DNA of 64,000 nt from Taiwanofungus camphoratus (lineage: Eukaryota > Basidiomycota > Agaricomycetes > Polyporales > Taiwanofungaceae). The first letter of the stretch is position 1, and every line of letters starts with the position of its first letter. A program made the position numbers and the translations under genes. This document shows, piece by piece, positions 1-64,000 of this stretch. The notes beneath the pieces were generated by a model. It searched no databases. It had not been told where the DNA came from and saw nothing but the letters and a program-made list of their open reading frames with translations. Location: assembly GCA_003999685.1 (NCBI GenBank), contig CP021221.1, positions 2,232,001-2,296,000 on the forward strand. Direction: 5' to 3'.

Positions 1-357
1 ACGCTGCGCGCTCTGGAAATGTTGAATTCCCGAATCGTGAGACCAGTCGACCACAGACCGCACAGCATCTGGATCGGCGGGTAAAGCGATTCGACTACAA
101 CTTCACAGAAATTACGCCGCCTAACAATACACTGGACCACATTTTACTCGCACTGTTCCGGCCCTTCCTGTAGCACATCAACAGCACGACTTATCGTCAG
201 CATGCCACACCAGCAGCACGTCAAACGATACAGAATCTAAATCACATCAACAAAGATTTCTTCCCGGAGTAGCAAATGACCGCAACACAGAGCGACGATA
301 AAACCAAGATTACCATCACAGTAGACGCGCGAATAATGCTCATGGATGTTTGCCCAT
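1..357. other. Left-edge non-coding stretch
   Basis: I see no open reading frame with family similarity and no RNA gene here. It lies downstream of the minus-strand aldehyde dehydrogenase and probably holds that gene's 3' untranslated region. Confidence 0.5.
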
Positions 358-2838
358 TTAGCTAAATTGGGCCGGGTCATCCAGTTTCAGGGCCTCTGAA
401 TCCCAATAGACTGGGTCGGAGAAGCAAAGACCAGAACAGGGTAGCATTAAACAAGGAAAGAAGACCACGTACCAAGTCCACTCTCTTTGACTCCGCCGAA
501 TGGAATCACCGCCTGACTGATCAGGCCCGTATTAGTGCCCACCATACCTACCTCCAGCGCTTCAGCAACTCTCCACACCCGGCCCACATCCCTGGAGTAG
601 AAGTATCCAGCGAGCCCAACCTGCGTGTTGTTGGCCCACTCGATCGCTTGTCCCTCAGTCTCGAACCGTGTAAGCGCCGCGAGTGGACCAAACGTCTCTT
701 CGCTGTTGATAAGCGCATCTGGGGGGACCTCGGAGAGAATTGTTGGCGCGAAGAACGTTCCTTTGCCTGGGAGTCGTGAGCCGCCTATGACGAGCTGCGC
801 GCCTCGCTCTAGTGCATCATCCACATGCCGCTGAACCTTCTGTAATGCTTTCTCGTGAATCAAAGGCCCATGCGTTCTGTAGGAAAAAGCATTCGCGTTA
901 GGTTAGGGTAATGAGGGAAGGCTATGATAGAATATGATTGCATGGAAGGATACACAAGGTAGAAGAAGGTACACGGGTGAACGAAACGCACGTGTCGTCA
1001 TCTAGCCCATTCCCCACCTTAAATGCGGCTACCCTTTCCGCGAGACGCGACGCAAAGTCGGCGTAGACAGACGACTGCACGTAGAATCTATTTGCACATA
1101 CGCACGTCTGCCCACTCTGGCGGAATTTACACGCGATCGCACCTGCCACAGGCTGTCAGACTCGTTCAATCATGGATTGTGATGATAGAAAACAACCTTC
1201 CACTGCAGCGTCGATGTCTGCATCATCGAAGACGATGAAAGGCGCATTCCCGCCAGCCTCAATCGAAACCCTACACGCCGCCAGTACCGATGAGCCTCGT
1301 CACCCGCACGTTATGAAAGGCTACAGCCTACGTACTTTTTGATCGTGCTGGAAGCCATACCATACAACATCTTCGCCACAGGTGTACTACCTGTGAACGA
1401 GACTTTCTTCACAGCCGTATTTTCACACATCTCGCGGCCCACAGCATTCACGTTCGCCTGCGTCGTCACGACGTTGATTACGCCCGGTGGGACACCCGCA
1501 CGTGTCGCTAGCTACAGAAATATACATCAGCAACCCTGCTGAATCGAATGCGCTTTAACAGATCGGCACGATCACACACGATACATACCTCGGTCAGAGC
1601 CAACGACGAGAATGGCGTCTCGGGCGGGGGCTTGATCACCGCCGTACACCCTGCTGCGAGCGCAGCACCGAGCTTTCGCGTAATCATCGCCGAGGGGAAG
1701 TTCCATGGCGTGAGGATCGAACTGTCTTATAAATTAGTCTGGGTGTCCCGCATCGCATTGAGGACTAAGCGCACACGACTCCTGAAGGCGAGAGCGGGGT
1801 TAAGATAGGTAAGTAAACGAGAAGACTGAGACGATGGTAAATAGCACGCACCTATGGGCTGCTTGATGACGACGTTGCGGATGTGTGGAAATGGTGAAGG
1901 AATGACCTCTAAAAGAATAATGTGTTCTCACCGAACAGCCAAAAAATGAGGGAAGTTATGCCTACCGCCATAAGTTCGTACTGCCTCTTCAGCTGTAGAC
2001 GAGATTTAGGCATCGACATGCTTAGATTGTACTCGATTCATGCTCACCAAACCACTGCATTGGAAGGCAGGTGAGCAACACGTGGTGTCCATGAAAAGGG
2101 ACGTGAAAGGCTCATGCATACCTCAATAAATGATGCTGCATAGGCATTCTCGCCCTATATAGAGCTTAGTGCCTGCAAATACCAACCGTTGTACATTAAC
2201 CAGCACTTGCCTTAGCTTCTGACAATGGCTTGCCATTCTCCAGCGTCTAAGAAGCCATGAGAGCTGGGCACTAGATATACGGTTGTCACTTGTACGCACG
2301 ATGATTCTTGCGAGGTCATCCTGGTGTTCTTGCATGAGCGCATAGAAGCGCATCAGGATATCATGTCGTTGCTACCAACGCGTTGCGTCAGTATCTCACA
2401 AATTGGGAGATTAGGGCATGGACATGCTTTAGCGGTGGTTTTACTCCAAGACTTGAACGCCTGCGAAGCGGCGTCGATTGCTTGTTTCGTTTCGGTTAAG
2501 CCCATCTCGGGCACAGTGCCGAGCTCTTCTTCTGTTGCAGGATCTGAGGTGTTCAGAGCATTAATGTACACGTCAAATACAGAATGCACCCGAGAACTCC
2601 GTGCAGTGTACAGATCCATTACCCGAGCTGACATAAAGGAGAAAACATACTGATAACTTTAATCGTTCCGCCCTCCAACGCATCGACCCAATTCCCGTCG
2701 ATAAATCCTTGTGTACGAATAAGAGACGCGTCCTTTAGACCAAACTACAACCAAATTCCAGGTCAAGTTATGAACACCATTCGTAGGATCTGATTATGAA
2801 TGGACAAGAAAGGTACGTACAGCAGTTGTGCTCGCCAT
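358..2838 (-). CDS. Succinate-semialdehyde dehydrogenase-type aldehyde dehydrogenase
   Basis: NAD(P)-dependent oxidation of succinate semialdehyde to succinate (GABA shunt) is the expected role. Spliced exons give the family order: N-terminus MASTTA then [115 protein letters not shown] (catalytic Glu), [13 protein letters not shown] (catalytic Cys) and [13 protein letters not shown]. At least nine short introns explain the frame changes, for example the join [12 protein letters not shown] near 880-995. The ATG at 2838 is followed by an intron after six codons. Two points are weak. The join between VVCA and ILTPWNF needs an intron that I can place only with a poor donor. The last exon after GLG reads to a TAA at 358 without the usual GREGS ending. 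Family assignment is strong; exact GABA-shunt substrate is inferred. Confidence 0.8.
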
Positions 2839-3730
2839 CCTGTACGCCTGTAGTGTATGTCTGGTCGATAAGTTGTTCTTCAGTAGCTTTTCACTCCTAG
2901 CGATGCTGGTGGTGAGGCGCAGAGAGAGGGAAGCAATGCGTCCGGAAGTGAATGACATGGCTGTGCTGCACCCAGCTCAGACAGCGTGTACGTAAGTAGC
3001 AGAAGCAGGCGGTGGGAGCAGACCCAGAGACCCACCCGTGAGCTGCATGACTTCGCTACTTGCACCGACTCGGCTCAACTACACCGGTACGAACCGCGCT
3101 CCCTTATCAACCCTAAATTCGGACCAGATCCTCTTATTTGAACTTGGAACACCGCAACAATGAATCAGCTAGCTAATTATGTAGGAAGAACATGACAATT
3201 GGACAAGCTACGAATGAAGCTAGACATGCGAAGCTTCGCCGTTAATTTAACGACGCAGCGCGCAACATATCTCATAATGATACTCATCAGTCTGCGTACC
3301 CCCTCGTACTTTCGCTTTCCCTCTTCCCTTGACTCGGGACCATAGAGGGTTCTGAGCGAAAAACCAAAACCTGAACATGAAAATGTTACCTTTCAACACA
3401 CGTCATTTTGAAGTGATCAGCGTGCATTGATACCAGAATGCTGTCGTGCACGACGCTGCAGCTCATCGTACAAAGAGCAGACATTCAAGCGTGGTGCCGG
3501 TTTTATCACCGTGCTTCCAGATGGTCACCTGTGAACAGAAGGAATAATTCGCAAGCGGAACATGAGAGTAAAACGGCCATTCGAGTGTAGGCAACAGAGC
3601 CATCGAAAGATATATCTCCCAAGCCAACTCCGGCACGTCTAGTACTTTTTAACACGCAAGGTTGCGGGCTGCCCGAACTAATTCAAGGAGTGATACCGAT
3701 CTAGCAATAGGATTTTTTTGTGACTGCTCA
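2839..3730. other. Intergenic region upstream of the aldehyde dehydrogenase
   Basis: About 0.9 kb with only short ORFs that lack family resemblance. It should contain the promoter of the minus-strand dehydrogenase and the 3' end of the YIH1 homologue. No repeat or RNA gene recognised. Confidence 0.5.
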
Positions 3731-5178
3731 TCATCGATGTACGCCCCTCCCTTTCTTCTTCTTGCTCCCGGCTGAACGTGCATCCTCACCAGGTGCATCT
3801 AAGAACCCACCCAGTTCGAGCGCATTCCGTGCCGCTTGATTGATGTGTTTGAAGCGATCTGGCCCGAGGTGGATACCCCCATAGTAGCGCGTCACGACTA
3901 CCAGAACATTATCTACTTCCTACTCAGACGAATCGATGGAAAAACGCAGAGGATCAGTGAAGGTGAAGAAGGATTGGAGGCTGGCTTACGAGGATTTGAA
4001 GAAGATGCGCCAAGCGTCCGCCAGCAGCTGTCTCGCCGTCGTCGTCGTTGTCTGAGGCAGAAGACGTGAGATACCGCCAAGATAAAGCATATATTTGACG
4101 TGTTTAATTGGGACTGAACACACCTTGGTGTAATATATTGCCGACCCGACAGCGCCAGGCATTGATGATTGGATGTGCTGCGCGTGCAATCTTACGATCC
4201 GACATCAAATGCGCTAGAATCATTTGTACCTATGTCCTCTTCAGCATTCAGGTTCTGTGTCCAGATTTGACCATAAAAGAAAGAACTGGGAGCGATGGAT
4301 ACCTGCAATGGATCCGTAATCCTACACGCACGCCCAACAAAGACACTTTTGCGATCGTGGATCGGTTCCGCCTCAATAATCTCGACGCCCTCTGGTATTC
4401 TGGCCTCCATCTCTTGCATTTCACGGGTGTGTTCATGCCGGGGCTTCGCATTTCCCTCTGTGCCTTCGTTCACACTCTCTACCTCTCTCTCATCTTCCCT
4501 GACCATCCCTCCTACCTTTACCGCATTCATCTTCTCTCTCAGCCAATCCATGCAACGCTCCCTCACCCATTCCAGACCATCAAATACACAGACACCGCCT
4601 GGCATCCATTCGACACCATCCCTTGATATATATGTGCGTAGCACAGCACCGAACAGAGTGGCATCTATTCCGAAAGGCCCTAGATACCGGGAGAGCAGCT
4701 GCAATTGCGGAGGGACGGAGGTAGGATAGGGAGGTGAGAGAGAAACGAGAATGGTGAGTGGATGTGTTGTGCTGGGATCGTCGGGCGAGGAGACGCTGGG
4801 ATGAGATTTCAGTGGGCACGGACTGATAGTCGACGGAAATAAAACACATACTTGATTGTCACCTCGTACCGAATAGTCCCAGGCTCACTTAAGCCATTCT
4901 CATGGCGGAGCTCGTCTTCGCGCGCGTTCTCACTAGAGCCCAGAGACTGCGGGTGCCAGACGCAGACCGCGTGATCGCCGTAGATCGACTGGAGGACTGG
5001 AGGCGTAGTGGAAAACCGTATGAGGCCCCTGCATGCGCAGGCGGGAAAGGCTGCGCGCACCGCCTATTTCTGACGCGATCGGCTCCCGCTCTGGGTCGAC
5101 AGATAGCTGGGCGATCAGATCTTCAAGCTCGGAGTCGTCTGGTGGAGATGAGGGAGTTCCACTTTGAGAAGACGGCAT
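3731..5178 (-). CDS. YIH1: Yih1/IMPACT homologue, Gcn1-binding inhibitor of Gcn2
   Basis: IMPACT/Yih1 proteins bind Gcn1 through an N-terminal RWD domain and so keep the eIF2-alpha kinase Gcn2 off; they act in the cytosol. The start MPSSQSGTPSSPPDDSELED at 5178 leads into an RWD-like segment (TIRYEVTI, then HPLTILVSLSPPYPTSVPP, the typical YP-P motif). The C-terminal UPF0029/IMPACT domain is spliced from several exons: DRKSVFVGRACRITDP, ILAHLMSDRKIARAAHPIIN, DDDGETAAGGRLAHLLQIL and NVLVVVTRYYGGIHLGPDRF, all hallmark motifs. The protein ends in a Lys-rich tail (AGSKKKKGRGVHR). The loop between RWD and IMPACT domains is long and acidic. Assignment rests on the last two motifs, which are specific to this family. 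Confidence 0.9.
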
Positions 5179-6064
5179 GGTAGTGCTACGTCGTGGTAGA
5201 GGTTGTCTCGGGGTAATGTGAATTGAGTATACAGCATCCAACTAGCTATTGCAATGACCCTATTGATACAAGCAATCATATATCATAGGCTGATATTCTA
5301 CTCGCAACAACTTGGAAAATCTTGTCCGGTGTAGCGAGGGCCGGAAACTGCCGAATATCCAACTATGGATCGGCGTTGGTTCACGCTACGCTCTTGGTAT
5401 TTTACATTTAAACAACGACTTGAAGCGTTCCTTGTCCCCTACATGGAGACTATACTTCAGGTGATGTGTATGTCATATAGGGAGTTTCCAACAGTAGCGA
5501 CATTTGACACTGACACAAATAGTTTGGTGATCATGATCCTTCTGCCACAATCATGTTCGTGCCCCCCAAGCTGTTCATGGATGAAATTCAAAATAGCCCT
5601 TTGTGCACACTGTTGGCATCTCACGAGTTGCTTTCCATGAGAACACACGTGATCTAGGAATTATTTACATTTTACGACCATGAAAGGAGATGAAGATCTT
5701 CATGAAACGAGGAGGGCGTGCGCTGTAGTATGCACCCAATCCGAGCGTTAAGTTGTTGTTAATAACAAGGAGGACCACACCAAAAACACACGATCTTTCG
5801 TTGCCATGGACGGACACCTCCCGGAAAGTCTATGCCTTCAACTTTAGCTGTTGACAGCAATATATGTCAAGTTAGCGCTAGCTTTGAGCATTCAGCCTCG
5901 CCAGGGGAGAAGAAAGACGGGCATTGGACAAGACTTCCTCACACGCTGTAAGTAAAAGGGAATATCTCTGTATTTACACATGACGAGATGGTATCATACG
6001 TGCTATAAGGTGGGTCGTTTCTACAGTTGCAGTGTCGTCAAGGTACCCAAAGCTAATTATGGGT
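5179..6064. other. Intergenic region
   Basis: Roughly 0.9 kb without a supportable gene; ORFs near 5365-5640 on either strand show no family features. It carries the YIH1 promoter and sequence downstream of the decayed nuclease gene. Confidence 0.45.
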
Positions 6065-7111
6065 CTAGTGATGTAGACGGCCCCAAAGTATGAACTGCCT
6101 AGTGCAATCGGACATGTCTCGAAGAGTCAGGACCAGAGGAGCATGACCGCTATGTGCTCTCTCTGAAGTATCCTCACAATGGAGTATCTCTACAACCCGG
6201 TCCATCAACGTCCGTTGAGCAAGCGCATAATCCACTCGGGCACAATCCGCTCCCTGAGGCTTGCCTTTTGCGAACCAGCTGGATGCCAGGCGGTCGCCGT
6301 GTACCTGTCGATATGCATCTACAAGATGAAGGCGCGGAATGAACTCCTCGGTGAATTCCTTCCGTGCCAGGGAATGCGGGTACTCTGTTCGAAGACGAGG
6401 CACACAGTCTCGCTTCATTAACGAAATATTGAAGTCGCCGATCAAGACTAGCTGGAGCCCGCGAGCTTGGATGACTTGACACTCTTGAAGCAGGAGTCGG
6501 TTGAATTCGCGCTCCCGCTCATTGCGGGTTTTGGGTGTATCCTTGCCCAAGGAGTTCTCCACATATATTCGCTCCCATTTAATGAGTACACGTTGATAAA
6601 TGCCCATCCGCTAATCATCTCAAGGATAACGATGCGACCCTCGGAATCCCAATCTACCTCGCGCGTGGCAGCCGCGGCCTCCGGACTCTTTGGGTGATTA
6701 CGCCGAAGTGACGCTGTCCGCGCGTAGACTTGTTAAGAGAGGTGTATGGAGTGTATCTAGGGGTTCCGTCACACTGGTTGGCAGTGGCTTTCAAAGCTAC
6801 GATCCATGCCTTGTCCGAGTGTCGTGCACGAACCTCCTGGAGACAGTCAAAGTCTGGAAAGTGGTGCCGAGCAAGCATATCACGCAGGAGGGGGAGACGG
6901 CGTCCGGGCGAGTCCACCGAGGAAGATTCAACCTTGCGAGCGGGCAGATTCAAGAAGGGGACAGCGTCTCGACATTCCACGACAAGATCCTTGTTGCGTC
7001 GGATCCAAGGGGCAGGCTTGGTAGAGGTGTGTTGTCCAGAAGTATTTTCTTTGGTTTTGCCGAGTTCACGTTTGATTCGACAAGCTCTGTACTTCTTCCG
7101 CGTTTGGACAT
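6065..7111 (-). pseudogene. Decayed exonuclease III / AP endonuclease-family gene
   Basis: Endonuclease/exonuclease/phosphatase-fold nucleases of this type cut DNA at abasic sites or degrade 3' ends. From the ATG at 7111 (MSKRGRSTELVES) the family blocks appear in order: RILSWNVETL, PDFDCLQEVRARHSDKAWI, GQRHFGVIT, VDWDSEGRIVILEMISGWAF, NGSEYMW, GDFNI and GADCARVDYAL. They lie in three different frames: breaks fall near 6961 (run of four C), near 6696 (after GVIT) and near 6560 (after NGSEYMW). Each break sits inside a conserved block, with no GT/AG pair that could rescue it as an intron. The final SDH motif reads SGHAPL, so the metal-binding Asp is lost too. I read this as a recent pseudogene; sequencing error in three places is the alternative. 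Confidence 0.75.
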
Positions 7112-7622
7112 TTGTAAATGTAAACCCTTGAGGTTTACGTAGAGTCGCCTGCTCCTGATGACGGGGGAAAGCCGCAGGATTCGAATTAGTGAGGAAGTGG
7201 GTGAATAGGCCTGGTCCTAATTTGCAACTGTTGGGACAGCTCTATGCTCAAGTGAAATCTGCTGCAAGACGTACGTGATGCATGTGATCAATGATCATCT
7301 TCAAAATCGGGACTTATCAATTCATTGCTTTGGGTAAAGAAGCGCTCGTGAAATGATGGTCTATGCATAGGTGCTCAGTGATGGCCAATACATCTCATGC
7401 ATATACTAGCTCGTACCGACATTGTCCCTAGCCCCTATGCAGGTGTATAAAATTGCCGGGATTCATGTTACGAAATAATGCATGACGCGAAAATGGATTT
7501 TCTTCTATTACAGAGGAAGACATAAATTAGGATAACGGCTCAAAGAAGGGGAAGTCTAGATGTACACGGAAATGGTTAACTGCAAACGCCTGCCACTCGT
7601 ATTTGCTTGTGCAGTTGAAAAT
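7112..7622. other. Intergenic region
   Basis: About 0.5 kb, AT-richer than its surroundings, between two minus-strand genes. It would hold the former promoter of the decayed nuclease and the 3' end of the transcription factor gene. No motif stands out. Confidence 0.45.
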
Positions 7623-10620
7623 TCATAGGACAGGACTCCTACGAATCTGATTCACAAGCGACTCCCAATAGCTCCAGTCCGATCCATCGAGCCCAGGAAG
7701 CTGTTCGTTCCCAATGAGAGGCGGGGTGGAAGTGCCCAACCAGCCCGAAAGATTGGCCAATCCTGGTGTGCCCCAGGGCAGACCCGTAGCACCCGTAGAA
7801 TCATCAACGCTGGGCCCACCGCTGAAGATGTTGCACCACTGATCCAGTAGCGACTGAGCAGTCGACTCATCATCTGCACTAGGGCTCCCCTTTCCGGACT
7901 GTGAGCTGCTTTCGGCATGCTGCAGTTGTTGAACAGTGGATGCATGCGTGGAATTCGCCATTGTCGCCAACGAGGCCGACGGCATGGTTGATAGTGGAGA
8001 ACCTGTGGATAAGGAAGGTCCATTGGCTAATGACGATCCAGATGCCATACGAGAGACGTAACCCGCGGGGATTCCAGCGTGCAATAAAGGTGGCGACTTG
8101 CCAAGGCCTCGCAGTGATTGCGTAGCAGCCTGAAGCATTTTCGGCGTCGACACGCCGTCAACAGCCATCGGCTGTTCACCCGTCGCACCTGCCATTTGCG
8201 ACGACCTATTCTTCAAGAACTGGACGATCTTCACCTCTCTCCGAGTCGTCTCGTCGAGCTCGGGTACGCGCTCGTGGTCCTTGATAAAGCTGTCCAGAAC
8301 AGTATGCATGGCCTCCGCATCACTTCCCCGTGGATACAGGACAAGATAAATGCCACTAATCATGGCAGTCTGGAATTCACGGTACGCGCTTGCGATTGGA
8401 TCTCGGGCTTGTTGGGTGGTTGTTGCCAGGAAAGTTCGGCGGATCTGAAAATCCGTCAACGCAGACTCGAAGCATGCTTTCCTTGAGCGAAGGTAACGAT
8501 CAGAACTCAGTCGTCGCAAGAGGTACGGGCGGTTCAACGAGATTCTGACAAAGAGGATCTCTGTCACGAGAAGGAACCGGTGCACAGGGACAAACGAATG
8601 AGATTGGTCTAACGAGGTATCGGGATCGACAGCATAATGCCGCGGAAGGGTTTGCATGAACCTCAGGAGCTCGTCGTCCAGCGCCACCACGTCGGAGTAG
8701 TGACTTGGTGATTTCACCTTCTGGAAGTGATGAGACATTCGACCCATAATGCCCGCAAGGGTATTACGAAGGATCATGAATGTCGAAGGGGTGGGGGTCG
8801 TGATCGGAAGCACATTGCGAAGGTCGGACGGAGTGATGTCCACGACATTCGAAGGAGGTAGGGTGGAGGTATATTCGTCCTGTATCGAGATAGGTCTTCC
8901 CAATACAAGAGCAATAGAACGGTCAGCATGATAGAGATGCGACCTGTGGAAGTGGTGAGACGTAAAGTAGAGCGGGCTGCGAATGAAGCATTTCACCATA
9001 TACGCCGACGTTTTTCAACCTGCACTGGGTCCATACCCTAGTGAACATTTAGATGGCGGTTCAAACCGAGTTAATTGTTGAAGCACCATACCATAGCAGC
9101 TGGGTCCCGATGCAGACCTAGAGCTTGAGCAGTTCTTACCGCAGCACCAAGTTGATTCCACGATTCAGTCATCCTTCGATCAAGGATGAGAAATCGAGCA
9201 CTCTGTATAGACATTGAGCGCCGTCATTTATTAAGACTATAATTTGCGATGTACTCACTAACATACGAGTAAGCACCATTTCGAAGCAGTCAGGCTGGAT
9301 AGCAGCCGCAATTATGAGGGCACGACGGGCTATGGAAGTGTGAGGGCATACAGAGCATCAGATTTCGAGCTTGCTCACAGGACCAATAATACTTCGCTGA
9401 TGTCAGCTTGCGCGTTCGTTCATCACCTCCTATCTCTGGAGCCAGCCTGATGGCGATGGACAGGACTACAAATAGTAGAGGTAGAAATCGTATATTATTT
9501 GGATTGACTGTTATGCCTTCTGCGCATATTGAATTATACGAAGTACGGAAATCTTGTTCCGGTATAGGGTAACGAGTCCAATTTCTGTTTGATCAGCGGT
9601 CTTCAATACGAAGCGCGAGTTACCAACAATAAAAAAGACGCACATTGCGGAGAAATAGTGGTCGACTAATCTGTTGCGTAAACGTCGGGGAGGCAATTGG
9701 CTAATAAGGTCAGGTATTTTTGTCGGAGTGAATCCATAATCAGAAATCAGTGTCTTGAGCTTATCAGCTGCAGACGGTTCAGAATTGGCCAACAACTTTG
9801 GCTCGGAGTGAAATATGTCGGAAGGGAGTTGATTGACCGATAATGAACTACCAGGCGATAGGTGCTCAGACCCTGAAGAAGGAGTCACCATATGCGACAG
9901 CTTTATACACACTCAGTAACCGTGACGATTGATCAAGTGAAGTCATCATACCTGTTCTAGCACAACGGGTGCAGCAACGCTTCCGGATGCACTCCTTCCG
10001 AACCATCTCCCACTGTCAAACATGCCCCCACATGGATCCTCTTCCTCCGCCTGTGACCGGTTTCCGTCTTCTATGCTGGGCGAAGGGGACTGGCGTCTCT
10101 CGCCGATGCCATTTGAGTCAGGGGACACAGTTGAGTGCCCTTGAGACCAATATTGCGGCAAGGCAGTTTCTACGATGTGTTCTAGTCTTGCTAATCGAAC
10201 GTGTATGTCCTGGTCCGTTTTTCCAGGTGTATAGGCTTTGCAGAGCTCGGGGACTTTGCGAGCAATACACTGCGGAACAGTTATAGGCGACGATGAGACG
10301 ATGTATAGTATAAGTTGAAGAAATGGACCGACATGTGAACAGGGGATCTGCCTATCGCACTAGAGGGAAGTTGGTATCAACAACCGATTAGGGGAGAAAA
10401 AAACTCACCTTTTGTTTTCGACGATGGCATTCTCCGCATGAGTAACTGGAAGACGTTCAGGAATCATGGGAAATGGGTTTGGCAACATTTCCCCTTACCT
10501 GACCCTAGTTCTAGGCTTTTTGCTGATCCTACCTGAATCTTCATCCTCCGACTTTCTCCTAAGACCATTCGTCGGTCCAGGAGTGCCCTCGGGTGTCATT
10601 CGAGATGCGCTCTTGACCAT
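7623..10620 (-). CDS. Zn2Cys6 transcription factor with fungal-specific TF domain
   Basis: A DNA-binding regulator of unknown targets. The ATG at 10620 (MVKSASRMTPEGTPGP) leads through RRKSEDEDSG to a complete binuclear zinc cluster spliced over three exons: CGECHRRKQK, CDRQIPCSH, CIARKVPELC. Spacing is C-x2-C-x6-C-x5-C-x2-C-x8-C, as in the Gal4 class. It is followed by a linker, a Ser/Pro-rich part, then the fungal-specific transcription factor domain: RALIIAAAIQPDCFEM, ILDRRMTESWNQLGAAVRTA, QALGLHRDP, and YHADRSIALVLGRPISIQDE near 8900. The C-terminal 150 residues are Ser/Gly/Thr-rich, as in activation regions. It shares a 319-bp upstream region with the divergent MED17 gene. The family is clear; I cannot name an orthologue. 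Confidence 0.87.
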
Positions 10621-10939
10621 GATTACGTGCCCTTTCGTGGAGTGGAGTGCATATGGTGCGAACGCGGGCGACGCAAGGGACACGAGAGACGAAGGCAAAG
10701 ACGGTTGAGGATGGATGACCTACGAGCAAATGTCGGAGAAGGTGGCTTGCAATGGAGATCCAATGACAGCCTGTGCATAAGGACCGTGAGGACCATCCTT
10801 CCTAATAGGGATCGGTCCGAGCAATGCCGGTCACGAGGAGTCACGAGACAGGCTGGAAATCCCAAGCACGTCTCAACTTGAGACAGAACTCTGTACGCTG
10901 ACTCTGCTTAGTACTGGTCGTCTACTGGACACAGTCTGA

Positions 10940-13190
10940 ATGGAGGAACCTCCTTGGAAGAAGCTGAAACTGTCTCTCGAGAGGCCGTACAAGGATGATG
11001 ATGGTGAGCCAATACCCGTGTTGTTGGACATCACGGATGGTCAGCATGTCTTCGAACCGTATGTCATCTCAATGTCTTGCAATGTTATCCGCCAACCTCT
11101 ATCAGAAAGGAGGATCCGACTGCAATCGTTGGAGAAAACTTGCGGAGAATATTCATGGAACGTGGCGTTGACTTCTTCGAAAAAAGCAAGTCGCAGGAGA
11201 AGGTAGTTGCACCCACAAATACCGAAGATGAGCCAGAAGAGAGTGCTAGCGGCACGAAGGCTGCACAACCGATGACTCCAGAAGAGCTGTTAAAAATGCG
11301 AATGGAGGTGCTGCCACAGCTTCAGTGAGTTTGGCCGACGTTGATTAAGACCTGATCAATTCATTGAACGTAGTATCGCATTTGGAGAGATGTCTCAGGC
11401 TAGGGACCTACTTTTTTTATTACTTTCATCACAGAGTCCTCAGCAATTTTCCTCTCCTCAATTGCCGCCCCCAACATTGGCCGCCACCGTTGTCGTCAAG
11501 CCACCTCCGATAACTTCTGTGCAAGCATTTAATGCTCAGCTTGTCGTAGGTAGCAAGGACAAAGCTCTCAGGAAAGCCGCAGATCTTCTCAAGTCAGCTG
11601 CAGAAAGCATAGAGGTTGGACGACCGCGGGGTGAAAAGTACTGGGCTGATGCACTAAAGGTCAGGAGAGGCAATTGGGGCCTGGTCCCCGCACCTCTTCC
11701 CTTCGGAGCTGCGATAGGCAAGAGTGCAGACAAAACAGCAAAGGATTTTCTCGTGGCCTTTGGTCTCGAAGAGTGTGAGTGATGATCTGTGTGATCTGTG
11801 TATAGTGATGTAAGTCTTATCTGCCTCAAAAGCGCCTGCGCTTTTTAGACGGAGAGCTATCGGTCGCGTACCCACATTAGACCCAAACGCAAACGTTCTT
11901 GAGTTCCCCCTTCGACAGCACACTCGATTACAGGTCTCAATTGTGATGACAGACGCGGATGGTGTCCGTCATATTGCGCACAATAGTGTGCAGGTACCTG
12001 ATATCGAGTCTCTGGATGGGTCTCTGCGTGATGCTCAAGCCGAGGTTGTGCAACAAGAGATCTTTTCTGTACTTATCAAAGAAGCCAGCAACCTTCCGAC
12101 GGCCTCGGTTCGAGTGTCGGAAAGATTGATCGTCATTGAAGCTGCCCGAGGCATTGATCTCAGATTTGAGCTCGTATGTTGGTTCCCAGACGTGGATCGT
12201 TCCTTTTCTCACTGTTTGCACCCAGGTAAATAACCACCTTACGCAAGACTTGCCATCTACGAGCAGCGAGGCCGCAAAGTGCGACTTGATATTTGCAGCG
12301 CTGCATGTTCTCCTTCTCCGTGCGCATACCTTTTTGAAAATTGAACGTCTTGGACAAAGTGGAGCCTCTCGCGCAGCCAGGCAATCAAATTTCCCGATTT
12401 CGTCCTCTTCACTCCCTCTATTGCAACCGGTCATCGACATGCTACAGTATCAGGTTTTCTGCGAGCGGGTGCATGCAGAAGTTGACCGCATAGTGCAAGG
12501 GCTGCGTCAGGCTGGTGTACCTACAAAGTTGCAGTTCCAGGCAGCCGGTGGAAATGGAAGGGACTTCATTAAAGATTTGCAAGATCAGCGAGTCAGACCC
12601 GTAGGTGGAGAGGCCCTCATCAGGCTGGATAACAGGTACGTCTGTCATCTCCAGATGGCTACTTGTCTTGTTAGCTGGATTTTATTTTCCGCAGACATAC
12701 CCTGCGGTTCACATTTGTATCGCCTTCGACTCTCATTGCACACCTATCACAAGCTACCTTAAACATAGCCTCGATATCCCAGCTATCTCAACTCCTCGAA
12801 GACGAAGTGGGAGGATGCCTTCTGAAAAGGATTTGTGAGATAGGCACCGAGCTTTGTGGTGTTGTCGACGGGACATGGTTCGTGGATCTCCTGACAGCCA
12901 GGAGCGTTGGCAGATGGGAAGGCTGCTCGCTGTGAGTAAATGGCTTCCCTTGCTTTCCCATTTATTTACTGTTGTATAGTAATTTTCGTGTGTCCTTTTC
13001 GGAGGACTCCTCTTTGGTTTGCACTGCATCCAGGTTAGAACGAGCAGATAGTCACATAGCAACACTCATAGAGACGTATCGCCCTCGCGAGAAGGACTTG
13101 CCGCTCTTCGATTGGACAAGAGGGGTCATCGAGACAACTTTATCCAAGCGACCCACCGTCCTCAAACAAAGTACTATACCATCGTCATAA
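10940..13190 (+). CDS. MED17: Mediator complex subunit 17 (head module)
   Basis: Med17/Srb4 is the scaffold of the Mediator head and contacts RNA polymerase II in the nucleus. The ATG at 10940 opens MEEPPWKKLKLSLERPYKDD, the usual Med17 beginning, then splices from GQHVFEP to KEDPTAIVGENLRRIFMERG. Acidic linker, MTPEELLKMRMEVLPQL and a coiled region follow. The most diagnostic block is RGNWGLVPAPLPFGAAIGKS followed by ADKTAKDFLVAFGLEE and RRRAIGRVPTLD. Later exons give IFSVLIKEASNLP, CDLIFAALHVLLLRAH and DWTRGVIETTLSKRPTVLKQ before the TAA at 13188-13190. Short introns separate all of these. It is transcribed away from the zinc-cluster gene. Confidence 0.9.
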
Positions 13191-13437
13191 ATGATCGCAA
13201 AATGTATTATTCAACTTGGGGCGGATTTATCATTATGAAGGTACAGCTCATGCAGCAAAGATGCCCTACTTTTGCATAAGCTGGAATTTCCAATATGTTC
13301 TTGACTTGGGTCAGTTCAAATACAGGAGATTTGCAGAACAATGTGGCATAAACGGCCTGTCTTTTGCGGTCATAAGCAGTGTACCTCAAGGACTACATAG
13401 GTAAAGCATGAACAATGCACGACGAAAGATATAACGT

Positions 13438-14579
13438 CTACTCCTCATCCTCCTCTTCCTCTGCCTCCGCACCAGCACCGGACTGGAAGGCTTCAATCTT
13501 AGCCTGGATCCTGGCCCTGCGCTGCTCCAGCGTGAGCTTAGGCGTCATGAACTTTTTGCTCTCTGCCTTCCAGTCGGTGGTCTTCTCGGTAGGCTTGAAT
13601 GAGGGGTCTTCCCGAATGGCAGCATATGCATTAGTGTAAATCTCCTCAATGTCCTCCGATCCAATACCGTCCGCGAGATAAGTTGAGAATTGCTTCTTGA
13701 ACCTGGAAATCATAGATAAAAACACTGAAACTGGTCAACCAAGTCTGATCTACCGACCTCTCGTCATCTTCCTCCTCCAAAGACTCCATGTACTCTGCAA
13801 CGTGACCACCAAAGATGTACTTCTTTAAGACCTCCGCGTCCAACTCCTTAGCTTCGGGATCATAACCGGGGAAACGCTTCTCGTTGTGGGGAATGTAGAT
13901 ACCACCATCGCTCGCACCCTTGAGAGCCCCGAACACACGAGAACCGGTCGACGTGCGCTTAAGACCAACATCAAGGTAGCACTTGAAAGGCCGAGGAGCA
14001 TCCTCATCGTCAAGGGTCTCAGTCATAGAGATTGTGCCATCAGGCTCCGCGACACCCTCATACTTGTCCGCCAGGCCAAGCTTGGTCAACACACGACGGG
14101 CACAGAGAAGGCCGGTTGCGTAGGCTGAGAGAAAACGTAGGGTGGGCAAAACATACAAGTCATCTTCCCAATTGATGACTTACCAGCAGACCAGTTCGTG
14201 AGACCGTGGTTAATCCCATACCTGGGCAGCTCCTTTGAGCGTGCAGCGCATAGAACGAAATCGCCCTGCAGACGAGCGTAGACAATCTGGACAATGATCT
14301 CCTTATTGGTGAATCGGACCACGAGGCGGTATTTGGGAGCATTGCTTGTGGCATATACATGAAGATTGTCGTTCAAACAACTGAAGCAGAAGGACTCACT
14401 ACTTGTTTTTGGCCTGGGTGACGAGCCGCTTGCGAGCATAATCTGTACAAGTCAAAATACGATACCTAACATCATGCTAACGAGAACTTACAATCGGTTT
14501 TGCCCTCTCTCCGACGGCGGTACTTGACCTGGAACCGCGAGAAGTAAGCGTCAGACTTGATCTTTTTGACGAATGGCAT
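13438..14579 (-). CDS. RPL5: 60S ribosomal protein L5 (uL18)
   Basis: Binds 5S rRNA and sits in the central protuberance of the large subunit. The ATG at 14579 gives [20 protein letters not shown] and, across introns, [60 protein letters not shown] and [20 protein letters not shown]. These are near-universal L5 blocks. The C-terminal half ([20 protein letters not shown], then [14 protein letters not shown]) ends in an acidic tail, [10 protein letters not shown], with TAG at 13438-13440. Length and order match the eukaryotic family. It is divergent from the RBM42-like gene across 366 bp. Confidence 0.96.
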
Positions 14580-14945
14580 CTGCAGAGGAAGCAGTCAACT
14601 ATGGCAAGTCCTGGTATCTGGATGTAAAGAGATGCATCCATCGTGTCCTGGATCAAATTTCTGTTGCATCAATGCATAGAGGTGTACAGGAGCACATAGG
14701 ACGACTGATGGCGACACATTCGATACTGTGGCTGGGATATACTGACCTTGAGGGTTGTTGCGAGTGTTGACGGCGACGATTTGTCTACGATCCAAAGAGA
14801 GGCGGGGTCTGGGTAGATGCTTACGTAATATAGGCCCGAAATGGCAGGAACCCTGCAGACTGGCACTTGCAGTACTCTTGCAGCTACCACCACCTTCGAC
14901 ATCCTTCAACCGCTCGATCTTCCTCAAAGGTTTCAGACAGTCATC

Positions 14946-15749
14946 ATGGATCCTTATTCGGCACAGAATTACTATCCACAGTATCAGCAGCAAGCTGCAG
15001 ATGTCAATCCATATCATCAACCCTATCAAGGTCCGATGTATCCCATTCCCGGCGCGTCGACGTCTGCACATAGCGCACCTGTGCCAGCGAATGCGTACGA
15101 GTACGATGTTGGTATTTTAGCTCAGCAAAGTGTGTATGTTCCCGGCGCCATGATAGACAAGCGCGGAGGGGCAGGCGGGAAACTTGCAAAGGGTGGCAAG
15201 AGGACGACTGTGCTGCGCAAAGGAGCCGGCAAGGTATGGGAGGATCAGACACTACTTGAATGGAATCCTTGTGAGTTATCAAACTTACATGTCGGTGGTG
15301 CATGACTTAGCTCGGATTCGATATAGCGTGGTTCCGGTTGTTCGTTGGAGACCTAAGCAACGATGTGTCTGACGACGTTTTAGCTAACGCGTTCAACAAG
15401 TATACATCATTCCAGAAGGCAAGGGTGATTAGAGATAGGCTGAGTGGAAAGGTGAGTATCTACAACTTAAACAGATGTTGTTGCTTATGCTTTAACAGGC
15501 GAAGTATGGTTTTGTCGCGTTTTCTGATCCTGAAGACTTTCTCAAAGCGTGGAAGGAAATGGATGGTAAAGCTTATGAGCATCGTCCTCATCTTTGACCT
15601 CACTAATACGTTTGTCAGGGAAATATGTTGGCAACAGGCCAGTGAAGCTAAAGAAAGCAGATAATTCAGTTAATTCCGTTGAGATCGGCCACCGAAAGGC
15701 TAAGCAACTCGAGAAGGAGCTGAAGAAGAACCGCCATAAGCCATACTAA
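14946..15749 (+). CDS. RBM42: RRM RNA-binding protein, RBM42-like
   Basis: The ATG at 14946 starts MDPYSAQNYYPQYQQQ, a Gln/Tyr/Pro-rich N-terminus typical of RBM42. A basic segment (KGGKRTTVLRKGAGKVWED) precedes one RNA-recognition motif: RNP2-like FRLFVGDLSNDVSDDVLANA, then RVIRDRLSGK, spliced to the RNP1 block KYGFVAFSDPEDFLKAWKEM and NRPVKLKK. The Lys-rich tail KQLEKELKKNRHKPY ends at the TAA 15747-15749. RBM42 proteins are linked to splicing and stress-granule RNA binding; the specific role here is inferred. An in-frame extension upstream of 14946 exists, but the chosen ATG matches the family start. Confidence 0.85.
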
Positions 15750-16509
15750 CCAGCTCAAATGAAGACGCCCCAGGTTCTCATTGAGTACGTTGTATCCCCC
15801 CAGGTTCTTACGTGCATTCAGAGCCCATTAATGATATGAATGCTTTTCGGCTGATGCCATGTGTCGGTTGGACGGTTGCTGTATTGATTCTTCGTGTATG
15901 AGGTCTTGTTCTGTTTTTTTTTTGCCATCATAGTTGTGAAGCCCAGCGTCGTGGATGATTAATAGCCTTCAGCAGTGCCATTAGGCTCAAAATTGAAGAT
16001 TTGCCTACCTTCCTTGAGACGCCGGGCTGTCGTTCCGCATGGGTCGCTGGTTGTGAGTATGTTGTTGTTGCGAGTATAACGTCAGCTTGAGTGACACTGT
16101 GCGATGCCCCACCGCAGAAAGTGCAGAGACTCGGGTTGAAATGCTGGTGGGCAATGGAATTTCACTCGGGGTTGTATCTTAGTTTGAGTGGTTCGGAAAG
16201 TCTTGAGTGCACTCAAGTTCTCGGACACCCAGCGTGATTTCGACCTTTGTGCTGTGAGATCAGGCCACGTTGGAGACTAGTTCAGAATTATTGACTTGCT
16301 TAGTTTGAGTGTGAGATGGTCAAGTCGATCAAGGCTGAATGGAAATGTCGTCATGAGCCACAGCCATTTGTCTCGCTCAACTCACGCTGCAGGCTTTTCA
16401 GTAAGGTCCTCACTGGTTGAGTGCAACCACAATCTGGCACTCTACGCCTGCTTTTACGCCCCTGAACTCTTCAAGTCTTTGACTGTGACGGATCACTGCT
16501 GTCCTCGCA
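15750..16509. promoter_or_regulatory. CTNNBL1 upstream region with repeated TTGAGTG motif
   Basis: No gene is visible. TTGAGTG occurs at 16087-16093, 16184-16190, 16203-16209, 16305-16311 and 16417-16423, and its complement CACTCAA at 16210-16216. The copies at 16202-16217 form the perfect 16-bp palindrome CTTGAGTGCACTCAAG. Chance expectation for a given 7-mer on both strands over this span is far below one. The cluster lies 87-423 bp upstream of the CTNNBL1 start codon, so a regulatory role is plausible but unproven. Confidence 0.5.
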
Positions 16510-19004
16510 ATGGATATTGACAAGCTGTTCAAAGTGAGTCCTTCGGGACACAAGATCAAGACGTCCGATGCTCACAAGGCTCCAACAGGTTCCCAAACTG
16601 CCTGCGGGTAGCAACAAGAGAAGAATGCCCGACAATCCAACTCCAGAGATGCTAAAAAGGATGAAGATGGATACCTCTCCCGTATCACAAAACGATATCG
16701 TGTCCGCCAATGGTGCGCGAACTGATGCGTCTCAGAACAAGGGCAAGTCGCGTGCATCGAGTGTTCAAGACGAGGAGGAGGAATCCGACGCTGCAGAAGA
16801 CAATTTTGCGCCTGGAGGTGATGCTGATTACTTTGCGGAGGAAGATGAAGAGGGCCGGTTCTTTGGAGGCGGTCTCACGCAGGAGCAAAAGGATATTCTC
16901 AACATATTTGACAAAGCTGGAGGAGAAGACGTGCGGGAAGATGTGAGTTCTTGTCTAAATCCCGTGTACGTGTCCGGCTGATTGCAAGTGCAATTCAGCT
17001 CGAGGAGCTGTCACTGCCAGGAGTCCGTAGATTGCTTCTACGGTTCGAGCGCACATCAAACAAAAATCAGGAACAACGGTCAAAGTATCCGGATGATCCA
17101 ACAAAGTAGGACTTGCTTTCGCTTTCCACCCTCGAGGTCTGACACGCTTGTTCTCAGATTCATTGACTCGGAAGCGGATCTTGACGCCGCTCTCAAGGCT
17201 CTGCTACCTCTTGCACAGGCACCTCATATATCTTATCCTGAACTCGCGCGATCAGGCTCACTAGAGCGACTAGTGGGCCTTCTCAGTCATGAGAATGCCG
17301 ACATTGTCATTGACGTTGTTGAAGTTATTCACGAACTCACAGATGAAGAAGTGGGCAATGAAGTGGAAGAAGACGAGGAGGGCGAGGTTACCGGAGAAGA
17401 GGCCCTGAAGATGCTCATTGAGGGCCTGGTAGGTCTGTCTCGTTTGGTCATAACTTGAAGAATGCACCAATTCTTCACTCCTTCTGTAGCTGGCGAACTC
17501 AATTTTCGAGCTGCTAGTCGATAACTTGGGCCGCCTGAATGAAGATGAGGAGTCCGACAGACTGGGTGTATTCCATATACTAGGTAGTTCGGAGCAATCT
17601 CGAATGGGCTCCTTCATCTCACTCACGTTTGCAGGCATCTTCGAGAACATCTTGGGATTCAATTCTGACCTGGCGCCCCAGCTTGTACAGAAGACGAGCA
17701 TACTGACATGGCTTCTCAACCGAATGCAGTCAAAGAGGCATAGCGAGAATCGTGGCTACGCCGCCGAACTGTTGTCCATTCTTCTACAGGACAATCGGCC
17801 GAACCGACTGGAACTGGGCAAGAAGGACGGTGTAGAGATTATCCTGAAAGTGCTCTCCGTGCGCATGAGTCTTCTACGGCTCTGTAGTCTCGCTGCTCAA
17901 ACTCACCCAATTTCCCTCTGACCACAGCAATACCGACGGAGGGATCCAGTCGATGCGGACGAGACTGAGTTCATGGAAAATGTTTTCGACTCGCTTTGCT
18001 CGGCTTTGGCTGAGCCTGAAATCAAGCAGCTGTTCCTTGACAGTGAAGGGGTCGATCTTATGGTGCTTATGATGAAGTATGACATGTTCATCTGCTATTG
18101 TTTTCTACGAATTCATTCTACTTCTCGCCCTAGGCAGAAGATGCAGTCGCGGTCGCGTTCCATCAAAGTCCTGGACTATGCGATGTCAGGTGAAGCGGGC
18201 GCAGCCGCATGCGAAACTTTCGTTGACGCTCTTGGCCTGAAAACACTGTTCTCTGCTTTCATGGGCAAGGTCAGATGGCGTCGCAATCACTGATTAAGCA
18301 GTTCAAAATTTGACCCAGGTTATCTGACGCTCAATAGCCGCAAAAGAAGCAAAAGACTTACAGCACTGCTCCAGCCTCAGAAGATGCATCTCACACGCTC
18401 GGTATCATCTCCTCCCTCCTGTCCAATCTACCTTCAGAGTCTCCCGCACGCATCCGTCTCTTGGCCAAGTTCGTTGAGAACAGCTACGAAAAAGCCGAGA
18501 AGCTTCTGGAGATTAGGGATGCCGCACAAGGACGTCTCACAGTCGTTGACAAAGAAATTGGGGACGAGAAGAGGGTCTGTACTGTCCTGTTTGCACTGAT
18601 CTCGTTGTCTTAACACCTGACTTTTATCTGAAGACCCTACTCGCGGAAAATGAGGAGATAGGTCCTCAGGAGGAAAACTTATGGTATCTTCGTCGTCTAG
18701 ATGGGGGATTGTTTACGCTGCAGACGGTGGATTATATCATAGCATGGATTGTCATGGAAGATGATGGGGTGCGTCTATTCACTGAGCGTCGTAGGTTGTG
18801 GTCTCATGTTTGCCCCCCCCTTTGCAGATCCGGGCGCACGTACAGCAGATGCTGAACCGAAGGAGCAAGGCGCTGCAAGATATTGTCAGCACATTGCGGA
18901 TGTACTACGACAATGTAGATGAGGACCAGTTGAGCGGTCAAGAGGGTGTTTCCTCACGAAAAGAGATCCTGCAGAATCTCATCGCGTTCCTGGAAGGATC
19001 TTAA
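16510..19004 (+). CDS. CTNNBL1: Beta-catenin-like protein 1 (CTNNBL1), spliceosome-associated
   Basis: An armadillo-repeat protein of the Prp19/CDC5L splicing complex, nuclear. The ATG at 16510 gives MDIDKLFK, spliced to VPKLPAGSNKRRMPDNPTPE. An acidic low-complexity stretch (DEEEESDAAEDN) precedes the helical body: FFGGGLTQEQKDILNIFDKA, FIDSEADLDAALKALLPLA, YPELARSGSLERLVGLLSHE, ELLVDNLGRLNEDEESDRLG, GIFENILGFNSDLAPQLVQK, RGYAAELLSILLQDNRPNR and EFMENVFDSLCSALAEPEIK. The C-terminal exons (LWYLRRLDGGLFTLQTVDYI, RAHVQQMLNRRSKALQDIVS) are diagnostic. About nine introns; TAA at 19002-19004. Complete and well conserved. Confidence 0.95.
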
Positions 19005-19105
19005 TTTCAATGTTGTACAGTACTGATTGGGTAGTCCGTTGTGTGCTATTTTCCCTGACGATGCCCGAAACGATGAGAATGTGAAGATGCCATTATGGCC
19101 TCATG

Positions 19106-20970
19106 TTATGCCACGACAGACAGAGAGGCGGAGGAAAGAAGCATGTCCAGGGCGCCCTTGGTTTTGACCAGCTCCTTCTGGAATCGAATTTCTGCTGTCA
19201 CCTTTTTCCGTAGTCGGACGAACAAGGTGTCAATCAGTGGGGACTGTCCCAAGACTGGTGAGTACATATCTGAGAAATGCAGACAGATCAGTGGCAGGAG
19301 AAAGAAACCGGAATGCAATACACCAACCGATGACTACGAGGGCGATATCACAGACCATCTCGCCGAATCGTGGGTCGGTGACATGTTTGAGAAGAAGGCG
19401 AAGGACAGGCTCGAGGAGGACATCATCACGGCCGGCCAGCGCTGTCCGAAGGCCGTCTCGATGGATGAGTTCTTGGATGAGAGAAAAGGTGGTAGTCGGT
19501 GGTACTTGCTATATTCCGAAGTTCGATCAAGCCGGTCAGCGAGAACGATTTTATAAAACATGAGGAAGATGACAGACCTTGCGCAGCACCGAATCTAGTG
19601 CTGCAGAGTACTTGAAGTTTTTCAGCAACCTATCGTACTCTCTTAGCCTCTTTTTCCTCCTGCTTTCCACTCGGAATTCATCAACGTCCCCTAAAGGCTT
19701 CGATTTCTTTTTCTCGCGTACTCGACCTTGTCCTATGGATGGAAGTACACCTCCAAGGAAGGATTCAAAGGTGGCGGAGCGAAGAGCAGCGGATGAGATA
19801 TTATCACTTGTGGCTGCTTCAGAGGATTTCTGTTGTCGATGACGGACTGAGAGGGTGCCATCGGACATGCCTGCGGCTATGTGAGTTTCGTCGGGCTGTG
19901 TCCAACTATCAGAACCTGACACAATGACCAGAGGAGAGCAAGACGTACCGATATTGCAAGACACAATATAGGTGCCGGGTATCGCATAGTGTGTACGACT
20001 TTGTAAGTACTGACATCGTATACCTTGACTATCTGGTCCAAACCTCCTGTTAGAAGCCGACTGGCCCTCGAGTCGAATGCCAATGATGTCACTGTTTTCT
20101 GATGATTTGACATTGCACGCATACATCGACCGCCAGCAACAAGGTCCCAAACGCGCAGAATGGGCCCAGCCGAAGATAGCGCGACCGTACCGGAGGGAAA
20201 CATGAGCACTTGCTCTACGGGAGTTGTATTCCTGCCACTACCGTCGCCGGCGCTCCCACCCATGACCATCTCACACTCGCCTGTCCTCGAGTCGAACAAT
20301 CGCATTGTTGCGTCATACGAGCCTGAGAGGATGAGGTGTGGGTTGGACGTAGAGACTTGGCCGGAGCGCACATAATCCGAGTGGTCGATGAAAGTGGATA
20401 TACATGATTGGGAGGGAACATCCCATAGTTTGACAGTAGTGTCGTCTGAACAGGATAAAACATGTGTGTGATTGAGAGAGGAAAATTTGGTGACATGGAC
20501 TGGCTGCTTGTGCGAATCAAGAGTACGGAGGATAGCGCGCGAGTTTATGTCGAAAACCTGTGAGACACATGTTCTGAGTTAGTCGCCAAATGATGATTTG
20601 TTGTGTGTGACAGTCGATTCGACGCCGCATGTGCTTGAAGTGAACTAAAACTCACCTGTATTAGGCCTGTGTCATCTCCCGCTACGACGAGCTTGCCATC
20701 TCCTCGTATAGAGCCACTTCGTGCAACATCCTTAAATCGGGATATGGTTTTGGTAACCTTCTGTGTTCTTGGAGCATAAATTTGTACTCGGGTAGCAGAG
20801 GTTACTGCATATCTGTGCGGCTTGGAAGGGGAGAAGTGAACGGAGGTGACTGGGGCATACTCCTTGATGAAGACAGGATGCTTGAATTGTCGCCAGTACC
20901 GAGACTCTGAGTTGTGCTTGGATGTCGACGGACGAGGATGCTTTGCGATTACGACGGGCTGGTATTCCAT
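19106..20970 (-). CDS. UTP15: U3 snoRNP / t-UTP WD40 protein UTP15
   Basis: Part of the t-UTP subcomplex of the small-subunit processome in the nucleolus. The ATG at 20970 starts MEYQPVVIAKHPRPS. WD40 repeats follow: WRQFKHPVFIKEYAPVTSVH, SGSIRGDGKLVVAGDDTGLI, THVLSCSDDTTVKLWDVPSQ, HLILSGSYDATMRLFDSRTG and RLLTGGLDQIVKVYDVSTYK. A linker leads to the helical UTP15 C-terminal domain: RLREYDRLLKNFKYSAALDS, then GMYSPVLGQSPLIDTLFVRL, ending at the TAA 19106-19108. Roughly four or five introns. It shares a 284-bp upstream region with the divergent TCTP gene; both serve growth and translation. Confidence 0.93.
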
Positions 20971-21254
20971 CCCTGTTTCTGATGTCTTATCGTAAAAACA
21001 TATACGTTTGCTTTTTATGTCGACTGTTTTCCGCTCGAAGTTATATAAAATCGAGGCCAATGAGAATCTCCGAAATGGCAGTCGAGATTTTCTCGATCGG
21101 AGCACGTGATATGGCGATAAGAAGATCGATTGATGTCTTCGAGCTCTGGATTTATTTTCTGCTCCTAAGCTGTACCATACACTTGCGTCTCTACCCGCTG
21201 TATTTCTCCTCCCCCAATCTATCTCTTGTCTGGTTTCCATCATAAAAAACCGAG
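20971..21254. promoter_or_regulatory. Divergent promoter of UTP15 and TCTP
   Basis: A 284-bp region between two divergent start codons. It contains one CACGTG E-box at 21103-21108. Whether both genes use it is not visible from sequence. Confidence 0.4.
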
Positions 21255-22022
21255 ATGTTGTTGTACTCTGACATTATCAGTGACGATGAGATGTTCTCTG
21301 ATGCATTCCCCATGTTAGCAGACCCATTTCTATGCTCTTTCCGCTGTTGACATATTTTATTTCACAGCAAGCTGATAGATGACATTGTGTACGAAGTAGA
21401 CTGCTCGATGATCACAGTGAAGGCTGGTGCCGATGTCGATATCGGTGCGGCGTTTCCTTCACATCTGTCTGCTCGGTACTTACTCTCTTGCAGGTGCTAA
21501 CCCCTCCGCTGATGATCAGGAGGAGGCCCTGGAGGAGGGTGCGGCCCAAGTTAACAACGTTGTCTACTCGTTCCGTCTTCAGTCGACTCAGTTTGACAAG
21601 AAGTCCTACCTCACCTACCTCAAGGTCTTTACTCATCCTAGCTTTCCCGTGCCATGAATTGTTGATCGGGGATGTGTAGGGTTATATGAAGGCGGTGAAG
21701 GAGAAGCTCCAGGAGATGAATCCCGATCGGGTTGTAGCATTTGAGAAGGGTGCGCAGACATTTGTTAAGAAGCTTGTGGCCAACTTCAAGGACTACGAAT
21801 TCGTGAGGTTCCATCCGATCATACACTCTTCACGCTGCTAACAATGGCGACACAGTACACCGGCGAGTCGATGAACCCTGACGGCATGGTCGCTCTGTTA
21901 AACTACCGCGAGGACGGTGTAACACGTGTGTCTCATAATTCCATCACATAATGACGTCCTAACACCTTGACATAGCGTACTTCACGTTTTGGAAAGATGG
22001 TCTCAAGGAGATCAAGCTCTAG
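21255..22022 (+). CDS. TMA19: Translationally controlled tumour protein (TCTP/Tma19)
   Basis: A small ribosome-associated protein with a GEF-like fold, cytosolic. The ATG at 21255 gives [20 protein letters not shown], then [40 protein letters not shown] (TCTP signature region), [40 protein letters not shown] and [20 protein letters not shown]. It ends [13 protein letters not shown] with the TAG at 22020-22022. Five short introns; the acidic loop and both signature regions are intact. Confidence 0.96.
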
Positions 22023-22296
22023 GTTGGCATCTCTCCACACTCTACGCTCTCTTCTCTTTGTGTTGTCGTCTTCATTTTGGATCGTCGTCTCTCGGTGATA
22101 GCGTTGTGTCTGCTGCATGGCCTCAAATAATCACAAGTCGTAGCAAATCACATCTATATTGCTGTGTGAAGTGAGATGCCAATATACAACCTCTTGAGTA
22201 ACTTCCAGCTACACGCAATTCTTTTAAATCAGTCGACAAAGGCCATGCAAATTAGTCCATTAGATAAAACAGTACAAAACCTAAGACTCCTATTTC

Positions 22297-24048
22297 CTAA
22301 AGCTCATCGTGATGGTCGTGCATGGGCGCCTGTGAGTCATTTTGGAATGGAATTTTCGGGTCGAGCGGGTTCTTCGCATTTTCCTCCACGAACGCAATGA
22401 GGCTCTCGAGTGACCGGTCGCCATTGTAGTCGATGAACTCGCGAGTTCCCGCCTTTTTGAACTTAAGAGTAGGAAAACCGGTCACCCGGAAGGGGACAGA
22501 GGGAGGGAGGTCATTCTCTTGGGCCTCCATTTTGGCACTATGGAAGGGAGTTAAGCTAAACATGGTTATACGAAAATCATGATCTTACATGGTGATACGA
22601 TCCTTAACCTCCGCATAGTGGTCACCAAGGGAGTCCCATGTAGGCTTAAGGCGCTTGCAGTGACCGCACCTACGAAACGCGTTATGGTGGATGGGAAGGC
22701 CCGAAAACGACTCGAGACATACCAGCTAGCATAAAACTCAACAAAGATATCTTTGTCTTCATCGAAGATAACCTCGTCGAACTGCTTGCCAACTAGGTTG
22801 AATACACTTTCGTCCTGAGTCGCTGGGATAGGCTGACTCTTGAGCTGCGGCTCCAGCTTGCCATCAAGGAACTGCATGACCATCTCGTTGACCGCGTCCG
22901 CCTTCACCTCCGACTCCTGGTCGTACGGATATTTGAGCTGCTTCCTAAGGTCCTGGATGACGAAGCTGGGCCACTTGGGCTCGTTCAGATTCAATGCACG
23001 TGCGTGGTCGCCGAACTTAATCCCGTCGATCCACACGAAGTTCAAGCTATCCTTCCACCTCGACGCGACGGGTCGGATTTCTGCAATCTGCTCCTCGTGC
23101 TGCGAGTCGGAAGGGTCGAGGAAGAGGTACGCAAGCGGCTTGCCACTCTGCGCGTAGACCTGGAAGTTCTCCGTGTTGACTTCATCGAGAACAGGGATTG
23201 AGAGCGCCTTAATCCAGTCCTCGATGTCCTTCGCCTTTGCTGACCCGAGAGGATACGGGAATTCGGTTTGTGGTTCGTCAAAGGAACGATAAAGGACGAT
23301 GGCGGGAGGCGTGACACCTGCTGCCTCGATGACAGCCGGGTCTGTGGTCGCACCGAACAGAAAGTCATCCCTGTGCCTGTTCGCCGTTACGCTGAATTCC
23401 GGACCAGGCGCTCCCGTGGGGGACGAAAGGAACGCGATGGCCACGATCTTGTCCGCCTTGGTAAATTCGTCGAAGTTTGCGCCGGTCACGTCTGAGACTG
23501 CTGGGAGTGACTGCCTGAAAGTATATGTAAGTGAGATACAAGAATACGCATGCCATTGTCTCCTAGACGCACTTGACCATGTAGCTGATGATGCCGTCGG
23601 CCTTACGAGGACCAGTGTAGTCAGTGTAGTCACCATTGCGATACACTCTTAGAGTCCTGGAAAGTAGTTGAAGCTTACACAGGAATGACGGTGAATGCAC
23701 ACTCACGGGTAGCCCTGAATACCGTTCGCTTGACAGAGATCCGCTTGGTCCACACAGTCTACTTTAGAGAGCTTGATCTTCTTGTCCTTGAGAGCAGTGG
23801 CTGCTTCCTCGTAGTGCGGAGCAAGGGCTTTGCAGTGACCGCACCTACAAGACAGTATGAGGGAAATGGACTTGTAAAGACGCATGTAGAGCTGCATACC
23901 ATGGTGCAAAGAATTCCACCAAAATCAGAGGTTCGGGATTGACAATCGCGTCGAAGTTAGATGAAGTCAAGCTGATCACGCCATCGGCGGCGACGACGGA
24001 AACAAGAGTAAAGACTGCCGCAGACGACAAGATACGGGGGAAACGCAT
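22297..24048 (-). CDS. PDI1: Protein disulfide isomerase, ER lumen
   Basis: Forms and rearranges disulfides in secretory proteins. The ATG at 24048 starts a signal peptide ([20 protein letters not shown], cleavage near AADG). Domain order is a-b-b'-a'. The first thioredoxin site is spliced as LVEFFAPW / [15 protein letters not shown] and the second as [10 protein letters not shown] / [15 protein letters not shown], so both CGHC motifs are intact. In both, an intron falls just before the CGHC Cys. Middle b/b' domains show [20 protein letters not shown] and [18 protein letters not shown]. The C-terminus ends HDEL, the ER retrieval signal, at the TAG 22297-22299. A GTGAC-GT-GTCAC element lies about 90 bp upstream. 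Confidence 0.96.
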
Positions 24049-24131
24049 CTCTCCAGTGTAGGTAAGAAGAAGAGTGATAGTTGCGACCAAATGGAGAGGA
24101 CTACGTGTTATATGGAAGGAGAGATGTATAG

Positions 24132-24143
24132 GTGACGTGTCAC
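24132..24143. promoter_or_regulatory. Possible unfolded-protein-response element upstream of PDI
   Basis: GTGACGTGTCAC, a 5-bp inverted repeat with an ACGTG core, lies 84-95 bp upstream of the PDI start codon. TGACGTG is the core of the XBP1/ATF6-type UPR element in animals, and ACGTG cores occur in fungal bZIP targets. Use here is inferred from gene function and position. Confidence 0.35.
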
Positions 24144-24454
24144 TAAGTATTTATCGTATTACTGCTTAGACCGATTACTGCTTGTCACACAGGCTTCGGG
24201 CTTATCAATCCAGCCTTTGAGTGTCCGAGGCCTAAAGCTGATCATGAATAGTAACAGATTACCAACTGTCAATTCAGACAGCATTGATGCAGTTTCGAAT
24301 GGCTGTACAGCGGCAGATTGTCTAGGACGCGTGCTCGACCGCATGCGCTCGCCATCACAACTACATGTCAGGGGAAAAGTAAAATCATCGTAGCAATACG
24401 TGGCAACACGAATGGGTGTAGTCAGAATCCAAGTTCATCCATCCAGCATGCAAG

Positions 24455-25783
24455 TCATAACGTTCCTAGGTTAAAATCGCACCCTTTCTGCCCCCCTCCT
24501 GGGTACCTTTTCGGACTAGGATTGAACGGTCGAGGCGGCGGAAAGCCTGAGACCTGGAACGTGTGCTGGCCCACCTGCGGGGGTGGAGAAGGTACTACAG
24601 AACGTTAGCAACTACAGCGCAAATATATGTGAAGATTAACACTCACTCTTCCGGCGTGGTGGCCCAGTGCCATTAATTTTCGGCGCTGTATTAGATTGCA
24701 ACATGTTAGACGGCAATCTGCCTGGAAATGCTGAAGGGGGCCGGAAGTCAGAAGCGGACTGCGTCCTGGCTCTTATGGATGGAGGCGGGGGAGGTACACC
24801 CAGAGGCGCGAGACTCTGACGTGCAGGAGAGGGCCCTGCAGGCGGGGGAGGTGCAGCCGGAGCTTCTTGTCGTGCTTCCTCTGAGACTGCTCTCACGCGC
24901 AGGGGGGGAGCAGGAGGCGCAGTGCTAACAGGCCTCCTCGCAGGCGGAGGAGGAGGTACACCTCGTCCGAGTGCGTGCGCAGCGGGATTCAAGCTGGAGG
25001 GACGTGCAGGCGGTGGTGGGGGTGGTGCTCTACCTGGGGTTGTAGGCGGAGTGGGCACCTTACGATGCAGCGGGACAGCCGAAGCTGGACGAGGTGGTGT
25101 GTCAGGTACCGAACGAATGGATGTAGCGGATGCAGACCGAGCAGGAATGGGAGGAGGTGCGAGGGACGGGGAGCCACTGCGTGCGGCGGGAGGTGGTGGT
25201 CTACGGGGTGGTGCGCTCGCTGTAGGTGCAGGCGCTGCAGGAGCCTTTCTTAAAGAGAGGTTGGGAGTGGGCCGACTGGGAGGGGCCGGCGCGGGAGGAC
25301 GGGCTGGCGCGGGTGGTCTGCCTGGTGTAGGTCGGTGCGGTGGTGGCGGTGGTGCTGCTGCTGGTGCAGATCGTGCCAGTGCTGGTACAGGTCGCGCCGT
25401 CGCTGGAGGCGCTGCTGGTGCTGGAGGCGGCGCGCCATTCCGTTTTGGTATTGAGGGCGGTTTCCCGAGTGTCGGCGGTTTCGCTGAAGAGAATATGAGG
25501 CTACACGTATGAGGCACAAGGGCTTGATACTTCGCGTACCTGCATTGGTCTGACCTGCAGGCTTCAGCTTCGGCATACCGCCGGCGAACAAACTACCCAA
25601 TTGCGGTGGACCCCCAGAGGCTGAGGCAGCCACAGAGATCGCTGAAGGTCCTCCGCCGCCAGATCTCCCTCCAGCACCTCCACCCTTGGGTGCTTCGATA
25701 GCGGGAGCACTGCGGTCATGAGTTTCTGTTTTCTTGAGTTTCTTTCCAGCTTGGATCTGCTTGAGTAGTTCAGCCGACGCCAT
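24455..25783 (-). CDS. VRP1: Verprolin/WIP-family actin regulator with WH2 domain
   Basis: WIP/verprolin binds actin and holds WASP at cortical actin patches and endocytic sites. The ATG at 25783 gives MASAELLKQIQAGKKLKKTE, then THDRSAP: a WH2 actin-binding motif with the LKKT core at residues 15-18. A Gly-rich stretch and about 250 residues of poly-proline (PAPAAPPATARPVPALA and similar SH3/profilin-binding runs) follow. The last exon encodes GQHTFQVSGFPPPRPFNPSP then KRYPGGG, matching the WASP-binding tail of WIP proteins, before the TGA at 24455-24457. Three exons are clear. The long opposite-strand Gly/Ala-rich reading frame is only its shadow. Confidence 0.9.
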
Positions 25784-26085
25784 AGCCTGGCACCTGCAGG
25801 TATGAGAGGGAAGGTAGTGGTGGTCGCGTACGAGTAAGGTCGGGCGCTGAGCCACACTGTCCCATAGTCACCGCTGCGACGGCATACACCGATACTTGGT
25901 AGAAGGTCAGTTTGGCTAACTCCTTCAAATTTACTGTACTGAAGATGAAGCATGTCGAGTATTAGCTACAATTACTTACGGCGAGCATGCGCTTTTACCA
26001 GCTAATATGACACATCACTGACTGGGTCGACGAACTCTTACATTAAAAGAAAGTAGATAGGGACAGGTAGGAAGCAGGATGAATA

Positions 26086-28865
26086 CTATACTGATTGCCA
26101 GTCCTGATCCGGAGGAATGCCTGAACAAGTGTTCCTCCATCTCTGCGTACCCTCACCACGGTGCGACGTCTCATCGCATGTACGCCGTGTGGTAGCGCTA
26201 GTAGGTGTTGCAGCAGTCGGGAGAGGCCTTGGCCCCCTAATCCTGGCCACACTATGCGGTGTTTCGTACGATCTACGCGGCGTACTCACTGAATCAGCAG
26301 CCGACTGCCAAGGAAGCGGTGAAAGCATAGGTACAGCGGAAGCTGGGGTACGCAGCCTGGAGTTCCGATGTGAGAACGTAGACCGGAAATGCGATGGAGA
26401 AGGAATGGTGATAGGAGTGAGAGACTCCGAAGACTTTGATTGGTACACGTTGTCTTGTTTGACATATCTCATTGGCTGCCGACCGAATGTCCTCCTCTTG
26501 CTCCTTATGCTACGACCGACTGGGAGCGTGATTGACATGCCTTCACCGCCGTCCGTTGAGCCTTCTGCAACAGTAGGAAGCTCGTCTCTGCCTTGCGTAC
26601 GAATGGACAGGAGAGAGTGGCGAGGAGTTTTCCGCCAAGACGGCACTCGGATAGAATCCCTAGGAGACAGCAAATCGCTTCTGTGCTGCAGATGACTTGC
26701 GTCATCTGATGACGAGCCCTGCATATGAGTGTAGGCCGAATAGGTGGACATGATAGAGTCACGCAAGGCAGAATGAGGATAGGAATCATGGGTCGAAGGT
26801 GAAAGATAGGAAGTCTGTGCAGTCGAATCTGGAGACCATATAGCTGATCCTCTTTTCTGCTTTCGAGGTGTCAATCGAATTATGTCTGATCCAAAAACGG
26901 CAGACCCCGGAACCTGAAATTGCTTAGGTGGATCCTCATCCTGAATCATCACAAAAATCTGAGGACGTTCCCGAGGTCGTCTCACAGCAAGACCATCTTG
27001 TACAGCTTCCCTTTGTTCAAATTGCTCTGCAAACTGAACTTGAAATGGAAGGATTTGTCTGGGTCGCGACTTTGGGGTATGGGATGCATTGTCAAGTCTT
27101 GCAGGCGCGCTTTGAGGGAGGGGCGGGATAAGTTCGCCACGATATGAGTGTCTGCTATCTTCGCCCTCGCTTTCGTGAATGTCCAGCACTAGAGTCCGCT
27201 GGTTTCCTTCATCCCGTCTTTCTAAACCTTCATCAACTTGCTCAGCGGTCGCTGAGTTCCATGGACCTAACGGAGCTTGCGAATCGGCAATGTGCAATAA
27301 GAAAGGCCTCGGCGTGAACGAGTTCGCAGTGAGATACGACATCCTCTGAGTATTGGAGACATAGCTTATATTACGACGATGACCCAAGCTACGACCGTGT
27401 TCGGTGTGCAGATGTGTGCACCCAGAGTAATTGAATGCGGCTGAAAGATCAGATATTTAGGGATCGCATAGACTGAGGAAGGAGATACACGCATTACCTA
27501 TGACGAACAGCGCACCAACACTGAACGGTATGAATTCCGCCAAGATGTTGAGTCGAATCGCAGTAGGGACAATGGTCAAGAGGTCGAGCGTCAACAAACT
27601 GACTGCTCTTATAATGTCAATCTTCGCCGCACTCGTACCAACTTTGCGCAGCCGTGACGAATGGAATAAGGTGATTGCGAGAAGCCGGATAGCAGTATAG
27701 AGCTCGAGAGCAATGAGTGTGAGAGAACTTGCAAGAGCAACCGGTAAGTAACTGGTGGCGATCATGAGCACCATTTTATCATAAAGAGAGGACTATCGGT
27801 GTACCGCTGCTGATAACAAATTGAGGCTCCCAGAGGCTGTACGAGACTGACAAGGGAAATATATTTGAAACCTCTCCGAGATCAAGGTGAATGGTACGCA
27901 CCTCGTGGTTCCTGTACTGGTTGCATTCAGGGCAAAGACAAGCGCTGAGAGTAATTGAGCTCCCCGCTTTCCGACGAATGACATCAGGCAGGAACATACC
28001 CAGAACTATCACTAACCCAGCCCACAGGCTGTAAGTCTCCCAATTTCTGATGCTTAGCTGTCGTAGCTTCGAGCTGAGCATCAGGAGACTTGCAAGACGA
28101 GCCGAAAAAGATGCCATACTACCCCACGCAACAACGAAGGCTGGCTCCCCGATTAAATCAGCTATTGACAGAATCGTGATAGCAGTTAACCGTACGCACT
28201 GCAGCCCACGTTAACACTCTGATTTCCGAAGTCGAGTAGACTGAAAAAGTTGGCGAAACCTGCGAAGGCAAAGCAAATGTTCACGATGAAGACATATGCA
28301 CTGTCATCAATATCGCGCTGTGTTCCTCGAATCTCGTGCGCTTTTGTCTTCGGGAACAAAGTATCTCGAGATGGATTCGCTTCAGGGTCTTGGGAAGCTT
28401 TCCGGAGCTTCTTCTGCTTCACCATGAGATGGATACTACTACCAGCATATCGGAATGCATGGTAGATCACGGTGGAGGACAAAACATGATAAATACTGTT
28501 CATGAATACCCATCCAAGAAAGAAGGCTGCGACCACACGACTGCGTCCAAAGTGATAGGATGGATTATGCCTCTGAGATGTCAGTCCAGAGCAATAAGGA
28601 TGAGAAAACTCACAAGTCGGGATGTAAGAGAAAGTCCTCAGCCGAGGGAGTTCCTCGACCGTAAGTAGTAACCCGTCGTGCCAAGGCCGGATAGAACATG
28701 AATCAAACGTAGCGCCGTGATAATATCTGCCAGGACCAGCCTAGCTAAAGCAGGCCAGACGAGAACGAATACAGGCCAGCTGGCAAGAGGGAGACCCGCT
28801 CGAAGTTTACGACTAGAAGGCAGCAAGACTGCGTGTTCAAATTGACAGTCCAGTGGGTGCGCCAT
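26086..28865 (-). CDS. Uncharacterised multi-pass membrane protein with long Ser-rich tail
   Basis: I do not recognise the family. The chosen start is the ATG at 28865 (MAHPLDCQFEHAVLL). About seven hydrophobic segments follow over several exons, including WPVFVLVWPALARLVLADII, SIYHVLSSTVIYHAFRYAGS, YVFIVNICFAFAGFANFFSL, YSLWAGLVIVLGMFLPDVI, YLPVALASSLTLIALELYTA and FIPFSVGALFVIGNA. A single long last exon (27387-26086) encodes some 430 residues rich in Ser, Arg and Pro with no transmembrane segment, probably a cytosolic phospho-regulated tail (RNSRLRTPASAVPMLSPLP and many S-P sites). The layout suggests a receptor- or transporter-like topology. A short loop Cys pair, CPECNQ, is visible near 27910-27930. 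Confidence 0.65.
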
Positions 28866-29866
28866 GTCCGGTTAACCTGCGAGGTTACTCGGGTGCCAAG
28901 CCACGCATTCCAAGACAACGCAGAGCGCTGGAAGGCGGCCATCAATCAGTCTCAGCTCATTGATGGGGCTTGCAACATGGCATTACATAAGACTGAGGCC
29001 TCGCGCAGACTTAGCAACTATGAAAATACATCAGTATATTTTCAGACTCCTGCTCACGAATGGCGTCTAATCTTTTGCAGATAGTCTTGCAGACGAAACT
29101 ACATCCGCATTTTTGACACGTTTTCTTAGTGAGTGCCAGGTTGCTGAGCCGTCGTTGTATCCCAGGCTTATTCTCAATCTTTTCAGTTTTCAGTCACGTC
29201 TGTTGTATTCAGAGTGCCAGCTAAGTAGAAGCTGCTCAGTGATGCCCTCCAAAAGCTTTATATAATCTCTGCAATTTGTGATCGTCAAATAACAGAGATA
29301 TGGCAAGCTATTGTACTTCATGGCATATGACACAGCGGAGGTGTGCGCGGACTTTCCCTCTCGCGTCGAGTGAAAAGTCGCTTTCACTCATGCACCGTGT
29401 CAATCTCACGACGGGTGAAAGTTATAGGAATTTTCACCTGCGTGAGCTTACTCATGTAGCAGTTGAAATACACCCATCTATAGGTGAAATGCATCACCTT
29501 TCGAGTGAAAACTCCTTATTTATGGTCACCTGGAGGACAGGGAGGATTGATGTAATAGGAGTGAGATTTCCCCCACAAACGGGTTGTGTTCATAGTCTCT
29601 GGGTGACATGTCAGGTGAAATCAAGCTGCTGCGAGCTACACAGTGTGACACTGAGGAGATTGATGCTGGAGCTCATCATTCTGTCATACGGTATACAATA
29701 GTAAATTGACACGATGAGGCGGAGCGGCTGCTTTTAAATGGTGATCTGCAAGACCTTCCGTATAAAGCAGGTGCCGTCGGCTCACCTCGATCAATGCACT
29801 GAAAGCTGCCCGCTTCCACCACTCAGTGCTCAGTGCAAACTGACTGGCACACGTACTAGCAACAAG
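28866..29866. promoter_or_regulatory. Intergenic region with a cluster of RGTGAAA inverted repeats
   Basis: No gene is visible in this 1-kb gap between divergent genes. Between 29368 and 29620 (A/G)GTGAAA or its complement occurs seven times. Several copies pair: GAGTGAAA (29368-29375) with TTTCACTC (29382-29389), GGTGAAA (29414-29420) with TTTCACC (29432-29438), and AGGTGA (29482-29487) with TCACCT (29494-29499). Further single copies are at 29504-29510 and 29613-29620. This could be a multi-site operator or relic of a small mobile element. Confidence 0.5.
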
Positions 29867-32800
29867 ATGAATCCACGGGAGCGTTCTTCATCTTACCTGT
29901 CGATTCCTTCCCCTAATGCCCCCTCTGCACTCTCTGGCCGCAGAACGCCAGCTTCATTTACATCTGTGCGCACCGCACCATCCACTCCACTCTCTCGTTC
30001 CCATTCACGACTGAGTTCACCACCACAGTCACTTTCTCTTGCTTTGTCCTTACCTCCTACTCCCGTCACGACGCCGCAGTCCTCTTCTACTAATAATCTG
30101 CAGGTTGCCAGTGCGAGGAGGCTCCTCATGCCTACTGTCCGCTCTACTCGGCCGGCTGCAACTGGCTCACCTCGGACTCCTTCGTACAGGTCCTCACCCG
30201 TCAGAGTATCACGATCAAGAGCAGGATCTGTGTCTGCTCTGGCTTTTCCTGAGCAGAATGATCGTGCATCGCCGCCAGGGACACCGGACTGGATTGGAGG
30301 GGGGGGTAAGTTTGAGATTGTCGAAGAGCAGACTGAGCTCGAAGGGTATCAGATATATGCCGTTGAGAAATGGTGAGCATCAGCGTCCACTCGGTCTCTT
30401 CTACGAATCACGCTATTGCGGAAACGCTTCTTCAAGGGTAGTGGAGCGGCGGCGACCTGTGATCGTACTCACCGTCTTTACTGGAGATCCAAAGCATAAA
30501 GTGTGGTCTTGCAGTCCTACATCAGGCGGTGCTCACTGACACTGTGTATAGATCACAGTGACTGCTTTCAGCCCTCAGTCTTCGCTGAGCGCAACAGACG
30601 CTCAGTCAGAATGGGATCAGGCACTGCGTCAACTTCGTAGAGAAGGTGCACGTCCGAAAGAGGTGTGCTAATACTGTTTAAATTCTTGTAACATACATCT
30701 AAGTCAACCATACTTTATTGCTTGATCATGTCAGACAGGCAAGGGTACTTTGATGGTGACATCCCTCGCCAACTTCCGTTCCGACTTTACCATAGTGCAC
30801 ATACCCCGAGGCAATTTTGTTGACGTCCGAGAACAGCTCTACACCAACATTAATTTACTCAGAATGGGCTGCAGTGGACGTAGCGCACTCACACTCGAGG
30901 AACCTAGGTTTGTCTTCCTTAATTACCTGCTTCTGTTCCTTGTGCCTCAAATGCTGACATACTTCGTACATGATGGATAGTGATACTACCAAGGATCGCT
31001 TCACTTCGATGTATCGGATACCAGACAAGGGATCCGCTCGCTCCGGTGCCTTCTTCAATGCCGCGGTGTTGGAGCTTGTCAAGCTCATCCAAGCTGCACT
31101 CGCCATCTTCGGTATGTTCGATCCCTCCCCGGAGGAGCGCAATGGTCTCCTATGTGACGTGACATGTGATGGCATCAAGCGTTGGGTCACAGAAGTTGGA
31201 GAGCTATGTGTGCGAGTAGAGGTAAGCAGTGCCGTCAGTTGTATACTCAGGCAGTATGACTATGTTTTCGTTAGCCTATGGAGAGGGTCGCCGATCCCAC
31301 GGTCGTAGCTGCCCTGCTAAGTTTGATTTTTACCGTCCGAAATAAGTTACAAGTGCTCGGCATTGTACGCTCTTTTTTGCTCTTCTTTTGTTATCCATTA
31401 CTGATTACCATGAGCGTCTGCAGGTGGTTCCTAAGGACCCATTTCTGGATCCGCAGGCATTCACCAGAGCCCTCACTACTTTTCAAACGTCCAAACCCCA
31501 CGGCCAGACCCATTCGCACGCACATCACCTCGTCCATCCCCTCTCCTCACAAAATTCTCCTCCTACCAACCCTTCAACCTCTCCTCTATCCGGCGGTGCC
31601 CCCTCTCTTCCCGCTGCCCACCTGAACGAACAGCTCATCAAATCTATCCGGTCCGCGTACGACAAGAAGATGCGGCAGAACGAGTCGTACAAGGTTCACC
31701 GTGTGCTGATCAATAAGCTAGACGATCTCGCCGCGGATTTGCGCACCAGCGCAGACTCGGAAGACATGGACACTGGCGCGGCGAGTGGGTTGAATCCGAC
31801 GGCGGACCTGACTGCATTCATCAAAGTCGTTGTAGGCAGCTCAAAGGACGCGCCGCCGAGTCTCCGCTATTTTTGGACGGGGAGGCCTGAGGAGGTGAGG
31901 AAGAAGAGGCAAGAGAAAGAGGCGGTTTGGAGCGATGGCGAACGCGAGCGGGAGGGGCGACAGCGAGAGGAGGGAGAGAAAGAAGGCGGTGGAAAGGATG
32001 GGCGGGACAAAGACGGAAGAGAGAGGGAAAAGTATCAGCGGGGCAGGGACAGGGAGAAGGACTTGAAGTCATCCGATGACGAAGGTGACACCAAGCCATG
32101 GTCCGGGAAGGTGCAGCGCAAGCTTGAGAGTTGGGCTGTGTGCGTCGTATATTCATTTCCTTACGAAATTTTGCTTACAGGGGTTCTACACAGCATTGGC
32201 AGGACAAAAAAATTGAGCGTGGATTTGGGGACGTTGGGGAAGAGTTTGTTGGAGCCTTCACTTCGTGGAGGACACTCTGGACAATCAGGACAATCATCCA
32301 TAGTGCCATCCGTGATAGTGTCTGGGTAGGTCAGCTCCTCGAGTAGCCTGGCTCTTGTGACTGACATTGTCATTCCGTACTAGCGATCCAGCTGATGATG
32401 ACGAGGCGTTAAGCAGTGGTCAAGCTTCTCCAGTCTGTGAGTGTCTCAACGTATCGAACTTGTGCATTCTGATGCTGAACCTGTCACTACCAGCTGACGG
32501 TCAGCTCCCAAATCCTCTAATGCTCGGTCTTGGACCTTTCGCAAGAGCTCAGCGATCGACGAGTGAAATATCTGATTACGACCGGCGTATTACTGAATTC
32601 AATCAGAAACGTCCGTCAATGAAGGTACATACACAATCACGCATAGTCAGCTGGTCAGACCCATTGAGCGCCAGAGGGATACTGGGTGAAGACAATGACC
32701 AGGAGAAGCATAGATCCCGGGCAAGCCTCTTGTCGAGAGTGGACACTCTAGCGAATGATGAAGACGAAATTGAGGCGATAATGAGTGATATCGAGCCGGC

Positions 32801-33674
32801 GGGACGACGAAGACGAGCGACAGCCTTCGGTCCACGGCGATGTCGCAGTTTTGATGCAGCCCATGATCTGCGGGGCATGCGTACCCTGCCCATTGAACGG
32901 ATGTGTATTGATGTCGAGCTCTGCGGACAAATCCTCGTAATGCGTCGCCGCGAGGCACACCTTACGAATGTCGTCGCATGCCTCGAAGCGCTCGCTGCAC
33001 GCCTATCGCGCTCGAATTCCCGCCTGCGGCAAGATCACGACAACGTCCGGGACACCCTCGACGAGCTGCGCGAACGCGCTAATGTGCTGCATCAGGTCGA
33101 AGCAGCGCGGGCGCGGGCGGATGCGCTGACGCAGGAGACGCAAGCGCTCGCGTATGAATCCGCACAATTTCTTGTGGACGACTTGTGGCATATGGCAGCG
33201 CAGCCGCGCACACGCGTACTTGCGTTGCGCGAGAAGGCGTTCGGGACTGGCCGACGTCATCCGCAGGGCGTGCGTGGGGCGCATGGGCGGTTCAACAGGG
33301 TGCAGTGGACGCTGGACGGGCGAGAGAGAATCGTGGATGTGCAGGGGAGAACGGAAAGTGAGGCAGATGAAGAGGACAGATTACCTCATGCACGGGGTAT
33401 CGATCTTGAAGAAGAGGAAGAGGAGATGGACGCGGTGGAGCACCCGACGCTGAGGCCGACGTGGGTGTTGAGATTCTTCAATTACTGGGGAAGCAAGTGG
33501 GGTGCATCTGGAAGTGCGGCTAAGAAGGCTAAAACAAACGAACAAATTGAAGAGAAGAGTAGTAAGAAAGACGATAAGGTGCCTGAAAGCGGGTCTTCCA
33601 CCTCCATCCCTTCGTCACCTGCACCTTCGGATGCCCAACGACGTGTTCTGACGAAGCAACCTACTCCATCATAA
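29867..33674 (+). CDS. STB6-like fungal regulatory protein
   Basis: Resembles fungal Stb2/Stb6 proteins, which associate with Sin3 and Rim11-type factors; function is otherwise obscure. The ATG at 29867 starts MNPRERSSSYLSIPSP. A Ser/Pro-rich leader precedes the N-terminal domain: LEGYQIYAVEKW, VVERRRPVIVLTVFTGDPKH, ITVTAFSPQ, NFRSDFTIVHIPRGNFVDVR and NINLLRMGCSGRSALTLEEP. Then come FFNAAVLELVKLIQAALAIF and KWVTEVGELCVRVEP-type helices, a charged region rich in Arg/Glu/Lys (31.9-32.1 kb), and a C-terminal coiled coil (HLTNVVACLEALAARLSRSN, then LDELRERANVLHQVEAARAR) with RVLALREKAFGTGRRHPQGV. TAA at 33672-33674. At least eight introns. The family call is from the N-terminal domain and is moderate. 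Confidence 0.65.
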
Positions 33675-33845
33675 CAGCAATACCGCTTTCTTGACCTACA
33701 TATATCACCAGATGCTATTCGAATGCTGTGCGAGGACAGATCTATCCAATGCAACATGTACTCTAGATGCAATTTACTTATTTTACTGCGCTATTACATC
33801 CACAAACCTAGCTTTTATCTAATACGAATAAGGAGGGGCGGTGTG

Positions 33846-35361
33846 CTACCGCACTTTCATTTTTCCCTGTGTCTTGCGCAACAAGCGTTTTTTCTCGCGT
33901 TCCATTTCCTGAAAAACACACCGTCAGCTTGACTCGGAAAAAGTGGTATAATCACTGTGACTAGCCTTCTTCTGTTCGGTCGCACTGAGGTGCGACAACC
34001 GCTCTTGCTCTGCCTTCCTCTTCGCAGTAGCTCGCTCTTCCGCCTGCTCCTCTTTCTTCTCCTTCTGCGCCTCCTGCCTGAGCTCCCTGTCAACTTCTTC
34101 CCTAGTCTTCTTGAGCTTCGCCTTTGTCTCCGGGCTCAGCGCTGCCGCCAGTCCGCCACTTCTCGCAAAAGCCCGACCCGACCCTGCGATGACGTCGACG
34201 AGCTGGAAGGCCGCATCGAGAAGGGGTATTGTAGCAGAGGCGTTTGAGGGTGAAGGAAGGGCGAAGGTGAGTATGAGATGCTTACTACGCTGCGAGGGGG
34301 CTAGGGGCGTGGACGGACGCGTGCGCGGCTGGTCAGTGAGGGAGAGGGAGCGGAAGTAGGGAAGGAGCGTGGGTGAGGAGAGGAAGGTGGGGAGGGAGAG
34401 GGTGCCGTGCGGTTTAAGGAGATTCGTGGTTATGTCGGCGAACTCTGCGAGCAGGATGTCAGAACGTCAGAACTGCGGAGTGCGGGGGCTGGGATGAAGC
34501 GCACCAGACATCACCGTGAGTGAGGGCGGGAGGTTGGGTTGATCGGTTGTCTTTGTGAAGGTCTGTTCATACAAACGTGCCAATGAAATCTCCGCCACAG
34601 GGTGATGCAGACGTTCAACTCACCAGATCCCATCTTCTCTCCCGGATCCCGCGGATCTCGTCCTTTGCTACGACCGCCCATACACATTCTGGCACCGCGC
34701 CCTCCTTTCCTGGAGTCTCTTTGAACGTGAAATCCAACTCGACCTCATCGTACACCTTGTACTCAAGTTCGACCATCCCGCGTGCAATCTGAAACAGGTA
34801 TTGCAGCGCATCGTGCCGAGGACGTAGCTTGAATGTGGTATGCAAGGAAGTGACCGCACGCCGACCGGTGGAGAAGTTGAACCAGTCACTGTTTCCGTCT
34901 TTGCGAGAGAGCCAGAAGTCAGAAGAACATGAGCGCAACTAAAGCGGGCGCACCTTGTATGAGCCTGCCGTCAACAGGTTTCGAAAATTGTCCCTGGAGA
35001 AGCGGAAGATGCGCTTCGAACCTGGACGCAATTTACACATTCGTATTCGCTCAAATTAGAAAGGGTGTAACTCACCACTTGTTTACCCTTCTCTCATTTG
35101 CTTTCTTCCCAATCACATAACATAACACGTAGAAGACAACAACTAGAACAAAGTACACCTCATTCTTGAATACTACACAATCCATGTATTATCGCGCATC
35201 ATATTCCCGATGCAAAACTGTTAGCTCGAGGCACTAGAGGTGACGAGGCACTCACAGGCTGGGCGAAAGGTGAGAAACTTCCACTTGTACTCGAGGCCAT
35301 CATAGTCTGGAGAGACGTTGACCGGGGGCGGGGTAAGGAACTGGAGGAAGCGGAGCGACAT
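33846..35361 (-). CDS. CCDC47: CCDC47/DUF1682 ER membrane protein
   Basis: CCDC47 is an ER protein of the PAT complex that helps multi-pass membrane proteins fold. From the ATG at 35361: MSLRFLQFLTPPPVNVSPD, then the diagnostic YDGLEYKWKFLTFRPA, a transmembrane segment (VYFVLVVVFYVLCYVI), KANERRVNKWFEAHLPLLQG, SDFWLSRKDGNSDWFNFSTG, GMVELEYKVYDEVELDFTFK and an SLTDQP-containing block. The C-terminus is a basic/acidic coiled coil (REEVDRELRQEAQKEKKEEQ and ERLSHLSATEQKK) ending KKRLLRKTQGKMKVR at the TAG 33846-33848. Spacing and order fit the family. There are about six short introns. Confidence 0.88.
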
Positions 35362-35922
35362 GTTCCCTCCTCTCAGGCTCGGGTCGACTGTCGAAGGATC
35401 TACAGAATGAGCGCCTAACTAGGGCGGGGAAATAAGTCAGGCACATGGCGGGCGCTTGGCGGGAAACTCCCCGATTAAGCAATGTGAGCGCCTCCCGCCT
35501 ACCTAGTAGTACGCCGAGCATCTCTTAGAGCCTGGCGGCGTTTGTGTGGAGAGGTGATTCGTCGTCGCTGCCCCCGCAGCGCTGTGGCCAAGGGTGCGCA
35601 TTTCCCGTTCTATCTTTCAGGCCTAGCCGTGAGTTGTCGCGCTGTAGATTGAGGCGCTCCTGATGCGCATGCACGTCAACTTCGCGGTACTCGAGGCAGA
35701 CAATTCTTGGATCGAAAAGGCAAGATACCCAACGTTTTCCATGTCTGGCTCCCAAGTCCGTGCACAGGTACGCTAATGTATGACTTGGCTTTACGACACA
35801 TTGACGCAGGAACGTCGCCTCAATTTGCTATTTGAAACTAGCATCTACCGCGCTCGAACTCTGAAAACTCTGAGACATTGACTCGATCTCCACCGACGGA
35901 CTATGGCGCCTTCGTGGTAAGC

Positions 35923-36288
35923 ATGCTCTCGCGCATGACCTGTTCGTCGGGGTCGGTCGACCAGCGCGTACTGCGGCATTGCCTCGGGCTGTCGTCTTCT
36001 TATCTGGTCACAGACACGACGATGAACACAGAGCGCGGGCTAGCGACCTGGCACATCGGCTTCAATAGACTGATCGACGTGCTCGTCGCACTCCACACGA
36101 GGGGAGAGCTGGAGCTGGATACAGTGAACGATGCGAGCAAGGCATGCTCAGAATGTTGGACGGTCGCAGGCTCGTGGCGAGAGATGGAAGGGGCCCGGGA
36201 GAGTGTGCGGGGCGTGGCTGCACGGCTGAAGGGGCTTTTGGATGCGAACGCAAAGACGTACCGAGGGGGGCGGATATACATCCCCTGA
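35923..36288 (+). CDS. Small hypothetical protein
   Basis: I do not recognise this. The first in-frame ATG is at 35923 and gives a protein of about 121 residues ending AKTYRGGRIYIP at the TGA. It is predicted to be largely helical and polar (RGLATWHIGFNRLIDVLVAL, then SWREMEGARESVRGVAARLK), with no signal peptide or membrane segment. An ATG at 35903 (MAPSW) is followed by a GTAAG, so a spliced 5' start is possible, but the acceptors I tried do not restore this frame. Codon use and the basic/amphipathic pattern favour a real gene over the antisense frame. Confidence 0.55.
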   Translation: MLSRMTCSSGSVDQRVLRHCLGLSSSYLVTDTTMNTERGLATWHIGFNRLIDVLVALHTRGELELDTVNDASKACSECWTVAGSWREMEGARESVRGVAARLKGLLDANAKTYRGGRIYIP

Positions 36289-36537
36289 TGGCTTCTGTTT
36301 TATGTCGGTCATGCTTGTATTTGTATGGATTGTGTGTGTACAGTAGTAGACGTGCTCCTCCGACGTGTCGTTGATGATCTCCCGCCCGGCGCCTAACTAT
36401 AGCGCAGGCAAACTGAACTGAACCGATACAGGTCGAACCAGCGAACCATCATGGTTTGACGTCACGCGCTAAGTGTATCCGAATCATAATCATTCGTACT
36501 AGTATCTGTACCCCTCTACTGCTCGTCGTGGCGGCCG

Positions 36538-39500
36538 ATGAGCTCCATGTCCTCTCTTCGTACATCTCCTCCAAGCCGTGAGTTGCCAGACGTGCCAACG
36601 CCCTTGGACACCGATATCCCCAGTTCTCCCGAATCTTATACCAGTGCCAACTCTGCCATACCTCCCTCTCCTCCCCGCGACATACTCACCGCTTTGCCCA
36701 CTCACGAAAGTAGTGATCTAACTAAAGAAGCATCAAACAATGACCAGACGACACTAACACCAGTCCGTGCGCATTATCTCAAGAAACAGCTGATCAGTCT
36801 TCAATTTCAGTACGAGCTCGATGCATTGATCGCATCCCCGACGAATAATGTCTCGCCCTTCTCCTATCTTGGACCGCCTTTCAGTCCACCACCCAAAGAC
36901 GCACCTCGCGTTGAGCTCCCTTTTCTGCGCTACTGCTTCCGTAAATTTGTGCTGTCCTTTCCTTTCCTCGCCGCAGCGCCGCGAGGCTTCTTCCCCGAGA
37001 AACTACAGCCTTTCATGGCATCCATGCTCTCGCGTAACCTCTCCTCCACATCTGTTCTGGAAGATGATCCAGAGAACTCGGAAGAGGCTACAAGGAGCAA
37101 GCTCTTGGCGAAGTTAGAGCGGAACATGAGCATGCTCCTCACGAACGCCACAAAGCTCATCGAGAAGGAGGAGGTTGTGCGTCTGACACAGGCGGATCTT
37201 AACCGATTAGAAATTCTTGCCAAGAAACGTGCAGCGAGGGAGAGGCGGTCGAAAAAGAGTTTTGAAATCAACGTCGTCTGTGTGAGGACGGTGATAGAGA
37301 AGGGCCGCATGAGGAATAGGATGCATGAGGTGCATCCTCTTTCACCTGCATTCTCTGCTACCCATGAAACTAATATCTTACGTAGGAATTCATCATACGG
37401 ACGCGTCGCTCGCACCAGTCAGATGTGTTTGTCTCTCGGCGCTACGGCGACTTCAAGACGCTCGTAGCAGAACTGCGGAAGGCACATCCCGACGAGACGA
37501 TCCCACCGCCGCCGCCGAAAGACCGTACGTTTGCAACCGTCACTGTTTCCGCTGCGCCTTCTATGGCACCTAATCTCTCCAACGGGTCTGTGTCCGACTC
37601 CATCCAGCCACCGGTCTCTGTTCCATCGTTGTATGCGCCCTCGCAGCCGAGCGCTCCGTATGTGACGCCAAGCCCAACCCATATGGGGCGCACTCCGACT
37701 AGGCCGCCACAGCCGATAATGGCGATGCCGAGCTTGTATGATGCGGGGCGGAACTCGAGTAACGCGAGCATCACCTCGAACGCGTCCTCGCAGCCGATGA
37801 GCCCGACCACGTCCTCCTCGGGTGGCATGGCGCAGCAGGCATCGCGCCTCGCGCGTGAGAAGAACCGCCTTACCCTGCGCTCGTACTTGCACACGCTGCT
37901 GTCAAGTTCTGTGCTTGCGTCAAGTCCCGTGCTGCGTTCATTCTTGCTGTCGGGCCCCACACAGTTAAGCCCGGAGGAGGTGGAGGATGCGCGGAGACGT
38001 GAGGAGGCGGATCAGGTTCGGGAGGTGGGCCGTATACGCTTCGCTAAAGAGATCACGGCACGCGTGGATGGATTGCGCGACGCAGTGAAAGACGTGAAGG
38101 GTGAGCTGTTTGCCAAAGGTGTGTGGTGATTATTCTGCCGAGACGACAATCGACAGTGGATATAGACTGATTAGCATTCTCCTCTGTACAGATGGTCTCA
38201 CACATATATTTGCCACTATCAAAGAGACGGAGGATATTCGCAAACTGCCACAAAACTATCAAGCTGTAATCGAGTGGGCGCGGATATCGTGAGGCCCCAC
38301 TCCTTTGTTCCTCCCTTTCAGTCTCGAAATCTGATAGCTATCGCTGACTCTCGCTCCCGTCCAGCCTCGCCTCGACAGTATTCCAGCACTTTGTCGCAGC
38401 TGATAGCGCTTCGGAGAGCTTCGCTAGCCTCAAGCGTATTCATGGACTTATGCCATATTTTATGCTCAAGGCAGCACTCAAGATCAGCAACCCAATATCT
38501 ATGATTCGCGGTAAGCCTCGCTGGTGACCTCGGTGTTAACCACTTTACTCGGGGAGACCCCTCACATAATGACATTAGGTGTATTGGATCTCTTTCTTGC
38601 TCAACCATTTGGTGGACGAAGCCTTTTGCAAAGGTCAATTGAATATTTTGTTGTATTTTCGGCTGCCTAGACCTTCTATGTCTCTTCGCTTACCCAATCA
38701 ATCGTACGTAGGATGTTTACAGGGTCTCTTTTGGAAGAAGTCAAGGCATTAGAAGAAGACGTCGAAGCCCTGAAAGACAAGGTTAACGATCCGATGATTT
38801 GCGAAAAGGTCCGTCAATTCGTGTATGCTCCAAGAGAGATACAGGCAGTGTACAAGGCTGACGCTGGTTCGTCGACCTTTGAATTGCCGTGACACTTTCT
38901 GATTTTATCATTGTTCCAGCTGCGGAAAATTTACACATTCTTGCGGCTGTCCTCCGCTCAGGCGAGGAGCCTATACTCTCTCGTGCGCAATTGCAACGCA
39001 TAATGTATGCACATCGTGCCCACAAGGAGTACGTTAGGTATACAGAAAGTCTCGCAGACTCGGACGACGATGAGGGCCCGCAGAACGAGGAGGCTTGGCT
39101 GTTCGAGGATCTGAGCGTCCTCGCAAAGCTTTATTCCCGCTTGAGGGACAGGGAACAACTGATTGAGCTCATATTTGAGGTCGGCTTTTCGAGATGATGC
39201 GTGATGTCGATATTGTGATGTTAATATCCAGCGTGACAGGGAACAACAGCTGACTTGCTGAAGGATATCATCACAATATTCTATACGCCGCTGGCCCAGG
39301 TTTACAGAGCTGCCAGCATTGCCGACTCATTGGGTGATATGCAGAACTTCTTAAATGACCTTATTCGGACTGTTGAGCAGACTGAGGAGCGTGCGTTTTT
39401 TCATCATTGGTCACTTCATGTCATAGTCAATCATTGACCTTCGTACTCTTGGAAACTATAGTCAGTCAACAAGATCCCGCACGAACGGTGCAGATCTTCA

Positions 39501-40530
39501 TTGACCTAATTCAACGCCACGAGCAATCTTTCTACAACTTTGTCCACAAGGTGCATTCAAAAGGCGAAGATTTGTTCAGTAATTTGATGCATTGGGTCGA
39601 GCTCTTCCTCACGCTTATGCGCGACGGCCTTGGAGAGAACATCAGCCTTGAGTTCTTGTTACCCCACACGGGACAGGAGCGTGCTGACATCGTCAAAGAA
39701 GTGGACGCAATAGCGCTGTATCATTACAAGCTCAAGGTAGCGTATGAAGATAAAGTCAGGAGACGATTCGGACGCACACAGGGCCTTAATGACGCGGATG
39801 CGGAAAACGAAATTGCTGCAGAGGTAGTCAACGGTGTCGTGAGGGATCTCAGTTTTGGGGAACTCATTCAGGGCGATGCGGATGACATTGCGGCTCAGGA
39901 GACGGACTCCGACTGGGATTCAAGCGACGATGAGGATGATGGCTCAGAATCAGGCTCTAGTGAAGATGACTCTGATGGGTCTGACGAGAGTGATAGCAAC
40001 GAGAGTCAGCAAACAGAGAGAGAGACTCTTCCACAACGACAGATCACGCCTGTAACTCGCTCGCATACAATCGGATACCTGCCGCATCCTCCACGGTCAC
40101 ATCAAGATCCTAAATCAATCCATCATAGACAATCACTGGATCCATACTTAGACAGACCACCATTACCTCTTCGACCGTCTCGCTCGCTGACGCTTTCTCA
40201 CCCAAATTCTCCATCCCGATCGTCCCGTCCACCTCCACTACCTTCTCGTGATAAGGATCTACCACCGCCTCCACCGTTGAAGTCCAAACTTCCCCTTCTT
40301 GGCCCACCGCGTCCACGCTCTCTTTCAGTAGACATGAAACGGAACGACCTACCTAAGCCCTCTCCACTTCGGAAAAAGAAGAATACGGTCGCCCTCAAAC
40401 CTCCTGAGCTCATCCATCTCCCGAGGCTGCTTCCTGTATTCCTAGAAATGGTTCGTTACCTTTACGCTTACAATTTTGACTCGGCCAGGCTGACCTATAA
40501 TAGATGAGGCCGCAACTCCGTATTCAATGA
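36538..40530 (+). CDS. PXB-PX-PXC domain protein (YPR097W/Lec1-like)
   Basis: Yeast Lec1 (YPR097W) links lipid droplets and sterol handling; PX domains bind phosphoinositides. The ATG at 36538 starts MSSMSSLRTSPPSRELPDVP. The PXB domain is visible as AHYLKKQLISLQFQYELDAL to LPFLRYCFRKFVLSFPFLAA. The PX domain is spliced at EEFIIRTRRSHQSDVFVSRR then YGDFKTLVAELRKAHPDE. Next is a Ser/Pro-rich linker, LREKNRLTLRSYLHTLLSSS-like helices, and the large PXC domain: RIHGLMPYFMLKAALKISNP, QPFGGRSLLQRMF, VYRAASIADSLGDMQNFLND, FYNFVHKVHSKGEDLFSNLM. An acidic stretch (39.9-40.0 kb) and a proline-rich part precede LPRLLPVFLEM. One more intron then MRPQLRIQ gives the stop at 40528-40530. Confidence 0.82.
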
Positions 40531-40860
40531 CGTCAGCATATCACTTATTTGCGATCAGTACCTGTCTCCAGACAGAACTTATTGTAGTAATAAGGGATAC
40601 TGAGGGAACGTGTTGGTGTTACGTGTGAAATAACAATGTAATAGCAGATTTGGGATGACGTTAATGAACTACAGGCATGAACAACGAATATGCCTGCTGC
40701 CAGTGGATGGCATATCAATGTTCGGGACTGCTTATTGTCGTGAAGATCATGAATCATTATGTGCTAGAGAAGGTGGAACCGATATATATACTACAGCCGA
40801 TCGCTCCGTGCCAAGGGTACACAAAGAGGAAAATTTGATGAGGACACCGTCGAAAGCGAT
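40531..40860. other. Convergent intergenic region
   Basis: A 330-bp gap between two convergent stop codons. It contains only 3' untranslated sequence as far as I can see. Confidence 0.5.
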
Positions 40861-42789
<1,929 letters not shown>

Positions 42790-43105
42790 CACGCAGAGCT
42801 GGAAGCCAGGACTCGCATACTTAGCGCTCTTCGACCACTCTAAACACTCCGTTGCCCTCCAAGCACGTGATCGATGTACTACGCGCTGCAACTGCATCGA
42901 TCCTGGAACTACTTACTTATTTCAGCGGCCAGCCCCAGCAGTCAATATAAACGCTTGTCTGCCAGTGGCAATGTCTGTAAGTTGTCAAAGTCCGATATTT
43001 GATTATACAGAATGATGTACACTATCAATATGGGTAAGATGCATGAAGACAGGTGCGAGAATCTTGCACGGTGATAACAACTCCTAATAACATGAATGCA
43101 ACTGA
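42790..43105. other. Intergenic region, kinase promoter
   Basis: A 316-bp gap between two minus-strand genes. It must hold the kinase promoter and the lipase 3' end; no motif is obvious. Confidence 0.45.
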
Positions 43106-46100
43106 CTACTTGTAGTCTGCACCACCCCCCTCGTCCTCAGAAAACCTCTTGTCCATGTCAGACCGTAAGTCAAAGACAGATGGATGTCGATGCCGTCGGG
43201 AGATCAAGGAAAGGTCATCGTCGTCAGATGTACTGTCACCCGACCACGACGGTTCCACCAATGAGTCCCGGTTCGAGTCTGACATAACTAATTTGCTATT
43301 CCGACGCAAAGATCCAAACGGCGAGAATGACGCGGACATCGACCCGTTTCCGAGTCTCCTCAAGAACCCCACAGGATTCACGGCACTAGACGAGGCTTGC
43401 TGGGCATGTGTCGATACCATTTCCTCAGATTCTGCTTCGGTCGGTGGCGGCGGAGGGTCAGGAGTAGCTGCTCCGTAATTGCCATCCTGCGGAATACCTC
43501 TCTCTGCTCGATTTGGTCGATGCCCTGACCATTTGCGGCGGCGCTTCGATGAATGAACGGCATCTTGACCAGAGCCACCACCCGTATGAGTAGGCAAACT
43601 AGTGCCACGTCCTGTTTGCGATCCATTAAAGTAGGCTGACTCAGCATCAGTATCCACGGGCAATGGCCCTTCCGACAACGTGGGCACGATGAGCATGCTC
43701 GTGGTGGGAAATCTAGTGCCAGTCATTGGCGCAGGAATGCCCTCTTGGGGTGTTCCTTCGATCTTCTGACTTATTCGCTCTTGGCTCTTGGTCTTTAAAG
43801 CTCTGCGTACAGCTTGCCGACCGAGGAGTATTTGTTTCTCGAGACGATAGCGGTTCTCGATCATATGCAACTATAATTGGTGTAAGAGAGTTTTCGTTCC
43901 CACTCGGCGAGCGGCGTACCTTGGGCCAAGTGACCAGCTGGCCAACACGGATCATTCTCTCCAATTCCGCAGGATCAGGATCGCTGAGTATGTGAATCCA
44001 GTCCTAAATTCAGGTGGAAATAAGTCATTGTATTATACGAGGACAAGCTCTAGCTCACTGTGAGCCGAGTCCTAGGCCAGATTCTATTGATCAGAGATAA
44101 TTATAAGTCCAAGGCCATAGAGGTTCACGAAATAGGACACACGTCACACTTCCGTCAAACCGTTGTAAAAAGACACTGGACCAATCCTGGCCCAGTAGCT
44201 GGGGCAACAGGTCAAGATCACGAATCAGCTGGGGGAGATCACAATCAACATCTATTTTTGTGTCTCGCCGTGTAGTTTGAATCTCACCTTGAAGTTCTTC
44301 GTGAGTTCTAATTTCAACCATTGTTCAGCGGCAGACAAAAGGAAATTTCCTCTCCATCCTAGGAGCAAAAATTTCTTCGATTAGGTCCATCAAATATCAC
44401 ATGCTCAGCTCACCTTTGCCTTTGCGGGTCGCAACGGGTTTACCAGCCGAACCTTGAGGAGCGAAAAAGAACAAATGCACGTGGGGGTTCACTTGCGATA
44501 CTATGGGGTGTGTAACTGATAGAAATAAGTATATCAATACGGGGGTCAATCATCGATAAGCGCGACTTAGTACCGTTGAAGTACAAGTTAAGCGCTTGCA
44601 CCGGAATATCAACTCTTAATGATACATTCCCTCATGAGGTGGAACAATGTAACGGGATTCAAGGTGAAACGCACCTTAAAGAGCCGTCCTTGAATTTGCT
44701 CCCCCAACTCCATGGCACAATACTACCGTCTCTAAGTTTCTGCATCAACACAACTGGATTCAATATCCCTGGCACTGCCGCGGACGCAAGCAGCGCGCTC
44801 CATATAAGAGTGTCAGGAGCCGTCATATAATTTAACAGCTTGGTAGGACTAGCTAAATCGTGAGCCAATTGCTCTCACACAGACGCATGAGCAGAACTGA
44901 CGTACGAATGGCGATCAGCGGGTACAACGGATATATTCAATATACGGCCTGTCCTCATGTATGCCTCCCGGAATGTCATCGAACCACGAGTGAAGAAGCA
45001 TGCCTAGAGTACCAGATTTTACGTTCAACATTTTTCACCAACCATCACATTTTCATACCCTGACGAACCTTCCTTGCCCACGGGACGCTATCAAATCTAG
45101 CACCTGTCGTCCAGAATCGCTTGAACCAAACGCTGAACGGCTCCTCGCATGCAGTAATACGATTAGCCAGCTCAGGCACAAGTAAATGCTTCAACTCGGC
45201 GTCTGTGCGCGTGCATACAAGGGCTGCTACGAGACCGCCGGCTGAGGTCCCGGATATGACACGAGGTAGAAGATCCGCATCCAAAAAGGCTTTCACAACG
45301 CCAAAATGATCTAAAGTGCGGCGGAGGTCAGATGATATGAAACATGTCAATGTATGATGACTTACAGTACCCAAACGAAGCGCCACCTGACAAACAAAGT
45401 GCTGATGTTCCGAGATTTGCGTTAGCACTCTTAAAAAATCGCTTTTTCTCCTCGTTGGATAGATCAGATGATTCTCGGATGAATTCGAGAGCTTTCTCCT
45501 GTTCAATGATGTAGTCTTACGAGAAACTCAGCCAAGTCACATCCTGTCTAGACGAGACTTGCATACCTTCAATTAGCTCCTTCGTACCATAGAATGTCTA
45601 CGTATAAGTTGAACCAGTCAAGCTTCACATTGAGACGCAAAGCTTATAGACGCTCACTTCGCTATATAATCTGCGATAAAGTCAGCAAATATTGCTTGTT
45701 CTTTGTTTATCAAAGCAGACCTCGCAGACTCAACCCCCGCAAAATTCGTACGAACACACGTCTCCAGAACACCCAAGAGACTCCGCGCATCTTTCCTCTC
45801 TCTGAGAGCTTTTAAAGACCGCCGCACCTAGATCGCATCGCATTATGCACCAAAGGTGAATGCCGTACCACACCAATGACCGCAACCTATTCTCACCTTT
45901 CTGACAAGCTTCCAATCATAATAAGGATCGTCGTCTAACTTTTTCCAATCATCGAAACGAAGAAACTCGTCAAGGACAAGCGCGGCATCTTTCCAGTCCT
46001 GAATAGGTACCTCACTAAGTATATTGAGAGAGAGAGACAGATGTTGGCAATAACGTACCTGATAGCTCTTCGCGTTACGTAGCCTTTGCCGAAGTGTACC

Positions 46101-46752
46101 CTTCCGTCCATGCCCTGCACATATCAATGTATATTGTGATAGCATACTTCGAGAGCACACACTCACATGCTAATATCCACTCCTTCGCATTCACGAGCTG
46201 TCGGATGATCACGTACATGCTGAACTGGACTGCAATGAAAAGGAAAATAAGAACCTATCAAGACATCAGCTGATTTAATTATGCAATATTGCAGAAAACA
46301 GCTACCAGCAAAGGCCATCGCACGAGAAGGAAAAGCCACTCTTGTCTCTTCTGCTGCTGCTTGTATGTTCTTCTCCGTCTGTAAAATATCAACAATATAG
46401 TATGAACATCACGCATAGTAGCCCTAGTCCACGGCTTACTTCTTCACTTTCAAGTTGACTGGAGCGAAGTCGGACAAGGCGGAGATCTTCCGCACACGTT
46501 GCCCGGGAGGTGCAAGCGTACTGGTGGGAGAGGCCGGACTAGAGCCTTCGGGTAGATCACTAAGATTGGGCAATTCCTCTGCTTTCAGAGCGTCCGTAAA
46601 GGCTTGCATATGTCTGCCAATCTTTTGTCGGGTCTTGTTATCCATTGAAATACACGCACAACTCACAATTCATCGACATAGTCGGCATCAAATTCCGACA
46701 AGGTGCTGCTTTCTCTCTGAGGGATCACACCGTGCAACGACTTGCGAGACAT
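43106..46752 (-). CDS. Patatin-like triacylglycerol lipase (Tgl3/4/5 family)
   Basis: Hydrolyses stored triacylglycerol on lipid droplets. The ATG at 46752 starts MSRKSLHGVIPQRESSTLSE. A hydrophobic N-terminal segment follows (WLFLLVRWPLLVLIFLFIAV, near 46290). The DUF3336 region and then the patatin domain come next: RTLDHFGVVKAFLDADLLPR, the nucleophile elbow ISGTSAGGLVAAL (GxSxG, Ser codon near 45243-45245), LIWSALLASAAVPGILNPVV and the catalytic KFKDGSL. Later exons read SQVNPHVHLFFFAPQG, then GWRGNFLLSAAEQWLKLELT. The C-terminal 250 residues are Ser-rich and low complexity (SFSPFGSLRRNSKLVMSDSN), ending EGGGADYK at the TAG 43106-43108. More than ten introns. Family firm; which Tgl paralogue is unclear. 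Confidence 0.87.
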
Positions 46753-47917
46753 GCACTCCGAGGCTATAGATACCAATGATGATCCCAGACGACACGGTGA
46801 AAGAGGCTACAGCTGGAGGATGTAGTTGTTGTGCTTACAGAAGTCACGGTAGCACTGGAGTGATACGGCCCGGATGTGCATCACGTGTTAGTTAAGAATG
46901 AGCGGCGTATTAAGGTCCTCTGAATCCCGTCCAGTCTAAAGTTTCCTGGGCCCTAGATTATTTTACTGAGACCTCTGCAACAGCTTCTCATAGTGTTTCT
47001 GTAACTTGCGCTGTCTAGCTATATATATATGCACCCGACTTCAGAATAAGTTGGAGCCGTGCTAAGTTCCAGTCTTGGATTGATATACCTTTCCTCACAA
47101 ACGGCAGGTCTTATGTTTGCAATTGACGCTCATGTAACACCAGTGAGTCTGCCTTTGGACAATCAATCATTCAGATTCATCCACCGAGAGTAAAGGCCAG
47201 AGCTCGTTTCCATGCCAGCGGATTGTATATCGACTGCTCCAACAGAACATATGGTACTGGAAATAGTAGGGCGCTTGACAGCCATTGCCATAGCAAGCGG
47301 GGTATGCTTATAGACGAGGAGTCTGATATGTGTTGTCGTACGTCTTGCGCCATCTATCAATTGTACACTTCCCTCCCTTGTTCTAAAAACGTACGGCTGG
47401 ATCTTAGCCCAGCTTCTTACAAAAGCGGTGCATATGCTCCATGAAATCCCTTCCTACCGACTGCGCAGACAGGCCGGGACAAAGGACATTTATTGGGTGC
47501 TCGCCCGGTCAGTTCCGGCCGAGCCTCACTGGACAGGAGGCGAAAGCTTTATCCTCACGGAAACCGCTGCGCGAGCGCAGTACGATAGGTGGGTCAACAG
47601 AAGTCGCCGCGCTTGGTGATACAGCTATGATGGGGCGCGGAAAGCGATGCAGACGGCTTGTGAATGGCTGTTACCAGTCGGTCGGATCCGAATCTATTCT
47701 ATCAGTTGACAGCATTGTGGCTATCTCATTTTCAGTACTTTGTGTGATTAGCAGAGAGCATCGATAGCAACGCAGCAACGACCCCTTGGGTTTAGCGAAT
47801 AAGGAAGATGACATAAGGCATCTCAGGTTCCCTATATATAAAGGGGCACCAGCAGACATCAGACTGCATCCAAGATATCTTGTCCCCCATTTTCCATCGC
47901 TACTCACATACACACTT
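46753..47917. promoter_or_regulatory. Intergenic region with CipC promoter
   Basis: No gene is supportable in 1.16 kb; short ORFs at 47223-47767 lack family features. A strong TATA box, TATATATAAA at 47833-47842, lies 76-85 bp before the CipC ATG. A CCCCT (stress-response-element-like) occurs at 47782-47786 and its complement AGGGG at 47842-47846. Regulation by stress is inferred. Confidence 0.5.
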
Positions 47918-48509
47918 ATGGGTTGGTTTTCTGGCGATTCTGACCAGGCTCAGGCATACGACCAGGTGAGTACGATACTTAAGGATAATGATGACGATGA
48001 TCAGTGTCTGAGCGATGTTTCTTGCAGGTCGTCAATGCTCCCCACAAGGCCGAGTTGTCTCATGAGCTAATTGCTGCTGCTGCCTCTTACGAGGTCAGGA
48101 TCCATTCGACTTCTCTCCAATTAGTGTACTCATGGAATTATTCACAGGCTGCCAAAGCTTATGAACACCACTGCGCTAAGAACGGCCAGCCTCCTTCTCA
48201 CGAAAAGGCCAAGGAGCTTTTGTGGGTGCTATACCGTCACCTACGGCCTCTACTGACGTTAGTGTCCCCAGGGCTGGCTTCGCAGGTGCCTTCGTCGACC
48301 GTGTGGTTGAGACCAAGGGTGTATGTGGTTGTCTGTCCCTCACCTTGTATGATCCGCTCATCGTTTGCTTGTAGCTCGACTACGTTGACAGGGAGAGGGC
48401 CAAGCACCACGGTCAGCATTGCATTTTGTATGTGCAAGTTTGAGTGTACTTACCTTGTGCATGAACAGCTAGGGAAGAGGTCTACGTCCAGTCCGCATCC
48501 GACTACTGA
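47918..48509 (+). CDS. cipC: CipC-like protein (DUF3759)
   Basis: CipC proteins are small fungal proteins induced by antibiotics, oxidative stress or host contact; the biochemical role is unknown. Five exons: MGWFSGDSDQAQAYDQ, VVNAPHKAELSHELIAAAAS then YE, AAKAYEHHCAKNGQPPSHEK then AKELL, AGFAGAFVDRVVETKG, LDYVDRERAKHHAREEVYVQ and SASDY, with the TGA at 48507-48509. HKAELSHELIAAAASYEAAK and AFVDRVVETKGLDY are hallmark CipC blocks. About 105 residues, usual for the family. A TATA box and stress-type motifs lie upstream. Confidence 0.93.
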
Positions 48510-49044
48510 TGGGTTGTGTGTGCTGTCTGGGTCTCTGAGAAGTGAAAGTGCAAATTGGTGTACCATTATCGATGTGAATACGAAGTGATGATTATATCCG
48601 ATAACGAGACTGTATCAGATGAAGTGTGGATAACACAGGGCGGGTAACCAATCAAACTGGGAGCCCCTGAATTCGAATTTGAAACGTGCAGTGCGAATAC
48701 TGTCCCATTCCGACTAGTTTAGTCAAGCGCCATTGAACAGAACCTGGGCGATTGATCCCGCGGACCCCCAAATCCAGACCTAGCCAAACTGCTCAATCCG
48801 GACTTTTGGCACCTAACGGAGGTCCCAATTCGGACCAAATTTAGATCAACACATGCAATAAGCTTGAAGAAAAGATCTCGCCGAAGGCGAGCCAACAATG
48901 ATAGCAGTATCCTAAATCGTCTGGAACCCATGGCGCGTTGTAGGGACAATGTACGACGACCTAAACACACTTTAAGTTCTCCTTTCTCGGGCAATAACCG
49001 TGTTAGCTGGTAGACTCGAAGGTTGAGGCGGACTTCCAAATAGA
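48510..49044. other. Intergenic region left of the palindromic element
   Basis: Gene-free. ORF-like stretches at 48719-49048 on the minus strand show no family resemblance and may be old mobile-element sequence. Confidence 0.4.
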
Positions 49045-50074
49045 GCACCTAAATAGGCAGGTACTTTTCAGCCAACTGTTCAGTCACGCGTCACAGCACC
49101 TTTTGGTGTCGAGATTTGTCACGGATCACTTCGACCTGTGAACTGGCTGCACGGTCAAATATCACGGTGATGAAAGTCATATGTTTTGGACTCCTGAGGC
49201 ATTCTGGAGTCGATACAGCAGTAGCACCAAGGTCTAAGGACCTTAAAAAATAGAATAGACTAGCAAACATGCCTCAGGCCATCATCTTCCAAATTAAGGA
49301 TAGCAGATGTGAGGAACCTCACACCACCGGTGTGGTGATCTCTAGCGGCGAAAAAATTTATGGTATTATAGAGGTAAGCTATTCATGCAGAACTTCAGAG
49401 TACACGGCCACCCAGCGAAGAAGTGCATTTGATATGTTGGCAGTCACACTTGCCAAATAAGTATACCGACCAGTTCAGTCACATCACATCATGAACTGAA
49501 CTCGAGGTTTTTGTTCGCCGTCGCACCGGCCTTTGAACTGGTGAACTGACCACAATTTCGTGTCACAGTCACAACCCGTGAACAGTTGGTCGAAATGGCA
49601 CAGTATACTGGTGCAGTTTGTGAGGCAGTGGCTCACTTGCCTGTTTAGGTGCTTTTAAATGTCAGCCTAAAGCTAAAAAATTCAAACGCGCATAAATGGA
49701 ATGTAATCGGACGAAATCCGAATAGCCAGAGTCCGGCGCTCAAGTGTCGTCGTAAAATTCGCTACAACGATCTACAAATCGTTTCGACCACTTGTTCACA
49801 GGTTGTGACTGTGACACCCTGGTTTGGCCAGTTCACCAGTTCAAAGGCCCCGAGTTCAGTTCGTGATATGATGTGACTGAACTGGTCGGTATAGATAGCA
49901 GTCCGAAAAATACGATTTTCATCACTGTGATATTTGACCGTGCGGCCAGTTCAGAAGTCGATGTGACCGTGAGAACTGGGTACCAGGACCTGTAGTCTCC
50001 GTTGCTTGACCATAAACGGATATGGACGACAATCGATCCATATCTAGCAGAGGCTTACTTGCCTATTTAGGTAC
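49045..50074. mobile_element. Composite palindromic element with terminal inverted repeats
   Basis: The ends read GCACCTAAATAGGCAGGTAC (49045-49064) and, inverted, GTACCTAAATAGGCAAGT (complement of 50057-50074). Inside are two pairs of long inverted arms: 49127-49195 with 49897-49965, and 49462-49595 with 49782-49893 (about 90% identity outside one gap of about 20 bases). The right arms are adjacent, while the left arms are separated by 266 bp that have no partner. A third end-like copy, CACTTGCCTGTTTAGGTGC, sits in the central loop at 49634-49652. No transposase is seen, so this is a non-autonomous foldback/MITE-like element, possibly two nested copies. I found no convincing target-site duplication. 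Confidence 0.7.
49462..49893. repeat. Inner inverted repeat of the palindromic element
   Basis: Arms 49462-49595 and 49782-49893 are inverted copies; the outer part TATACCGACCAGTTCAGTCA is identical in both. The left arm has about 20 extra bases near 49505-49524. The loop is 186 bp. Confidence 0.8.
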
Positions 50075-50221
50075 GCAATTCGAATATCCTTCTAGATTAT
50101 TTATCCTAAATTAATAATGAATATATCAATCGTGGTAACAAATCTTTTATAGCAAAGAAGCTCAGTCTTTCCTACGGACCCCTTCCATCCATATCCGTTT
50201 ATGGTCAAGCAACGGAGACTA
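49993..50221. repeat. Perfect 34-bp inverted repeat
   Basis: 49993-50026 and 50188-50221 are identical over 34 bp in inverted orientation, separated by 161 bp that contain the right end of the palindromic element. Perfect identity suggests a recent event. The right copy lies 95 bp beyond the ORC4 stop codon, probably in its 3' untranslated region. Confidence 0.85.
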
Positions 50222-50315
50222 ACCGCGCGACACGCCTTGTGCACGGGTAGACCGCTAGGGTGATGAACAGCCTCCAAGTATTTCATAGCAAAACGACTAT
50301 GATGTTACACGCCCA

Positions 50316-52805
50316 CTACTGCATCTTATTGAGCCACTTCTTGAGGCTAGTTTGGCCCATAGTCTCCACCGCCTTCTTCACCTCCGCCCTGTCCACAGCA
50401 CACCTGTATGGGGTAAATTCCCTGGCTACAATCACGGAGGGTACAGAGACCGCAACGAATGCTCGAAGCGATACTAAGCGTTCAAGTGCCTAAGTCTCGA
50501 TCTCAGTACCTGGCTGAGCTTGCCTAGTGAAAATGAGGAGGGTTACTAACCCCAATAAGGACCTCTCGACTGCACTTTACCATACCAATACTGCCACCCT
50601 CGATCTGAACGGGTGCCGATTGTGATGTACGTACTTGATTTTTGAAGGACTCGTAAAGCATCTCAAAAGTGAAGATATCATGCCCTGACGTTTGCGCATG
50701 CATAGCACTAATGAGTAAACAAATCGCTGGATACGGTAGCGCTGAGGAACAAGTAGAATTATAAACTTGTATGATCGGATGAGTGAAGACTTTACCTGAT
50801 AAGGAGGGAAAGGTCGGTGGACATCTCTGCGTTCCGGCGCACGCAGCCAACGTGAACGAAGACAGAGACGGTGACCAAGGTGTGAGTTCGAGTACTACGG
50901 GTGTCTATACGAAGATAAGCCTGGCGTGACATCAGTTTAAATATGATGCTACTTGCCAAAATGCGACGAAGTGTTTGGACATCCCGAGCCAATGCAAACG
51001 TCTCATTGAAGACTCGAACGACGCTCTCTTCTCTCAAGAAGTTGTCAACTGCTGTAGCCCAAAATACTGGCCACTCTTCATGTCCATCAGCTTCTATTTG
51101 AGGAGATAAAACGTCTCGTGCGAGAGTTGACCAGCATTGTAGTCGGCGAGGACACGCCATCCTTAGCATCCTACCAGAAAACCGGCTCTTGACTCGTTTC
51201 TCCAGAAGGTTGATCGTGTCTATCCGCGTGGTGACGCCTATGACTGCAATACCTTTGTTTATCTTACCCACTCTGCAACTCTGCACGGTATCGAGTAGAC
51301 AGTATAGAAGCGATTGACGGGCGTGAGTAGCAAATAAGTCGAAAGCATCGAGGACAATGACTGTTGGACGAGGAAGAGTAGGAATCATGGATATGAGCGC
51401 CAACAGGTGTGCAGGAGCCGGCAGACTAATAGCCGCGGTGGATTCAGTCATGTCGAGGAATGGATTCTCTGGATCCGTCAAGGCTGTATCGCCACTCTTG
51501 TCCGCCTCAGACGGTAGAAAGGAGCTGCCGGTCTGGTGTCTCAACTGACGTGCGATTTCTCGTATCGCAAGCCTATCATTCTGTTGCACATGACCAGAGA
51601 GGTGTATGACGATGGGTTTGTCCGGTTGAGAGGCAATCGCCTGCTCTACAAGCTGATGACGAAACTATGAACAGAAGAGGCGGATGATGACATGGGCAGC
51701 TTACCCGCGTCTTACCGCTCCCGCGTGGTCCCATCAACAGACAACTATTCCCCTCACCGCGGACTACAGTGCCTTTGAGTAGGTAACAGAGCTGCTCATA
51801 CGCGACCGCGTTTGCGGAACAACCAGCATCCTCTATGTCGATGTCATCTGACCCCTCGATGTCAGGCATGTTCTGCAACCACTTCAAGATCGCACGCTTT
51901 TGCGCATGCAGAGACGAATGAAGGTGAGCTGGAAGATTACGTTGGAAGCAACTCGGTGAAGCGTGGGGAGTTGTATCGGTCTTTCTATTCGAAGGAGTAA
52001 TGCTGGGAGTCCCTAGAAGCGGTGGTGGCTTAGTAGGGGTAGCTGGAGGAGATATTGGTCCAGATCCCGAATCATGTTCGAAAAACTGTCGAGTTGAACG
52101 TTTTGGAGGGTCACACACTACTTGACTCAATTTACGCTTGAACGAAACAGACTGTGGAGAACGTTTGTGGGTGGTTAATGGTGGAGTAGAAGCACGTAGA
52201 GGTGCATTCTCGACGTCTACGTTCTGGAGATGCCGGCGGTATGGACTAGGAACAGGAGAAACAATATCGCGTGAGGGTGTCCTGAGGAAACGTTTAGATG
52301 GAGTTACAATCTCTACGCATCGCATGAAGGTGCGTGGTGTAGTGACTCGAGGCGTCGTCGACATCCTGGGAGGTGTGACCGGTCGTGATGGCTGTTTCTT
52401 GGATGGAGTCAACAATAGTTCATCAGCCTCTCCCGTTTCATAAACAATACCCTCTCTTGACAGTGTTGGCGTTGCGTCGTGAAGCTTGGTTGGCGAGCTG
52501 CTGGATCCTGCAACACGCGATGGTACTAGAGGCTCTCTATTAGGGTTGTTCCGTCGACCTTGATGTGGTCTGAGCGCACGAGAGGATGACTGTAGGTCGG
52601 AAAGTCGTGAATTATGAGGTATCGCATCAGTTCCCTTTGATCTAGCAATGGCAGCAGAACCGAGAGGGCGACCGCGCTTCGAGCTTTTGAGAGTGGCAGC
52701 CCGCGTCGTAATAGCCTCCGCTTCCACTTGAAGTTTGCGTCTGCGTCGAGTTACTGGTGGTACACCAGTGGACACAGCAGAATCTGCCTTACGTTTGGGT
52801 GGCAT
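50316..52805 (-). CDS. ORC4: Origin recognition complex subunit 4
   Basis: AAA+ subunit of ORC, which marks replication origins and loads MCM. The ATG at 52805 starts MPPKRKADSAVSTGVPPVTR. About 270 residues of basic, Ser/Thr/Pro-rich low complexity follow (many TP and SP sites, plausibly CDK-regulated), longer than in animal Orc4. The AAA+ core has LHAQKRAILKWLQNMPDIEG, Walker A LLMGPRGSGKTR, LLALISMIPTLPRPTVIVLD with the Walker B region VIVLDAFDLF, GVTTRIDTINLLEKRVKSRF (sensor/arginine region), and the winged-helix C-terminus IFTFEMLYESFKNQVRTSQS, then REFTPYRCAVDRAEVKKAVE and TSLKKWLNKMQ. TAG at 50316-50318. It diverges from MED20. Confidence 0.92.
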
Positions 52806-53404
52806 AGTGATATTGAACCAAGTTCGCGTGAGGCAAACCGCTTTCAAGTTGTATTCGGATAAGGAAACTCGGACAACGGGACGCGTCCTGTCACGGGCTG
52901 TCCGGTTGCCGTCACATACTTCAGACTACCAGCGAGGAGTACATCATGCGACATGTAAAAAAGGATGTTGTAGTCCCGAAATTGCGGTGACTAGTATCGT
53001 GGAGTCACGCATTAGTCGCCCGAATCGACTACACATTGACTGATGCGTGACTCTTTTCTCCAAATTTAGACAGCGGCAGTCAAAAATAATAGTCCATTGG
53101 GGGCTAGGTTTGTAACTAGATTAACTACAGAGGGGGACAATTGCCACAAGTCTCGTCTTTCACCCAGAGTAGGACTGATGCCCGCAAGGGCAGTGGCGCA
53201 GGGTCTTGTCCTGACCGTCCAAGCAGCGAGTACGCTGTAAGGCTCTCCCACTCTCCTCTAAATCTACTTGACACTTGCCAGTGTGGACGCGAAGAGCCAC
53301 AAGACGCCAGGTATCGGCACATGCCGGTAAGTCGATGTCTGTAGATGAAGCTCGAACAAAGTTCGTGGGGAAACCTTGTCAGCAAGATAATTCTTTCTTT
53401 TTTG
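52806..53404. promoter_or_regulatory. Shared ORC4/MED20 upstream region
   Basis: A 599-bp divergent region. ACGCGT, the MluI cell-cycle box bound by MBF, is at 52881-52886, 76-81 bp before the ORC4 start. Further away is a near-perfect inverted repeat (53002-53017 with 53038-53053, 15 of 16 bases pairing, 20-bp loop). No separate gene is visible. Confidence 0.5.
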
Positions 53405-54519
53405 ATGGGCTTCACTGGGTGCGGCCATACTGCTCGACTTCCGATCCCATCCATCGCTTTTCTCATCATATCTCCAGACTTGCAAGATGGATAAATGCGC
53501 CGGCCACTGGTCTCGAGCTCATTCATCGCAATATTACACAGAATCATCACGTGTGTCTCACCACAGGTCTCGAGAACATATTGAGCACTCATCTCTGCTT
53601 AGGGTATGTATCGGGGCAAATGGCAAGTCAGCCTGAGGTCCTATCGTTCGACTCTAGGCGCGACCTCGGGTTTCCAAATTCCCGAGCGCGCCATGTTCGT
53701 TCTCGCAATGGATGGTATGTGGCCTGATCACTATTTGTCATCCAAATCACGAAGACGCTAACAGTATACAGACAACGTCTTCGTTCTTTTGGAGGATCCT
53801 GCTGCACCAACTAGAACCGATCTTCTGCAACAGGTTTCAGACGCTCCTTCCGACTCATTTTCGCCATCACTGACCACTCCCTCACATTATCGTAATACCT
53901 TCATGACCTTGAGTCCTCCCGGGTCTTTCGAGCAACTTTTGTCGCAACTTCGCGCGCGGTGGATATCGACGCGACAGTCAGGGGCGTCCAGCCGCGGACA
54001 GAAAGGCCAAGGAACCGGACAACAGCTTCTGATTGAGGGTCAAGTTTTCTCCATTGGAAGCGACTGGCTTGTCCGTGCTGGTAATGTCATCCTCGCTGGG
54101 AGCGCGAAAGGTATGCTCATTGAGGTCAGTATATACCTTCATTCTGCTACTTCTGTCAAACGCCTGCACTTCCCGTTTAGGCGGAATACCTCCCATTACC
54201 TGTATTGCACACACAATCTGCAGATGGAACTTCAGAGCTCGTGTCGAACTTGCTTACGTCTGTTCTTCCGATCATCCCAGACGCCAAGACGGTCGCGATA
54301 AACGTTAGTGATCCGATGTGGGATGAAGTCCTCTGGAACGCGGAAGACGAGGAAAGCGCTCAAATTGAGAAAAACAAGCAAGAGAACGACGCCGACGACA
54401 TCTATGTGTCCGCAGATGACCCACTAGTGATTCGGAAAGGCGATTGGATTGGAGTGGACAGGGATCGACGGTCCGCATTCTTGATCATCGGAGCTTTGAG
54501 ACAAGAAGGGCTGGTATGA
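53405..54519 (+). CDS. MED20: Mediator complex subunit 20 (head module)
   Basis: Med20/Srb2 pairs with Med18 in the movable jaw of the Mediator head. The first exon is tiny: ATG at 53405, MGFTG, spliced to LARWINAPATGLELIHRNIT then QNHH, then GMYRGKWQVSLRSYRSTLG and RAMFVLAMD, then DNVFVLLEDPAAPTRTDLLQ. The body reads LIEGQVFSIGSDWLVRAGNV, GMLIEAEYLPLP and ELVSNLLTSVLPIIPDAKTV. The C-terminus GDWIGVDRDRRSAFLIIGAL followed by RQEGLV is diagnostic. Four introns. The start was fixed by the spliced MGFTGLARW beginning, typical for fungal Med20. Confidence 0.93.
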
Positions 54520-54847
54520 GAATGTCTACTAGTATTAATCATGCACATAGTAGCACATTAGACCGTATTCGCAGTCACTTGGGGCTCAAAATTTGATCAA
54601 TGTGAATAGTCACGTCTGTACTAGTAGCCGCATTATGTAGTCTACTTCCTATCAGATACAGAAATCCCGACGCACGAAGAAGGAAGAATCTTAGGGCTAG
54701 TCTGCCTGGAGATACACCAATACAGGCTCATCCACAGGCATAAGTACATGCGCCAAGTAAGATCTCGTCGAAGGCTCTTGGGAGAGTCTAGCTCATCCAA
54801 CTATTTCCGAAGCTGAACACTCGTCGGTACTCAATTCTCGGTGTACC
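54520..54847. other. Intergenic region
   Basis: A 328-bp gap between two plus-strand genes. It holds the MED20 3' end and the promoter of the mitochondrial kinase; nothing else is recognised. Confidence 0.45.
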
Positions 54848-56774
54848 ATGTCATGGCTGTGCTACTTGGCATGTTCCTCGACGACTAATCTCAGGCTCTT
54901 GGGCCGCGCGATTAACCTCAATAGACTTCCACCAACTTGGAGAGCCGTGCCGCATGGCCGGGTTCACGCCCGCTGTAATGACAGTCGTTCTGTTTCCACT
55001 GCCGTCCACTTCTATCAGAACCGGCAGTTGGAGCTCTATGCGTCGAAACAGGCACAGAGACTGACTCTCAGACAACTGGTACCCCGATACTTGTGTTCAC
55101 ACTTGCGTTTCTGAGACTATCATGCGTACTAGGTCTTCTTTGGACGTTCCATGAATGAGGAGCGTCTAATTAAGGTACGTTTTGTTCATACATTTCAGTT
55201 CTCTTACACACTACACCTATTTAGAGTGCAAACTATGTCCGAACAGAGCTCCCTGTCCGTATTGCGCACAGACTACGAGATATGCAGACTCTTCCCTACG
55301 TTGTTGTTAACCAAGAAGGTATCGCGAATGTCTATCAGGCAAGCAGGCTTCCTCCCGTTTATTCATTTCTACAAAAACAAGTGACTTGATGCATGCTAGG
55401 CGTATTGGTCGGCTTTCGACAAGTAAGTACCTAGTCTAGCATAAGATACTCAGCGTGCGATTGATTTCCTGCTAGATTCCGACGTTATCCTCAGATCAAC
55501 ACACTTGCGGAGAACGAAGCCTTCTGTGAATTCGTACGGGGTCTCCTTGACGAACAGTAAGGGTGCGCTGCTTGTGAAATAACATGTGAGCTTAGCAAAG
55601 CGGTTAATAGTAGGGCAGTGATACCGAATCTATCGCTCGGCATGTCATTATCTTCACCGCACCTTGCACCAGACCGCTTGGATTCCTTCATGCGTCGCAT
55701 GCTCGTTTCGCGCATCTCGCGGCGAGTGCTGGCGGAGCATCACATAGCTCTGGCTAAGTCTCTCAAATCCAAACGAGAGGGCGATTGTTCGCCTGTAGAC
55801 CACGTTGGAATCATCCACCTTGAATTATGTGTAAAGAACAGCATCGAGAAATGTGCCAGCATTTTGCGCAGTAGGCCGTATGACGTGGACCAGGATTTTA
55901 CGGAGGGTGTTACTTGTGAAGCGGAATGGTCAGATATTATTGTAGATGGTCATGAAGGCACTAAGTTCGCCTATATAAGGGAACACCTGGAGTGTGTTTT
56001 GAACGTTGTCCGATTTTTAAACAATAAGCTGACCATTTTGATGTGTAGATACGTCATCTTCGAGCTACTAAAAAATGTGGGTAGAAGTCTTAGTTGGATG
56101 TTTGTGTCCTGAAACTGATTGCGCCTTTTTGTTCCTATCAGTCATTTCGAGCCACCCGTCTCAGGCATCCTAATGTTGCTAAACTCCCTCCCATACGTGC
56201 TACCATTGTTGCTGGAGATAATGATGTAGCGATCCGAATCTCAGACCAAGGTTCGTGAATTTGTCTCTCTCATGACATGGAGGGATGCTCAGAAAAAGGT
56301 CTTACAGGTGGAGGCTTACTGACTCCCAAGATAAGGTACCCTTCCGACTTATTCTCGTTCTCACACACTCGCAATGCCACTCGTCTGGACATATCCCGGC
56401 TCGGCGCGCTTCGCACAGTTAGCTCCAGCACACGAGGCATGACGGCTACAGTAGACGAGCAAGTACATACCTGGCAGCAGGCCTGTGGGACTGAAGGTCC
56501 TAAGCAGAAAGCTGATGTTAGTCCGCACCCAAGAATTGGGATTGGTTTGCCCATGAGCAACATATTTGCCACGTGAATATTCAAATCCACGGTCTATATA
56601 ATGCTTCTCATAACATCTCTGCAGTTATTTCGGTGGCTCTTTGGAGCTCGTCAGTCTAGATGACTACGGTAAATTTTGTTCCCTTTATTGCTTGACAGGT
56701 CTTTGTTGATATTAGATGCTGTAGGTACCGATGTGTACCTCCGGTTGCCTAAACTAGTAAGTAAGGTCACTTGA
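54848..56774 (+). CDS. Mitochondrial PDK/BCKDK-type protein kinase
   Basis: GHKL-fold kinase that inactivates pyruvate (or branched-chain ketoacid) dehydrogenase in the mitochondrial matrix. The ATG at 54848 opens an Arg-rich, acid-poor leader suited to import. The N-terminal domain shows VHFYQNRQLELYASKQAQRL, FFGRSMNEERLIK, SANYVRTELPVRIAHRLRDM, VYQ/AYWSAFDKFRRYPQINTL, LDSFMRRMLVSRISRRVLAE. The ATP domain has the N box YVIFELLKNSFRATRL, the G1 box ISDQGGGL, and G2 RIGIGLPMSNIFATYFGG followed by SLELVSLDDYG. The last join gives GTDVYLRLPKLVSKVT and a TGA at 56772-56774. About eight introns; the one after VYQ appears to use a GC donor. PDK versus BCKDK cannot be settled here. Confidence 0.88.
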
Positions 56775-57664
56775 TACGCGGGTGCAGCTACTGAAGGACC
56801 TTCCACAGGGCACCAATCTGGAAGAGATTGAAGTGTGAGGACTGGTTGGATCATGTCATTTGGACAGAACAGGAAAAAAGTGCTCTGATATTGCTCTGTA
56901 GCTTCAGCTGATCTAGGACTTCTTCTGTAGTTTTGAATTACTATCATATATCAGTGGCATGTCTGTAGGTCAGTGTTGGTGACATAGAAATAGTGTGACA
57001 AAAGTGCTCAAAGAACATCCATCAAGATGATCCCATGCATTGGTTCAAGCTGACAAGAGAGTGGCTGTGCATTGCAGGACAAAGCTAGTTTTATTTAAGA
57101 CCTTCAGTAGCTTATCAATTCAGATGTCTCATCCTCTAGGATCTCCGAAGTTGAGTTCAGAATCTTGAACTATGAATGTTGAACCTCTGAAAAATGCCTC
57201 AACTTTGGGTTCAACATCAGTGGCTAGTAACAGACAGGAGGCAATTGATATAGTCTTGTGCAACATTTCAAAATAGAGGATCTACAGATCAATTGCTCAC
57301 AAATCCTTTCAAATATTGGCTTAATCAGAGCATAGAATGTGTATGGCACTGATTCTTTGGCACTGATTCCATCTTTCAATCAATATTTTACCGTTCTTTT
57401 ACCCTCGGCAATTGGGCCGTGTATTTAAGATTGTGGTGGGATAAGATGTTTTCCTGGATTGAGTGTAAAATTGTCACCGGTAACTTCCGCAGAGGCGCTT
57501 GTATTGGTATTATTACTAACTATATCAGACCTGAAGCTCGCAAATTGACAAAGTAGGAACATAAGAGCGCAAGGAACAAGTCGGTACCTATCATGGAAAT
57601 TGAAGACATCCTTCTTGCTAGTACCCATCCTCAAGAGCTGCATACTACGGTCGGACCTGGTACA
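56775..57664. other. AT-richer intergenic region with nested inverted repeats
   Basis: No gene is recognised in 0.9 kb. Two inverted pairs occur close together: AAGTTGAG (57148-57155) with CTCAACTT (57198-57205), and ATGTTGAACC (57176-57185) with GGTTCAACAT (57208-57217). They interlock rather than nest, so only one hairpin could form at a time. A minus-strand ORF at 56651-56947 has no family resemblance. Confidence 0.4.
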
Positions 57665-58611
57665 ATGCCACCAAATAGAACCGCTGTAGCAGCTGCAGCT
57701 GAAGAGCGACTTCGCCAACAGAGTCTTGGATCCTCTGTTGCTACACAATATGTCAATTTCGACAATAATCACGAGAAACGCCAGGAATTCAGGCGTATGA
57801 TCCACACTACTATCCTTCGGGATAACTCTCGCAAGCTTGCTTTGGAGGCGCTGCAAGTTGTGTGGCTTTGTTTCCTTCTTTCAAGAGACGGTCATGACAA
57901 CTTAGAGCTATAGACACTGGAAAAGCTTGCACGAAATCTCCTGTCAAATCCTGGGGAGGACAAGTATTTGAGATTCAAGACCACTAACAGCAAGGTTAAA
58001 CAGCTTTTGGTCGAACCCAAGGGGACTCTAGAGTACGCCCGCGCTGTTAGTCATCAGGGTTTTCACTCTTAGCACGCACTGAATCTATTCGAAGCTTGGA
58101 TTTCAGCCAAAGGTGGGCTTGTGGTGTAGTAGCGTATCATACCTACTTAATTGATCCAGGTTGTCAACTTTCAACCTTACTATGAGTTCAATACGCGACA
58201 TATGGCAGATCTGAAGATTGGCGTGGACATGCTCAAGGAGGCATTAGATATTGAAATGGAAAAGGAAGAACGTGAACAGTGCAGGCAACAAGAAGAGAAG
58301 GCGGCCAGTGCTGCTGCCGTGGCGAACGTGATGCTCCTCTTTTATCTCAAAATGATTGAGCTGATTTCGACATGACGTTATAAATCGCTATGCAGGCGAA
58401 GCAAGCTTTTTTGGACGACAGGAAGTCGACAGCCTTCCGAGTGCGAAGGGAACGAGAAGCCCGAGCTGCCGCTGCGGCAGATGGGCCTGCGCCATCCCGA
58501 CAATCTCCATCTCCTAATTTACCTGCGTCGCATATGACAGGGTCAGGGCGGATATTGGTGGACGAGGCCGAGGCTGACCCAACTCCATATGTCAATGATG
58601 ATAATGAATGA
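57665..58611 (+). CDS. PUB-domain protein
   Basis: PUB domains bind the p97/Cdc48 C-terminus, linking partners to ubiquitin-dependent processing. The ATG at 57665 gives MPPNRTAVAAAAEERLRQQS. The PUB domain spans exons 1-3: RRMIHTTILRDNSRKLALEA then LQ, TLEKLARNLLSNPGEDKYLR, FKTTNSKVKQLLVEPKGTLE and, further on, VVNFQPYYEFN. A charged coiled coil follows (ALDIEMEKEEREQCRQQEEK, RVRREREARAAAAADG), then a short acidic tail ADPTPYVNDDNE with the TGA at 58609-58611. It lacks an obvious UBX or PNGase domain, so it is a stand-alone PUB adaptor. Three or four introns. Domain call firm; partner inferred. Confidence 0.8.
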
Positions 58612-59110
58612 TCCTTACCTGACTTATGTGCCGAGAAATATACAGTATTTGAGAGTATTCTTACTGCAGAATCCATTTATACAAAATACAAGCACATTGA
58701 CTAGTTCATTGGTACTGCAGATAAATAGTAGGAAGTGTATTAACATGATCTACTTATGCTTCGATACCTTTGTGTTCTCTACTAATCACACACTGGGGTA
58801 CAAGTACATCATAGAGATGCGGTTGATTTCAATTGAATGCACGAAGTGGGTCCAACATCAAAAAGTAATGCTGAAAAATTAGACATCGTATACATATACA
58901 TATATCGAAGGGCGAAGTGATGAATTAGAGTAAATGGGTGCCCAAAGGCTCCAAAGTCAAGCAAAAGGATATTTCGAGCGGTCGAGTTTCGAAACCGTTC
59001 TGCTATTTGGTGTCGACGGCAAGGGAGGTCGCGGAGGAGAGGGGAACTGGGCTAAAGCCGACATAGTTAGGCGCACTGCCACATCGTCATTTGTCACTGC
59101 AAAAAGTAAA
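58612..59110. other. Convergent intergenic region
   Basis: About 0.5 kb, AT-rich, between two convergent genes. No ORF or RNA gene supportable. Confidence 0.5.
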
Positions 59111-62100
59111 TCAACAAAGCTCTATGCAAGATCCAAGATGAATGAACTTGCCATTTGAATGATCATACGCCCTCGCTCGTTCCAGAACTGCGCTGGCTCG
59201 GTTTATGGGGGCTGTAGGCTTGGCGCTGGGCAAAGTCTTCGACCGGCTTAATTCTGTCACTTTTGTGTCCAATAGAGGACCCTTCGGTGGCAACGTTGCT
59301 GAACTTGATCCGCCCGGGTGTATCCTCTCTAGTGACTTATTGCCTTCTCGGCTGTTCTGGGTAGACGAAGATAAGGTCGATGATATTGGGTCGATGGTCT
59401 CAGACAGGTGAGAGGGCTCCACAACCGTTGGTAACGTTGGAAGAATAGAGGACATTGGTCTCGAAACAGTGGCTGACATGCTTCGAGTTGCGGCAGGACT
59501 AGAAGGAAGTCCGACGGCACGCGAGGATGTGCGTGCAGCAGCCGGTGATGGGTTGTGAGAAATGATATATGACCCGCTGGTGGCAGATGTAACAGGCGAT
59601 CTCGCAGGCTGCCCAGCAGTAACTCTATCCATGGGTTTTGTTGGAAGAATCGGCCTCATATTCACTGTGCCGGAGCGTGGACGTGAACGTGGCGTTGCCA
59701 AAACATGCTCCAGGCGAGGTATCAAGGACGTTGGAGGTTTAGGCATGACTTCCAAAGAACTTAACCGGGCACCAAATACTTGTCGATGAAGATCCAGGTG
59801 ATTGAACTTCGGTCTTCGTCGACGGACAATGGGTTCATGATCAGAATGATCAACGACCTTCGAAGCTACGAGCTGCATTGGCTCCCTCAAAGGAGACGGG
59901 TAGACTTCCAGGAAGGGATATACCGATGGATCTACAAGTTACATTCTGATCAGGAGAATGTCACCGGCAGACCAGTGATCACTTACATATGTCAAACACA
60001 GGATATGTCACCTCCAATCTCACAGTAATGGCATGTTTCTCACATGTCCCTGGTAAAAGCTCATCTACATATTCCGGATATAGCAAGAAGAATGGATACA
60101 CCCCAGGATCTGGAAGCAGACGTTAGACCTCGGAGCACAACACGACTCAGCAACTTACAAGGATCAATATGGGGGTAATGAGTGGGTAGAATGACAGAGG
60201 GCATTGTTTCGACCCGTCTTTCTAAGGACTGACGACCGGTCTCAGATGTAGAACTTCTCGACAGTGCTCTGAAAGGCTGCGGCACCTCGTTTCTCAAAGC
60301 AATCGGGGAATAGATATCCACGACATTATTAGGATAAACTGCAGGATCTGGAAGGTCCAAAATGAGTTAGCAACGTCATGCCTCTCCATCAAAGTCAGGC
60401 AGCTCACAAAGGTTGAGGGCTGGATATGATGCGGCAGGTTTCACAGAACAAATGCCTGTCGACAAGGCTCCACCCAAAATTGGTGGAAAGGTGTTGGCGG
60501 ACGGAAAGATATCGTCCAGGTTATCGGGATACACGGCAGGATCTAGTGGTAGGTTCGAATGAGCAGACCCACAAGAAATAAGTTGAGAATTACACAGTCT
60601 AAAAAGCGGATAGTGGACATTCAATGTAACGGGGAGTTCCTCAGGGTTCATTATATTTGAAAATGAACTTCGTGTACGATGGACGATATGCTGGCGCCGC
60701 GGTTGAGGGGAATAGATCTCTGGACTGTGAGGACATCTGACGGTCCCTACGCAACTTAATGAGAAGAAAAATGAACAGGGAGGCCAAGGACTTACCGGGT
60801 TCAAGAGGGGAACATTTGTCTATCGGCATGGTGCCGTCTGTCTTCCTGTCTAAGATGATACTCTCCAATTGGGTAGGGTAAATTTGGTTCAAGCTGTGAG
60901 GATATACTGCAGGATCTAATGGTACGTGGTGAGTATGATAATCTCTACAAAAGATCATAGGCATACATAGGTCAAACATAGGATAATGCACCGTGGAGCT
61001 GAGCCTTGACCCTTCTGTATTGGAGTTGATGTCGCTTTGAATTGGTGAATGAACCGCTGAATATGTACAATTCAGATTGGGTAACAGGAACAACGATGAG
61101 ATTGATAGTAACATACAGCTATTGAACCGCGGATAAGATGCTGTCTCGATGGACTCTACAGCTGACGCGGTCATTCTGCTATGATATATCTTTTGAAGAC
61201 TGTAGGGATATGTCGCGGGATCTGTAGGTACTTGAGTAACCAATGGCCACTTTCATGCTGGTTACCACTCACAAAGATCGAACATAGGGTACGTGAAGCA
61301 TAGCGCAACATTCACAGGGTTCAGGTGCACCACATTGCTATGCTTGGCACGCAGCACTGATGATGTCGGCCTGTCGTCAACGGATGCCACTAAATAAATA
61401 TGCTCAAGGTTATGTGGATAGACTGGTTGGTCTGAGGCTCATCGTGTCAGGGCCATATTATTGAAGCGGGGGAATGACCTACAGAGGACGAAGGAAGGAT
61501 AGTGCACCGATAACCGGATCTTGGGTGAAGTGGGCCGTTTTGTATTCTCGATCAGATGCGTCGAGTGATAGATCTGCTCCATATTCCAAGGATACACAGC
61601 AGGATCTGCAGAAGATATGTCAGACTTCAACTATTTAAGGCATCAGCAGCTTACGTACACAGATCGAATACAGAATAGCTTGCGGTCAACCTAACCCGCA
61701 TGATAGCAGTTTTTGAATTCTTCTCAGACGTGATGGGTGAGGTAACAGATGAAATCGACGGATATAGCTCAAAATGAGGATACACTGCGGGATCTACGCC
61801 GTCGGGATTAGCCCGCGTGAAACGAAAGCAAACGAGGTCAACCTTACAAAGGTTCAACGATGGATAGCTTCGATCATAGTGCGCAAGAAATTCCTCAGCT
61901 TGGACATCACCCATCATGTGCCCAAGGGGGGGATACAACTCGAAGAACGGATACACCGCGGGGTCTAGCAGAACAGATCAGGAGCCGCGATGAAGTGAGA
62001 AAACAAACTTACAAAGAATGAAGTGAGGATAGCATGTATGAGAGTGCACAGGGCTAGAAGTCACGGCAGCATGCACGATTCCAGGTTGTGAATATGGCCA

Positions 62101-64000
62101 AACTTGCCTCCACGGGGCAACTTGATCAATGACTTGAGAAGCCGGCTCAGATGAATCGACAAGGTCACGATATCTGACCTCCGGGGCGGGACTAGTACTT
62201 GGACTGTGAGATGGAAACTTGAACGGCAACGCTTTCTCTGATGATCGTGCACCCTCTGAAAAGGTTTTGTAAGGCCATAGGTGACCCCACGGCTGCGCTT
62301 CGTCTGGCCTGTCCTGATAGGGCCAAACATGGTTCCACGGTTGAGACCGTGTATAGGGCCATACATGGGTCCAGGGTTCGGCCTGAGGACTATGGGAAGA
62401 AGTTATCTTGGAGGAATCAATCGCTTCGTGCAACCCGACTTTTGCAGCAGGACTTGCACTGTAATGCGGAAATACAAGCCTCGATGGGGATGTCTCCTGT
62501 AACGATTGCGCTTCACCCTGCATGGTTTCTCGGAAGTATGGCCAGATGTGTCTCCAAGGTTGTGCTTCAGCAGATGCATCTCCAGCCCCCGAAATAGCTT
62601 CAGCTGTGTGCCTTCTCGGAGGATCCCGTAAGACCGTAGGAAGGGGGGTCACAGGGACGCTGAGCAATCTGCAATCACCCAAATCTGGAGATGATACCCT
62701 AGGCGCATATTCGCTACGCGCAGGGGACAGAGGATAAGAGGGGCCACCCCCAAAAATTTCCGTGGAGGGCGTCAAGGGGACACTCATCATCCCCCGCGCA
62801 GCAACATCAGGAAAAGGCACCCGATGTACTACCTCGCTGTGCGCGAGAGACTCTGGATAGGGCGATGGTGGACCCCAAGATGTTGCAGTCTCGGGCGTCA
62901 AAGGAACGCTCAACATGCCTCTCGCCCCAAGATCTGGCGAAGATACTCGATGAAGATGGTCATCGTGTCCAGGAGACGCTAGATAAGATAGTGGTGGGCC
63001 CCAAGAAGTCGCAGTGGACGGAGTCACGGGGCGACTGGACATCTGTCTGCCTGCGATATCTACAGAAGGTGCATAGTAGCTGTGGCCATCCAGGGGAGAC
63101 GAGGGGTAGGAAAGTGGCGCACCCCAGCTGGTGGCAGTGGCTGGCGTGGGCGGGGCATCTTCCAGAACTCGCCTGGCAAGGTCGGGGGAAGGCAGCCGCC
63201 ACACAACGGACTGGACGTCTTCATCATGCTCGTAGTCAGGGGGTCCAGCAGACGAGACGGACCACGCATAATCATCGAGATTCAATTCGAACTCTTGAGC
63301 TGTACTGGCGCTAGGAAGGTCGCCAATCACATTCGGCATGTTCGCAGGGTCGAGGCTCGTCTGTCCTGTCGCAGCCAGCGGACTGTGTGTGTAAGACGCA
63401 CTCGCTCGCCATGAGGTCACAAGCGTGTCAATGTCTTTCCTAGCAGTTCTCAGTTCTTCCTCCTGCACGATGGGAGATAGAGCAGCACGGAGCAATTGGA
63501 CTTCCTCAGTCGGACTCTGAGAAGATAGATGGCGTGGTACCACTCTTGAGTCAGACGCAATAGACGATGTCTCAAACCGGTCTAGTAAAGATAGCTTTTT
63601 CGGTGCAAGTCTCGGTGCGTTCAGGGCTGTCCTAGACTGCTGGAGAAGGAGGGTATGATCTAAATGATCGTCCCCTCGATCATCTAAGAACGTGGTCCTG
63701 CTGTCTCCGCGCCAATGTGATATGGATTGACGACGAGACGGAGTTACGGAAATGGGAACATCCACGACCTCCCTGCGGGCAGAGGCAAGCCAAGCGTCAT
63801 ACCATCGTGCTTTCGACAAGTCGACATCAAATTCTATTTGACCACTGATAGGCAGCTGTGTCTGAAAGACGGAAGAGCGCGCGTCGAACAGAGAACCCCA
63901 AAGTAGATGCCAGGTCTCATCTGAAATACGAGGGTACAGGGCTATTCCGTTGTGATTGGTGTGCAAGTAGAGACAGAGACCAGCCGTGCTAGGCAGGCTG
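59111..64000 (-). CDS. Basidiomycete exon-array protein with PAVYP...YPxFxLY repeats (5' end beyond window)
   Basis: Function unknown; I recall related Tyr-Pro repeat proteins only from agaricomycetes. The frame is open to the right edge, so the start is missing. One giant exon (to 62013) encodes about 660 residues: an N-terminal part (ALYPRISDETWHLLWGSLFD), then about five imperfect repeats built on TPxTATSWGPPLSYP...SVPLTP, then five PWxHVWPY motifs. Twelve short exons follow. Cassettes typically start PAVYP-H/W/N-xxxxIYP and end YPxFxL, with the last codon split T/AY by the intron. The terminal exon (59931-59111) gives PSVYPFLEVYPSP, RRRRPKFNHLDLHRQVFGAR and a Ser/Thr-rich tail. Cassettes are 36-65 residues long. 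No signal peptide, membrane segment or catalytic motif is visible. Confidence 0.8.
59987..61964 (-). repeat. Tandem array of 11 phase-1 cassette exons
   Basis: Measured exons include 61848-61964 (117 nt), 61659-61793 (135), 61483-61605 (123), 61273-61431 (159) and 59987-60109 (123), all multiples of three. Every intron in the array is phase 1 and about 45-60 nt. Most cassettes carry PAVYP (variants QPVYP, PATYP, PGVYP) just after the 5' splice and YPxFxL just before the 3' splice. One cassette near 61000-61075 lacks PAVYP and begins VHSPIQSD; another near 60600-60748 begins TVRCPHSPEIY. Confidence 0.8.

Follow-up and report, generated by a model that had tools for sequence, protein, structure and literature searches.

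Near one end of a 64,000-nucleotide window of the Taiwanofungus camphoratus genome (bases 2232001-2296000 of contig 2; the genome searched comprises 33.19 Mb in 15 contigs) lies a gene in which one exon after another is joined to the next within the same short peptide motif. How did such an array arise, does its repeat number still vary, and what might so many copies of one motif do?

A motif assembled at exon junctions

The gene was modelled on the minus strand with exon boundaries set by hand, which gave 13 exons in a single open frame throughout, with the stop at 59111 (Table 1). The 12 introns between them (62013 to 59931, minus strand) are 48 to 60 nt long and all begin with GT and end with AG. 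The sequence-only reading of this stretch had claimed twelve consecutive phase-1 introns, at least ten of them at the same codon of a motif, and cassettes that are symmetric (1-1) and multiples of three in length. Indeed, 12/12 array introns are in phase 1, all 11 internal exons (90 to 189 nt) are multiples of three, and the shared codon position is clear at ten junctions and degenerate at two. In contrast, the intron upstream of the large exon is in phase 0. It follows a first exon beyond the window that ends LFTT, after which the large exon starts MGSQLSAIAREF; the reading frame has its first ATG at L002:1502, which corresponds to window position 64502 and so lies 502 bases outside the window, and the full protein has 1,566 residues.

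Table 1. Exons of the array gene within the window
Feature	Position	Strand	Length (nt)	Content	Basis
Large exon, window part	62013..63999	-		N-terminal domain (its C-terminal part); repeats of TATSWG type; PWxxxWPY motifs (five); YPHFIL as first tail	
Cassette exon 2	61848..61964	-	117	outer-type head YPFFELYP	gene model
Cassette exon 3	61659..61793	-	135	outer-type head YPHFELYP	gene model
Cassette exon 4	61483..61605	-	123	inner-type head YPWNMEQIY	gene model
Cassette exon 5	61273..61431	-	159	inner-type head YPHNLEHIY	gene model
Cassette exon 6	61117..61221	-	105	inner-type head YPYSLQKIY	gene model
Cassette exon 7	60967..61056	-	90	degenerate head SVHSPIQS	gene model
Cassette exon 8	60796..60915	-	120	inner-type head YPHSLNQIYP, degenerate tail	gene model
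Cassette exon 9	60594..60746	-	153	degenerate head CPHSPEIYS	gene model
Cassette exon 10	60408..60542	-	135	inner-type head YPDNLDDIF	gene model
Cassette exon 11	60159..60347	-	189	inner-type head YPNNVVDIY	gene model
Cassette exon 12	59987..60109	-	123	outer-type head YPFFLLYP	gene model
Last exon	59111..59931	-		outer-type head YPFLEVYP, RPKFNHLDLHRQVFG, Ser/Pro-rich tail, stop	

Ten of the 12 array introns interrupt one and the same codon, that of the central Tyr in YPxFxL-Y-PAVYP or in a sequence close to it. The spliced consensus of these ten junctions is Y-[PS]-x-[FLI]-x-[LIP]-Y-[PQ]-[APGS]-[VT]-Y-P, with the three Tyr residues and the final Pro invariant. The exons are laid out as head, linker (22 to 121 nt) and tail, and sites form only when a tail is joined to a head; the conserved motif straddles the introns and is present only after splicing. 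Because splicing rebuilds the motif, skipping of a cassette would drop one linker and one site and restore the remaining site. YP occurs 33 times in the 503-residue array, compared to a maximum of 12 in 500 shuffles.

With exon ends placed by hand and two junctions degenerate, the array could be an artefact of the gene model, with misassigned introns or with exons from separate or dead genes. We consider this extremely unlikely, since the 483 cassette codons are open, the GT-AG borders are accompanied by a CTNAN branch-like site in 12/12 introns, and amino acid constraint runs across the joined junctions. Under a uniform codon model, a stop-free stretch of 483 codons has a probability of 8.5e-11, a value that serves as a guide only, as the exon ends were chosen. 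The CTNAN site ends 10 to 18 nt 5' of the acceptor, a distance range fixed after the data had been seen, and shuffles gave a mean of 1.8 and a maximum of 6/12 introns (2000 shuffles); the stricter branch pattern YTRAY was found in 7/12. If phases are taken as independent and at 1/3 each, 12/12 in phase 1 has a probability of 1.9e-6, but duplicated introns are not independent, and so this value rejects chance and not a shared origin. Eight of the 12 introns are multiples of three in length (p 0.019 versus 1/3), and four are exactly 51 nt long, which would fit descent from a single intron length. Tandem Repeats Finder reported three arrays across the window and none at the exon array, which is not simple-repeat DNA, and Rfam and tRNA searches gave 0 and 0 matches.

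Growth and age of the array

The array appears to have grown by duplication of symmetric 1-1 exons. This proposal of the sequence-only reading is well supported by the common phase and codon position of the introns, by the homology of the junctions (two of them decayed-looking), and by head classes that are ordered by position. The outer heads (junctions 1, 2, 11, and 12) read YPxFxLYP, with YPFLEVYP at junction 12, and the inner heads (junctions 3, 4, 5, 7, 9, and 10) have YP, five residues, I, and then Y or F. This grouping gave the top identity contrast (0.121), rank 1 of the 210 four/six splits of the ten motifs, but the rank is only descriptive because the split was picked after the identity matrix had been seen. 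The arrangement suggests that the outer cassettes may be the older ones and that the inner class expanded between them; growth from inside would be the simplest history.

The two degenerate junctions both lie inside the array, not at its ends, and look decayed. Junction 6 has kept SYPRFNS before the intron, followed by SVHSPIQ after it. At junction 8, KCSPLEPG is followed by TVRCPHSPEIYS, and of the head only CPHSPEIYS is kept. The end of intron 6 (window 61057-61116) translates in frame as TYSA before VHS; since TYSAVHS resembles LYPAVYP, the acceptor of junction 6 has probably moved six bases downstream from where it originally lay.

How old is the array? Across the 45 pairs of the ten junctions, the motif has a pS of 0.74 versus a pN of 0.20, a count tilted toward constraint by the omission of the degenerate junctions 6 and 8. 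The protein sequence of the motif has been kept and silent sites have diverged strongly, which is the pattern of an old array under selection for the motif. Outside the motif the similarity is slight: linker DNA had a mean score of -10.96 versus -12.07 (standard deviation [sd], 0.50) for mononucleotide shuffles, about 2 sd above, and intron cores had -3.61 versus -4.76 (sd, 0.44). As both are slightly above the shuffles, some conservation of the linkers is possible.

More specific histories were also considered and rejected. For recent duplication or mobile intron copying, the intron cores are on average just 2.6 sd above shuffles and the best pair is unremarkable. For duplication of a two-exon block (junctions 6-7 versus 8-9), the best intron pair, 7/9, was equalled by 174/500 shuffles. 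The similarity of the linkers of cassettes 3 and 12 (z 3.7, the best of 55 pairs) is weak and was set aside.

The sequence-only reading held that repeat number can vary by unequal crossing-over; the data give no support for such variation in the present-day array. Among the 55 pairs of units (exons 2 to 12, each with its following intron), the longest exact match is 11 nt, and long near-identical copies fit for recombination were not found. Exact matches this short serve unequal crossing-over poorly. The array looks old and fixed, not variable at present.

Could the protein nevertheless be variable, its valency tuned by unequal crossing-over or by leaving out exons? Each of the 11 cassettes is symmetric and a multiple of three in length, so that any skip rebuilds a junction. 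Introns 2, 6, 7, and 9 are likewise multiples of three without an in-frame stop, and therefore even their retention would keep the frame; it would also break the central Tyr and add residues. For Schizophyllum commune, a splice-junction count classes 1,527 of 15,054 primary events as exon skips in coding regions, which leaves room for exon skipping in mushrooms, whereas in a transcript-based count from the same paper exon skipping accounts for 1% of events in coding regions, against 43 to 44% for intron retention (PMC5034255). In view of the latter count, and of a pS of 0.74 with no exact run above 11 nt between units, we regard a splice- or repeat-number-variable protein as unlikely.

Two known systems invite comparison. 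The PEVK region of vertebrate titin is a disordered repeat protein on many small symmetric exons with documented isoform splicing. By description, the array gene is like it in having apparently disordered repeats on small symmetric exons, but its conserved motif is intron centred and the documented isoform splicing is titin's. The micro-exon genes of schistosomes share with the array gene a chain of short exons, and their exons are symmetric and multiples of three. They encode secreted proteins from exons of 3 to 81 bp with long introns (PMC10526429). In contrast, the array gene has introns of 48 to 60 nt, exons of 90 to 189 nt, and one repeated motif.

The N-terminal domain and searches for relatives

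Pfam at curated cut-offs gave no match for the N-terminal domain, for 633 residues of the large exon, for the joined array with the C terminus, or for the last exon. A single relative of the N-terminal domain turned up in the genome search, on contig 1 (G000:C1:3522063-3522773; E 6.3e-9 and 0.003; BLASTP 3e-14), with 32% identity across 110 aa and 52% across 27 aa. A contiguous exon of this paralogue aligns without a gap across the join of the first exon and the large exon of the array gene. Unlike the array gene, the paralogue has no P.[VT]YP or YP.[FLI].[LI][CY] in six frames of the surrounding 9.5 kb, and its 653-aa piece matched no Pfam family at cut-off. The N-terminal domain was also compared with viral and bacterial contig collections, which gave 12 and 64 pattern matches, and no relative was confirmed among them.

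The large exon has repeats of its own (window 62092-63147, minus strand): three TATSWG motifs (62872-63138), which sit in a longer repeat with two more degenerate copies recognizable by eye, and the PWxxxWPY motifs (62092-62559). Since no introns lie between these repeats, the layout of one exon per repeat is special, within this gene, to the YPAVYP array.

Of the two characters that the sequence-only reading had offered for the protein, scaffold-like is plausible and cell surface found no support. A crude hydropathy test peaked at a 19-residue mean of 1.14 near residue 89, next to the N-terminal domain, and revealed no signal peptide or transmembrane segment; the N terminus, MSHLLSNHVHRPYLFELP, has no hydrophobic core by eye. 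The composition suggests that the protein is intracellular and its long tail disordered.

An array query of 140 residues (exons 2 to 5) against the genome gave 5 matches with E<=1 among the best candidates scored, all within the gene. At the DNA level, PAVYP had 22 matches in the genome (14 for a reversed control pattern), 6 of them in the array gene, and local translation of the remaining 16 revealed no setting comparable to the array. A pattern of acceptor plus head had 13 matches (control, 6), 8 in the array gene, and a tail pattern had 11 (control, 1), 4 in the array gene. The 7 tail matches outside the gene were retrieved as well; one of them, IYPAFDLYP, lies near base 2000 of L024 on the minus strand of contig 4, possibly behind a splice acceptor, and no PAVYP-like motif was found near it. 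Of two PDB sequence searches, one gave 3 matches at E 0.32 to 0.48 and the other 0. A literature search for YPAVYP or LPSTGGL found nothing, and one on tandem exon duplication in fungi found no such gene. Among the neighbouring genes, matches to PXB and DUF3818 were above cut-off and matches to ORC4_C and Med20 were below theirs. Elsewhere in the window (6068-7241, minus strand), fragments resemble a retroelement endonuclease by eye, with no Pfam match at E 0.001.

A candidate docking scaffold

With slightly better than even confidence, we favour the view that the protein with this seemingly old, fixed array is an intracellular multivalent linear-motif scaffold, consisting of a small N-terminal domain and an apparently disordered tail with many aromatic-proline motifs. 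The middle of the tail would go back to old duplications of one symmetric 1-1 exon, with the intron centred in a short motif. Normal splicing, presumably constitutive in the array, would then rebuild one YPxFxLYPAVYP plus head at nearly every junction, with free linkers between, and the resulting approximately ten candidate docking sites may serve one kind of partner. It is solely the constraint on the motif that points to docking.

Alternatively, the aromatic-proline repeats could fold or self-associate, as a short beta-solenoid or a sticker-and-spacer condensate, with no docking of partners. The spacing of the aromatic residues is regular inside the motifs, and the five PWxxxWPY motifs further upstream would be in line with this. 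However, the linkers are very unequal in length and share little similarity, and two units are degenerate; short constrained motifs combined with unequal linkers and degenerate copies fit multivalent docking better than a folded repeat, and we hold folding or self-association to be quite unlikely.

If the array is a docking scaffold, what is the partner? YPXL/I was reportedly described by Vincent et al. in 2003 (cited in PMC2171039) as a ligand motif of PalA, and a candidate reading would see in the array a multivalent ligand for V domains of the Bro1/PalA(Rim20) type and link the protein to ESCRT or alkaline-pH signalling. The array motif shares with the LYPXnL and YPXL-I ligands of ALIX/PalA V domains the pairing of Y-P with an L or I one to three residues further on. 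Both halves of most junction motifs are YPXnL-like: in the first half n=3, and in the second n=3 in outer and n=2 in inner cassettes, some with M or V for L. The array contains 20 YPX1-3[LI] versus 11.7 (sd, 2.5) in shuffles with YP fixed, none of 1000 of which reached 20, but this statistic is inflated, since the repeats share ancestry and the enrichment is partly automatic. V-domain genes are present in the genome, where PF13949 had 4 matches above cut-off at two places; V-domain proteins are expected generally in fungi, and thus their presence discriminates little. In contrast to the known ligands, the array has two such candidate elements in tandem around YPAVYP in about ten copies, and YPAVYP, its most constrained part, is not explained by YPXnL. 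We think it improbable that the array is such a ligand; a V-domain-type partner (Bro1/PalA) is a testable guess.

Returning to the docking scaffold, a bolder version would have a splice-assembled docking array in which the number of sites is tuned by developmental skipping of cassettes, possibly for V-domain partners in ESCRT or pH signalling. We consider it very unlikely; if it were true, every binding site would arise only on removal of an intron, and any skip would leave an intact site.

The analysis draws attention to an uncharacterised domain shared by two genes of this genome, and the array supplies short peptides for direct testing. When a cassette is duplicated, lost, or skipped, the other joints are spared, which frees the number of motifs from the integrity of the exons. 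The array gene is a clear fungal example of a repeat protein that grew by duplication of symmetric exons, with its motif centred on the introns and not internal to the exons.
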